Positions 1 through 34,979 of a DNA stretch of 34,979 bases are shown piece by piece. This DNA is from an uncultured bacterium. GTDB lineage: Bacteria > Patescibacteriota > Patescibacteriia > Magasanikbacterales > UBA922. The position numbers were made by a program, and so were the translations under genes. The notes below the pieces were generated by a model. The model searched no databases. It was given only the letters and a program-made list of their open reading frames with translations, and was not told the DNA's origin. The DNA lies in contig CALMAY010000038.1 in NCBI GenBank assembly GCA_937861125.1, positions 91,942-126,920 on the forward strand. Direction: 5' to 3'. Each line of letters opens with the position of its first letter. The first letter of the stretch is position 1.

Positions 1-2
1 TA

Positions 3-986
3 GAATCACATCTGCGTCCGGTGGAATACCGTCGATCGTTTGAAGTGTTTCCTGGTATTACAGTGACGTATTATGATGCGGGACATATTTTTGGTTCCGC
101 CTTTATTCTTGTCGAGGGTGATGGAAAAAGAATCGTGTTTTCAGGCGATATTGGCAATGTGAATGCACCAATTATTCAAGACACAGAAAGCTTGCCAGCG
201 TGCGATGCGCTCGTGCTCGAGTCGACATATGGTAATCGTCTGCATCCAGCGTATGTCTCGAGAAAAGAGGCGTTGAAAACGGTCTTGCTCGAAGCGATTG
301 AACGTGGGGGAACCATCATGATCCCTTCATTTTCTGTAGAGCGTACACAAGAGTTACTTTATGAACTCAATGCATTGATTGAAGAAGATCGTGTCCTACC
401 AAGTATCCCCGTATTTTTGGATAGTCCACTGGCGATTGATGTGACAAAAGTGTTTGAGAAATATCCGCAGTACTATGACGAGTCAGCGTTGGCTCGTGTA
501 AAAAAAGGTGATAACTTTTTGGGGTTTGCTGGATTGCGTGAAACGTATTCTCGTGATGAATCAAAAGAAATTAATTTTCACAAAGGACAAAAAATTATTA
601 TCGCGGGTGCGGGTATGATGAATGGGGGGCGTATCCAACACCATGCAATGCGCTATCTGCCAGATCCAACATCGACGTTGATCTTGGTTGGGTATCAAGC
701 GTTTGGAACTGTGGGCAGAAAGATCCAGGATGGTGATCCAATGGTGCATATCATGCGTGAAGAGGTACCGGTGCGTTGTATAGTCAAGACGATGACAGAG
801 TTTTCTGGTCATGCGGACAAGGCGAAGTTGATGAGCTGGATTGGTGCGTCTTCAGGACAGCCAAAACATATTTATCTCGTGCATGGCGAAGATCAAAATG
901 CACAGGATTTTGCCGCTGCGTTGTCGACGGAATTTTCACAGATTCAGGTGGTGATTCCGGAGTTTGACAGTGTAGTCGAGATATAG
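3..986 (+). CDS. MBL-fold beta-CASP metallo-hydrolase / RNA exonuclease-like protein (5' partial)
   Basis: The reading frame is open from the first bases of the window, so the gene begins upstream and its N-terminus, including the HxHxDH zinc motif, is missing. What is visible matches the metallo-beta-lactamase fold with a beta-CASP insert: DAGHIFGS (zinc-ligand His), FSGDIGN (bridging Asp), LESTYGNR (beta-CASP motif A, acidic residue plus STYG), SFSVERTQELLYEL, then SGHADK and LVHGE near the C-terminus (last ligand His region). Family members are CPSF/RNase J-like RNA nucleases or hydrolases acting in the cytoplasm; the RNA substrate here is inferred from the family only. A GTG at position 21 is in frame but is not the true start, since homologues extend further upstream. 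The stop is followed by a convergent minus-strand terminator hairpin. Confidence 0.88.
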   Translation, partial: ESHLRPVEYRRSFEVFPGITVTYYDAGHIFGSAFILVEGDGKRIVFSGDIGNVNAPIIQDTESLPACDALVLESTYGNRLHPAYVSRKEALKTVLLEAIERGGTIMIPSFSVERTQELLYELNALIEEDRVLPSIPVFLDSPLAIDVTKVFEKYPQYYDESALARVKKGDNFLGFAGLRETYSRDESKEINFHKGQKIIIAGAGMMNGGRIQHHAMRYLPDPTSTLILVGYQAFGTVGRKIQDGDPMVHIMREEVPVRCIVKTMTEFSGHADKAKLMSWIGASSGQPKHIYLVHGEDQNAQDFAAALSTEFSQIQVVIPEFDSVVEI

Positions 987-1004
987 CATTTCTTTTTACA
1001 AAAA

Positions 1005-1169
1005 TGAAACCCCGCTCAAAAAGCGGGGATTATGTTTGGAGGAACGCAGTGGTAGTGTGGGGAGGTGGCCAGCTGAAGATATGGGTGGGAATTCCGGTGG
1101 GATTTTCCGAGCAGATCTGTGGCGGGCTACCACTGCGTTGTTGTGTGATAGGTGTCCTCCTTTACACCT
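1005..1169 (-). ncRNA. Candidate structured small RNA, unknown family (6S-like rod architecture)
   Basis: On the minus strand a promoter (TTTACT, 16 bp, TATACT) is followed by about 165 nt ending in a rho-independent terminator. The ends are joined by a perfect 13-bp stem, AACGCAGTGGTAG (1043-1055) with CTACCACTGCGTT (1127-1139), extended by GGAGG (1038-1042) with CCTCC (1156-1160). A small 5' hairpin (AGGTGT / ACACCT) carries AAAGGAGG in its loop. The roughly 70-nt interior is C-rich with few strong pairs. A long closing stem around a large open interior is the general plan of 6S RNA, but I recognise no conserved 6S, SRP, RNase P or tmRNA core. Alternative: a short ORF of about 39 codons starts at an AUC six bases after AAAGGAGG and stops just before the terminator, but it has no usual start codon. 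Confidence 0.5.
1010..1028 (-). terminator. Rho-independent terminator of the minus-strand RNA (may also stop the upstream plus-strand gene)
   Basis: A 7-bp GC-rich stem (CCCCGCT / AGCGGGG) closes a 5-nt loop. The T-rich tract lies on the minus-strand side (reading TTTCATTTTTG downstream), so it best serves transcription leftward from the candidate RNA at 1005-1169. On the plus strand the stem is followed by ATTATG, a poor U tract. Confidence 0.75.
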
Positions 1170-1175
1170 GTAGGT

Positions 1176-1203
1176 AGTATATGCTTGTTTTGGGAAAAGT
1201 AAA
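1176..1203 (-). promoter_or_regulatory. Promoter of the candidate small RNA
   Basis: Read on the minus strand: TTTACT, 16 bp, TATACT, with predicted start near 1169, just before the AGGTGT hairpin. The -10 matches the consensus at 5 of 6 positions. Confidence 0.5.
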
Positions 1204-1256
1204 GTATATAAAACAAAACGACCAGTCATCTCCTTTCTCACTACCACAGCTGTGAT

Positions 1257-1300
1257 AGAGAAAATTGCGGGACTGGTCGTTTGTACTCTTCCAATCCCGC
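1257..1300 (-). terminator. Terminator after the minus-strand peptide gene
   Basis: On the minus strand GCGGGATTGG pairs with CCAGTCCCGC (one mismatch) around a 14-nt loop, followed by AATTTTCTC. It lies directly downstream of the stop codon at 1307. Part of the loop and 3' arm (GACTGGTCGTTT as plus strand 1271-1282) also has a perfect 12-bp inverted copy at 1216-1227, so a competing fold is possible. Confidence 0.65.
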
Positions 1301-1306
1301 CCTGTC

Positions 1307-1417
1307 TCAGTCTGCATCGGCACTAGCCACCATGGCTCCGCCGATGACGAAGGCGCGTAACAAGGCGCGTCCTACGCAGGTTTGAGACAGGATCCAGAAC
1401 ATGATTATTGTAATCAC
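1307..1417 (-). CDS. Small hydrophobic membrane peptide (36 aa), unknown function
   Basis: This minus-strand ORF starts with GTG at 1417, five bases after a strong Shine-Dalgarno AGGAG, and ends with TGA at 1307. The product begins with a hydrophobic run (ITIIMFWIL), has a central basic/hydrophobic part (GRALLRAF) and a second hydrophobic run (VIGGAMVASA), ending acidic (DAD). This suggests a single membrane-inserted helix. A promoter with a perfect TTGACA lies upstream and a rho-independent terminator immediately downstream, so it forms a complete monocistronic unit. Its codons are GC-rich (CGC, GCC, GGC) compared with neighbouring uvrB. Function unknown; a toxin-like or stress peptide is possible but nothing proves it. 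The plus strand offers a 17-codon reading of the same DNA, but without SD or promoter. Confidence 0.55.
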   Translation of the reverse strand: MITIIMFWILSQTCVGRALLRAFVIGGAMVASADAD

Positions 1418-1449
1418 GTCGTCTCCTGGGTGTGTGGAAAGATAAAATA

Positions 1450-1478
1450 AACCTACTCCCAACAAGTGTATTTGTCAA
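1450..1478 (-). promoter_or_regulatory. Promoter of the small membrane peptide gene
   Basis: On the minus strand: TTGACA (perfect -35), 17 bp, TAGGTT. It points leftward to the SD and GTG at 1417 and is back to back with the uvrB promoter. Confidence 0.6.
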
Positions 1479-1509
1479 TGAGTGTGGGGTGGAATTTGCC
1501 TAGTTTCTA

Positions 1510-1518
1510 TGGTATGAT
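1510..1518 (+). promoter_or_regulatory. Extended -10 promoter of uvrB, near-leaderless
   Basis: TGGTATGAT is an extended -10 (TGnTATGAT). Its end is only 10 bases before the uvrB ATG at 1529, so the transcript would have a leader of about 4 nt and no Shine-Dalgarno. Confidence 0.5.
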
Positions 1519-1528
1519 GCATCTATCT

Positions 1529-3616
1529 ATGCCAGAGCGAAAACAAACACAATTCAGACTCGTCTCGGATTATAAGCCAGGTGGCGACCAGCCACAGGCG
1601 ATTGAAAAATTGGTGGACGGACTTAAAAAAGGGTTTCAAAAACAGACCCTTCTTGGTGTTACTGGAAGTGGAAAAACCTTTACGATGGCCAATGTGATTG
1701 AGCAGGTGCAGGTACCGACACTCGTGATCGCACACAACAAGACGTTGGCGGCACAGTTGTGCAATGAGTTTCGTGAATTTTTTCCAAACAATGCGGTGGA
1801 GTATTTTGTGTCTTTTTATGATTACTACCAGCCAGAGGCGTACATGCCAAATACAGATACCTATATAGAAAAAGATTCTCAAATCAATGAAGAGATTGAT
1901 CGGCTGCGTCATGCGTGTACACAGGCATTGCTCTCACGTAAAGATGTGATTATTGTCGCGTCAGTGTCGTGTATCTATGGTTTGGGTTCACCAAAAGAAT
2001 ATGAACAATTTATCCTCCACATGACACAGTACCAACCACTCGATCGTCGTGCGGTGATGGAGCAGTTGATTGCATTGCACTTTGAACGAACAAACGCAGA
2101 TCTCAAATGTGGGCAATTTCGCATGAATGGCCAGGTATTTGAAATCATGCCAGTCAATGAAGAAGTAATTTGGCGGATGGAGATCAATGAGCGAATTGAA
2201 CGAATTGAAAAAGTGCATGCAGTCACACGTAAAGTGATTGCTGAATCACAAGATATCTGGCTCTTTCCTGCCAAGCATTATGTGAGTGGTCCAGAGACTC
2301 GTGCGCGTGCGATTGCGTCTATTCGTATGGAGCTTGATGAACGACTGGAGTACTTACAAAAAAATAATAAAGTACTTGAGTATGAACGTCTCAAGCGTCG
2401 CGTGCGCTATGACATTGAGATGATTGAGCAGATGGGTGTGTGCCAGGGAATTGAAAACTATTCTCGCCATTTTGATGGTCGATCGGAGGGTGAACCAGCG
2501 TTTACACTGCTGGATCACTTCAAGTACGCCTCTGAAAATTTCCTCACGATTATCGATGAGTCACATGTGACACTCCCACAGGTACGCGGGATGTATTTTG
2601 GTGACAAAGCACGCAAGGATACGCTGGTTGAACATGGATTTCGTCTGCCATCGGCGCGTGACAATCGTCCGCTTAAGTATGATGAGTTTGATCGTTTGCT
2701 TGGACAGCGGATTTATGTCTCTGCAACACCTGCAGAACTTGAGATGAGTGAGTCGAGTGCGGTGGCGGAGCAGATCGTACGTCCGACGGGACTTGTAGAT
2801 CCTGAGGTGATTATTTGTCCTATTACATCCAAAGAAAAAGGATTGTCTCAGGTAGACGATGTGATTGTTCGGATTCAGGATCGTATTGCCAAAGGTGAGC
2901 GTGCGCTCGTCACAACGTTGACCAAAAAGATGGCGGAGGATTTGACAGATCACTTACGTGAGAAGGGAATCAAGGTGCAGTATTTGCACAGTGATGTTGA
3001 TACGTTGGATCGTATCGATGTGTTGATGAAACTTCGTACTGGTGAGATTGAGGTGATTGTCGGTGTCAACTTGCTTCGTGAAGGACTTGATTTACCAGAG
3101 GTATCTCTCGTGGCGATTTTGGATGCAGACAAAGAAGGATTCCTCCGTAGTGAGACGTCGCTCATTCAGACGATCGGTCGTGCTGCGCGTAATGCAAATG
3201 GACAAGTGGTGCTCTATGCAGATCAGATGACAGGGAGTATGGAACGTGCACTCAAAGAAACATCGCGTCGTCGTGAGATTCAGTTGGCGTACAACAAAGA
3301 ACATGGTATTACACCACAAACAATTCAGAAAAAAATTAGAAACTTGTTGGAAGAGTTTGGTATTGATCGAACAAAGAGCAAAGAACATGGAATAAAGAAC
3401 AAGCGAGGCGGTGCAAGCGAAAAACAGAGTGTTGCGGATCTGGATTTGCTTGGCGATGCGCGGCCACTGAAGATGATTATCAAAGAAAAAGAGATTCAGA
3501 TGAGAGAAGCGGCACAGTCGCTGGAGTTTGAATTAGCTGCAGTACTTCGTGATGAGGTGAGGGAGTTGAAGGCACGGTTGAGTGTCGGGGAGAAGCCAAA
3601 GAAAGAAAAAAAGTGA
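1529..3616 (+). CDS. uvrB: Excinuclease ABC subunit B (UvrB)
   Basis: UvrB is the damage-verifying helicase-like subunit of nucleotide excision repair; it is loaded by UvrA and recruits UvrC. The 695-residue product shows Walker A GVTGSGKT (residues 43-50), the damage-binding beta-hairpin signature FYDYYQPEAY, motif II TIIDESHVTLPQ, the DNA-clamping RGMYFGDKARK region, helicase motifs V/VI (GVNLLREGLDLPEV, QTIGRAARN), and a C-terminal UVR motif (about residues 645-680) used to bind UvrC. Length is normal for the family. I chose ATG 1529 because MPERKQTQFRLVSDYKPGGDQP begins where homologues begin; an upstream in-frame GTG at 1466 lies before the -10 promoter. No SD precedes the start. Confidence 0.97.
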   Translation: MPERKQTQFRLVSDYKPGGDQPQAIEKLVDGLKKGFQKQTLLGVTGSGKTFTMANVIEQVQVPTLVIAHNKTLAAQLCNEFREFFPNNAVEYFVSFYDYYQPEAYMPNTDTYIEKDSQINEEIDRLRHACTQALLSRKDVIIVASVSCIYGLGSPKEYEQFILHMTQYQPLDRRAVMEQLIALHFERTNADLKCGQFRMNGQVFEIMPVNEEVIWRMEINERIERIEKVHAVTRKVIAESQDIWLFPAKHYVSGPETRARAIASIRMELDERLEYLQKNNKVLEYERLKRRVRYDIEMIEQMGVCQGIENYSRHFDGRSEGEPAFTLLDHFKYASENFLTIIDESHVTLPQVRGMYFGDKARKDTLVEHGFRLPSARDNRPLKYDEFDRLLGQRIYVSATPAELEMSESSAVAEQIVRPTGLVDPEVIICPITSKEKGLSQVDDVIVRIQDRIAKGERALVTTLTKKMAEDLTDHLREKGIKVQYLHSDVDTLDRIDVLMKLRTGEIEVIVGVNLLREGLDLPEVSLVAILDADKEGFLRSETSLIQTIGRAARNANGQVVLYADQMTGSMERALKETSRRREIQLAYNKEHGITPQTIQKKIRNLLEEFGIDRTKSKEHGIKNKRGGASEKQSVADLDLLGDARPLKMIIKEKEIQMREAAQSLEFELAAVLRDEVRELKARLSVGEKPKKEKK

Positions 3617-3641
3617 TATACTATCTATATATTATTTCCAT

Positions 3642-4454
3642 ATGGGAGAAGTGCCAAGTTTCTTGCGTCCACTGGAGTGGGTGGCTGAAACAATAAACAA
3701 AGGGGTTGATGCATTATATAGGGGTCCTGAAGCACCTATGGAGTATCAGGCATATTTACCATATCCAATACGCGACAAATTTAGACGTAGCGAGACTGGT
3801 AATATCGATAAGCGAGATCTTGGTATGTTGTTGCAATCTGGGTGGTATGATCAGGTGGTATATTTGGTTGTGAAAGCACTTGACGGAGATATTGATACCC
3901 AACGAGAAATATTAGAGCAGATCAGTGCGAGCGAAGCGAGTCATGAGAATGTAGATGATTTAAAAATTGTGTTACAGCGTATCATTACAGATGTTGTTCC
4001 TGATGGAAAAGAAGTACAAGCAGGTAAATTAGCACAAGTGTCTCGGTCTGGGCAGTACAATTTTGCAGATGCATTTTTAGCAAAAGCTGAGTTGTATAGA
4101 ATTCAACACAAAGAGCCATATGTGGTTGCATATGCGTCACTACAAGGTTTACGGTATTTTAATCGCGTTGCATCCAGAGATAAAAGTACATTTGGTATTT
4201 TGGTGCCATCAATGATCAGTAATAAGGAAAGTGGCGTATGTGGATACAAGATTGATTGGTCAAGTGGTTCTCCTGTGGTTACAGAGTTACCAAAAGATTT
4301 TTCTCGACCAGCGAATTCTGTTATTTTTGACGAGACGAGGAATACTGGTAATGTCTTAAAACAGATGGGTCAATTTTGGAGTCAAAATGGTAATGTAGAA
4401 ACTTCATTTGATTGTATAGTGGACGTTTCTGCTCGGCACGCAAAGGATAAATAA
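3642..4454 (+). CDS. Orphan protein with a phosphoribosyltransferase-like PRPP-loop motif
   Basis: This 270-residue soluble protein begins at ATG 3642, 25 bases after uvrB, with TATACT (3617-3622) as a possible -10. I do not recognise the family from its overall sequence. One stretch, SVIFDETRNTGNVLKQM (Asp230-Glu231, Thr235-Gly236), has the hydrophobic strand, two acidic residues and TG turn of the PRPP-binding loop of type I phosphoribosyltransferases. It lies late in the protein, as that loop does in many family members. The N-terminal half is helical and charged, with no signal peptide or membrane segment. If the motif is real, the enzyme would act on PRPP and a base or nucleoside-like partner; that is inference. 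The ORF extends upstream of 3642 inside uvrB, but that part overlaps coding sequence. Confidence 0.6.
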   Translation: MGEVPSFLRPLEWVAETINKGVDALYRGPEAPMEYQAYLPYPIRDKFRRSETGNIDKRDLGMLLQSGWYDQVVYLVVKALDGDIDTQREILEQISASEASHENVDDLKIVLQRIITDVVPDGKEVQAGKLAQVSRSGQYNFADAFLAKAELYRIQHKEPYVVAYASLQGLRYFNRVASRDKSTFGILVPSMISNKESGVCGYKIDWSSGSPVVTELPKDFSRPANSVIFDETRNTGNVLKQMGQFWSQNGNVETSFDCIVDVSARHAKDK

Positions 4455-4467
4455 ATATAATGTGATT

Positions 4468-5109
4468 ATGTTCTTCAAACGCACATTTTTTCATAAAGAA
4501 TACATTCAAGCATTTGGTTTTGTTTTCTTTTTTGGTGTAGTATCAATCGTCGCTTTTGTTATTTACGCCAATGTGTTTATTCTTTCACAGTTTACTCAGT
4601 ACCGTACCTCAGAAACTCCTACCTCAAGTGTTGCGATTGTGTTTGGTGGTGGGGTGTTGAACGGTATGATGACACCGTTGCAGGAGCAGCGTATTGTCAC
4701 TGCGGTGCGATTGTATCAAGAGGGGCGAGTCGAACGCCTGTTACTCTCAGGTGACAATGGGAGAAATAGGTTTGATGAGGTAAGTCTGATGTATCAGTAT
4801 GCGATTGATGCGGGTGTGTCAGCGCAGGATATTCTCCTTGACTGGCACGGGTATCGGACATATGAGAGTTGCTATCGTGCAAAACATGTATTTGGGGTCA
4901 ACGACGCTGTGGTGATTTCACAGCGATTTCATCTCCCACGTATATCCTATCTCTGTCAGTCTTTGGGTGTAGATGTATCTCCTGTAGTTGCAGATATGGT
5001 GCCAAACAGTAGTTGGTGGGGACCAAAATGGCGTGAAGTGCTTGCTCGCGCAAAGGCAGTCTGGCAGGTGGAGATTACACATCCGACACCTGATTTTTTG
5101 ATGCCATAG
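4468..5109 (+). CDS. DUF218 / SanA-ElyC-YdcF family membrane protein
   Basis: The protein has one N-terminal membrane helix (about residues 12-35, FGFVFFFGVVSIVAFVIYANVFI) and an extracytoplasmic DUF218 domain. Diagnostic features are SVAIVFGGGV (nucleotide-fold strand and glycine loop), RIVTAVRLYQEG, LLLSGD, the acidic DEVSLM helix, the TYESCYRA helix and VVISQRFHLPRISYLC. SanA and ElyC relatives affect envelope integrity and peptidoglycan precursor metabolism; the exact reaction is not established. The gene follows the orphan at 3642 with a 13-base gap and is probably co-transcribed. A GTG at 4462 is an alternative start two codons earlier. A second DUF218 gene lies at 17817-18497. Confidence 0.85.
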   Translation: MFFKRTFFHKEYIQAFGFVFFFGVVSIVAFVIYANVFILSQFTQYRTSETPTSSVAIVFGGGVLNGMMTPLQEQRIVTAVRLYQEGRVERLLLSGDNGRNRFDEVSLMYQYAIDAGVSAQDILLDWHGYRTYESCYRAKHVFGVNDAVVISQRFHLPRISYLCQSLGVDVSPVVADMVPNSSWWGPKWREVLARAKAVWQVEITHPTPDFLMP

Positions 5110-5113
5110 CACA

Positions 5114-5142
5114 TTGACTCTAGCGCCGCTCTTTAGTATACT
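5114..5142 (+). promoter_or_regulatory. uvrA promoter
   Basis: TTGACT, 17 bp, TATACT: a good sigma-70-type promoter. Predicted start is near 5149, giving a leader of about 39 nt before uvrA. GGGGAG at 5170-5175 is a weak, distant SD candidate (12-base spacing). Confidence 0.75.
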
Positions 5143-5187
5143 AGTACCTCCTATGTATCCTCGTTTTTCGGGGAGTTTGTTGTATAT

Positions 5188-7773
5188 ATGCAAAACAAAA
5201 TCATCATTCGTGGTGCACGTGAACACAACCTCAAAAACATTTCTCTAGAGCTGCCACGCAATGCGATGGTAGTGTTTACAGGGCTCTCCGGATCTGGAAA
5301 GTCATCTCTTGCATTTGATACGATTTTTGCCGAAGGACAGCGTCGGTATATCGAGAGTCTTTCATCATACGCTCGACAGTTTTTGGGTGGTATGCAAAAG
5401 CCTGATGTGGATGAGATTGAGGGGCTTTCTCCTGCTATTTCAATTGATCAAAAAGCACATAGTGCCAATCCACGCTCAACAGTGGCGACGATGACGGAGG
5501 TGTATGACTATCTCCGTATTGTATTCGCCCGTATTGGTAAACCACATTGTCCGATGTGCGGAACTGCGATTGAAAAGATGAGTATTGATGAGATGATTCA
5601 TCGGATCAAGGATCATGCGTCAGTGAACAGTAATCAGGAAAAGAAAACAAAGAAAAAAGTGCATGACATGATTATTTTTTCTCCAGTTGTGCGTGGGAGA
5701 AAAGGGGAGTACTATCAGATGCTCTATGATATGTACAACTCTGGATATCTGGAAGTGCGCGTAGATGGCAAGATCAAAAGTTTGCGTGAGCGAATTGAGT
5801 TGGATAAAAACGCGAAACATACGATTGACATTATCATTGATAAAATTCCTGTCGTTGAAGGCACTGACATTGATGCACAGCGTCTGAGTGAAGCTGTTGA
5901 GAAAGCAGTTGACCTGAGTAATGGTCTGTGTGCTGTATTGTTTGATAGCAGTGAAGTACTCTATAGTACTGAGTATTCCTGTCCCAATGATGGATACAGT
6001 TTTCCTGAGATCGAGCCGCGCCTCTTTAGTTTCAATAGTCCATTTGGATATTGTCCTGCATGTACTGGACTTGGAACAGTCGAGCTCTTTAGCGAAGAGA
6101 TTTGTAAGACATGTCATGGAAAACGTCTCAACGAAAATGCATTGTCGGTAAAAGTGGAGGGAAAAAATTTATACGATGTAACAATATTTTCTATTGAGGA
6201 GGCGAAACATTTTTTTGATCATCTGCTCGTTTCTTTATCTGCACGTGAGTTAGAAATTATCGGTGCAGCACTTAATGAGATTCATAACCGTATTCAATTC
6301 CTCTTTAATGTAGGTTTGCACTATCTCACACTCAACCGTACTGCGGGAACACTCAGTGGTGGTGAGGCACAGCGTATCCGTCTCGCTTCACAGGTGGGTC
6401 AAAAGCTCGTGGGTGCGATGTATGTGCTCGATGAACCGACAATTGGGCTACACCAAAAAGATAACGCGCAGCTCGTGAGTACTTTGCGTAATCTTTGTGA
6501 CATTGGCAACACGATTATCGTCGTGGAGCATGATGAGGATACGATTATGGCGAGTGATTGGGTGGTGGATATTGGGCCTGGTGCTGGAAAACACGGAGGG
6601 GATGTGGTGTATTCTGGACCATTAGATCAATTATTGGGAAAGAAGAAAACAAAAGGTAATAATACGTCGAGTTGTGTTGTTTTGGGTGATGAGAAAAAAT
6701 CACTCACTGGTCAATACCTTCGTCGTGAACGTAAAGTGGAACTACCAGACAAACGCCGTAAAGTGGACAGCAGTACACCAAAGTTAAAAGTAAAAGGTGC
6801 AAGTGAAAACAATTTAAAAAATATCAATGTAGAAATTCCACTTCGTCGATTTGTCTGTATTACAGGTGTCTCTGGTTCGGGCAAAAGTACATTGATGCAT
6901 GATATCGTCTATCGTGCGGTAGCAAATAAACTACATCATGTCGATAAGAGAATTGGTGCACACAAAGAAATTTTGGGATTAGAATATTTTGATAGTATTA
7001 TCGAGATTGATCAGAGCCCAATTGGTCGTACACCACGCTCTAACCCTGCGACATATACCAAGGCGTATGATGTGATTCGCGATCTCTTTGCATCAACACC
7101 AGAGGCCAAGATTCGTGGATACAAACTCGGACGGTTTAGTTTCAATGTGCCTGGTGGACGATGTGAACACTGTGAAGGTCGCGGGACACTTGAGATCGAG
7201 ATGCATTTTCTCCCAACGGTAGAGGTACTTTGTGATGTCTGTCGCGGAAAGCGTTTTACCAACGAGACACTGCAGGTGTATTACAAAGAAAAAAATATCT
7301 TTGATGTGCTGAGTATGACGGTAGAAGATGCCAAGGAATTTTTTGCCGACATTCCAGCTATTTCGGATAAGCTCAACATGCTCTCGTCTGTTGGACTTGA
7401 TTATCTCACTCTTGGACAGAGTGCTACTACATTGTCAGGTGGTGAGGCACAGCGTATTAAACTATCAAAAGAATTGAGTAAGCGTGGTACAAGTAAAACA
7501 CTATATCTGCTCGATGAGCCGACAACAGGTTTGCACTATGAAGATGTCAACAAGCTGGTTGATGTATTGCAAAAACTGACTTCACACGGAAATTCTGTAC
7601 TTGTCATCGAGCACAATCTGGATGTGATCAAGTGTGCTGACTGGATCATTGATCTAGGGCCTGAGGGAGGGGACAAGGGTGGTACGGTCGTGGCGACTGG
7701 AACACCAGAGGAAGTAGCGCTCAAGTCTGCGAGTTTTACGGGGCAGTATCTCAAACCGTTGTTAAATATATAA
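5188..7773 (+). CDS. uvrA: Excinuclease ABC subunit A (UvrA)
   Basis: UvrA is the damage-sensing ABC ATPase of nucleotide excision repair, acting as a dimer that loads UvrB. Both ATPase modules are complete: Walker [10 protein letters not shown] (32-40), signature LSGGEAQR (389-396) and Walker B LDEP around 414-417; then Walker [10 protein letters not shown] (560-568), signature LSGGEAQR (749-756) and Walker B LLDEP (774-778). An additional CPMCG module lies in the UvrB-binding insert. The C-terminal zinc finger is canonical (CEHC ... CDVC). The finger after the first Walker A half is unusual: it reads CPND (265-268) then CPAC (289-292), so one cysteine of the usual pair is Asp. At 861 residues it is shorter than typical (about 940) UvrA. 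It ends at a strong terminator. Confidence 0.97.
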
Positions 7774-7777
7774 CATA

Positions 7778-7806
7778 AAACCGAGTGATTGGCTCGGTTT
7801 TTTTAT
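7778..7806. terminator. Bidirectional terminator between uvrA and the OmdA-like gene
   Basis: AAACCGAG (7778-7785) pairs with CTCGGTTT (7793-7800) around a 7-nt loop, followed by a T run on the plus strand and preceded by an A run. It therefore works for convergent transcripts. The minus-strand stop codon (7803-7805) lies in the T run. Confidence 0.85.
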
Positions 7807-8087
7807 TTTTTGAACCATTTGGCTGATTTGGTATTTCGATGTGGACATCCTGGCCAGCAGCATGGTCGACGTTTCCCATTGAGCAAATCTTGCTGCAGGC
7901 GTTCAAGGTGTTCTTTTCTTGTCTCTGCTTTTTTGACGATAGTAACCCAACAGATCCACTCGTTGCGAGCGAGAGGTGTTAGGCTATCCCATATTTCAAG
8001 CATGTCTGGGTTGGAAGTGAGAACTTTTTTAAGATCGGCTGGTACTTTGTGTATGGATGTACTATGGGAATTAATTTGTGTTGGCAT
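7803..8087 (-). CDS. OmdA/YdeI-like family protein (PF13376-type)
   Basis: This small soluble protein of 94 residues shows the domain pattern VPADLKKVLTSNPDMLEIWDSL then LARNEWICWVTIVKKAETRKEHLERL, which I recognise as the bacteriocin-protection YdeI / OmpD-associated (OmdA) domain. The biochemical role of the domain is not settled. A Cys-rich tail follows (CCWPGCPHR), which could bind a metal. The family domain is about 60 residues, so the length fits a single-domain protein. The start ATG at 8087 follows an extended -10 element in the 3' end of the neighbouring minus-strand gene, with a leader of roughly 22 nt and no SD. Confidence 0.75.
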   Translation of the reverse strand: MPTQINSHSTSIHKVPADLKKVLTSNPDMLEIWDSLTPLARNEWICWVTIVKKAETRKEHLERLQQDLLNGKRRPCCWPGCPHRNTKSAKWFKK

Positions 8088-8115
8088 ATATGCTCTGTTG
8101 GTGTAATTAGTCTGT

Positions 8116-8124
8116 ATTATAACA
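8116..8124 (-). promoter_or_regulatory. Extended -10 promoter of the OmdA-like gene
   Basis: On the minus strand TGTTATAAT, a perfect extended -10, overlaps the stop codon of the upstream gene (8117). No good -35 is seen. Confidence 0.5.
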
Positions 8125-8656
8125 ATACAAAACTATATACCATTTCATCAAAAAAACGAATACTGTTTAGTCCTCCTTTGTTTATGATTTGATATACCCA
8201 TCCGTCTTTTTCAAATGTATACATATATCGGATAGATCCATCAAATTCACTGAAACAACGCACTTGTTCTCCAGATAGTCCTTTTAGGGTTATGGATTGC
8301 GTAAGGATTTCATTTGCATTGTCACAACCAGAAGTGGGTGTTATGTTATTGCTTTGTGCCAAGGATGGAGAATATATGAGTAGGTTGATAGTGTCCCTTA
8401 TGCTCTCATTTTGATCTTGAGATATTGTGCCAAAAGCAAAATCGCAAATAGTATCATTTGTACAGTCGGTCTGTGCTGGTGTTTTAACTGGCCAGCCGTA
8501 CGGGTGGTCTATTTCAAAATGAATACTATCATTTTTATATACATATGTATCCCAATTGGTTTTTTCTTTGTGTATTTTGAAATAAAATAGTATTGTTATT
8601 ATGCAGATACTTATGTTGATAAAAAAGAGTGTCCATGTTTTTGTGGTCAGTGACAT
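8117..8656 (-). CDS. Membrane-anchored orphan protein
   Basis: From ATG 8656 the 179-residue product starts MSLTTKTWTLFFINISICII, an N-terminal signal anchor, followed by an extracytoplasmic domain with several cysteines (TDCTNDTICDF, SGCDNANE, EQVRCFSEF) that may form disulphides. The strand-rich C-terminal half (RYMYTFEKDGWVYQIINKG) resembles small beta-sheet surface domains of the PsbP type, but I cannot assign a family. An in-frame upstream start at 8698 is possible, but TATACT at 8670-8675 (minus strand) lies 13 bases before ATG 8656, which supports the shorter form and a very short leader. The gene is AT-richer than uvrA and uvrC. Confidence 0.65.
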   Translation of the reverse strand: MSLTTKTWTLFFINISICIITILFYFKIHKEKTNWDTYVYKNDSIHFEIDHPYGWPVKTPAQTDCTNDTICDFAFGTISQDQNESIRDTINLLIYSPSLAQSNNITPTSGCDNANEILTQSITLKGLSGEQVRCFSEFDGSIRYMYTFEKDGWVYQIINKGGLNSIRFFDEMVYSFVLL

Positions 8657-8729
8657 ATAATATGGTGTAAGTATAAATAGTCTTAAAATTAGTACCAAAT
8701 GATTACTTTCATTTTACCTTAGAATGCGC

Positions 8730-8735
8730 TACACT
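8730..8735 (+). promoter_or_regulatory. Likely -10 element of uvrC
   Basis: TACACT lies 11 bases before the uvrC ATG, so the transcript would have a leader of about 5 nt. The -35 region is weak (TTTCAT at 17-bp spacing). Confidence 0.35.
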
Positions 8736-8746
8736 AGCAATGTTAT

Positions 8747-10015
8747 ATGATTCAAGACATCCTCAAAAACCTCCCAGACCAATCGGGTATCTACCTCTTT
8801 TATAGTCAGAAAAAAGAGCTGATCTACGTTGGTAAAGCGACGTCGCTCAAAAGTCGTGTCTCTTCGTATTTTCGTGGTCCACGCTCTAGTCGTCCGATAG
8901 AGCAGATGATGCACGAGGTAGTGGATATCAAATGGAAGACGACAGATTCGGCACTGGAGGCGGCGATCCTTGAGTCTGTGTATATCAAAAAATATTTACC
9001 AAAGTACAATGTCGATGGAAAAGATGATAAGAGTTGGAATTATATTGTCATTACCAATGAAGCGTATCCCCAGGTCAAGACGTTTCGACAGCGGGAGATG
9101 GAGATGATAAAAAAGAATAAAGAGCAAGATACAAAAAACAAAACAGAGAATGAGTTTCTGTATGTGTTTGGTCCATATCCTGGACTCAACAGTGCTGCAG
9201 CGATGAAGATACTTCGACGTATGTTTTTGTTTTCGACGTGTCAGAAGATGATAGGAAAAAAACAACAAAACAAGTCATGCTTGTATCGTCAAATGGGGCA
9301 ATGCCTCGGTGTGTGTACGGGAGAAATTACCCCAAAAGAATACAAAGCAAAAGTGATTCGTCCACTCGCGACATTTTTGTCTGGAAAAAAGAAGCAGGTG
9401 ATTACCGATTTTGAAAAACAGATGAAACGTGCAGCGAAAAGTGAGGATTTTGAGACAGCTGCACGGCTTCGTGATCAACTCAAACAACTTGAGAGAATTC
9501 AGGATATTGCAATGATTAATTCCTCTTTTACAATGGATAGAAAAGAGATCTCAAAAGGTGTGTCTCGTATTGAAGGGTTTGACATTTCAAATCTGGGTAG
9601 TACTGGAAAAGTGGGGAGTATGGTCGTATTCGTTGATGGGTATCCAGACAAACACGAGTACCGTAAATTTACAATAAAGACAGTCGAGGGACAGAGTGAT
9701 GTGGATTGTCTGGAGGAGGTGATTCGTCGTCGACTCAAGCATAGTGAGTGGCAGTCTCCTGACATCTTTTTGATCGATGGTGGCTTACCGCAAGTCAACA
9801 AAGTGCAATCCATTTTTGATGAGCTCGGTATTTTGACACCAGTGGTCGGTATTGCCAAGGGTCCAGAGCGTAAGAGAAATGATTTCGTCTTTCCAAAACC
9901 AAATAAAACGGTGATGCTATGGGTCAAACAGAATGAAGAAGTACTGGTCCGTGTGCGTGATGAGGCGCATCGATTCGCAATTACCTTTCAGCGGTCAAAG
10001 CGAACAATCTCATAG
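8747..10015 (+). CDS. uvrC: Excinuclease ABC subunit C (UvrC), lacking the C-terminal HhH region
   Basis: UvrC makes both incisions in nucleotide excision repair. The N-terminal GIY-YIG nuclease (3' incision) shows SGIYLFY (13-19), IYVGKATSLKSRVSSYF, and the catalytic Glu helix. The Cys cluster of the linker (CQK...CLYRQMGQCLGVC) is present, followed by the UVR motif DFETAARLRDQLKQLERI that binds UvrB. The RNase H-like endonuclease (5' incision) has GFDISNLG (Asp about 279), LIDGGLPQV (Asp344) and RDEAHRFA. The protein stops at RSKRTIS, exactly where the tandem helix-hairpin-helix DNA-binding domain normally begins. At 422 residues it is about 190 shorter than E. coli UvrC. No frameshifted HhH remnant is visible before the terminator, so the short form appears natural. 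Confidence 0.95.
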   Translation: MIQDILKNLPDQSGIYLFYSQKKELIYVGKATSLKSRVSSYFRGPRSSRPIEQMMHEVVDIKWKTTDSALEAAILESVYIKKYLPKYNVDGKDDKSWNYIVITNEAYPQVKTFRQREMEMIKKNKEQDTKNKTENEFLYVFGPYPGLNSAAAMKILRRMFLFSTCQKMIGKKQQNKSCLYRQMGQCLGVCTGEITPKEYKAKVIRPLATFLSGKKKQVITDFEKQMKRAAKSEDFETAARLRDQLKQLERIQDIAMINSSFTMDRKEISKGVSRIEGFDISNLGSTGKVGSMVVFVDGYPDKHEYRKFTIKTVEGQSDVDCLEEVIRRRLKHSEWQSPDIFLIDGGLPQVNKVQSIFDELGILTPVVGIAKGPERKRNDFVFPKPNKTVMLWVKQNEEVLVRVRDEAHRFAITFQRSKRTIS

Positions 10016-10024
10016 TATATATAA

Positions 10025-10054
10025 AAACATCCGTACATAGACGGATGTTTTGTT
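10025..10054. terminator. Bidirectional terminator after uvrC
   Basis: AAACATCCGT (10025-10034) pairs perfectly with ACGGATGTTT (10041-10050) around ACATAG. A tracts precede and T tracts follow, so it also serves the minus-strand gene ending at 10053. Confidence 0.85.
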
Positions 10055-10379
10055 ATTCTTTTGTCGGGAGTGTCCGTGTTTTGTTACTGTCTGAAAGAAT
10101 CGCATCTATCTCATCTTTTGGAACATCTTCATCATCAGTATTTTCTGGTACTGTTATTTCTCCTTCTTCTCCTCCTCCTTCTTCTTCTCCGAACCCGGCT
10201 CTATTATTTGTGTCATCATCCGCCTCTTCGCCTTCATTAGTATTTGAAACTATGTGAGCTAATTCTGCTACTCCAAGTGTAGGTAATTTTGTGTCACTTT
10301 CTGGAACTGCAAACCAATCGTGTGAATCTCCTTCTACTTTTGGAGGAACTGGAGGTTTTGATGTTTCTGGATTATTCAT
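10053..10379 (-). CDS. Acidic, low-complexity orphan protein
   Basis: From ATG 10379 the product has 108 residues, starts MNNPETSKPPVPPKVEGD and contains an acidic glycine/glutamate tract (GFGEEEGGGEEGEI) and further Asp/Glu runs. It is probably largely disordered and has no membrane segment. The start lies 4 bases after the stop of the upstream minus-strand gene at 10384, so the two form an operon ending at the uvrC-side terminator. Function unknown. A longer frame reaches 10469 but overlaps the neighbour. Confidence 0.55.
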   Translation of the reverse strand: MNNPETSKPPVPPKVEGDSHDWFAVPESDTKLPTLGVAELAHIVSNTNEGEEADDDTNNRAGFGEEEGGGEEGEITVPENTDDEDVPKDEIDAILSDSNKTRTLPTKE

Positions 10380-10383
10380 AGAA

Positions 10384-10698
10384 TTATTTTTTTGTTGGTC
10401 GACGCAGGATGGCTGCGTCTGGCGTGTCTGGTCGGTGTCGTGCTCGTTCCTGTGCTGCAATTTCTGCAATGGTTAACGAGGGGATACCACCAGTGGCAGT
10501 TTCTTGTCGTTCTCTTCGTACGGCTTTTATTATTTCTGGTGGAATCTCTGTTCCGTATGGAGGTGTGTCACTGTCTCTTAGTGGGTGTGTTTTTGCATCA
10601 AGTTTGTTCATCTCGGAACCAAGTATCTGCTCTTCCTTTGCTATGACGCTAGGCTGTGTTGTCTCATCTCGGTCCCAAGGAGATTTTGGTTCTGTCAT
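10384..10698 (-). CDS. Small charged orphan protein
   Basis: This 104-residue hydrophilic protein is rich in Pro, Glu, Arg and Thr (PPYGTEIPPEIIKAVRRERQE, then a helical AEIAAQERARHR segment). I recognise no domain. It starts at ATG 10698, preceded on the minus strand by TATACT within an AT-rich region shared with the divergent mraZ promoter. It overlaps nothing and is followed 4 bases later by the acidic orphan gene. Confidence 0.55.
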   Translation of the reverse strand: MTEPKSPWDRDETTQPSVIAKEEQILGSEMNKLDAKTHPLRDSDTPPYGTEIPPEIIKAVRRERQETATGGIPSLTIAEIAAQERARHRPDTPDAAILRRPTKK

Positions 10699-10782
10699 AT
10701 AGTTTTATGCATATGAATATATGTAGTATATCTATTTTTTTTGAAAAAACCAATATCTGTGGATAACTCTAGGTTTATTTCC

Positions 10783-10811
10783 TTGTAAAAACCCATAAAA
10801 GGGTATAAAAT
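10783..10811 (+). promoter_or_regulatory. mraZ promoter
   Basis: TTGTAA, 17 bp, TAAAAT. Predicted start is near 10818, inside the MraZ repeats, giving a leader of about 50 nt. Confidence 0.6.
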
Positions 10812-10840
10812 GGTGTGTAGTGGTATGAAGTGGGATAAAT
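10801..10840 (+). promoter_or_regulatory. MraZ operator: four repeats at 10-bp period
   Basis: Four consecutive 10-bp blocks begin GGGTATAAAA, TGGTGTGTAG, TGGTATGAAG and TGGGATAAAT. Each carries a (T/G)GG(G/T) core at the same position. MraZ is known to bind tandem TGGGN or GTGGG-like repeats spaced by one helical turn upstream of its own gene. Here the array overlaps the -10 and start site, which fits autorepression. Confidence 0.8.
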
Positions 10841-10869
10841 GCTTGTCATTCTACCTCAACCATACATAT

Positions 10870-11301
10870 ATGTTTATCGGCGAATTCTCTCACACACTAG
10901 ACGAAAAGGGCCGTGTATCGGTACCAAAAAAGTTCCGTACCGCCCTTGAAGATGGTGTTGTTTTGACGCGTGGACTCGACAACTGTTTGTTTGTCTACAC
11001 CAAAACAGAGTGGGAGAAACTTGCTGAGAAACTTGCCTCACTGCCATTTGCTCAGGCGAACACACGTGCATTTGCACGTCTGATGCTCGCTGGTGCGATG
11101 GACGCTGAGGTGGACAAACAGGGACGTGTGGTAGTACCAGAGTATCTGCGTACCTTTGCCAAACTCGGCAAAGACGTGGTAATCGCTGGACTCTACAATC
11201 GCCTAGAAATCTGGGATCAAGAAACATGGTCAGCGTACAAAGAAAAAACAGAGGCAGAGAGTGGTGAGATTGCAGAGCGGATGGCAGAACTTGGTGTCTA
11301 A
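10870..11301 (+). CDS. mraZ: Transcriptional regulator MraZ
   Basis: MraZ is a ring-forming, DNA-binding regulator of the division and cell wall cluster. The 143-residue protein starts MFIGEFSHTLDEKGRVSVPKKF and has two SpoVT-AbrB half-domains, the second around DAEVDKQGRVVVPEYLR. This is the usual size and start, which is why I choose ATG 10870 over the upstream GTG at 10810, which lies inside the operator. It heads an operon with rsmH (5-base gap) and the FtsL-like gene. Confidence 0.95.
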   Translation: MFIGEFSHTLDEKGRVSVPKKFRTALEDGVVLTRGLDNCLFVYTKTEWEKLAEKLASLPFAQANTRAFARLMLAGAMDAEVDKQGRVVVPEYLRTFAKLGKDVVIAGLYNRLEIWDQETWSAYKEKTEAESGEIAERMAELGV

Positions 11302-11306
11302 TCTCT

Positions 11307-12212
11307 ATGAGACACGTGCCAGTTCTCCTCCATGAAGTAATTGAGTTGCTTCAGCTCAAATCGGGTGCACATATTATTGATTGTACACTCGGAGACGGTG
11401 GGCATTCAGAAGAGATTCTCAAACACATTGGACCAAACGGGCGACTGTTGGGTATCGATGCAGATGATGAGTCTCTCGCTCGTGCTCAGTCGTATCTCTC
11501 CGCGTTTACAGGTCAGACCATGTTTGTCAGAGACAACTTTGTTCATCTGAGATCAATTATTGAGCAGACGAGATTTACTCCAGTCAACGGAATTCTCATG
11601 GATTTCGGATGGAGTTCACCACAGTTTGCTGATCGAGGAAGAGGATTTAGTTTTCAAAACCCAGATGAGTCGCTCGATATGCGGTATCAAACGACAGAAG
11701 GGCAAACAGCCGCAGACATAGTCAATACATATACTGAAAAAGAAATAGAAATAATACTCAGAGAATACGGTGAAGAAAAATTAAGTAAAGAAATAGCAAA
11801 TAACATTATTGAATCTAGAAAAATAAAACAAATACATACAGTCGGAGATTTGGTAGAAATTATCCTGCAGACATATAGAAAAAAATTAAAAACAGAAAAA
11901 GAAATACCATGGATTGGTGGGCTCCATCCCGCCACAAAAAGTTTTCAAGCAATTCGTATAGAAGTCAATCAAGAATTGCGAGTGATCAAAGAAGTACTGC
12001 CACAGGCAGTTGATGCACTTGCTTTAGGTGGACGGTTGGCAGTGATTACCTTCCATTCACTCGAAGATAGAATCGTCAAACATTATTTCAAATCAGTCTC
12101 TACGAATACTATTCGTATCATTACTAAAAAACCTATCGAAGCGAGTGATGCTGAGTATGAGAATAACCCTCCCTCACGCAGTGCCAAACTTCGAGTGATT
12201 GAAAAAATATGA
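11307..12212 (+). CDS. rsmH: 16S rRNA (cytosine(1402)-N4)-methyltransferase RsmH
   Basis: RsmH methylates N4 of C1402 of 16S rRNA using SAM. The 301-residue protein starts MRHVPVLLHEVIELL and shows the SAM-binding strand IDCTLGDGGHSEEIL, GIDADDESL, then GILMDFGWSSPQFADRGRGFSF, and the C-terminal HPATKSFQAIRIEVNQEL and ITFHSLEDRIVKHYF motifs. Family length is about 310. The helical insert (about nt 11720-11920) is markedly A-rich and uses AGA/ATA codons, unlike the CGT-rich flanks. The gene overlaps the next by ATGA. Confidence 0.96.
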   Translation: MRHVPVLLHEVIELLQLKSGAHIIDCTLGDGGHSEEILKHIGPNGRLLGIDADDESLARAQSYLSAFTGQTMFVRDNFVHLRSIIEQTRFTPVNGILMDFGWSSPQFADRGRGFSFQNPDESLDMRYQTTEGQTAADIVNTYTEKEIEIILREYGEEKLSKEIANNIIESRKIKQIHTVGDLVEIILQTYRKKLKTEKEIPWIGGLHPATKSFQAIRIEVNQELRVIKEVLPQAVDALALGGRLAVITFHSLEDRIVKHYFKSVSTNTIRIITKKPIEASDAEYENNPPSRSAKLRVIEKI

Positions 12213-12559
12213 CACATGCTACTATCCATGCACAACTCAATCCATTTGCTCAGCAACGTGCTGCAAAGCAACGTCAGGTTGCTGTTTGGATGAATGTTCT
12301 TTGTCTTTGCTTGTTTGTCGTATTTTCATTTCTGTACATCACCAAGACAAGTGCGCTCTCAACTCGTGGGTACAGTATCGCTGATTTAGAAAAACAAAAA
12401 GTAACACTTGAACGCGAAACACAAAAGCTCGAAGTGCGTATTGCACAAGAGAGGTCACTTGATCGTGTGATTGCTCGAATGAATGGTATAGGAATGGTGC
12501 CGCTAGAAGGTATTGCGTATGCATCAACTGTGCCAAATACACTTGTCGCACTTCGTTAA
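12209..12559 (+). CDS. FtsL-like bitopic division protein
   Basis: This 116-residue protein has a cytoplasmic N-terminus, one membrane helix (about 28-45, MNVLCLCLFVVFSFLYI) and a periplasmic coiled coil (DLEKQKVTLERETQKLEVRIAQERSL). That is the architecture of FtsL/septum formation initiators, which scaffold the divisome with FtsB and FtsQ. Position immediately after rsmH, with a 4-base ATGA overlap, is the classic ftsL location. Sequence conservation in FtsL is low, so the call rests on architecture and synteny. No ftsI or mur gene follows; a terminator does. Confidence 0.75.
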   Translation: MTHATIHAQLNPFAQQRAAKQRQVAVWMNVLCLCLFVVFSFLYITKTSALSTRGYSIADLEKQKVTLERETQKLEVRIAQERSLDRVIARMNGIGMVPLEGIAYASTVPNTLVALR

Positions 12560-12572
12560 AAACATATTTCTC

Positions 12573-12607
12573 AAAAAAGCCTGACTCTGTTGTAGAGGCT
12601 TTTTTGT
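12573..12607 (+). terminator. Terminator of the mraZ-rsmH-ftsL operon
   Basis: AAAAAAGCCT (12573-12582) pairs with AGGCTTTTTT (12596-12605) around a 13-nt loop, followed by more T residues. Confidence 0.88.
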
Positions 12608-12612
12608 TTTTG

Positions 12613-12621
12613 TGTTATACT
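12613..12621 (+). promoter_or_regulatory. Extended -10 promoter of the membrane protein/Clp operon
   Basis: TGTTATACT is an extended -10. The predicted leader to ATG 12734 is about 105 nt and includes the hairpin at 12650-12712. Confidence 0.45.
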
Positions 12622-12628
12622 ACCTATG

Positions 12629-12719
12629 AAATTAAAAAGAAAAAGATACAAGGATACAAACGTAATCGAATGGTACAATTAAGTTTTTGATTTGTTTATA
12701 TCTTGTATCCTTTTAATTT
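12629..12719 (+). repeat. Imperfect inverted repeat in the leader of the Clp operon
   Basis: AAGGATACAA (12650-12659) pairs perfectly with TTGTATCCTT (12703-12712). A second register pairs AAATTAAAA (12629-12637) with TTTTAATTT (12711-12719) plus GATACAAG (12645-12652) with CTTGTATC (12702-12709). The two registers compete because GATACAA is duplicated in the left arm. Confidence 0.55.
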
Positions 12720-12733
12720 TGGATTTTCCGTCT

Positions 12734-13090
12734 ATGTGGATCATTGTCCTACAACGCATCACTGTCCAATTTATCTTGGATGTCTTGTATTTTCCACTGT
12801 GGTGGTATAGTGCTGGTGCATGGACGGCGTTACAATTTTGTGTTCAACTATTTTTGGATCAGCAGACGAAACTTGCGCCGATCTTGTGGCTCAAAAATTT
12901 ATTTGTTCCAATGTATGGGCAGTATGATTGGCAGGGGAGAATTGTCAGTGTCTTTGTCCGTTTTGCTAATGTCTGTATTCGTTCATTGATTGTTGTGATG
13001 TGGGCATGTTTTTATCTGGTAGGATTTATAGTGTATTTACTGGTACCGATATGTTTGGTTGGGCTTTTGTTTCGTTCTTTGTTTGCATAA
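12734..13090 (+). CDS. Small polytopic membrane protein paired with the Clp-like ATPase
   Basis: From ATG 12734 the product has 118 residues and about three hydrophobic segments (near residues 5-45 and a long one at about 85-118), separated by the loop LKNLFVPMYGQYDWQGRIVS with RFANVCIRS after it. I cannot name a family. The next gene starts 3 bases after its stop, so the pair is almost certainly co-expressed, and both products are membrane bound. A role as partner or anchor of the Clp-like ATPase is inferred from this coupling. An upstream in-frame start at 12692 falls in the leader hairpin and is less likely. Confidence 0.65.
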   Translation: MWIIVLQRITVQFILDVLYFPLWWYSAGAWTALQFCVQLFLDQQTKLAPILWLKNLFVPMYGQYDWQGRIVSVFVRFANVCIRSLIVVMWACFYLVGFIVYLLVPICLVGLLFRSLFA

Positions 13091-13093
13091 TAT

Positions 13094-15838
13094 ATGCAGT
13101 TTGAAAAAGCAGTTACACAAACCATCATTCGTTGTCCGCTCTGTCAGGGTATGGATGCAGCATTGTTTTCTCATTGTCGAGTATGTCAGGGGATGCGTGT
13201 AGGGATGGTTGATGGTGATACGTTTGTGTATTTCAAACGTCCGTTTACGAGCTATGATACGTTGACTCGTCGGGTATTGCCGTACGTATATACATTTGAA
13301 CGATTTGGTGCGGTGGCACTAGCGCTATCGACAGCGGGTTTGTTTGTTTGGTCATTGTACCAGCGTGATGAGCTGAACGTATCTACACTTGTTCGTTTGT
13401 TTGAAACGCCAATTGTATCAGATAGCTTGTTGTATCTTTCCCTCGCTTCGTGGTGTTTTTTGTTGTATCGTAGTACAGCACTACGTCATGTCAAAAAATT
13501 CTTTCGGTATCATCACGAGCAGGATGCAGTAAAAAATTTGGATGTGACAACTTGGGATAGTATTCGCGCATTATCACATAGGACAAAAAAAGATATTGGG
13601 GTATATACATCAATTGATTTCGATACTGCACTGGATCGTGCGTACATGTGGGCCAAAAAAACGTATGCCCAAGAAATACTTCCAGAGCACATATGTTTAG
13701 CGTTACTCTCTGATTCCTCGATTCGTTCATTGTGTATTCGTTTGCAAATTTCTCCAAAAACATTGCAGTCTGCTATTACGAAAGGGCTCAAATCTTCATC
13801 TAATATTGATGTATCTCCACAGCTTACTGATACGTTTTATAATATGGTATTTTGTGCGTATCGTGATGCCAAAGAACACAAACTCTATCGTGTCGGTGCT
13901 ACTGAATTATTTTTGGCGTGTATTACTCATAGCGAGGCGCTACAGGAAATACTCTATGATCTCGACGTTGATGCGACGATGGTTCACAATATGCTCTCAT
14001 GGATTCGAATGAATGAAACAATTCGTCTACGTAACCAAGAAATGCGCGCAATTGGCTCCACTCGCAATAAATATGGACTGGATCGGGCAATGACTGCGGT
14101 GGCGACACCGTATCTCAATAGTTTCAGTACCGATATTACCGTCTCGGCACAGTATGGACAGCTTGAAGCGACAGTGGCACGTGACAAAGAAATTGACGAG
14201 GTGTTTCGTATTATTGATGCAGGTAAGCAGAGTGTGGTCCTCGTCGGAGATCGTGGTGTGGGTAAGACAGCGATTATCAACGGTATTGCGCAGCGTATGG
14301 TGGCAGAAGATATTCCAAAACGCCTACAGGATAAACGATTGGTGCAGCTTTCTATCTCATCATTGTTAGCTGGTACCACTATCTCTGGTGCGCAGGAGCG
14401 ACTGCTACGCATCATGCATGAGGTGCGCCGTGCGGGCAATATCATGCTTTTTATTCCAAACATTCATGATTTGATTGGTGGAAGTACAATTGCTGGTGGG
14501 GAAGGTATGGATGTCTCTGAGGTGCTCGCTGAGACACTTTCAGCAGGACATTTTCTCACCTTTGCGACGACGACAACGGATGGGTACAATCGTCACATGC
14601 TTAATAGTGAAGTAGGTCAAATGTTTTCAAAAGTGGCAGTAGAAGAGATGAATGAAACGCAAGCGATAGAGGCGCTTGAGTCCAAGGTGGCATTGGTAGA
14701 GTATCGTCAACGTGTCTTTTTTGCGTATAGTGCATTGCAAAAAGCAGTGGAATATGCGACGAAATTTTTACATGATCAGCGGTTGCCTGAGAGTGCCCTA
14801 CATATTATCGCCGAAGCAGCGAGTGCGGTACGCAGTAGCAAGGGGCAACATGCACTCGTCACTGATGAGGATATCGCTGGGATTGTCGGTCAAAAGACGG
14901 GTATTCCTGTCTCGGCCCTCTCGGACGATGAATCTAGTAAACTCCTTCATCTGGAGGAAGTGATGCATACGCGTGTGATTGGGCAGACGGAGGCAGTCTC
15001 ACTCGTCGCCAATGCACTGCGTCGTGCTCGTGCCAATGTACGCAGTAGTGGGCGTCCGATTGCTAACTTTCTTTTCTTGGGTCCAACAGGTGTGGGTAAG
15101 ACTGAGCTCGCAAAGACAATTGCTGAAGTATATTTTGGTGGTGAGGAGCGTATGGTGCGACTCGACATGAGTGAGTACCAAGACACGGCCTCGGTCTATC
15201 GTCTGATAGGTCAGCCGGGGGTGCAGGGGAGTGGCATACTCACCGAAGCAGTACGACAAAAACCATTTTCTCTTGTTCTCCTCGACGAGCTCGAAAAAGC
15301 ACATAGGGATGTCCTCAATATTTTCTTGCAGGTGTTTGATGACGGACGTTTGACGGATAGTACTGGTCGTGTGATCGATTTTACCAACACTATTGTGATT
15401 GCGACGAGTAATGCAGGAACTGCGTATGTGCAGGAGCAGACAGCTGCTGGAGTAGACCTTGAGGAGATCAAGCAAGCGCTGCTTTCCAAAGAACTTCGTG
15501 ATTACTATCGTCCAGAATTCCTCAACCGTTTTGATAGTATCGTTCTCTTCCGTCCTCTGACACGAGACAATATCAAACAAGTCGCATCACTGATGCTTCG
15601 TTCAATTGGTAAAACACTCGAGACTGATCAGGGTGTGACGCTCGAAGTCACTGATGCAGCGCTCGAGTCTCTTGCTGCTGTTGGGTTTGATCCACAGTTT
15701 GGTGCTCGCCCGATGCGTCGTGCGATCCAAGACACTGTACAAAACGCCTTAGCAGAGTTGATTTTGGAAAAGAAATTACAACGTCGTGATGTAGTGGTGC
15801 TTGGAGAGGGATTGAAAATGGTGGTGAAACGATCATAA
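13094..15838 (+). CDS. Membrane-anchored ClpA/ClpC-type AAA+ ATPase with degenerate first Walker B
   Basis: The 914-residue protein belongs to the double-AAA+ Hsp100/Clp unfoldase family. Order: an N-terminal Cys cluster (C14, C17, C28, C31, zinc-ribbon-like); two membrane helices (about 71-90 and 111-126); a Clp N-domain (about 175-310); AAA1 with Walker A GDRGVGKT (385-392); AAA2 with Walker A GPTGVGKT (663-670), Walker B LLDE (Asp731, Glu732), sensor TSNAG and RPEFLNRFD. In AAA1 the Walker B reads LFIPNIHDLIG, with Pro455-Asn456 replacing Asp-Glu, so AAA1 likely binds but does not hydrolyse ATP. The ClpB/ClpC middle domain is absent, and no (L/I/V)GF ClpP-binding tripeptide is visible after the AAA2 sensor. 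It may be an unfoldase without ClpP. Follows the small membrane protein by 3 bases. Confidence 0.9.
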   Translation: MQFEKAVTQTIIRCPLCQGMDAALFSHCRVCQGMRVGMVDGDTFVYFKRPFTSYDTLTRRVLPYVYTFERFGAVALALSTAGLFVWSLYQRDELNVSTLVRLFETPIVSDSLLYLSLASWCFLLYRSTALRHVKKFFRYHHEQDAVKNLDVTTWDSIRALSHRTKKDIGVYTSIDFDTALDRAYMWAKKTYAQEILPEHICLALLSDSSIRSLCIRLQISPKTLQSAITKGLKSSSNIDVSPQLTDTFYNMVFCAYRDAKEHKLYRVGATELFLACITHSEALQEILYDLDVDATMVHNMLSWIRMNETIRLRNQEMRAIGSTRNKYGLDRAMTAVATPYLNSFSTDITVSAQYGQLEATVARDKEIDEVFRIIDAGKQSVVLVGDRGVGKTAIINGIAQRMVAEDIPKRLQDKRLVQLSISSLLAGTTISGAQERLLRIMHEVRRAGNIMLFIPNIHDLIGGSTIAGGEGMDVSEVLAETLSAGHFLTFATTTTDGYNRHMLNSEVGQMFSKVAVEEMNETQAIEALESKVALVEYRQRVFFAYSALQKAVEYATKFLHDQRLPESALHIIAEAASAVRSSKGQHALVTDEDIAGIVGQKTGIPVSALSDDESSKLLHLEEVMHTRVIGQTEAVSLVANALRRARANVRSSGRPIANFLFLGPTGVGKTELAKTIAEVYFGGEERMVRLDMSEYQDTASVYRLIGQPGVQGSGILTEAVRQKPFSLVLLDELEKAHRDVLNIFLQVFDDGRLTDSTGRVIDFTNTIVIATSNAGTAYVQEQTAAGVDLEEIKQALLSKELRDYYRPEFLNRFDSIVLFRPLTRDNIKQVASLMLRSIGKTLETDQGVTLEVTDAALESLAAVGFDPQFGARPMRRAIQDTVQNALAELILEKKLQRRDVVVLGEGLKMVVKRS

Positions 15839-15867
15839 ATAAAACCTCCTAGAAACGTTCCCTTATA

Positions 15868-15899
15868 CGTCATCCTGAGCCGTAGGCGAAGGATCCCGA
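15868..15899 (+). repeat. Palindromic intergenic repeat, copy A (GTCATCCTGAGC type)
   Basis: Reads GTCATCCTGAGC, then a GC-rich centre, then GAAGGATCCCGA. It matches copies B (16214) and C (16298, inverted) and lies 26 bases upstream of the GIY-YIG gene. Confidence 0.75.
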
Positions 15900-15924
15900 T
15901 GTAAACACACCTTAGATTCACTAT

Positions 15925-16227
15925 ATGAAAGGACAACAATTCTTTGTCTATATCATGAGTAATCCACGCCGCACAGTCTACTATACTGGGATGACAAATA
16001 GTTTAGAAAGACGCTACATTGAACATGTCTGGAAACAACATAACATAAGCTTCACTGCACGATACAATGTTATTGATCTACTATATTTTGAAGAGTATAT
16101 TTCATCATTAGACACAATCAAACGAGAGAAGCAAATAAAAGGCTGGACACGAAAGCGAAAGATTGAGCTTATTAAAACAACAAATCCAGAAATGAAAAAT
16201 TTGTTTATTGTTACGTCATCCTGCTGA
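15925..16227 (+). CDS. GIY-YIG mini-nuclease (UPF0213/YhbQ-like)
   Basis: This 100-residue single-domain protein has the GIY-YIG core: FVYIMSN (first motif), VYYTGMTNSLERRYIEH (YIG variant YTG, then the Arg/His helix), and a later Glu in FEEY followed by IKREKQIKGWTRKRKIELI, typical of the UPF0213 family. These are stand-alone nuclease domains whose natural targets are poorly known. The last residues (VTSSC and the stop) are encoded by repeat copy B, so the gene runs into the repeat. Copies of the same repeat flank it on both sides. Start ATG 15925 fits the family; no SD. Confidence 0.85.
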   Translation: MKGQQFFVYIMSNPRRTVYYTGMTNSLERRYIEHVWKQHNISFTARYNVIDLLYFEEYISSLDTIKREKQIKGWTRKRKIELIKTTNPEMKNLFIVTSSC

Positions 16228-16246
16228 ACGAAGTGAAGGATCTCGA
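16214..16246 (+). repeat. Palindromic intergenic repeat, copy B
   Basis: GTCATCCTG, a variable centre with GAACGAAGTGAAG, and GGATCTCGA. It overlaps the 3' end of the GIY-YIG gene and supplies its stop codon. With inverted copy C it can form a stem spanning about 130 nt. Confidence 0.75.
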
Positions 16247-16297
16247 CCGTAACATACTAACCAGACGTTTCGTAATGCACTCGTTAGAGTACAAATA

Positions 16298-16345
16298 TCG
16301 GGATCCTTCGACTTCTTCACTCCGTTCAGTCGCTCAGGATGACGT
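16298..16345 (-). repeat. Palindromic intergenic repeat, copy C (inverted)
   Basis: On the minus strand it reads TACGTCATCCTGAGCGACTG, then GAACGGAGTGAAG and GAAGGATCCCGA, matching copies A and B in opposite orientation. It ends about 24 bases before the DUF192 gene. Confidence 0.75.
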
Positions 16346-16368
16346 AATATGGTTTATCACTTATTTAT

Positions 16369-16845
16369 ATGAACGAAAAAAAACCATTGTCAAAATTTCA
16401 GATCGTTACCATTGTCGCGTTTTTGGTGAGTACGGTTGTGTTATTTTTTCTCAATATGCGGCAGACGAGTGAGTGGATACGACTCGGAGATGAGGTGCTT
16501 CATGTGCTGATCGCGGATACGCCTCAGGAGACATTCAAAGGGCTTTCTGATCGCAAGGATTTGGGAGGCTATGATGGAATGCTGTTTGTCTTTGGGAGTC
16601 CAAAACGGGCGGGGATAGTGATGCGAGATATGCGCTTTCCGCTGGATATTATCTGGATTGGGTCGGATCTCAAGGTTGTCGATATCGCCCAAAATGTCCA
16701 ACTCGAGACAGGGGATACTGAGGAGGAGCTGACGGTCTACTATCCTCGTACAGAAGTACCGCTGGTACTGGAAGTCCCTGCTGGGTTTGTGCAGAGGACT
16801 GGGCTAAAGATTGGGGACGCTCTCTCTGTGATTGAGACGCCTTGA
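16369..16845 (+). CDS. DUF192 family membrane-anchored protein
   Basis: The product (158 residues) has an N-terminal signal anchor (about 10-29, IVTIVAFLVSTVVLFFL) and an extracytoplasmic DUF192 domain: VLIADTPQETFKGLSDR, GMLFVFGSP, MRDMRFPLDIIWIG, VLEVPAGFVQRTGLKIGD. The domain is small and beta-rich; its function is unknown. The rplU promoter begins in the last bases of this gene. Confidence 0.88.
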   Translation: MNEKKPLSKFQIVTIVAFLVSTVVLFFLNMRQTSEWIRLGDEVLHVLIADTPQETFKGLSDRKDLGGYDGMLFVFGSPKRAGIVMRDMRFPLDIIWIGSDLKVVDIAQNVQLETGDTEEELTVYYPRTEVPLVLEVPAGFVQRTGLKIGDALSVIETP

Positions 16846-16870
16846 CTTCCTATTGGATTTCGTGTATAGT
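16842..16870 (+). promoter_or_regulatory. rplU promoter
   Basis: TTGACT, 17 bp, TATAGT, starting in the stop codon region of the DUF192 gene. Predicted start is near 16877, giving a leader of about 75 nt. Confidence 0.8.
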
Positions 16871-16882
16871 ATCGCCATTCCC

Positions 16883-16915
16883 ATAGAGCCTGTGTTGCAA
16901 CAGGCAAAAGGCTAT
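16883..16915 (+). promoter_or_regulatory. Hairpin in the rplU leader
   Basis: GCCTGT (16888-16893) pairs with ACAGGC (16900-16905), and outer bases ATAG (16883-16886) with CTAT (16912-16915). A GGC at 16909-16911 can compete for the GCC of the inner stem. This could be a ribosomal-protein autoregulatory leader; that is inferred from position. Confidence 0.5.
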
Positions 16916-16952
16916 ACTTAGCACAGTTTCTTATACAAATCTCTTATTTTAT

Positions 16953-17264
16953 ATGTTTGCAGTTCTCGAAACAGGTGGAAAGCAGTACATCGTCAAAGAA
17001 GGCGAAACGCTCAACATCGAAAAAATCGCAGGTGAAGTTGGAAGTAGTGTGACATTTGATACAGTCCTCCTCGTCGCTGATGAGAATGGTACTGTGATGG
17101 ATGTCGGTGCTCCATACGTCGCTGACAAGATCAAAGCAACGATCGTGGCACAGGACAAAGCAGAAAAAATTCGCATCGTGAAATTCAAAGCGAAAGTTCG
17201 CTACACACGTCGTGGTGGTCACCGTCAGCCGTTTACTGCAATCAAAATTGAGTCAATTGGTTAA
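16953..17264 (+). CDS. rplU: Large ribosomal subunit protein bL21
   Basis: This 103-residue protein matches bL21 throughout: MFAVLETGGKQYIVKEGETL, then VTFDTVLLVADE, AKIRI-like KIRIVKFKAKVRYTRRGGHRQ and TAIKIESI. It binds 23S rRNA. Length is normal. rplU is usually followed by rpmA (bL27), but here a strong terminator follows immediately and rpmA is not in the window. Confidence 0.97.
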   Translation: MFAVLETGGKQYIVKEGETLNIEKIAGEVGSSVTFDTVLLVADENGTVMDVGAPYVADKIKATIVAQDKAEKIRIVKFKAKVRYTRRGGHRQPFTAIKIESIG

Positions 17265-17280
17265 GTGGGTTTTTTAAACT

Positions 17281-17313
17281 AAAACTTCCTTGTAATTGCG
17301 AGGAAGTTTTTTT
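17281..17313 (+). terminator. rplU terminator
   Basis: A perfect 10-bp stem, AAAACTTCCT / AGGAAGTTTT, with a 10-nt loop and seven T residues. Confidence 0.9.
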
Positions 17314-17318
17314 ATACA

Positions 17319-17347
17319 TTGACATAATTTTTGGGACAGTATATTCT
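17319..17347 (+). promoter_or_regulatory. Promoter of the 69-residue GC-rich gene
   Basis: TTGACA (perfect), 17 bp, TATTCT; predicted start near 17354. Confidence 0.8.
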
Positions 17348-17385
17348 TAAACATAAGAAATGTCCTTTGGTAAGGAAGGTGCGTT

Positions 17386-17595
17386 ATGGATGAAGAACTT
17401 AAGGCAAAGATCCTGAAGTCGCGTCGCTTCGCACGAGAAAACGGTCCGCAGATCATGCAAAAGGTTCTTTGCGATCTCGATGAGAGTAATCGCAAAGATC
17501 GTTTTAGGGGGGCAGGCTTGACCCCCGAGCAAGATCGGGATGACCGGCTCCGGCAGCCGCTTCCGCCACCTTCGCCCTCTCGCAAACCGCAGTAG
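17386..17595 (+). CDS. Small charged protein (69 aa) in a GC-rich cassette, unknown function
   Basis: A strong Shine-Dalgarno (AAGGAAGG, 17372-17379) sits 6 bases before ATG 17386. The product has a basic/acidic helical N-terminus (MDEELKAKILKSRRFARENG, then IMQKVLCDLDESNRKDRF) and a proline-rich, basic tail (PLPPPSPSRKPQ). No known domain. A perfect consensus -35 promoter lies upstream and a GACGGC/GCCGTC terminator downstream, making a self-contained unit. Codon choice (CGC, CTC, CCG) is richer in GC than rplU. A 9-bp inverted repeat (CTTTGCGAT / ATCGCAAAG) lies within the coding region. A nucleic-acid-binding or regulatory role is possible from charge alone. Confidence 0.65.
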   Translation: MDEELKAKILKSRRFARENGPQIMQKVLCDLDESNRKDRFRGAGLTPEQDRDDRLRQPLPPPSPSRKPQ

Positions 17596-17613
17596 GACAT
17601 TCGGAGGGGTTTT

Positions 17614-17652
17614 GACGGCAGGTACTTTTGTATCGCGCCGTCTTGCTTTTTG
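17614..17652 (+). terminator. Terminator of the 69-residue gene
   Basis: GACGGC (17614-17619) pairs with GCCGTC (17637-17642), followed by TTGCTTTTTGTG. Confidence 0.65.
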
Positions 17653-17801
17653 TGTATCTCACTATAATAAAATTTCCGTATCACTGTATGGGAGTTTTTT
17701 GTTGACCTATTTTTGTGTTTGTGTGTATGTTATATAGTATAACGTCTATAAACATGTGCAATGTCCAAAATAGGAGGGGGAATATAGTATATTTGTCCAA
17801 G

Positions 17802-17830
17802 AAAAAACCTCCTTACTTAGGAGGTTTTTT
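17802..17830. terminator. Bidirectional terminator containing the DUF218 stop codon
   Basis: AAAAAACCTCC pairs with GGAGGTTTTTT (11 bp) around TTACTTA. The minus-strand stop codon (17817-17819) lies in the loop. Confidence 0.88.
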
Positions 17831-18497
17831 GTAATTCTGTATCCCACCACTCTTTGATTGCTGCGGCGTGAGCTTTGGTGCCTCTCTGGCGAAGATAGTC
17901 AAACTTTTTTTGGAACAGTGCGTGATGCTTTTTGAGATTCTCTGGACTTTTGAGCGCCCAGAGGGAGTGGAGTGTTTCGCGTGATTCTTTTCTGTGGATG
18001 TAGTCTGCTCCGAGATAGCGATGTTCTGAGAGATCAAAATCAATCGGCACGACACGAATTGGTTGTTTTGCACCAAAGACTTTTTTGGCAACCGTCTGTA
18101 CGCGTTTGGCACGGGTCGTCTCGCAGAAGATGGTGATGGGTCCTGCTACCACACCGCGTTTGTCGAGTATCTTTTTGCTATTGAGGATGTTTTCGAGTGT
18201 GGAGAGTGAGCTGCTCTCGGCGAGCCATTTCCAGTGTTTGGTGATAGGTTTGAGATATGGGCGCTCACTGATCAGATGACGAAAGAATCGGATCATCTCC
18301 ACAGCTTCTGATCTGATATATGGTTTTTGCATGTCTGTCTTGCCACCGCAGGTGATGATGAGGGGGTCTGTGATCTGTGTTTCAGTTACTGTGTTGTAGA
18401 TATGGTTAAACACGGGTGTCAGGTAGAGCGAGTACGTTTCATCCTTGAGAATGTCTTTGGGGATGCCGTAGCCGAAGATGAGGAAGGTGTGAGTCAT
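17817..18497 (-). CDS. DUF218 / YdcF-like protein
   Basis: The 226-residue protein starts HTFLIFGYGIPKD and shows the DUF218 pattern: a hydrophobic strand with a glycine turn, PLIITCGGKTD, the RSEAVEMIRFF helix, ESSSLSTLENILNSKKIL (the E..ST.EN motif) and ITIFCETTRAKRVQTVAKKVF. No membrane anchor is present, unlike the SanA-like protein at 4468-5109, so it is probably cytoplasmic. The C-terminal extension (about 170-226) is basic and helical. The reaction is unknown for the family. Start ATG 18497 follows a -10 by 8 bases, so the transcript would be leaderless. Confidence 0.8.
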   Translation of the reverse strand: MTHTFLIFGYGIPKDILKDETYSLYLTPVFNHIYNTVTETQITDPLIITCGGKTDMQKPYIRSEAVEMIRFFRHLISERPYLKPITKHWKWLAESSSLSTLENILNSKKILDKRGVVAGPITIFCETTRAKRVQTVAKKVFGAKQPIRVVPIDFDLSEHRYLGADYIHRKESRETLHSLWALKSPENLKKHHALFQKKFDYLRQRGTKAHAAAIKEWWDTELQKTS

Positions 18498-18505
18498 ATA
18501 TTTGT

Positions 18506-18534
18506 ATTGTAGAGCGTTTGTCTGTTTTGTGCAA
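18506..18534 (-). promoter_or_regulatory. Promoter of the DUF218 gene, leaderless
   Basis: On the minus strand TTGCAC, 17 bp, TACAAT. The -10 ends 8 bases before the ATG, so transcription would begin at or next to the start codon. Confidence 0.7.
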
Positions 18535-18535
18535 G

Positions 18536-18565
18536 AAAAAACCTCCGTGATTGCGGAGGTTTTTT
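18536..18565. terminator. Bidirectional terminator downstream of the lipoprotein gene
   Basis: AAAAAACCTCCG pairs with CGGAGGTTTTTT (12 bp) around TGATTG. It directly abuts the DUF218 promoter. Confidence 0.88.
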
Positions 18566-18568
18566 GTT

Positions 18569-19264
18569 TTAATTTTTAATTTCTTCAATAGCTTTTATAA
18601 TATCTTGGTCGCCTAATATATCAATTTCACTTCCGTTACTTTTACCCATTACCTCATGGATAAATGAAAAAATATAATCAGATTTATTCAAATTTCCGGA
18701 CATAATAAGTTTATAAATACTAAACTTTACATTGGAATTACATGGGTCTGTATTATTTTTATTTCTTTCAATTAAGACAAGTAGTGTCTCTCTATTTTTA
18801 GTCTGTACTATTCTTAATGATTTTCCACTATTGCAGCCCATTATTGTTGGAACAAAAAAATCTCTTTCGTATAGATCTATTTTTTTTCCAGGTACTTCTT
18901 TTGTAACTATATTCCAGTAATTATCTTCAGATATATCTATTTTACGATTTATAAAAAAATTATAAATATCTGCATTTGCGGTCAATCTATAGCCGTAATA
19001 ATCAGTCCCTTCAATGTGTGATACATAAATATTGTCTATTAAATTATCAAAATTTAAATCAAGATAATTAAGTCCTGGTTTAAATGAGTATACTTTATAA
19101 TTAAAATCACTTAAAACTAGTATAGGATCAAATTTTGTTTCATTTGTATTATCGCTTGATTGGTATTTATTTTGTGGGTTTATGTCTGTCTCTATATGGG
19201 AATTATTGATATTACATCCCGTTACTAATAATAGGGTAATGATCAGTAGTAGGTATTTTTCCAT
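18569..19264 (-). CDS. Putative lipoprotein, AT-rich
   Basis: The 231-residue product has a lipoprotein signal peptide, MEKYLLLIITLLLVTGC, with lipobox LVTGC and the lipidated Cys at residue 17. The mature part is Asn/Asp/Lys-rich with a strand-rich middle (YLDLNFDNLIDNIYVSHIEG, DYYGYRLTANADIY) and two further cysteines. No family recognised. Strongly AT-rich codons (AAT, ATA, TTA) set it apart from adjacent genes and suggest recent acquisition together with the DUF1643 gene upstream. Confidence 0.75.
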   Translation of the reverse strand: MEKYLLLIITLLLVTGCNINNSHIETDINPQNKYQSSDNTNETKFDPILVLSDFNYKVYSFKPGLNYLDLNFDNLIDNIYVSHIEGTDYYGYRLTANADIYNFFINRKIDISEDNYWNIVTKEVPGKKIDLYERDFFVPTIMGCNSGKSLRIVQTKNRETLLVLIERNKNNTDPCNSNVKFSIYKLIMSGNLNKSDYIFSFIHEVMGKSNGSEIDILGDQDIIKAIEEIKN

Positions 19265-19305
19265 ATTGTGTGTATTAAAATTCTTTTATGTCAGTACGTA
19301 GTATC

Positions 19306-19788
19306 TTAATGTGTGTAAAAAATCAGTAATTTTGTTTGTCGCTTAACATAAAGTGGATGCTTTGGCTGTCCATTTTTTAGAATTTGAAGGCAATATAGAT
19401 CTGATATTTGCGAAAGTAATTTTATAACTTGTTTGTCACGGTTTAAAAAATTTCCGTGGTTACCCCAAGCAATTACGATAGTTTTAGATTTTTTTGCGTA
19501 TTTTTGTATGTATGAATCATTCTTGTTTCCAATAGGTCTTTTATTTTTTTTGAGATTTATTGGTTGCGTTGTTCGGAAGGCAAATAGGTTGGTAACCCAC
19601 ATTCCATCATATTTCCAGTTTTGTGCGAATTTAATACATGCTTTTATTGTTGGATCGTCAATTTTTTCATCTGCTGTGCTTGGGTTTAAAAGTACAAAAT
19701 TTACAAAATTTTTTTCATTAGTACCCCATTGTCGTTTAAGTACATATCTATATTTTCTTTTTTGGTCCAGAATAGCTTTTTTTTCCAT
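19306..19788 (-). CDS. DUF1643 family protein
   Basis: This 160-residue protein shows the DUF1643 signature set: KYRYVLKRQWG, FVLLNPSTADEKIDDPTIKACIKFAQNW, WVTNLFAFRTTQPINL, PIGNKNDSYI, VIAWGNHG and LKNGQPKHPLYV. The function is unknown; many members occur in mobile or defence-like contexts. It is AT-rich like the lipoprotein gene 41 bases downstream, and lacks an SD. Confidence 0.88.
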   Translation of the reverse strand: MEKKAILDQKRKYRYVLKRQWGTNEKNFVNFVLLNPSTADEKIDDPTIKACIKFAQNWKYDGMWVTNLFAFRTTQPINLKKNKRPIGNKNDSYIQKYAKKSKTIVIAWGNHGNFLNRDKQVIKLLSQISDLYCLQILKNGQPKHPLYVKRQTKLLIFYTH

Positions 19789-19838
19789 ATTAGTACTTTT
19801 TGTAGTATATATTGATTTAGTTTCTCCGCAATATATTT

Positions 19839-20435
19839 TTAATTTTTAATCCGATTCTGCAACGCACTCCCAAGCGTCACTGCATCCGCATATTTCAAAT
19901 CACTCCCCATCGGCAGTCCACGAGCGAGACGAGAAACAATAATTGATGGACGTTCTGCTTTGATCTTTTTCTCGAGATAGAGTGCTGTCGTTTCTCCCGC
20001 CATATCATGATTGAGTGCGAGGATGATCTCTGTCAGCCCACTTTCATGGAGACGTTTGAGGAGTTCTGGGATTTTGAGAGATTTGGTATCGTCTTCATCT
20101 GGTGAGAGTGTGCCACGCAGCACGTGGTAGCGTCCGCGGTATGAGCCACTCTCCTCGATCGCCTGAACATCCTGTGGCTCGCTGACAACACAAATAATCC
20201 CGTTGTTTCGTTCACGACGGGAGCAGATGAGACAGGGGGACTGGTCTGCGAAGTCCTGACAGATTTCACAGCTGCGCATGGTGCTCATGAAATCTGTCAA
20301 CGCATTGATCAGACTCTGTACCTCTTTTTTTCCAGATTTGAGAAGATAAAAAGTGTACCGTTCAGCAGTGCGTTCACCGACGGATGGGAGGCGGGAGAGG
20401 GCGCGGATGAGTTGCTGAACTGGTCTACTGTACAT
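19839..20435 (-). CDS. recR: Recombination protein RecR
   Basis: RecR acts with RecO (and RecF) to load RecA on gapped DNA. The 198-residue protein shows the helix-hairpin-helix (LSRLPSVGERTAERYTFYLL), the Cys4 zinc finger (CEIC...CLIC), the Toprim start VVSEPQDVQAIEESGSYRGRYHVLRG, and the C-terminal SRLARGLPMGSDLKYADAVTL. Length is normal. Its usual partner ybaB is upstream, but separated by an inserted four-helix-bundle gene. No SD is seen: the region before ATG 20435 is the repeat-derived sequence. Confidence 0.96.
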   Translation of the reverse strand: MYSRPVQQLIRALSRLPSVGERTAERYTFYLLKSGKKEVQSLINALTDFMSTMRSCEICQDFADQSPCLICSRRERNNGIICVVSEPQDVQAIEESGSYRGRYHVLRGTLSPDEDDTKSLKIPELLKRLHESGLTEIILALNHDMAGETTALYLEKKIKAERPSIIVSRLARGLPMGSDLKYADAVTLGSALQNRIKN

Positions 20436-20461
20436 AGTTTGCGGAGTTTTAGAAGTTGACG

Positions 20462-20475
20462 AAGTTTTCGAAGTT
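20462..20475 (+). repeat. Left 14-bp inverted repeat flanking the four-helix-bundle gene
   Basis: AAGTTTTCGAAGTT, exact inverse of AACTTCGAAAACTT at 20870-20883. A degenerate second unit (GGAGTTTTAGAAGTT) lies just to its left, 18 bp apart. Confidence 0.75.
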
Positions 20476-20827
20476 ACCTAAGTGTTTTGATGAGGCTGTT
20501 TAATCCTGCGCCGATAATCATGTATTCTGATCTAGCTTTTTCGTATCGTTCTTTTTCTATCAACCCGAGATTGTAGAGAAATTCAAGATTGAACAATACT
20601 TCGTCGCATGAACCGTGTGATGTTCTGAGGAAATTTATAATGTCTTTGTTTGATTTTCCTCGAGCATACCCTTCTGCAATATTTGAAGGAACTGACCGCG
20701 CTGCTCGACGAATGTCGTCTGCTATATCGTACTGGAGATACTGAGGAAGTGATGAGGTCAGTTTGTATACCGCAATTGCCGCTTTGAACGATCTGTTGTA
20801 TACATCTAAATCTTTATATGTCCCCAT
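20474..20827 (-). CDS. Four-helix-bundle protein (S23 / 23S rRNA intervening-sequence protein family)
   Basis: From ATG 20827 the 117-residue protein matches the S23/avd-like four-helix-bundle family: YKDLDVYNRSFKAAIAVYKL, YDIADDIRRAARSVPSNIAEGYAR, FLRTSHGSCDEVLFNLEFLYNLGLI. The family is best known as ORFs in intervening sequences of 23S rRNA and as free-standing genes, with a proposed nucleic-acid-binding role. Here it sits between ybaB and recR, genes normally adjacent, and is bounded by perfect 14-bp inverted repeats; its stop codon overlaps the left repeat. No SD. Confidence 0.88.
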   Translation of the reverse strand: MGTYKDLDVYNRSFKAAIAVYKLTSSLPQYLQYDIADDIRRAARSVPSNIAEGYARGKSNKDIINFLRTSHGSCDEVLFNLEFLYNLGLIEKERYEKARSEYMIIGAGLNSLIKTLR

Positions 20828-20869
20828 ACATACAAAAAACAAAACTTCTCAAACCTCCTTAACTCCTCC

Positions 20870-20883
20870 AACTTCGAAAACTT
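20870..20883 (-). repeat. Right 14-bp inverted repeat flanking the four-helix-bundle gene
   Basis: AACTTCGAAAACTT on the plus strand; it overlaps the ybaB stop codon (20882-20884). Degenerate GGAGTT/AAGTTT units extend toward the inserted gene. Confidence 0.75.
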
Positions 20884-21172
20884 ACAAAGAAGGCATCCCT
20901 GGCATGTCTTTCATTTTTGTAGCCAAAGTACGTTGGAGTGTTCCCATGGCATCTTTGTGTGCTTCTTTGATTGCTTTTTGGAGTTTATCTTTTTTGTCTA
21001 CAGCGAGGAGACTGTCATCAATCGCAACGCCTGTGATCATGAATGTACCGTCTACGGTGATAGCAACACCATCTTTGGTACCAGTAGCAGATTCGCCACT
21101 GAGCATGTCTTGGAGGACTTTCGCTTTGTCGCGCATGTCTTTGAATTCTTTGAGTTTGCCGAGCATTGACAT
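20882..21172 (-). CDS. ybaB: YbaB/EbfC nucleoid-associated protein
   Basis: A small DNA-binding protein of 96 residues: MLGKLKEFKDMRDKAKVLQDML helix, short sheet (GVAITVDGTFMITGVAID), then a C-terminal helix (LQKAIKEAHKDAMGTLQRTLATKMKDM). This is the YbaB fold and size. It lies between dnaB and recR on the minus strand. The ATG two codons downstream is an alternative start. Confidence 0.9.
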   Translation of the reverse strand: MSMLGKLKEFKDMRDKAKVLQDMLSGESATGTKDGVAITVDGTFMITGVAIDDSLLAVDKKDKLQKAIKEAHKDAMGTLQRTLATKMKDMPGMPSL

Positions 21173-21222
21173 AGATTTAAAGATTAAGATTAAGATTGAG
21201 ATTAATAATTAAGTGTAATACT

Positions 21223-21317
21223 AATATACGAATTCATTCGAATTTGACGAATGCTTGTAAGTTACGTTGATGTATCTTGTAAGTATATTCGTTAAATTCG
21301 CATGTTATTCGTATATT
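21223..21317. repeat. Long imperfect inverted repeat between dnaB and ybaB
   Basis: Arms AATATACGAAT...CGAATTT.ACGAAT (21223-21252) and its inverse (21287-21317) pair over about 24 of 30 positions. The loop holds a direct repeat CTTGTAAGT. An adjacent tandem run of AGATTA-like units lies at 21178-21205. Confidence 0.75.
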
Positions 21318-21326
21318 GGTATTGCT

Positions 21327-22766
21327 TTAAAATGTTGGTGGGCCACTTGGTTTTGGCGGATTTGGTGCCATCGGCGGTGGTGGCGGTGCGTGATGAGTGT
21401 CGAGGTTGCGGTATGATGCGCGTGATTCATCAAAGAAGACGCGTGCAGTACCGATAGGTCCATTACGATGTTTGGCGATGTGGATTTCACCCAAATGTCG
21501 TTCGTCTGGTGGGATATCTTCGAGACGATAGTTACGATCTGCTGCTTTGCGATAGATAAACATTACGACGTCCGCATCCTGCTCAATACTACCAGATTCA
21601 CGCAAATGTGCCAACTTTGGAATCGCTGGTTTGGTTTGCTCTACCGCACGAGAGAGCTGACTGAGGGCGACGACGGGGACATTGAGTTCACGAGCGAGAC
21701 CTTTGAGACCACGACTGATTTCTGAGACCTCCTGTACACGGTTGTCACCGCCACTGCTTTTGCTTCCTGATTCCATCAGCTGCAAGTAGTCGATGATGAT
21801 GAGTCCCAGTCCATGTTCGGCCATGAGACGGCGCGCTTTGGTACGGATCTGCATGACTGTCGCACCTGGCGTGTCGTCGATGTAGATTGGTGCCTCGGAG
21901 AGGATACCCATTGCACGACCGATACGAGGAAAGTCATCACTGCCTGGTTTGTCAGATAAGTTTCCTGTACGCATCTTCCAGAGGTCGACCCCTGCTTCGG
22001 CACACAGCAGACGGTCCACGAGCTGTTCTTTACTCATCTCCAGAGCAAAGACACCAACACCTGTTTTGTATTTGGTCGCAGCGTGACGGGCGATATCCAT
22101 CGCGAGAGATGATTTACCCACCGCAGGACGAGCAGCGAGAATGATGAGGTCAGATTTTTGGAGTCCACCCAAGAGATTATCAAGTTCTCGAAAACCAGTT
22201 GGGACACCACGGAGTGTGCCTTTGTTTTTGTGCAGATCATCAATACGTTCAAAGGCGTCAGAGAGAATCGTACGCACATCGACAAATGATTGTTTGAGAT
22301 GTTTATTGCTAATGGCAAAAATTTGCTGTTCAGCTTCGTCGAGCACACCGTCTACTTCACCAGAAGATTCGTTGTATCCGAGTTGTGCGATTTTGTCAGC
22401 AGCAAAGAGAAGTTTGCGTAGTGTCGCTTTACGCTCAATAATAGCAGCATAGTCTTTGGCATTGGTCGCTGTGGCTACCATGGTCGAAAGTTGCGCGAGA
22501 TAACTGCGTCCACCGATACGTTCGAGCTGACCTTTTTCTTCGAGACGGTTGGCAAGTGTCAAAATATCAATTGGTTGACTTTTGCCGTAGAGTTCGACGA
22601 TGGCCGCATAAATATCACGATGATTGTTTTGGTAGAAATCCTCTGCGTCGACAATATCAGCGACCGCCATGATCGCATCTTTATCAATCAAAAGAGAACC
22701 GAGCAGTGATTTTTCTGCTTCGATGTTTTGAGGTGGAATGCGTTCGATGGGGCGGAGGTCAGTCAT
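21327..22766 (-). CDS. dnaB: Replicative DNA helicase DnaB
   Basis: DnaB is the hexameric helicase that unwinds DNA at the fork. The 479-residue protein has the N-terminal primase-interacting domain (PPQNIEAEKSLLGSLLID), the linker, and the RecA-like C-terminal domain with Walker A ARPAVGKSS (212-220), IYIDDTPGATV, Walker B GLIIIDYLQLM, ALSQLSRAVE and the HRNGPIGTARVFFDE end. The tail is proline-rich (HHAPPPPPMAP...), less conserved and probably disordered. Its leader contains the 20-bp imperfect hairpin at 22786-22870. No SD is obvious before ATG 22766. Confidence 0.97.
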   Translation of the reverse strand: MTDLRPIERIPPQNIEAEKSLLGSLLIDKDAIMAVADIVDAEDFYQNNHRDIYAAIVELYGKSQPIDILTLANRLEEKGQLERIGGRSYLAQLSTMVATATNAKDYAAIIERKATLRKLLFAADKIAQLGYNESSGEVDGVLDEAEQQIFAISNKHLKQSFVDVRTILSDAFERIDDLHKNKGTLRGVPTGFRELDNLLGGLQKSDLIILAARPAVGKSSLAMDIARHAATKYKTGVGVFALEMSKEQLVDRLLCAEAGVDLWKMRTGNLSDKPGSDDFPRIGRAMGILSEAPIYIDDTPGATVMQIRTKARRLMAEHGLGLIIIDYLQLMESGSKSSGGDNRVQEVSEISRGLKGLARELNVPVVALSQLSRAVEQTKPAIPKLAHLRESGSIEQDADVVMFIYRKAADRNYRLEDIPPDERHLGEIHIAKHRNGPIGTARVFFDESRASYRNLDTHHAPPPPPMAPNPPKPSGPPTF

Positions 22767-22785
22767 ACTGAGGGTTCTGAAGTTA

Positions 22786-22870
22786 CTAAGGTTTCTGATG
22801 TTGCTGAGGTTACTGGTGTTTGGGTGATTTTGAGAATCCTTAGCACCCTTAGCATCATCAGTATCCTTAG
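22786..22870. repeat. Inverted repeat in the dnaB leader
   Basis: CTAAGG-TTT-CTGATG-TT-GCT (22786-22805) pairs with AGC-AT-CATCAG-TAT-CCTTAG (22851-22870), 17 of 20 positions. The surrounding sequence (22765-22880) is built from degenerate 9-base units such as CTGAAGTTA and CTTAGCACC. The stem ends 20 bases from the dnaB start codon. Confidence 0.7.
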
Positions 22871-22956
22871 CGTCCTTAGCCCGTATGGTATATCAAATGG
22901 GGTGGGACGGCAACAGTATGGGTCGGATAGGATGTGTGCAAGGTGTGGGTAAAAAT

Positions 22957-22985
22957 CTGACAAGTAAAAAGAGAAAGAGTTTAAT
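22957..22985 (+). promoter_or_regulatory. Promoter of the 37-residue basic peptide gene
   Basis: CTGACA, 17 bp, TTTAAT; predicted leader of about 50 nt with a GCCAGA/TCTGGC hairpin. Confidence 0.55.
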
Positions 22986-23040
22986 ATTATCTGTCATTCG
23001 CCGCCAGAGCGTTTTCTGGCACTTCTGTGAGAGGCTCACC

Positions 23041-23154
23041 ATGTGCGATCCACGTTCGCGTCCGAAGCCGCCTGGCTTCGGAAAGGGTAAGACCAGTAAC
23101 CAGATCAAGGCTAAGGAGGAGAAGGCGGGTAAAGCGTCCATCAAGAAGAAGTGA
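23041..23154 (+). CDS. Small, very basic protein (37 aa) in a GC-rich cassette
   Basis: SD GAGAGG lies 6 bases before ATG 23041. The product starts MCDPRSRPKPPGFGKGK and ends KAGKASIKKK, with many Lys/Arg and almost no hydrophobic residues, so it is likely nucleic-acid-binding or disordered. It is preceded by a promoter and a leader hairpin, and followed by a GC-rich stem-loop and a terminator. I recognise no family. Codon use and GC content differ from flanking dnaB and the glycosyltransferase gene. A longer reading frame upstream lacks support. Confidence 0.5.
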   Translation: MCDPRSRPKPPGFGKGKTSNQIKAKEEKAGKASIKKK

Positions 23155-23164
23155 CGGCGAGCGG

Positions 23165-23203
23165 GGCCGACCAACGTGACGCGTTCGCGCGTTCGGGTCG
23201 GCC
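23165..23203 (+). other. Strong GC-rich stem-loop with TTCG tetraloop
   Basis: GGCCGACC (23165-23172) pairs with GGTCGGCC (23196-23203), and inside ACGCG-TTCG-CGCGT (23079+100 offset: 23179-23192) forms a second stem capped by a TTCG tetraloop. It has no U tract and precedes the true terminator. Confidence 0.65.
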
Positions 23204-23226
23204 TCGCGTTCGACTCGTTTGATAGG

Positions 23227-23246
23227 GACCAACATGGTCTTTTTTT
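23227..23246 (+). terminator. Terminator of the 37-residue peptide cassette
   Basis: GACCA-ACA-TGGTC followed by seven or more T residues. Confidence 0.75.
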
Positions 23247-23259
23247 GTTTGTACAAAAC

Positions 23260-23268
23260 TGGTATGAT
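23260..23268 (+). promoter_or_regulatory. Extended -10 promoter of the GT4 gene, leaderless
   Basis: TGGTATGAT, identical to the uvrB element, ends 9 bases before ATG 23278. Confidence 0.55.
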
Positions 23269-23277
23269 GAATCGTAT

Positions 23278-24498
23278 ATGAAGATTGCTCTTATCCATAA
23301 TCTCTATCCACCATACAGCAAAGGTGGGGCAGAGACAGTGGTCGTCAATACTGTACAAGCACTTATCTCCGCTGGACATGAGGTGTTTGTTATTTCAAGT
23401 GCACCCTTTGGTGAGCAGATAGACATGGTGGATGGTGTACGCGTGTATCGTCGTTGTGCGGGAAATGTGTATTCGTTTGCCGATGGGAAGTCTCATTATT
23501 TTGTTGCTCGGTTGATCTGGCAGTGTGTCAACATGTTTCATGTTCGTCAGGCGCAGTGGGTGCGAGATGTATTGCAAAAAGAAAAACCAGATGTTGTGCA
23601 TACACACAATCTGATGGGGATGTCGTTTCTCATTCCACGTGTGATCAAAAAACTACATATTCCACATGTGCATACACTCCATGATGTACAGCTCGTGGAG
23701 CCGAGTGGAATCGTGATCTATAATAGACAATCATCATTTCGATATCACAATCCATTTTCTTTTTTATACAAAAAGATAGTTTCTTTTTTGTTTGGTTCGC
23801 CCGACGTAGTTATCTCACCATCTCAGTTTCTTCTCGATTGGTATCGACAATGTGGCTTTTTTGCAAACACAAAACAGTTGCTCGTGATGAAAAATATCCA
23901 AGGATCTGTGGTGCACACGATCGTCAAACAATCAACACAAACATTTCGTTTTTTGTTTGCTGGACAACTAGAGGAACATAAAGGAATTAATGTGCTGCTT
24001 GACGCATGGTCGCAGGTATCAAAACAACATGTGCAGGCACATTTGGGTATTGCGGGAAGTGGTACGATGGATTCAGCCGTTATTGAGTTTGCAAATAAGA
24101 ATGAGTCTGTTTCACGTCTGGGACGTCTCACGCAGACGCAGCTCAGTGATGAATTGATGAAGACGGATATGGTGATCTTTCCATCTATTTGTATTGAAAA
24201 CTCTCCAACAATTTTGTTTGAAAGTATTCAGAGTGGCACGCCGGTGATCGCGAGTGACATGGAGTCTGTCAGGGAGATTGTGCGTGAGGGTGTAGAAGGG
24301 TATTTAATTCCTGTGGCGAACAGTGGAGTGCTGGCAGAGAAGATATTGTGGTGTGTGAAAAACGCAGAAAAGGTTCGTGCACTCTCAGCTCGTATGAGTG
24401 AAGTGCAGAAACAAAAACAAGCGTCGGTTGACGAGCTTGTGGGTGTGTACACAAAGTGTCATTGCGAGGAGGAGCGAAGCGACGACGTGGCAATCTAA
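23278..24498 (+). CDS. Glycosyltransferase family 4 (GT-B fold)
   Basis: The 406-residue enzyme has a GT-B layout. The N-terminal acceptor domain begins MKIALIHNLYPPYSKGGAET and includes VHTHNLMG and HVHTLHDVQL. The C-terminal nucleotide-sugar domain has FLFAGQLEEHKGINVLLDAW, HLGIAGSG and the EX7E retaining motif ENSPTILFE followed by SGTPVIAS. It would transfer a sugar from an NDP-sugar, likely to a cell-surface glycan. The last residues (CHCEEERSDDVAI) are encoded by an intergenic palindromic repeat. ATG 23278 is chosen since the family starts there and a -10 lies just upstream. Confidence 0.92.
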   Translation: MKIALIHNLYPPYSKGGAETVVVNTVQALISAGHEVFVISSAPFGEQIDMVDGVRVYRRCAGNVYSFADGKSHYFVARLIWQCVNMFHVRQAQWVRDVLQKEKPDVVHTHNLMGMSFLIPRVIKKLHIPHVHTLHDVQLVEPSGIVIYNRQSSFRYHNPFSFLYKKIVSFLFGSPDVVISPSQFLLDWYRQCGFFANTKQLLVMKNIQGSVVHTIVKQSTQTFRFLFAGQLEEHKGINVLLDAWSQVSKQHVQAHLGIAGSGTMDSAVIEFANKNESVSRLGRLTQTQLSDELMKTDMVIFPSICIENSPTILFESIQSGTPVIASDMESVREIVREGVEGYLIPVANSGVLAEKILWCVKNAEKVRALSARMSEVQKQKQASVDELVGVYTKCHCEEERSDDVAI

Positions 24499-24552
24499 GT
24501 ACGCAGTGATTACATTATATTAAAGATTGCTTCGCTTTGCTCGCAATGACAC
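24466..24552. repeat. Palindromic repeat pair (GTCATTGCGAG type)
   Basis: Left arm GTGTCATTGCGAGGAGGAGC to CAATCT (24466-24496) and inverted right arm AGATTGCTTCGC to GCAATGACAC (24524-24552) form a hairpin between convergent genes. The left arm encodes the C-terminus of the GT4 protein. Confidence 0.8.
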
Positions 24553-24556
24553 TCGG

Positions 24557-26620
24557 TCAGTTTACTAGCATTGTATTTTCTGATGTATACCGATCAAATC
24601 TAAAAATAATCACTGCTCCATCATCAATCACATATTCATCATCCGCAATCAGACGAAGTCCCGGAATGACTTCGTTTTTATTGTGCCAGTAGTCACTGAT
24701 GAGAACATATACATGATCAATATCGAGCGTGTTCATCACTTCTTCTATATATTTCCTCTCTTGTTCTTTGTAGAGCAATGCATTGTACGCATCAGCGAGG
24801 TAGCCTCCTGTTGGGATAGAATAATGATATATCAATGAACCATTGTATGGGTAGTACTGGTTGAATCCAAATTGATCCACCGCAGCTGCTGCTGTCATGA
24901 TGTTGCTCAGTACGACATAGCGTGTGCCAGCGCCTTGCTGTGCGATAAACTGTACTGCGAGCAAATCAGATGTAGTGACATTGTACCCTTTGGCTTTAAC
25001 CTGAGCGTTGTTTTGTGGATAGGTGAAATACAGCGAGAGAACAAGGAGTAGCGAACAGAGAACAATGAACGCGTGACGGGTATATGTGCCACTGAAGTAC
25101 TTTGTCTGGATGTGAGAAAGTCCATAGATAGCGAGGGGAAGAAGTGGAAGAAAAACGAGATGGCGGAGGCGCTCTGCATATTGGAGTTGCTCTTTGTCAC
25201 CGAGATTTGGAAATGAGACAAAGAGGAGAACGCCACACACATTGAGCGCGATCACTAGTGATGAAACAACAAACGGTGTTATCTCACCGCGCAGTTTTTT
25301 GTATGCGACAAAGAGGAGTGCTGCAAAAAATAGCGGCATGAGGTATTTGTATGTGTAGACTGCTTTTAGAATTGAGGGGAGTGAATCATTGAGTGATAGT
25401 CCTGCTGGTCGCATGAGGGAGATGTATTGACGGAGTGTTTCTGTGAGTGGGTGCAGCGTAATAACCACTTCCGACGACAATACACTATACAAAAGAAATA
25501 GCACTGGTACTGCAAACGAAGAAAGTGTTGCTGTGAAAATAAATAGTATGGTATTCACTTTTTTGTGGTGCAAAAAAGAAAGTAATACAAATACAAACAA
25601 ACAGACACCTGCAAGCGGATGTACTGTTGCTGTCATGAGTGTAAAAAGTACAAGGACTTTGACCCCATATCTTGTTTTCAGAAGTGTGTGAGTTATCAAG
25701 ACTCCAAAGATCATGAGCAACACCGATACGTTGTATGGTGTGGTCATAGTGAAGTACGAGAGTGGAAAGAGGAGGAGAAGAAGTGTATAGAGGAGTGGTC
25801 GGTTGTCTGTATGTTTGTATGCAGAAAAAAAGTATGTGCCGCCAGTGGTGAGCAAGAGTGCAGACAGTATCGGTGTGAGCCAGACATCAACGAGATGAAG
25901 TGGTATGTGTAAGAGGTGTGAGAGGGAGATCGCTGTTACATACTCGCCGATATAAAAAGGTGTTTTGGGGGCGATAAAACCAAACTGCATAATATGCTCC
26001 TGTGCCGCGCGGTGTAGAAATGGATCAAATCCATATCCAAGTGTATAGAGCGAACACAAGAGAGAAAAGCTGTTGAAGATGTGGAGTGATACGAGAGGGG
26101 CTGTCGTGCGTTTGTGTTTGCTGGTGTAGTACAACACGACGAATGTGGTGAATAAGAATATTCCCACGTACCACAGTGGCAGAACATCCCACACAGACAG
26201 AAGCGTTCCACTTGTTTGAAATGAAAATGGAATAACAAACAAGACTGCCTCAAGGAGAAGAAGGGGAATGGTATGGAGCCAGATACGTGAAGGATGTATT
26301 GTTGGGAATGAGAAGGATTTGTTTCGCAGAGCAAGAAGCGTGTATGCGATTGGTATTACGGAGATAGTATAGAGATCGATACCGTAGAGCATGTATAGTG
26401 CAACTCCCACTAGCATGGTCGTACTCACTAGTGTGAGGGTAGAGAGGAGTGTCGCATACTGTGCCTGAAAGTACGGTCGAAGTGAGTGTGTCGCCAGATA
26501 TCCGAGGGTGAGAAAACCAACTCCACCCAGGATATGTGTCACTAGGGAGGGGGTATGTAGCCCAAGGAGTGTGAGTGCTAGGCAAAGAAGTGTGCCTATG
26601 ATATAGTATTTTTGTTTCAT
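24557..26620 (-). CDS. Large polytopic membrane protein, possibly GT-C-type glycosyltransferase
   Basis: This 687-residue protein has about 13-14 hydrophobic helices from the N-terminus (IGTLLCLALTLLGL) to about residue 550, and a soluble C-terminal part (about 560-687) with VQFIAQQGAGTRYVVLSNIM and YVLISDYWHNKNEVIPGLRLI. This layout resembles GT-C glycosyltransferases and related uncharacterised envelope proteins. No catalytic motif is certain. It is divergent from the GT-C-like gene at 26666, with overlapping promoter elements in the 45-base gap, and lies next to GT4, suggesting a surface-glycan locus. Confidence 0.7.
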   Translation of the reverse strand: MKQKYYIIGTLLCLALTLLGLHTPSLVTHILGGVGFLTLGYLATHSLRPYFQAQYATLLSTLTLVSTTMLVGVALYMLYGIDLYTISVIPIAYTLLALRNKSFSFPTIHPSRIWLHTIPLLLLEAVLFVIPFSFQTSGTLLSVWDVLPLWYVGIFLFTTFVVLYYTSKHKRTTAPLVSLHIFNSFSLLCSLYTLGYGFDPFLHRAAQEHIMQFGFIAPKTPFYIGEYVTAISLSHLLHIPLHLVDVWLTPILSALLLTTGGTYFFSAYKHTDNRPLLYTLLLLLFPLSYFTMTTPYNVSVLLMIFGVLITHTLLKTRYGVKVLVLFTLMTATVHPLAGVCLFVFVLLSFLHHKKVNTILFIFTATLSSFAVPVLFLLYSVLSSEVVITLHPLTETLRQYISLMRPAGLSLNDSLPSILKAVYTYKYLMPLFFAALLFVAYKKLRGEITPFVVSSLVIALNVCGVLLFVSFPNLGDKEQLQYAERLRHLVFLPLLPLAIYGLSHIQTKYFSGTYTRHAFIVLCSLLLVLSLYFTYPQNNAQVKAKGYNVTTSDLLAVQFIAQQGAGTRYVVLSNIMTAAAAVDQFGFNQYYPYNGSLIYHYSIPTGGYLADAYNALLYKEQERKYIEEVMNTLDIDHVYVLISDYWHNKNEVIPGLRLIADDEYVIDDGAVIIFRFDRYTSENTMLVN

Positions 26621-26665
26621 AAGATTGGTTATATCCTATCATATCCGTAGAGAAAAGAAAGATCT

Positions 26666-28345
26666 ATGTGGGAACGTCTATCACGCATCGTATTTCAGAT
26701 CAAACCAGAATATCTTTTTGGTGTTCTTGGTATTTTATTTTTTTTCGTTTCTCTATTTTTTGTCGCTGTCTCACCACTCCCTTGGCAGGGATTGTTTCTC
26801 AAACAAACACCAAATTTTTCATATCCTGTATTCAACCAGCCTGATGAGGCGGCGAATTATCTCTTTATTCACGATGCGTGGAAGACGGCTTCGTTTGGTG
26901 TGTATGAGCCACTTTCAAATGTAACAGCGTCGCAGGTCCATCCCCGTAGTGTCACTGTGGTTGCAAGTGAGTTGGTACCGATCGGGTTTCCTGGATTTGT
27001 ATCGCTGATGTATTTGGTCACGCTCCCATTCTTTTTATTATTTGGTGAAGGATTTGCGACCGTGTTACTTGTTTTAATTATCCCACTCATGGCTGCGAGT
27101 ACACCGTATCTGCTCTACCGTGTGTTAGTGCACGCGATGGACGAACGAATTGCACGACTGAGTGGGTTGCTTTTGTTTGTATTACCACCATGGTGGTATT
27201 ATGCGAGTCGATCATTGCAGACGCCGATTTTGTTTGTTTGGTTCGTACTCATGTCCCTCTTTTTGCTGTTTGTCTCTTCGTCTGTCAGATATCAAAAGAC
27301 ACTGACCGCACTCTCTGGTATCGCACTTGCACTAGCTATTTTTATCCGTCCATCTGAAGTGCTGTGGATTGGGGTGGTTGCTGCTGTACTGCTTTATCGT
27401 GTGAGAAAATATATTGATTGGTCTGTATTTATATACTGGGTGTTTGGAATTATTGGAGTGGGGATATTATTTTTTGTCAATCAGTATCTGTGGTATGGAC
27501 ATATTTTTTCTACTGGATACGCGATGCCGCAGAGTAGTGGTGTGGGTGGGACAATTTTTCAATCTCCGCAGGGACGGTTTTGGTTTCAGGGATTTTTCTT
27601 TCCATTTGGGTTTCATCCGTTGATTATATTGCAGACAGTGTACCAGTATAGTGTGCAGTTGTTTTCTGTCTGGGCGATTGCAGTAGTATTTGGTGTTATT
27701 GCAGTATACAAGAAGTGGGTGGTGGGGGAGATACATCATATGTATCAAAAGATTGTACTCGGCGTCTCTCTCTTTTTGCTCTGCTCATACGGATCATGGA
27801 AATTTGTCGACAACGTGCTCGGTGTCGCATCAATTGGTAGTTCACAAGTACGATATTTTTTGCCTGTGTATGTGTTACTCCTTCCGTTTGTCGTGATGGG
27901 AATGCAATATATCTATACACTTTTTTCTCATAAAAAATTAGTATTGTTCTTTGTCCTTTGTTCTTTACTCTTTACTACCACTGCAGTGGTATATGGCCCA
28001 CCAGAAGGATTGCTTTCACTCCAAAAAACATTGGCAGGATACGTCGACTGGCGTGAACAGGTACTCAAACGTACCCCTTCACAATCAGTGATTGTGACAC
28101 GCTATGCTGACAAATATTTGGTACCGTTTCGCAAGGTGATTCCAGGGTTTCAAGAGGAGTATGAGATGGATGCAGTCAAGGCACTGCTGCTTGGAAATGT
28201 ACCGGTATTTTGGTTTGATGTGATTCTTTCAGATGAGGAATATCAAAAAAACCAAGAGCGAATTAGTCCAAAACAGCTAGTTTTGTCACCTCCCTTGGCT
28301 CAGTGGGGTGGTCTGGAGCTTCGGAAAATAGAGTTGAAAAAATAG
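26666..28345 (+). CDS. GT-C-type membrane glycosyltransferase (ArnT/PMT-like)
   Basis: The 559-residue protein has about 11-12 membrane helices. After the first helix comes an extracytoplasmic loop with PDEAANYLF, which provides the acidic residues typical of the catalytic loop of GT-C enzymes using polyprenyl-phosphate sugars. Later features include FIRPSEVLWIG and a soluble C-terminal tail (about 460-559, TPSQSVIVTRYADKYLVPFRK). It probably transfers sugar on the outer face of the membrane; acceptor unknown. Start ATG 26666. Confidence 0.72.
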   Translation: MWERLSRIVFQIKPEYLFGVLGILFFFVSLFFVAVSPLPWQGLFLKQTPNFSYPVFNQPDEAANYLFIHDAWKTASFGVYEPLSNVTASQVHPRSVTVVASELVPIGFPGFVSLMYLVTLPFFLLFGEGFATVLLVLIIPLMAASTPYLLYRVLVHAMDERIARLSGLLLFVLPPWWYYASRSLQTPILFVWFVLMSLFLLFVSSSVRYQKTLTALSGIALALAIFIRPSEVLWIGVVAAVLLYRVRKYIDWSVFIYWVFGIIGVGILFFVNQYLWYGHIFSTGYAMPQSSGVGGTIFQSPQGRFWFQGFFFPFGFHPLIILQTVYQYSVQLFSVWAIAVVFGVIAVYKKWVVGEIHHMYQKIVLGVSLFLLCSYGSWKFVDNVLGVASIGSSQVRYFLPVYVLLLPFVVMGMQYIYTLFSHKKLVLFFVLCSLLFTTTAVVYGPPEGLLSLQKTLAGYVDWREQVLKRTPSQSVIVTRYADKYLVPFRKVIPGFQEEYEMDAVKALLLGNVPVFWFDVILSDEEYQKNQERISPKQLVLSPPLAQWGGLELRKIELKK

Positions 28346-28452
28346 GTGAAGTAAGGTAGGATAGAAGTGTAATAATAGATTTAGATTGAGAATAAAAGTA
28401 ATTAGTAATGTTATTTTGAATTTAGTATTTGGTAATTTGTAATTTATTATGT
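28346..28452. other. AT-rich spacer of short degenerate repeats
   Basis: Purely low-complexity: AGTAAGGTAGG, TAGATTTAGATTGAG and TAGTATTTGGTAATTTGTAATTTATT. No hairpin terminator or clear promoter is visible apart from TA-rich steps before the HIT gene. Confidence 0.45.
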
Positions 28453-28851
28453 ATGGATTGTATCTTTTGTAAAGTCGTCAACAAAGATGTTCCAAATCAT
28501 ACTGTATACGAAGATGAGAGTGTTTTGGCATTTCTCGATATTTTTCCACATGCCAAAGGGCATACCGTTGTGATCCTCAAAGAGCATGGTGAAACAGTAC
28601 TCGATTATTCTGAAGAAGCTGTCGCTGCACTTATGATTGGTGTACGACGTGCGATGGGACGTATTGATGCAGTACTCTCCCCAGAGGGGTACAATGTAGG
28701 GTGGAATCATGGTGATATCGGTGGGCAAATGGTCAAGCATCTCCATGTACACATCATGCCACGTTACAGTGGTGATGGCGGCAAGAGTATGCATGCGGTT
28801 GTGGATCATCCGCAGGGTGACGTCTCTGAGTTGGCAAAGTTGTTTGTATAA
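28453..28851 (+). CDS. HIT family hydrolase
   Basis: This 132-residue histidine-triad protein begins MDCIFCKVVNKDVPNHTVYED and carries the catalytic triad HLHVHIMPR (His96, His98, His100). The CxxC near the start is common in the family, whose members hydrolyse nucleoside phosphoramidates or dinucleotides. ATG 28453 matches family starts; the longer frame from 28429 adds only spacer-coded residues. The NUDIX gene starts 3 bases after its stop. Confidence 0.93.
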   Translation: MDCIFCKVVNKDVPNHTVYEDESVLAFLDIFPHAKGHTVVILKEHGETVLDYSEEAVAALMIGVRRAMGRIDAVLSPEGYNVGWNHGDIGGQMVKHLHVHIMPRYSGDGGKSMHAVVDHPQGDVSELAKLFV

Positions 28852-28854
28852 ATT

Positions 28855-29454
28855 ATGCCAAAACATCTCAAAAAACTTTCTGAAGAATCTCTCCACAAAA
28901 ATCCGTGGTGGGAGTATAAGCATGATACCTATGAACTCCCAAATGGTGAGGCGGGAGATTACTACTATGCACAGTTTAGTGGAATGTGTATCACTGTGCC
29001 GGTGCTCGAAGATGGACGGATTGTATTGTGTCTCCAACATCGATATCTAGCAGGAAAACAGAGTATTGAATTTCCTGGTGGGGGAATTTCTGATGAGGGT
29101 GATATTACAGAAAATGCAAGACGTGAGCTCTATGAAGAATCTGGTTGCATTGCCGAAGAGATGTTGAAAGTTGGTACTTTTGAACCAGCGAATGGATACG
29201 CGAAAGATACCGCACATGTATTTATCGCGCGAGTCGCTGAAATACGATCCTTGCCGCAGACAGACGCATCGGAGGAGTTTGAAGTGTTGATTCGTCGACC
29301 AGATGAAATTGATCATATGGTGAAAAACAACGAGATTTGGTCGGGTGAAACGCTCGCTGTGTGGGCAATGGTGCGACATCATTTTTTCAAAGAACAAGAA
29401 GCACAGGAGGTACAATCTCCTTTGTCACATATTTTTAAGTTGTTTGAAGTATAG
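28855..29454 (+). CDS. NUDIX hydrolase, ADP-ribose pyrophosphatase-like
   Basis: The 199-residue protein has a Nudix box FPGGGISDEGDITENARREL with catalytic RELYEESG (90-97), one residue longer than the canonical spacing before REL. Upstream features LEDGRIVLCLQHRYLAG and IEFPGGG fit ADP-ribose pyrophosphatase-like members; downstream FEPANGYAKDTAHVFIARV is the usual second half. It is translationally coupled to the HIT gene (3-base gap), so both probably clear nucleotide by-products. Specificity is inferred. Confidence 0.9.
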   Translation: MPKHLKKLSEESLHKNPWWEYKHDTYELPNGEAGDYYYAQFSGMCITVPVLEDGRIVLCLQHRYLAGKQSIEFPGGGISDEGDITENARRELYEESGCIAEEMLKVGTFEPANGYAKDTAHVFIARVAEIRSLPQTDASEEFEVLIRRPDEIDHMVKNNEIWSGETLAVWAMVRHHFFKEQEAQEVQSPLSHIFKLFEV

Positions 29455-29464
29455 GTCGCACATG

Positions 29465-29598
29465 TTGTCATCCCGAGCGAAGTCGAGGGTTCCCTTTCGT
29501 GAGTTTCAATACTTCCATTCACTTCGTTCTGGTTAGATTATCTATAAGAAAGCGATTCCTCCATTTCACTCCTTTCAGTCGTTCCAGTCGGAATGACA
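29465..29598. repeat. Palindromic repeat pair (TGTCATCCCGAGCG type)
   Basis: Left element TGTCATCCCGAGCGAAGTCG then AGGGTTCC (29465-29492) and an inverted, diverged right element ending GTTCCAGTCGGAATGACA (29553-29598). It ends 10 bases before rfbB, so it occupies the whole intergenic region. Confidence 0.7.
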
Positions 29599-29608
29599 AA
29601 ACTTCACT

Positions 29609-30610
29609 ATGAAATTATTAGTAACAGGCGGAGCTGGCTTTATCGGCTCGCACTATATTCGATACGTACTTCAAAATCACCCTGATGACTCGGTGGTCAA
29701 TCTTGATGCACTCACATACGCTGGTAATCTAGAAAATTTGCGTGATGTAGAGTCTGATCCGCGCTATTCGTTTGTCAAAGGTGATATCTGTGATCGAGAT
29801 ACGGTTTTTCCTCTCGTCGAACAATGTGACGCGGTGGTGCATTTTGCTGCGGAGAGTCATGTGGATCGATCTATTCTTGATCCATCTGGATTTGTCCGTA
29901 CCAATGTACTCGGGACACAAGTACTCCTTGACGCAGCGCGTCAATATAACAAACGATTTCATCATGTTTCCACTGATGAGGTCTATGGCGCACTCGGACC
30001 AAACGATCCACCTTTTCATGAAGAGCTCCCGTATAGTCCACGGAGTCCATACTCTGCGAGTAAAGCTGCATCGGATCATCTCGTACTTGCATACAGACAT
30101 ACATACAATTTGCCTGTGACAATTTCAAATTGTTCCAATAATTATGGACCGTTTCAGTTTCCAGAAAAATTGATTCCACTTGCGATTAGTAATATCATGG
30201 AAGATAAAAAAGTGCCAGTGTATGGAGACGGATTACAGGTGCGTGATTGGATTTATGTTGTTGACCATGTACGCGGTGTTGATTTAGTGTTACGAAATGG
30301 TACGATAGGGGAGACATACTGTTTGGGTGGACAGGCTGAAGTACCAAACATTGAAATTGTAAAAACATTGCTGTCGTTACTTGCGAAAGATGAATCACTG
30401 ATTGAATATGTCAAAGATCGTCCGGGTCATGATAGACGCTATGCGATGAATATTACAAAGGCACAGCGTGAGCTCGGGTTTGCTCCATCAGTAACTCTTG
30501 CGCAAGGGTTGAAGGAAACAGTACAATGGTATCAGGATAATCGTGAGTGGGTAGAACGATGTAAGAGTGGGGAGTATCAAGAGTACTATACAATACAGTA
30601 TACTATTTAA
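29609..30610 (+). CDS. rfbB: dTDP-glucose 4,6-dehydratase
   Basis: This short-chain dehydrogenase converts dTDP-glucose to dTDP-4-keto-6-deoxyglucose, the second step of dTDP-rhamnose synthesis. The 333-residue protein shows VTGGAGFIGSHYIR (NAD-binding), HFAAESHVDRSI, STDEVYG, YSASKAASDHL (YxxxK) and NCSNNYGPFQFPEKLIPL with YGDGLQVRDWIYV. Length is normal. It starts at ATG 29609 right after a repeat. rmlA and rmlC are not in the window; the epimerase-reductase function may be supplied by the gene at 31358. Confidence 0.96.
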   Translation: MKLLVTGGAGFIGSHYIRYVLQNHPDDSVVNLDALTYAGNLENLRDVESDPRYSFVKGDICDRDTVFPLVEQCDAVVHFAAESHVDRSILDPSGFVRTNVLGTQVLLDAARQYNKRFHHVSTDEVYGALGPNDPPFHEELPYSPRSPYSASKAASDHLVLAYRHTYNLPVTISNCSNNYGPFQFPEKLIPLAISNIMEDKKVPVYGDGLQVRDWIYVVDHVRGVDLVLRNGTIGETYCLGGQAEVPNIEIVKTLLSLLAKDESLIEYVKDRPGHDRRYAMNITKAQRELGFAPSVTLAQGLKETVQWYQDNREWVERCKSGEYQEYYTIQYTI

Positions 30611-30638
30611 CTTTTTAATTATATATTATTTATTTCGT

Positions 30639-31361
30639 ATGAAAAAACAAATAGTAGTATCTTTTTTTGCAGGATTTGTCATGTGTGTAGGTGTTGGATA
30701 TTACGCACTCAAATACACATCCCTGCCATCGTTGATTTGGAATAATGTTTGGTTTCTCACGCCACAGGAGACATCGTACATGCAGTATGTACGAGACATG
30801 ATTCCATATTACAAGTCAATGAGTTATATGCATCCAGATGTTCCTTTCTCTATAGAGGTGCCAGTTCTTTGGAAAGATTTTTCTGATCCATATTTAGTAC
30901 AGAGAACCACAATGACACCTTCTATTGCACGTCATTTGTTGCAGACAGGAAGATTTACTGATGCAACATGGCAAGATATTATCACAATGAGTGATAAACA
31001 AGTACTTCTTTATTTTAGTGATACATTGCGATATCCGTTAGCATCTGTGGCTCAAAATTCAAACCCAAATTATGGTGATTGGGTGGCTGACCAAGTTGAT
31101 TTTTTTGTTTTAGATGGCGCCTATCCTGATGCATTGCCGGAAGGCGCGGTGACAACGACAGTTGATGGGTATAGTGCGATCATAGAATATATGCCGTTGG
31201 ATAATGGCGAAGTCACAAAAGGTGGTACAGGTGGTAAAACAGTGAGTATATATGTTCCTCAAAAGAAGAAGGTGCTTGTAATGCAACAGCAGGCACGTGG
31301 TGATGAATATTTTGAACAAACTGTGACGCACATAATCAATACGCTTAATATTTTATTGTGA
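30639..31361 (+). CDS. Membrane-anchored orphan protein within the rhamnose gene group
   Basis: From ATG 30639 the 240-residue product has an N-terminal signal anchor (IVVSFFAGFVMCVGVGYYAL) and an extracytoplasmic domain (VPFSIEVPVLWKDFSDPYLV, VDFFVLDGAYPDALPEG, GKTVSIYVPQKKKVLVMQQQ). No family recognised; the beta-rich ending resembles small surface domains like the one at 8117-8656. The stop overlaps the GTG of the next gene by GTGA, so they are translationally coupled. Confidence 0.7.
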   Translation: MKKQIVVSFFAGFVMCVGVGYYALKYTSLPSLIWNNVWFLTPQETSYMQYVRDMIPYYKSMSYMHPDVPFSIEVPVLWKDFSDPYLVQRTTMTPSIARHLLQTGRFTDATWQDIITMSDKQVLLYFSDTLRYPLASVAQNSNPNYGDWVADQVDFFVLDGAYPDALPEGAVTTTVDGYSAIIEYMPLDNGEVTKGGTGGKTVSIYVPQKKKVLVMQQQARGDEYFEQTVTHIINTLNILL

Positions 31362-32203
31362 AGATATTAATTCTCGGAAACGGCTACCTCGGTAATCGTG
31401 CCAAAGAAACATGGGGAGACGAAGCGATTCTTATTACTGATCGTATTGTTTCTATCGAGCAAGTTATCTCATTGGTTCAGACACACCAGCCTGATGCTGT
31501 GTTTAATGCTGCGGGAGTAACAGGAAAACCAAATGTAGACTGGTGCGAAGATCATCAGATGGAAACGATTCAGGGAAATACTGTACTGCCAATTATGATT
31601 GCTCAGGCATGCACACAAACGAATACATATTTGTTGCATCTGGGTACTGGTTGTGTCTTTTATGGTCGCTCACCGCATGAGGATGGCGTGTGGAATGAGG
31701 CTGACGCAGCTAATCCTGTGGCAGTCTATAGTCGTGCCAAATATGCAGCTGATCTCGTGTTATCAACTATGCCAAATATTGGTATCGCACGGTTGCGTAT
31801 GCCAATCGATGTTCGTTCATGTCCACAAAATCTGATTGACAAAATCACGACCTATCCAAAGGTGATTGATGTAGAAAATAGCGTGACGGTGGTACCTGAT
31901 TTGCTCGATGCATGTTATCAGTTGATGCAGAAAAAAGGTGCGGGTATTTTTCATTGTACCAATCCAGGGACGATTCGACACAAGCAAATAATTGCACTCT
32001 ATGAGGAGTTGGTAGATCCAACGCATACCAATGAGTGGATTACAGAGGAAGATCTGGTGACTCAGGGGCTCGCAAAGAAAAAAAGATCCAATAACGTTAT
32101 GCGCTCAACTCATCTTGAAGAGTTGGGGATTCATATGCGGCCGATTGATGTGGCGATACGGGATGTGATAGAGAAGTATGCGAGACAAGTAAAAAGTGTG
32201 TAA
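31358..32203 (+). CDS. UER1/NRS-ER-like bifunctional dTDP-4-keto-6-deoxyglucose 3,5-epimerase/4-reductase homologue
   Basis: The 281-residue protein is an extended SDR: ILGNGYLG near the N-terminus and YSRAK (Tyr124, Lys128). It lacks the overall RmlD look but matches, as I know them, plant UER1 and the C-terminal half of RHM rhamnose synthases: FNAAGVTGKPNVDWCE, LGTGCVF (Cys99), RLRMPI, DKITTYPKVI (Lys162), FHCTNPG and RSNN. In plant NRS/ER the equivalent Cys and Lys are linked to epimerisation and the YxxxK to reduction. Located near rfbB, so together they could make dTDP-L-rhamnose without separate RmlC and RmlD. The GTG start at 31358 overlaps the previous stop (GTGA). Confidence 0.82.
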   Translation: MKILILGNGYLGNRAKETWGDEAILITDRIVSIEQVISLVQTHQPDAVFNAAGVTGKPNVDWCEDHQMETIQGNTVLPIMIAQACTQTNTYLLHLGTGCVFYGRSPHEDGVWNEADAANPVAVYSRAKYAADLVLSTMPNIGIARLRMPIDVRSCPQNLIDKITTYPKVIDVENSVTVVPDLLDACYQLMQKKGAGIFHCTNPGTIRHKQIIALYEELVDPTHTNEWITEEDLVTQGLAKKKRSNNVMRSTHLEELGIHMRPIDVAIRDVIEKYARQVKSV

Positions 32204-32223
32204 AGTTCATAAAGTGTATAAAG

Positions 32224-32255
32224 AACCCATTGGTGTTGAGCTGGTGGGTTTTTGG
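32224..32255 (+). terminator. Terminator of the rhamnose operon
   Basis: AACCCA (32224-32229) pairs with TGGGTT (32245-32250) followed by TTTGG; stem of 6 bp, moderate strength. Confidence 0.55.
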
Positions 32256-32257
32256 TA

Positions 32258-32287
32258 TTGACAGGAGAGGTGTATGTATGGTACATT
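32258..32287 (+). promoter_or_regulatory. Promoter of the GC-rich NUDIX gene
   Basis: TTGACA (perfect), 18 bp, TACATT; predicted start near 32294, giving a leader of about 110 nt. Confidence 0.65.
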
Positions 32288-32293
32288 CCGCTG

Positions 32294-32402
32294 TCTTTCG
32301 AATTGTTCGAGAGCAACGGGTATCTACGTAAAAGTGATGCGCCCAGGATAGTCCAAAAAGCATCACTCCACAGATGGCTGTCTGTGGAATAGGAGGAAGA
32401 CC
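32294..32402 (+). promoter_or_regulatory. Structured leader of the GC-rich NUDIX gene
   Basis: Three stems are visible: TCGAA-TTG-TTCGA (about 32299-32310), GTGATGC (32334-32340) with GCATCAC (32360-32366), and CCACAGA (32368-32374) with TCTGTGG (32381-32387) just before the SD AGGAGG (32391-32396). This could be a riboswitch-like or attenuator leader, but I recognise no known class. Confidence 0.4.
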
Positions 32403-33065
32403 ATGCAGACGGTCATCCACCTCTCGGAAGCGCTGGCGCAGGGGCTCGTCCCCGGCTGGAACTCCGGAGAGGGGGACTACCTGCTCGTCAACCCGCGCAT
32501 GGGAGTGGAGCTCCGACGCGTCGCGATCACTCGCGATGGTCGGCCGCTCTACGACCAGTGGCTTGCGGTCGAGCCGGTCGGGGCGGCAACGCTTCCGATC
32601 GGTGATGACGGAAAGATCGGTCTCGTTCAGCCTTGGCGGCCCGTGTCCCCTGTGGACCAGCCGCTGCGCTCGGGTGAGGTTGATCTTTCGACCCTCGGAC
32701 AGGCGTGCTGGGAGATCCCTCGTGGATTTCCACAGCTCAACCAGTCTAGGGTCGAGTCATCGAATTTGACCGCTACACGGGAGACTGAGGAGGAGCTCGG
32801 ACTGCGCGTTTCCGTCGCCGAGGTGCTTGGGCACTACCGGATGAACTCGACGTTCTTCGTGAACGCGATTCCGATCTGGTACGCTCGAGTGACTGGCGAG
32901 GGAAGTGCGCGAGCGGGTGATCCGAACGAGAAGATCCTCAAGGCTCAAATGTTTGACCGTTCTGCGGTCGAACAGATGATCCTTGCAGGAGAGATCTCGG
33001 ACGGATTTACCCTTGCGGCGCTGACGTTGTATGACGTCCGGCGCCGCGTCGACGGGCTCCTCTAA
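32403..33065 (+). CDS. NUDIX hydrolase in a GC-rich cassette
   Basis: The 220-residue protein contains a Nudix box with intact RETEEELG (126-133) and the preceding Glu118 at the right spacing, but the expected glycine six residues earlier is not there (Leu); a GFP lies a few residues upstream instead. ENIPRGFP-like WEIPRGFP and the NSTFFVNAIPIWYAR region fit the hydrolase fold. It would hydrolyse a nucleoside diphosphate linked to another group; substrate unknown. SD AGGAGG sits 6 bases before ATG. Codon use is strongly GC-rich (CTC, GTC, GCG, CGC), far from flanking genes, suggesting transfer from a high-GC donor. Confidence 0.85.
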   Translation: MQTVIHLSEALAQGLVPGWNSGEGDYLLVNPRMGVELRRVAITRDGRPLYDQWLAVEPVGAATLPIGDDGKIGLVQPWRPVSPVDQPLRSGEVDLSTLGQACWEIPRGFPQLNQSRVESSNLTATRETEEELGLRVSVAEVLGHYRMNSTFFVNAIPIWYARVTGEGSARAGDPNEKILKAQMFDRSAVEQMILAGEISDGFTLAALTLYDVRRRVDGLL

Positions 33066-33403
33066 GGTCTAGGCAGGTGCGGGCGCGCACCCCATGGATA
33101 AGCGCGCCAAAAATTCCGCTAGTCGGAACGTAGTGGGTCGGCGGTTTCTCAAAACCGGCCCTTATACTCGCTTCGGCGAGGGAACCAGATGAGAGTCTGG
33201 GTATGCTACGAAATCAAGTGGGCGGCCCGTAGTACTGAAGAAAACATATGACCAGCCAGTCATGTGTGAGTATATAGTATCTGCCGGTCGATAGTTCGAT
33301 TGCGGTCTGAGATGGTTCAAACTATCTTTGTCCGCTGCTACCCATCTACGTCCCCGCACCACCGAGGCGCATCATGCGTTCGCGGTCGGGGAAGTCTCAA
33401 AGT
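33066..33403 (+). other. GC-rich, stem-rich region after the NUDIX gene; possible RNA or tiny ORFs
   Basis: No long ORF. Local stems: TTCCG-CTAGT-CGGAA (about 33113-33127), CGGTTT with AAAACCG (about 33142-33158), CTCGC-TTCG-GCGAG (33167-33180), ACCAGA with TCTGGGT (33183-33201), and CCCCG...CGGGG (33352-33391). Two tiny ORFs overlap by ATGA: 33094-33192 (32 codons, basic) and 33189-33251 (20 codons); neither has a good SD. The region ends at the terminator at 33404. I see no tRNA, tmRNA or RNase P core. Confidence 0.4.
33094..33192 (+). CDS. Possible 32-aa basic peptide
   Basis: ATG 33094 to TGA 33190-33192, GC-rich codons like the upstream NUDIX gene, product rich in Arg/Lys (MDKRAKNSASRNVVGRR...). 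Its stop overlaps the start of a second tiny ORF (33189-33251). No well-placed SD, so low confidence; it may only be part of a structured RNA. Confidence 0.2.
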   Translation: MDKRAKNSASRNVVGRRFLKTGPYTRFGEGTR

Positions 33404-33428
33404 ATCCCACGTATCAGTGGGATTTTTT
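33404..33428 (+). terminator. Terminator of the GC-rich NUDIX cassette
   Basis: ATCCCAC-GTATCA-GTGGGAT followed by a T run. Confidence 0.85.
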
Positions 33429-33430
33429 GA

Positions 33431-33459
33431 TTGCCAAAATCTCTATTTCCTGCTACGCT
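33431..33459 (+). promoter_or_regulatory. Promoter of the GT2 gene, near-leaderless
   Basis: TTGCCA, 17 bp, TACGCT; the -10 ends 13 bases before ATG 33473, so the leader is about 6 nt. Confidence 0.6.
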
Positions 33460-33472
33460 ATAGGTACTATAT

Positions 33473-34354
33473 ATGCCAAAAAAAGACCTCGCTATCATCA
33501 CTGTATCATGGAATATTTCAGAACTGATCGCAGAACAAATGCGTTCGGTAGTTTCTGGGTGCAAACATACATCATGGGAGTATTTTCTCGTTGATAATGG
33601 TTCTACTGATAATTCAGTCTCGATTGCACAGTCTGTCGCTACGGAGTTTCCTGACGCGTCGTTTACGATTTTGCCACAACATAAAAACCTCGGGTTTGGC
33701 GCGGCGAATAATCTTGCTTTGGAAAAAACAGATGCAGAGTTTGTTCTCTTTCTCAATCCTGATATGCGCGTACTGCCAGGGACACTCGATACAATAGTCG
33801 CGTGGATGCGTGAGCACAAAGAGGTGGGAATTGTCAGTCCAAAACTACTCGATGAACACGGTGCTGTCAATTATGATGCGATGCCGCGTCGTTTTCCAAA
33901 GTTGTGGGAGCAGGTGGGATTGATTCTCAAGGCACCACATGTGTTTCCGCAAATGTTACACGGATATTTGATGAAGGGATTTGACGTAGACAAAGAACAG
34001 GCAGTGGATAGTGTCCGCGGATCGTTTATGCTTATGCGCCGCGAGTTTTTGAATAAGACCGGTTGGGCGTTTGATCCACGTTTTTTTATTTGGTACGAAG
34101 ATGTTGATATTTGTCGTGAAGCGTATCGACATGGATTTACTGTGATGTATACACCGGCGATTTCTTGCATTGATTACGTCGGCCAGAGTTTTAAAAAACA
34201 AGATACACTTACCAAACAAAAACTTTTTACCGCAAGTATGCTGACCTATTTTCAAAAATGGGAACCATGGTATGTGTGGATGTGGATCGCATTGTTTCGC
34301 CCTGTTGGTATGTCACTTGCTTGGTTAGGAGACATGGTACGTAAAAAACGATAA
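33473..34354 (+). CDS. Glycosyltransferase family 2, rhamnosyltransferase-like
   Basis: The 293-residue enzyme has the GT-A fold of family GT2: LAIITVSWN, FLVDNGSTDNS, NLGFGAANNLAL, the metal-binding position FLNPDM, VRGSFMLMRREFL and FIWYEDVDIC, with a hydrophobic C-terminus (WYVWMWIALF). The pattern NPD plus EDVDIC is typical of WbbL-like rhamnosyltransferases, which fits the nearby dTDP-rhamnose genes; donor and acceptor are inferred. The next GT2 gene begins 1 base after its stop. Confidence 0.9.
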   Translation: MPKKDLAIITVSWNISELIAEQMRSVVSGCKHTSWEYFLVDNGSTDNSVSIAQSVATEFPDASFTILPQHKNLGFGAANNLALEKTDAEFVLFLNPDMRVLPGTLDTIVAWMREHKEVGIVSPKLLDEHGAVNYDAMPRRFPKLWEQVGLILKAPHVFPQMLHGYLMKGFDVDKEQAVDSVRGSFMLMRREFLNKTGWAFDPRFFIWYEDVDICREAYRHGFTVMYTPAISCIDYVGQSFKKQDTLTKQKLFTASMLTYFQKWEPWYVWMWIALFRPVGMSLAWLGDMVRKKR

Positions 34355-34355
34355 T

Positions 34356-34979
34356 ATGTCTAAACTAACGGTTCAATTAGTGACATGGAACGGAGCAAAA
34401 TATATCCCGTTTCTTTTTGAATCTTTGCGTGCACAGACATATACTGATTGGGAGTTGTGCGTGTTTGATAACGCATCATCTGATACGACGGTAGAAGCGA
34501 TTGAAAAAGAATTGGCACGTTGTCAATTTCCATACACCTTTGAAAAAAGTACGACCAATACTGGTTTTGCAGGTGGACACAATCATTTGTACAAAACACG
34601 TACTACGAGTGAGTATATCTTGTTGCTCAATCAAGATATGTATCTGATGCCAGATTGTCTGCAAAATATGGCGACATTTCTCGATGAACATCCGCAGACT
34701 GCCGCGGTGTCACCTCGTTTGATGCGTTGGCATTTCAATGCATGTCGTATAGAAGAGGGTGTGTGTAACGTAGACGGAAGTCATACTGATGATATTGACG
34801 CGTTAGGACTCAAAGTATTTCGCAATCGTCGAGTGGTAGAATGGTATACGAAGCAGAGCTGGCATGATATTAAAGTCAAAAAAGAATTACAGTTTGATTC
34901 TATTCCTGTGTTTGGTGTCTCTGGTGCATTTCCTCTGTATCGTCGGAGTGCGCTGCGAGATACAGAGCTTCACGGTGGA
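34356..34979 (+). CDS. Glycosyltransferase family 2 (3' partial)
   Basis: ATG 34356 starts an open frame to the window end (208 codons visible, no stop). It begins MSKLTVQLVTWNGAKYIPFL and shows LCVFDNASSDTTVEAI, NTGFAGGHNHL, LLLNQDM (metal-binding site variant) and VFGVSGAFPLYRRSAL, the GT2 rhamnosyltransferase-type order seen in the preceding gene. It lies 1 base after the preceding stop, so it is in the same operon. The C-terminal part is outside the window. Confidence 0.88.
   Translation, partial: MSKLTVQLVTWNGAKYIPFLFESLRAQTYTDWELCVFDNASSDTTVEAIEKELARCQFPYTFEKSTTNTGFAGGHNHLYKTRTTSEYILLLNQDMYLMPDCLQNMATFLDEHPQTAAVSPRLMRWHFNACRIEEGVCNVDGSHTDDIDALGLKVFRNRRVVEWYTKQSWHDIKVKKELQFDSIPVFGVSGAFPLYRRSALRDTELHGG

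Follow-up and report, generated by a model that had tools for sequence, protein, structure and literature searches.

The stretch of DNA analysed here, called the window, comprises 34,979 nucleotides (bases 91942-126920) of contig C38 from an uncultured bacterium of the order Magasanikbacterales, the genome of which amounts to 1,000,003 bases in 56 contigs. Contig C38 (324,887 bases) has a mean GC content of 0.42, and the window contains several short GC-rich units, whose features are collected in Table 1. The 120-nt GC maxima of four of them reach 0.71, 0.65, 0.62 and 0.61, which places them first, third, sixth and eighth among the intergenic regions of the contig. The eight GC-richest intergenic islands of C38 consist of these four units, three similar units outside the window and one island that, by eye, lies in a GIY-YIG-like reading frame.

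Table 1. Features of the GC-rich units; positions refer to the window unless contig C38 is named.
Feature	Position	Strand	Evidence and remarks
Candidate structured noncoding RNA	1005..1203	-	Promoter 1203-1176, terminator 1028-1010, internal 13-bp perfect inverted repeat
12-bp perfect inverted repeat before T-rich stretch, terminator-like	1216..1282	-	Transcript fold z -5.1
36-aa hydrophobic ORF, GTG start at 1417	1307..1417	-	AGGAG 5 nt upstream, GC3 0.64
Promoter TTGACA-17-TATTCT	17319..17347	+	Promoter scan
69-aa orphan ORF	17386..17595	+	AAGGAAGGTG upstream, GC3 0.57
Terminator-like hairpin with T-rich tail	17614..17655	+	Fold z -3.3 for 17600-17660
37-aa orphan ORF	23041..23154	+	Weak SD (GAGG only), GC3 0.70
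GC-rich stem, then terminator 23224-23242	23158..23242	+	Fold z -4.0 for 23150-23250
Sigma-70-like promoter TTGACA-18-TACATT, TG before -10	32258..32287	+	Promoter scan
Structured 5' leader, hairpin just upstream of AGGAGG (SD 32391-32396)	32293..32402	+	Fold z -4.9
Nudix-domain gene, 220 aa, GC3 0.74, hyper-structured coding RNA	32403..33065	+	Pfam NUDIX
Long structured 3' untranslated region, intrinsic terminator at end (stem 33404-33423)	33066..33425	+	Fold z -3.7, -4.6
Similar unit outside the window	C38 135949-136122		57-codon ORF, weak GAGGAG
Similar unit outside the window	C38 ~194.3-194.6 kb	-	TTGACA-17-TATATT by eye, 47-codon frame
Similar unit outside the window	C38 304140		12-codon ORF with AGGAGG

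The initial annotation described these units as a group of GC-rich cassettes, each led by a Shine-Dalgarno (SD) sequence and equipped with its own signals, an observation that is partly confirmed. The units exist and are GC-rich, but their quality is uneven: the unit at 32258-33428 alone has every part claimed for it, and that at 17319-17652 is good. At the level of the scan, near-consensus promoters were recovered for 17319 and 32258 on the plus strand and for 1005-1203 on the minus strand; there was none for 22957-23246 or for 1257-1478, which reads on the minus strand and contains TTGACA, yet yields no scan-level promoter. Because the scan totals hardly exceed those of shuffled sequence (47 vs 36.7 and 45 vs 38.1), a promoter match alone is weak proof. 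As for the strong SD expected six bases from the start, AGGAGG lies 6 nt before the ATG in the unit at 32258, whereas the 22957 unit offers only GAGG. The region 1005-1203, taken as a probable further member, has a promoter, a terminator and the SD-like motif AAAGGAGG, but by eye no ATG, GTG or TTG stands at SD distance, and it is better read as a structured noncoding RNA. The pattern seen in the initial annotation is thus real, although the units placed together in it are of unequal quality.

The most complete unit encodes a Nudix-domain protein. The Nudix box has the consensus GX5EX7REUXEEXGU; its catalytic RExxEExG is present here, and by alignment the spacing is canonical in the homologous protein of a relative, G023, with 4 extra residues in the window protein. 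The Pfam NUDIX score (22.1 bits) lies just over the cut-off of 21.1, and residues 97-207 weakly match PDB 1mk1, of the ADP-ribose pyrophosphatase kind (E 0.0024). The N-terminal ~100 aa are without a match, and the predicted structure of the protein alone has a mean pLDDT of 32, too low to be of use.

The Nudix unit occupies a recurrent position. In this genome and in G023 it is flanked by the same two genes, one RmlD-like and the other for a glycosyltransferase; in a further relative, G010, it comes after the RmlD-like gene. Since the flanking genes are roughly as far from one relative as from the other, the simplest interpretation is descent from a common ancestor followed by losses; having kept a single syntenic position in three genera, the unit is not a recent arrival. 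Its GC3 is 0.74 in this genome, 0.59 in G023 and 0.54 in G010, against genome means of 0.36, 0.37 and 0.33. As these values are high in all three at protein identities of 52% (G023) and 37% (G010) to the window protein, the composition has not ameliorated. The corresponding SDs are AGGAGG in this genome, AAGGAGG before GTG in G023 and a weak AAAAGGGGA in G010. These results bear on a tentative alternative, according to which the units are only xenologs that have retained the composition and the SDs of high-GC, SD-using donor bacteria, with no special mode of expression. Such transfer would account for the finding of the Nudix protein in only 3 of 86 genomes of the order (alignment search, E <= 1e-12), and for the lineage-specific character of the units at the 22957 and 194k junctions, which are absent from the same junctions of G010 and G023. 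In addition, several SD-led GC-rich genes of relatives resemble, by eye and without donor comparison, Gram-negative lipoproteins or an OmpA-like domain. The syntenic Nudix slot of three genera, with GC3 still high at such divergence, argues against transfer as the whole explanation.

The proposal that the units derive from a common source was not borne out: the Nudix unit is single-copy, a search of 58 other genomes gave no relative of the 69-aa protein, and no component of a mobile element was detected. A mobile gene cassette was likewise rejected, since a DNA search of the genome returned one copy of the Nudix unit and the inverted repeats differ between units. Phages and plasmids gave only weak Nudix matches at 26-31% identity, and viral contigs contained no relative of the Nudix alignment or of the 69-aa protein. 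Ordinary genes sharing the SD use and GC3 of the units were not found, and stable vertical inheritance with ordinary composition holds by half, as the Nudix unit is vertical and its composition non-ordinary; overall, the earlier interpretation is partly supported. The slot after the RmlD-like gene (window 32203) itself varies among genera: the shared glycosyltransferase may be preceded by the Nudix gene, a lipoprotein-like gene, a small protein or no gene at all. Among the loci of relatives, 9 of 16 could be read (6 gave no downstream reading, and L240 was of insufficient length): the glycosyltransferase follows the RmlD-like gene directly in L233 and L239, a small protein lies between them in L229 and L230, and a lipoprotein-like gene comes next in L228.

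The coding RNA of the Nudix gene folds to an unusual degree. Its minimum free energy is -363.6 kcal/mol over 660 nt (-366 for the gene at 32403..33065), corresponding to z = -10.2 relative to dinucleotide shuffling and z = -9.1 when synonymous codons are shuffled. The G023 ortholog reaches -14.0 and -16.3 by the same two measures, and that of G010 folds modestly (-2.1 and -2.5). Ten ordinary genes used as controls gave z between -3.3 and +1.5, and 15 other SD-led GC-rich genes of relatives ranged from +0.6 to -4.0, most of them mild. When contig C38 was scanned in 650 windows of 200 nt, the Nudix coding window ranked second, behind a tRNA with its terminator, the positive control of the scan. 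A specific conserved fold was considered and rejected: pairs of the window fold are kept in G023 only slightly above expectation (148/238 vs 132.8 +- 4.5 with shuffled synonymous codons; in the reverse direction 132/240 vs 126.8 +- 4.2), there is no covariation, and two-sided pair changes between the two coding RNAs are not above the null. It is folding strength, not a particular fold, that the two RNAs have in common. The 3' untranslated region measures ~360 nt in both genomes (z -3.7 here and -4.5 in G023). The regions following the Nudix gene at window 33066-33425 and at L003 2143-2506 combine near-equal length and strong folds with little identity and no Rfam match; a group intron or other known RNA was rejected for the Nudix 3' untranslated region, the only match being a sub-threshold one attributable to chance.

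The folding of the smaller units is located elsewhere, outside the ORFs. Whole-transcript z values are -6.7 for 1005-1203 (-5.4 in a second computation), -5.1 for 1257-1478, -3.5 for the 22957 unit, -6.5 for the 304k unit and -3.1 for the 194k unit, compared with -0.1 +- 0.9 for sliced ordinary genes. Such values would be expected if the GC-rich islands marked structured noncoding RNA genes in which the small ORFs are incidental, and the two short orphan ORFs tested against Pfam, NCBIfam and PHROG gave no matches. As an account of the whole set this is nevertheless doubtful. The 17319 transcript reaches only -0.95, the Nudix gene is clearly protein-coding, and the window holds no Rfam match at gathering score. 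Moreover, the ORF bodies fold no better than shuffles (z 0.0 for the 69-aa, 0.0 for the 37-aa, +0.8 for the 47-aa, +0.3 for the 57-aa and -1.2 for the 36-aa ORF).

The genomic background against which these units stand was characterized with a simple home-made gene finder, which supplied gene calls, starts and GC3 in place of an annotation. The 288 genes called on C38 have a GC3 of 0.36 +- 0.07, and the longest SD match upstream of them is the same as in shuffled upstream sequences; 356 genes in 420 kb of the genome likewise carry SDs at the shuffled rate. A different feature marks the ordinary starts: T occupies position -1 in 86% of them, and at about 80% of start codons across all sampled genomes, forming a strong start-context signal. 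Furthermore, of 163 operon-first genes, 20 have a -10-like box 8-9 nt 5' of the start, compared with ~2 per other position. Pooling 14 genomes, such boxes occur at gaps 8 and 9 in 37 and 36 of 841 genes, and in ~16 at other gaps. Some ordinary genes thus look leaderless from their sequence. In view of the shuffled SD rate, the T at -1 and the -10-like boxes, the initial annotation was right in stating that resident genes are mostly SD-poor and that some appear leaderless. Two further regions of the window are of interest in their own right. The segment 18500-19800, which contains a DUF1643 gene and an ORF of lipoprotein-like character, is AT-rich (GC 0.28), an atypical composition of the opposite kind, and at 20474-20842, on the minus strand, a gene for a 23S rRNA intervening-sequence protein has AAGGAGGT 11 nt before its TTG start.

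Whether SD-led genes form a distinct expression class, as had been suggested, depends on the scale of comparison: the class is apparent across the family, but within this genome alone its SD part is weak. On C38, strong SDs precede 94 of 2401 intergenic starts and 1026 of 25734 starts inside genes, so that there is no enrichment. In the sampled part of the genome, SD-led ORFs occur in 4 of 13 GC-rich islands vs 2.05 in shuffles (max 5), a count that misses the Nudix gene, the ORF of which extended beyond the sequence tested. Significance was obtained only across the family, for which 14 genomes were sampled at 40-420 kb each rather than as whole genomes. Among uncalled ORFs with GC3 more than 3 sd above their genome, an SD match of at least 6 was found in frame in 12 of 67, as against 2/67 and 1/67 in the other two frames. 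T at -1 was present in 12 of 44 genes with such an SD (called genes together with uncalled ORFs at GC3 z >3 and z 1-3) vs 1210 of 1508 others (p = 1.5e-13), which indicates that the two start signals tend to exclude each other; for gene-model calls alone, the proportion is 8 of 26. Strong SDs stand before 26 of 1530 called genes vs 13 at a mock position. Half of the 26, namely 13, come from the single genome G027, where many SD-led genes have an ordinary low GC3, contrary to what donor-derived composition would predict. Compositional chance, by which G-rich stretches yield SD-like motifs and hairpins and unrelated intergenic sequences are grouped, agrees with the nil or weak SD enrichment of the genome taken alone but is improbable in general, being largely refuted for the class across genomes by the frame-shifted controls (3/134 vs 12/67) and by a Nudix fold that is extreme against dinucleotide and synonymous-codon controls; taken individually, the 22957 and 1257 units may still be products of chance.

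The home-made gene model missed the Nudix gene, a warning that GC-rich SD-led genes escape gene finders whose training comes from genomes of this type. Further genes of note were seen in relatives. One is an AGGAGG-led lipoprotein-like ORF with collagen-like GPQGP repeats on a GC-rich contig end (L019 10393-12801). Another is a prepilin-like gene (MNKKGFTLIELLVV) with GGAGGTGA on contig C4 of G002, near 306769 (126769 of the joined sample), in a mostly SD-less genome. On contig C3 of G029 (10662-12064), two adjoining high-GC SD-led genes, by eye lipoprotein-like and OmpA-like, have GC3 10-12 sd above the genome.

The ribosomal protein bS21 and its gene rpsU provide a link between SD use and the ribosome. 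A search prompted by the Bacteroidota precedent identified a divergent bS21 gene in this genome, with a total of 55 among 59 genomes having one; of its 56 matches, 26 without a locus were not read, except that of this genome and those already read. The named relatives of this bS21 belong mostly to Candidatus Magasanikbacteria; more distant ones come from Uhrbacteria, Falkowbacteria and other Patescibacteria. The rpsU leader of this genome carries AGGAGGTG and reads tcacctgAGGAGGTGtacaaacacATG. An SD match of at least 6 precedes rpsU in 33 of 37 named loci and in 60 of 64 distinct leaders of the order and its neighbours, and the pairing energy, computed without a shuffled control, is -12.5 or lower in 37/37 named loci. 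The set comprises 74 leaders; excluded were loci re-entered via the same genome, L045, L057 (a second G040 match with a 404-codon frame) and L085 (a clipped locus with its start away from the expected place). In 31 of the 64 leaders the SD is covered by a perfectly paired hairpin of 5 bp or more, vs 0.7 (max 3) in controls with shuffled upstream sequence. In an example, TCACCT-gagg-AGGTGA, the 5' arm resembles the anti-SD, and in the L160 leader arm and SD have changed together (TCACCC/GGGTGA). The evidence for the hairpin is comparative, as the leader of this genome alone has no significant fold (z -0.7). In the rpsU leader at L021 3739-3770 (G000, contig C10), AGGAGGTG lies inside TCACCTGAGGAGGTG.

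The anti-SD GATCACCTCCTTT is intact in 26 of 27 16S stretches of relatives, a count that excludes three 5' fragments (L218-L220); the 16S gene of this genome is absent from the assembly. The rpsR gene was considered as a second SD client and rejected, since the test applied to rpsU found an SD in 0 of 26 rpsR loci (one of them, L188, with a wrong start; L194 excluded). That rpsU, a core gene, carries the strongest SD also counts against horizontal transfer as the sole origin of SD-led genes.

Taken together, the data can be accommodated by two classes of translation start, with SD-less genes marked by T at -1 on the one hand and a leadered, structured, SD-led minority on the other, the latter probably translated best when bS21 is scarce; the chance that this composite reading is correct is about even. 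In this model, most genes would be initiated without an SD, from a T(-1) context and in some cases from leaderless-looking transcripts. A minority of accessory transcripts, the window units included, would have their own promoters and leaders and would be GC-rich and often strongly folded. On a structured leader, SD-anti-SD pairing could find the start where the SD-less route would fail, and the existence of two classes suggests that structured GC-rich transcripts keep their SDs as poor clients of that route. rpsU is among the SD users, with an exceptionally strong SD as in Bacteroidota; by this analogy, translation of SD-led units would probably be most efficient at low bS21.

The elements of the two-class model differ in standing. 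The two start classes, the rpsU SD with its hairpin, the anti-SD of the relatives and the extreme Nudix folding are results of computation, while bS21 may, by analogy, hide the anti-SD in this lineage and window units may respond to it. Several findings count against the model: the SD signal of the genome alone is nil to weak, strong SDs before called genes are only twice as frequent as at the mock position and half of them come from G027, the 37-aa ORF has a weak SD, the Nudix gene of G010 combines a weak SD with a modest fold, and most other SD-led GC-rich genes fold mildly. Plain SD use would also account for a strong SD before rpsU. Horizontal acquisition of some members would conflict with neither part of the mechanism, and for the lineage-specific units such an origin is likely.

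A stronger version, and an unlikely one, would have bS21-controlled access to the anti-SD evolve independently in Magasanikbacteria. The rpsU hairpin would mimic the anti-SD, and control would have spread from one gene to a regulon of leadered, hyper-structured accessory mRNAs, exemplified by Nudix, with coding folds under selection; ordinary ribosomes would hardly translate these mRNAs, which only ribosomes free of bS21 would open. If bS21 does act as in the two-class model, SD control linked to it would operate in a second, distant phylum of uncultured bacteria and with more than one client gene. The analysis also exposes a bacterial mRNA whose coding region folds nearly as strongly as a tRNA together with its terminator. 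What stands out at the locus is not a set of cassettes from a common source but the division of starts into two classes, the SD signal of rpsU and the hyper-structured mRNA of the Nudix gene. In the literature covered, which leaves out most subscription papers and preprints, no publication joined rpsU, Shine-Dalgarno and Patescibacteria, or Magasanikbacteria and Shine-Dalgarno, and none dealt with the rpsU SD in this group.

The closest known system is that of Bacteroidota. In Flavobacterium johnsoniae, bS21 is reported to hide the anti-SD and rpsU, which has an exceptionally strong SD, to be autoregulated, and Flavobacterium ribosomes lacking bS21 favour strong-SD mRNA (McNutt et al. 2023, PMC9976891). 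The same paper states that SD-less initiation in Bacteroidia relies, among others, on reduced secondary structure, and that rpsU is typically the sole SD-led gene of Flavobacteriales (PMC9976891). The present lineage resembles the system so described in its mostly SD-less genes, the intact anti-SD of its relatives and a very strong rpsU SD. The likeness is known here from sequence alone and concerns a distant phylum with a divergent bS21. The two also differ in detail: the accessible text of PMC9976891 contains no mention of a hairpin covering the rpsU SD, such as is found here; further accessory genes are SD-led here, whereas in Flavobacteriales, as portrayed there, the SD is confined to rpsU; and rpsR lacks an SD here, whereas some other Bacteroidia orders have one before it. 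A second parallel is offered by an intracellular pathogen in which a bS21 homolog is reported to govern gene expression (PMC9578407). The proposal that the protein composition of the ribosome governs expression is shared with that system, from which the present genome differs in that one divergent bS21 gene was found in it.

At the level of the protein, the Nudix gene product is akin to ADP-ribose pyrophosphatase Nudix hydrolases such as PDB 1mk1, through its weak match, its Pfam score just over the cut-off and an intact RETEEELG. It departs from enzymes of that kind in the ~100-aa N-terminal extra, the 4-residue insertion in the Nudix box and the hyper-structured mRNA. RNA viruses possess genome-scale ordered RNA structure, in which folding strength extends over the whole coding region. 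Unlike these, the Nudix gene, for which no close virus relative was found, is a chromosomal bacterial gene with a promoter and a terminator; its transcript resembles them in that folding strength, rather than any single conserved fold, spans the coding region.

What the first reader, a model, noticed from the sequence alone, without database searches (positions are those of the whole stretch)
20462..20883. Four-helix-bundle gene bounded by perfect 14-bp inverted repeats between ybaB and recR
ybaB and recR are usually adjacent. Here a 117-residue S23-type gene is inserted, with AAGTTTTCGAAGTT and its exact inverse at the edges, both overlapping stop codons (its own and that of ybaB). This resembles a minimal mobile or intervening element whose only product is the S23-family protein, outside rRNA.
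Basis: partly seen in the sequence, partly recalled or inferred. Interest (0 to 1): 0.7.

Follow-up and report, generated by a model that had tools for sequence, protein, structure and literature searches.

The report
Tiny mobile gene with repeat-array ends
The inserted gene is one copy of a very small mobile DNA element, about 450 bases long, that makes a single four-helix protein, is bounded by mirror-image arrays of 7-9-base repeats, occurs in many bacterial phyla, and appears to be the source of several intergenic repeats that were described without an explanation.

Summary
In detail: a PF05635 gene sits between ybaB and recR with perfect 14-bp inverted repeats at its edges. These are the best-matching part of ~45-nt arms built of short quasi-tandem units. 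Six of the seven PF05635 genes of this genome score as having complementary flanks, each with a different unit. Over 249 copies from several phyla, 174 have complementary arms, against 22 of 600 swapped controls; units are 7, 8 or 9 nt. Unit length follows the protein tree; unit sequence does so only among close relatives. On cyanobacterial plasmids with 90-99% identical flanks, filled and empty sites show that the inserted unit is just arrays plus gene, placed at the upstream stop codon. Orientation is co-directional with both neighbours in 161 of 236 copies, opposite to both in 4. Gene-less arrays also occur. TAACTGA, (GGGANTN)n and GGGGA(C/T)T heptamers, published as unexplained intergenic repeats, are arm units of such elements. 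Arm mismatches show no G-U excess, so the arms do not look maintained as RNA stems. What catalyses movement is unknown; neither a reverse transcriptase nor a Y1 transposase was found in the window's assembly.

The parts
20474..20827 (-). gene of the element: 117-aa four-helix-bundle protein (alternative TTG start at 20842)
   Evidence: PF05635 E 1.1e-28 and TIGR02436 E 1.9e-30 (searched from 20842); predicted fold, mean pLDDT 95.9, matches 2gsc at TM 0.94 and the Avd protein 4dwl at TM 0.77
20840..20884 (-). 5' arm (upstream of the gene): degenerate AGTT-containing units, starts at the ybaB stop codon
   Evidence: sequence; complementary to the 3' arm, score 35, 0 of 300 shuffles; assigned period 9, autocorrelation 0.51 only
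20436..20475 (-). 3' arm (downstream of the gene): inverse of the 5' arm, ends flush with the recR ATG
20870..20883 (.). outer inverted repeat, 14 bp perfect, ybaB side
20462..20475 (.). outer inverted repeat, 14 bp perfect, recR side
20882..21172 (-). ybaB, upstream neighbour (host gene)
   Evidence: PF02575 E 2.7e-12
19839..20435 (-). recR, downstream neighbour (host gene)
   Evidence: TIGR00615 E 5.7e-64

Best explanation
It is one copy of a widespread, minimal mobile DNA element of about 430-540 bp: one PF05635 four-helix-bundle gene between two inverted arrays of 7-, 8- or 9-nt units. SHOWN: the arrays are the ends of the inserted unit (filled and empty sites), the unit enters tight gene junctions at the upstream stop codon, nearly always co-directional with the neighbours, gene-less arrays with the same units exist, and unit length (and among close relatives unit sequence) follows the protein. 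INFERRED: the protein, probably a ring of five like its solved relatives, binds the array units, one or a few units per subunit, pairs the two ends and directs where copies go, also acting on gene-less arrays; sitting sense-wise inside an operon lets it be transcribed without a promoter of its own, and stop codons in many units limit damage to the upstream gene. UNKNOWN: which enzyme cuts and joins DNA. The window's copy looks old: its units are degenerate and only 14 bp of the arms still match perfectly.
For: Arms: 174 of 249 copies score >=30 against 22 of 600 swapped flank pairs (10 of 259 copies dropped before for length or internal stop); first set alone 58 of 95 at >=35 against 15 of 760. 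Period: autocorrelation 0.477 at lag 7 against 0.311 shuffled, with smaller peaks at 8, 9 and 14. Period follows the protein tree: 14 changes, shuffled mean 29.9, minimum 23 of 1000. Unit similarity rises with protein identity, with pairs sharing flanks excluded: 5-mer Jaccard 0.097 at 60-80% identity (antisense control 0.015) against 0.022 below 25%. Ends: site A filled in L359 and L370, empty in L367 and L368; site B filled in L360, empty in L366, L371, L372; site C filled in L366, empty in L360, L371. Junction: the 5' arm starts a median of -1 nt from the upstream stop codon, 149 elements. Orientation: (+,+) 161, (-,-) 4 of 236. Gene-less arrays. Same junction ybaB-recR holds an element of another protein clade in three relatives.
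Against: 75 of 249 copies lack arms at score 30, and only 11 of 26 of the phylum-wide Patescibacteria set have them. The link of unit sequence to protein is weak below ~50% identity (Mantel-type difference 0.0085, null maximum 0.0047). In one cyanobacterium (G453) near-identical copies move inside a different frame, ends ACTGAYGTTACGC with a TA duplication, so a conventional transposase can carry the gene. No binding, excision or transposition was tested. G569 has 355 hits of three TAACTGA units in a row and no PF05635 gene found. Target duplications at the three sites are not of one length. Copies are related, so counts are not independent events.
Confidence: 0.72

Rival explanations
1. RNA-level intervening sequence, as in 23S rRNA: the arms form a long RNA stem that RNase III cuts, releasing the gene's mRNA from the operon transcript; array units are only a by-product.
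For: The protein family is that of rRNA intervening sequences; the Coxiella element has terminal inverted repeats forming a 28-bp stem cut by RNase III in vitro (PMC4990558, passages read). Sense orientation in 161 of 236 copies fits an RNA role.
Against: If the sense-strand stem were maintained, G-U mismatches between arms should exceed A-C ones. They do not: 123 against 117, repeated as 123 against 121 in the same set and 134 against 142 in an independent set. Period 7-9 arrays and gene-less single-direction arrays are not needed for a stem. The test does not exclude an RNA stem used only at the moment of movement.
Confidence: 0.2
2. A passenger gene inside non-autonomous elements moved in trans by ordinary transposases; the arrays are incidental.
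For: G453: near-identical copies with ends ACTGAYGTTACGC and TA duplication, outside the arrays. Y1 transposase domain in 14 of 32 PF05635-positive and 6 of 27 negative relatives.
Against: At plasmid sites A, B and C nothing lies between array and host sequence but a few bases, so there is no room for other ends. The window's assembly has neither Y1 transposase nor reverse transcriptase (89.9% complete), nor has G031 (99% complete).
Confidence: 0.15
3. An ordinary operon gene whose flanks are terminator-like or regulatory spacers.
For: Inverted repeats near a stop codon are common in bacterial operons; some PF05635 loci share both neighbours and are vertically inherited (25 pairs).
Against: Patchy presence (4 of 30 at this junction; 0-16 copies per genome), clean empty sites, co-variation of unit length with protein clade, same design across phyla.
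Confidence: 0.05
4. The arrays are pre-existing host microsatellites and the gene inserts into them.
For: Arrays without a gene outnumber those with one in TAACTGA-rich cyanobacteria.
Against: Insertion into a direct array would leave direct arrays on both sides, not inverted ones; empty sites hold no units.
Confidence: 0.04

Closest known systems
23S rRNA intervening sequences (IVS) encoding S23/PF05635 proteins, e.g. Coxiella burnetii (PMC4990558, passages read)
   Same: same protein family, one ORF, ~430-nt size, terminal inverted repeats; called a selfish element
   Different: the window's copy lies between protein genes, not in rRNA; arms are arrays of 7-9-nt units; no sign of selection for an RNA stem; no Rfam match in 15 loci scanned, the window's included
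TAACTGA heptamer repeats of Beggiatoaceae, Cyanobacteria and Bacteroidetes (PMC4679880, abstract, section 10 and passages read)
   Same: unit TAACTGA is the arm unit of PF05635 elements in four TAACTGA-rich cyanobacteria (L350, L351, L353, L355); same place, next to start codons and overlapping upstream stops
   Different: described as gene-less arrays, taken as possible regulator binding sites, no mobile element or PF05635 link given
GGGAATC / (GGGANTN)n repeats of Xanthomonas and GGGGA(C/T)T of Nostoc (PMC4692102, passages read)
   Same: GGGATTC units flank a gene 64% identical to X. campestris XCC0516 (L378); GGGGA(T/C)T units flank L356; the paper reports 70 inverted pairs in one strain
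   Different: described as G-quadruplex-forming repeats, generally not associated with mobile elements
Avd of diversity-generating retroelements (4dwl)
   Same: same fold (TM 0.77); homology with 2gsc stated in PMC10053308 (passages read)
   Different: Avd works with a reverse transcriptase and template/variable repeats; PF05635 presence here is unrelated to reverse transcriptase presence (17 of 32 against 13 of 27)
REP/RAYT and MITE systems (recalled)
   Same: full copies plus many gene-less inverted-repeat copies in intergenic DNA
   Different: no Y1 transposase; ends are arrays, not a fixed palindrome

Membership tests
PF05635 / TIGR02436 protein family | profile match over curated cut-off | tested here: met
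   100 bits (cut-off 33.8) and 105.3 bits (cut-off 24)
PF05635 / TIGR02436 protein family | four-helix bundle like 2gsc/2rld | tested here: met
   TM 0.94 and 0.81
23S rRNA intervening sequence | located inside an rRNA gene | tested here: not met
   between ybaB and recR; no Rfam match in L004
23S rRNA intervening sequence | terminal inverted repeats | tested here: met
23S rRNA intervening sequence | excision from RNA by RNase III | not testable with these tools
   only indirect: no G-U excess
transposable element with terminal inverted repeats | filled and empty sites with clean ends | tested here: met
   three plasmid sites of relatives; for the window itself only distant empty junctions
transposable element with terminal inverted repeats | constant-length target duplication | tested here: inconclusive
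   GTAA possible at site A, ATG at site C, ambiguous at site B
transposable element with terminal inverted repeats | encodes a known recombinase | tested here: not met
   only the four-helix protein
diversity-generating retroelement | reverse transcriptase in the genome | tested here: not met
   0 PF00078 matches in G000, 89.9% complete
REP/RAYT | Y1 transposase in the genome | tested here: not met
   0 PF01797 matches in G000
heptamer repeat arrays (TAACTGA, GGGANTN) | 7-nt tandem units | tested here: not met
   for the window's own arms: degenerate units near 9 nt; met in relatives

The most novel reading that the evidence does not exclude
The four-helix protein is itself the mobility factor of a new class of transposable element: a ring that reads 7-9-nt array units on DNA, brings the two inverted arrays together and drives insertion of gene-bearing and gene-less copies at gene junctions without any known recombinase or reverse transcriptase domain, each protein lineage having its own unit. 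The widespread bacterial heptamer arrays would then be the footprints of this class.
Probability: 0.35. Interest if true: 0.92.

Novelty: new variant of a known kind. Interest (0 to 1): 0.8.

Why it matters
PF05635 proteins are among the commonest proteins of unknown function in candidate-phyla bacteria (161 of 286 genomes of this phylum) and have had solved structures with no function since 2006. The result gives them a context: they are the only product of a mobile element whose ends are arrays that differ with the protein. It also offers one origin for intergenic heptamer repeats in cyanobacteria, Beggiatoaceae and xanthomonads that were published as regulatory or structural repeats, and it makes a direct test possible: which array each protein binds.

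Tried and rejected
RNA stem: rejected as the maintained function because G-U and A-C mismatches are equal. The first count of this kind was made on the family set only; the second set was scored afterwards with the same rule.

Reverse transcriptase or Y1 transposase as required partner in the host: no association or only a weak one.

Hot-spot claim: several junctions carry elements of different protein clades (ybaB-recR among them), but with 95 copies and roughly a thousand junctions some coincidences are expected (my estimate, no call), so no hot spot is claimed.

G453 as a model for boundaries: its nine near-identical copies turned out to move with other ends, so they were not used for the typical element.

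TAACTGA presence against PF05635 presence: 19 of 23 genomes with the triple unit have PF05635, against 95 of 221 without it; genome size was not controlled, and G356, G477, G517 and G569 have arrays and no gene found, so this is weak evidence; the arm sequences are the stronger one.

Gene-less scan: hits in G027, which has no PF05635, were 8, all A/T-rich; the scan is crude and its counts are not compared as rates. Phage records: no match. Coevolution as a plain correlation: Spearman only 0.075, so only the binned and permutation results are used. Rows dropped: L036 (internal stop, too short); L108, L134, L152, L153, L182, L227, L234, L236, L346, L347; G453 copies before the orientation count.

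Full report
What is in the window. The minus strand reads dnaB - ybaB - PF05635 gene - recR. The gene (20474-20827) is a clear member of PF05635 and TIGR02436. The perfect 14-bp inverted repeats are at the stated coordinates and overlap the two stop codons. They are not chance (0 of 1000 shuffles). They belong to longer arms: on the gene's strand the 5' arm reads TAAGTTTTCGAAGTTGGAGGAGTTAAGGAGGTTTGAGAAGTTTTG, beginning with the ybaB stop, and the 3' arm AACTTCGAAAACTTCGTCAACTTCTAAAACTCCGCAAACT, ending at the recR ATG.

The same design in the whole genome. The assembly has seven PF05635 genes. Six of seven have complementary flanks by the automatic score (28 or more; the seventh, L005, scored 16 and has a complementary pair only by eye, further out), each with a different unit, for example GGCTTAAGA (L002) and ATGATCNN (L003).

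Numbers. Of 95 copies from the same family and order, 58 score 35 or more, against 15 of 760 swapped pairs. Over 249 copies from five sources 174 score 30 or more against 22 of 600. By set: family and order 75 of 94; phylum-wide 11 of 26; named genomes of many phyla 55 of 77; viral contigs 2 of 4; Cyanobacteriota 21 of 30 and 10 of 18. A further set found with XCC0516 gave 22 of 29. Inside the arms identity at lag 7 is 0.477 (shuffled 0.311), at 8 0.371, at 9 0.341, at 14 0.382; each element keeps one spacing. The element spans a median of 472 nt from arm to arm (10th-90th percentile 427-543, 172 elements).

Unit and protein. On the protein tree of 95 copies neighbouring rows tend to share the unit: GGCTTANNN with spacing 9 in eight rows, TAGTTCA/TAGCCAA with spacing 7 in seven rows, TTAGGTA, AAAGTCNNN, CACCTAAT and others. 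Spacing (7, 8 or 9) changes 14 times on the tree, against 29.9 on average and 23 at least in 1000 shuffles, 74 rows. With all pairs sharing any flank homology left out, unit similarity is 0.097 at 60-80% protein identity, 0.033 at 50-60% and about 0.022 below 35%, the antisense control staying at 0.008-0.016. So unit specificity is inherited with the protein but changes fast. The tree is quick and many of its forks are open.

It moves. At ybaB-recR 4 of 30 recR loci read carry a PF05635 gene (30 of the 58 recR matches were made into loci); the window's protein groups with L116 of another genome, not with the three others at the same junction, which suggests at least two insertions there. Sharp proof comes from cyanobacterial plasmids. 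Site A: Trichormus variabilis plasmid C and a Scytonema plasmid are filled; six other records cover the flanks at 97.5-98.1% identity without the element, and the two that I read give AAAAAGTAA-TTAACAAATAAAT-ATG, split in the filled ones exactly after GTAA. Site B, one gene junction in Nostoc plasmids: filled in L360, empty in L366, L371 and L372. Site C, the next junction: filled in L366, empty in L360 and L371, where stop and start overlap as TAATG. The filled and empty Nostoc stretches are 90-99% identical around the sites. What is inserted is arrays plus gene, and a few bases. At site A two more states occur: a copy cut down to the 5' arm and the N-terminal part of the gene (L369) and a bare hairpin (L375).

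Where and how it sits. The 5' arm begins a median of -1 nt from the upstream stop codon (149 elements), and the 3' arm ends a median of 6 nt before the next start (150 elements). Neighbours within 200 nt are co-directional on both sides in 161 of 236 copies and opposite on both sides in 4; the rest are mixed or have no ORF of 80 aa there (ORFs, not annotated genes, were used).

DNA or RNA. If complementarity were kept for an RNA stem, single changes giving G-U should be tolerated more than those giving A-C. Counts are equal: 123 and 117 (83 elements), 123 and 121 (84 elements) and, in the independent sets, 134 and 142 (110 elements). The arms therefore look like DNA-level ends that decay neutrally after insertion. 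An RNA stem used only during movement is not excluded.

Gene-less arrays. Stretches of G000 and G031 contain compact hairpins of the same kind without a gene, one with the GGCTTA unit that also flanks L002 (L321:19615-19701), while the 8 hits in G027, which has no PF05635 gene, were all A/T-rich. In Cyanobacteriota 23 of 244 genomes have TAACTGA three times in a row, up to 464 overlapping hits in G429, which has one PF05635 gene. None of the 30 such loci fetched has a PF05635-like motif within about 1.5 kb. In four of the five genomes richest in it (G429, G431, G571, G465) a PF05635 gene of one protein clade has TAACTGA arms; in the fifth, G569, none was found.

Link to published repeats. TAACTGA repeats (PMC4679880: abstract, section 10 and passages read) lie next to start codons, some over the ends of upstream genes, and the author considered horizontal transfer without a mechanism. 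GGGAATC repeats of Xanthomonas and GGGGA(C/T)T of Nostoc (PMC4692102, passages read) were generally not associated with mobile elements; 70 inverted pairs are reported in the X. campestris strain whose PF05635 protein XCC0516 was solved as 2gsc. I wrote down beforehand that XCC0516-like genes should have GGGANTN arms. L356 has GGGGA(T/C)T arms. My full-text searches for a paper that joins these repeats or such arms to PF05635 found none (open-licence PubMed Central only, no preprints).

Mechanism. The predicted fold of the window's protein matches 2gsc (five chains in the entry), 2rld (five chains) and the Avd protein 4dwl. That these are rings of five is recalled, the five chains agree with it. 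Arrays of several 7-9-nt units are what a ring with one binding site per subunit would favour. Avd acts with a reverse transcriptase, but here PF05635 presence is unrelated to reverse transcriptases (17 of 32 positive and 13 of 27 negative genomes) and only weakly related to Y1 transposases (14 of 32 and 6 of 27). Movement therefore needs an activity not yet identified: the protein itself, or a general host enzyme. In G453 the gene and arrays ride in a different element with its own ends and a TA duplication.

Verdict. The window's copy is an old, degenerate member; the class is widespread, and its ends explain repeats known for years.

Noticed in passing
window 21204-21336: Between dnaB and ybaB a second inverted repeat (arms 30 nt, 77% complementary, 73 nt apart) with CGAAT-containing segments that resemble the arms of L007 in the same genome; possibly a gene-less copy. 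Its spacing is not clearly periodic.
   Followed up: partly
L339-L347, L244 (genome G453): A cyanobacterial family of near-identical copies, ends ACTGAYGTTACGC with TA duplication, carries a C-terminally shortened PF05635 gene and AGGTTTC arrays.
   Followed up: partly
L044, L065 (ybaB-recR junction of G005 and G022): Gene-less hairpins with repeated units at the same junction as the window's element.
   Followed up: no
L373 770-1094 (Nostoc N6 plasmid): A PF05635 gene interrupted by a stretch that itself holds an array of the same units, as if a gene-less copy had entered the element.
   Followed up: no
L236-L240: PF05635 genes on five IMG/VR viral contigs; of the four scored, two have arms and two lie opposite to both neighbours.
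   Followed up: no
G297:C4 (L152), G084:C5 (L153): Very long open frames (481 and 376 aa) through the PF05635 match, possible fusions.
   Followed up: no
PMC4679880 section 10: BOGUAY_0693, a hypothetical protein with 29 close matches in the TAACTGA-rich genome, could be the PF05635 protein of that system.
   Followed up: no
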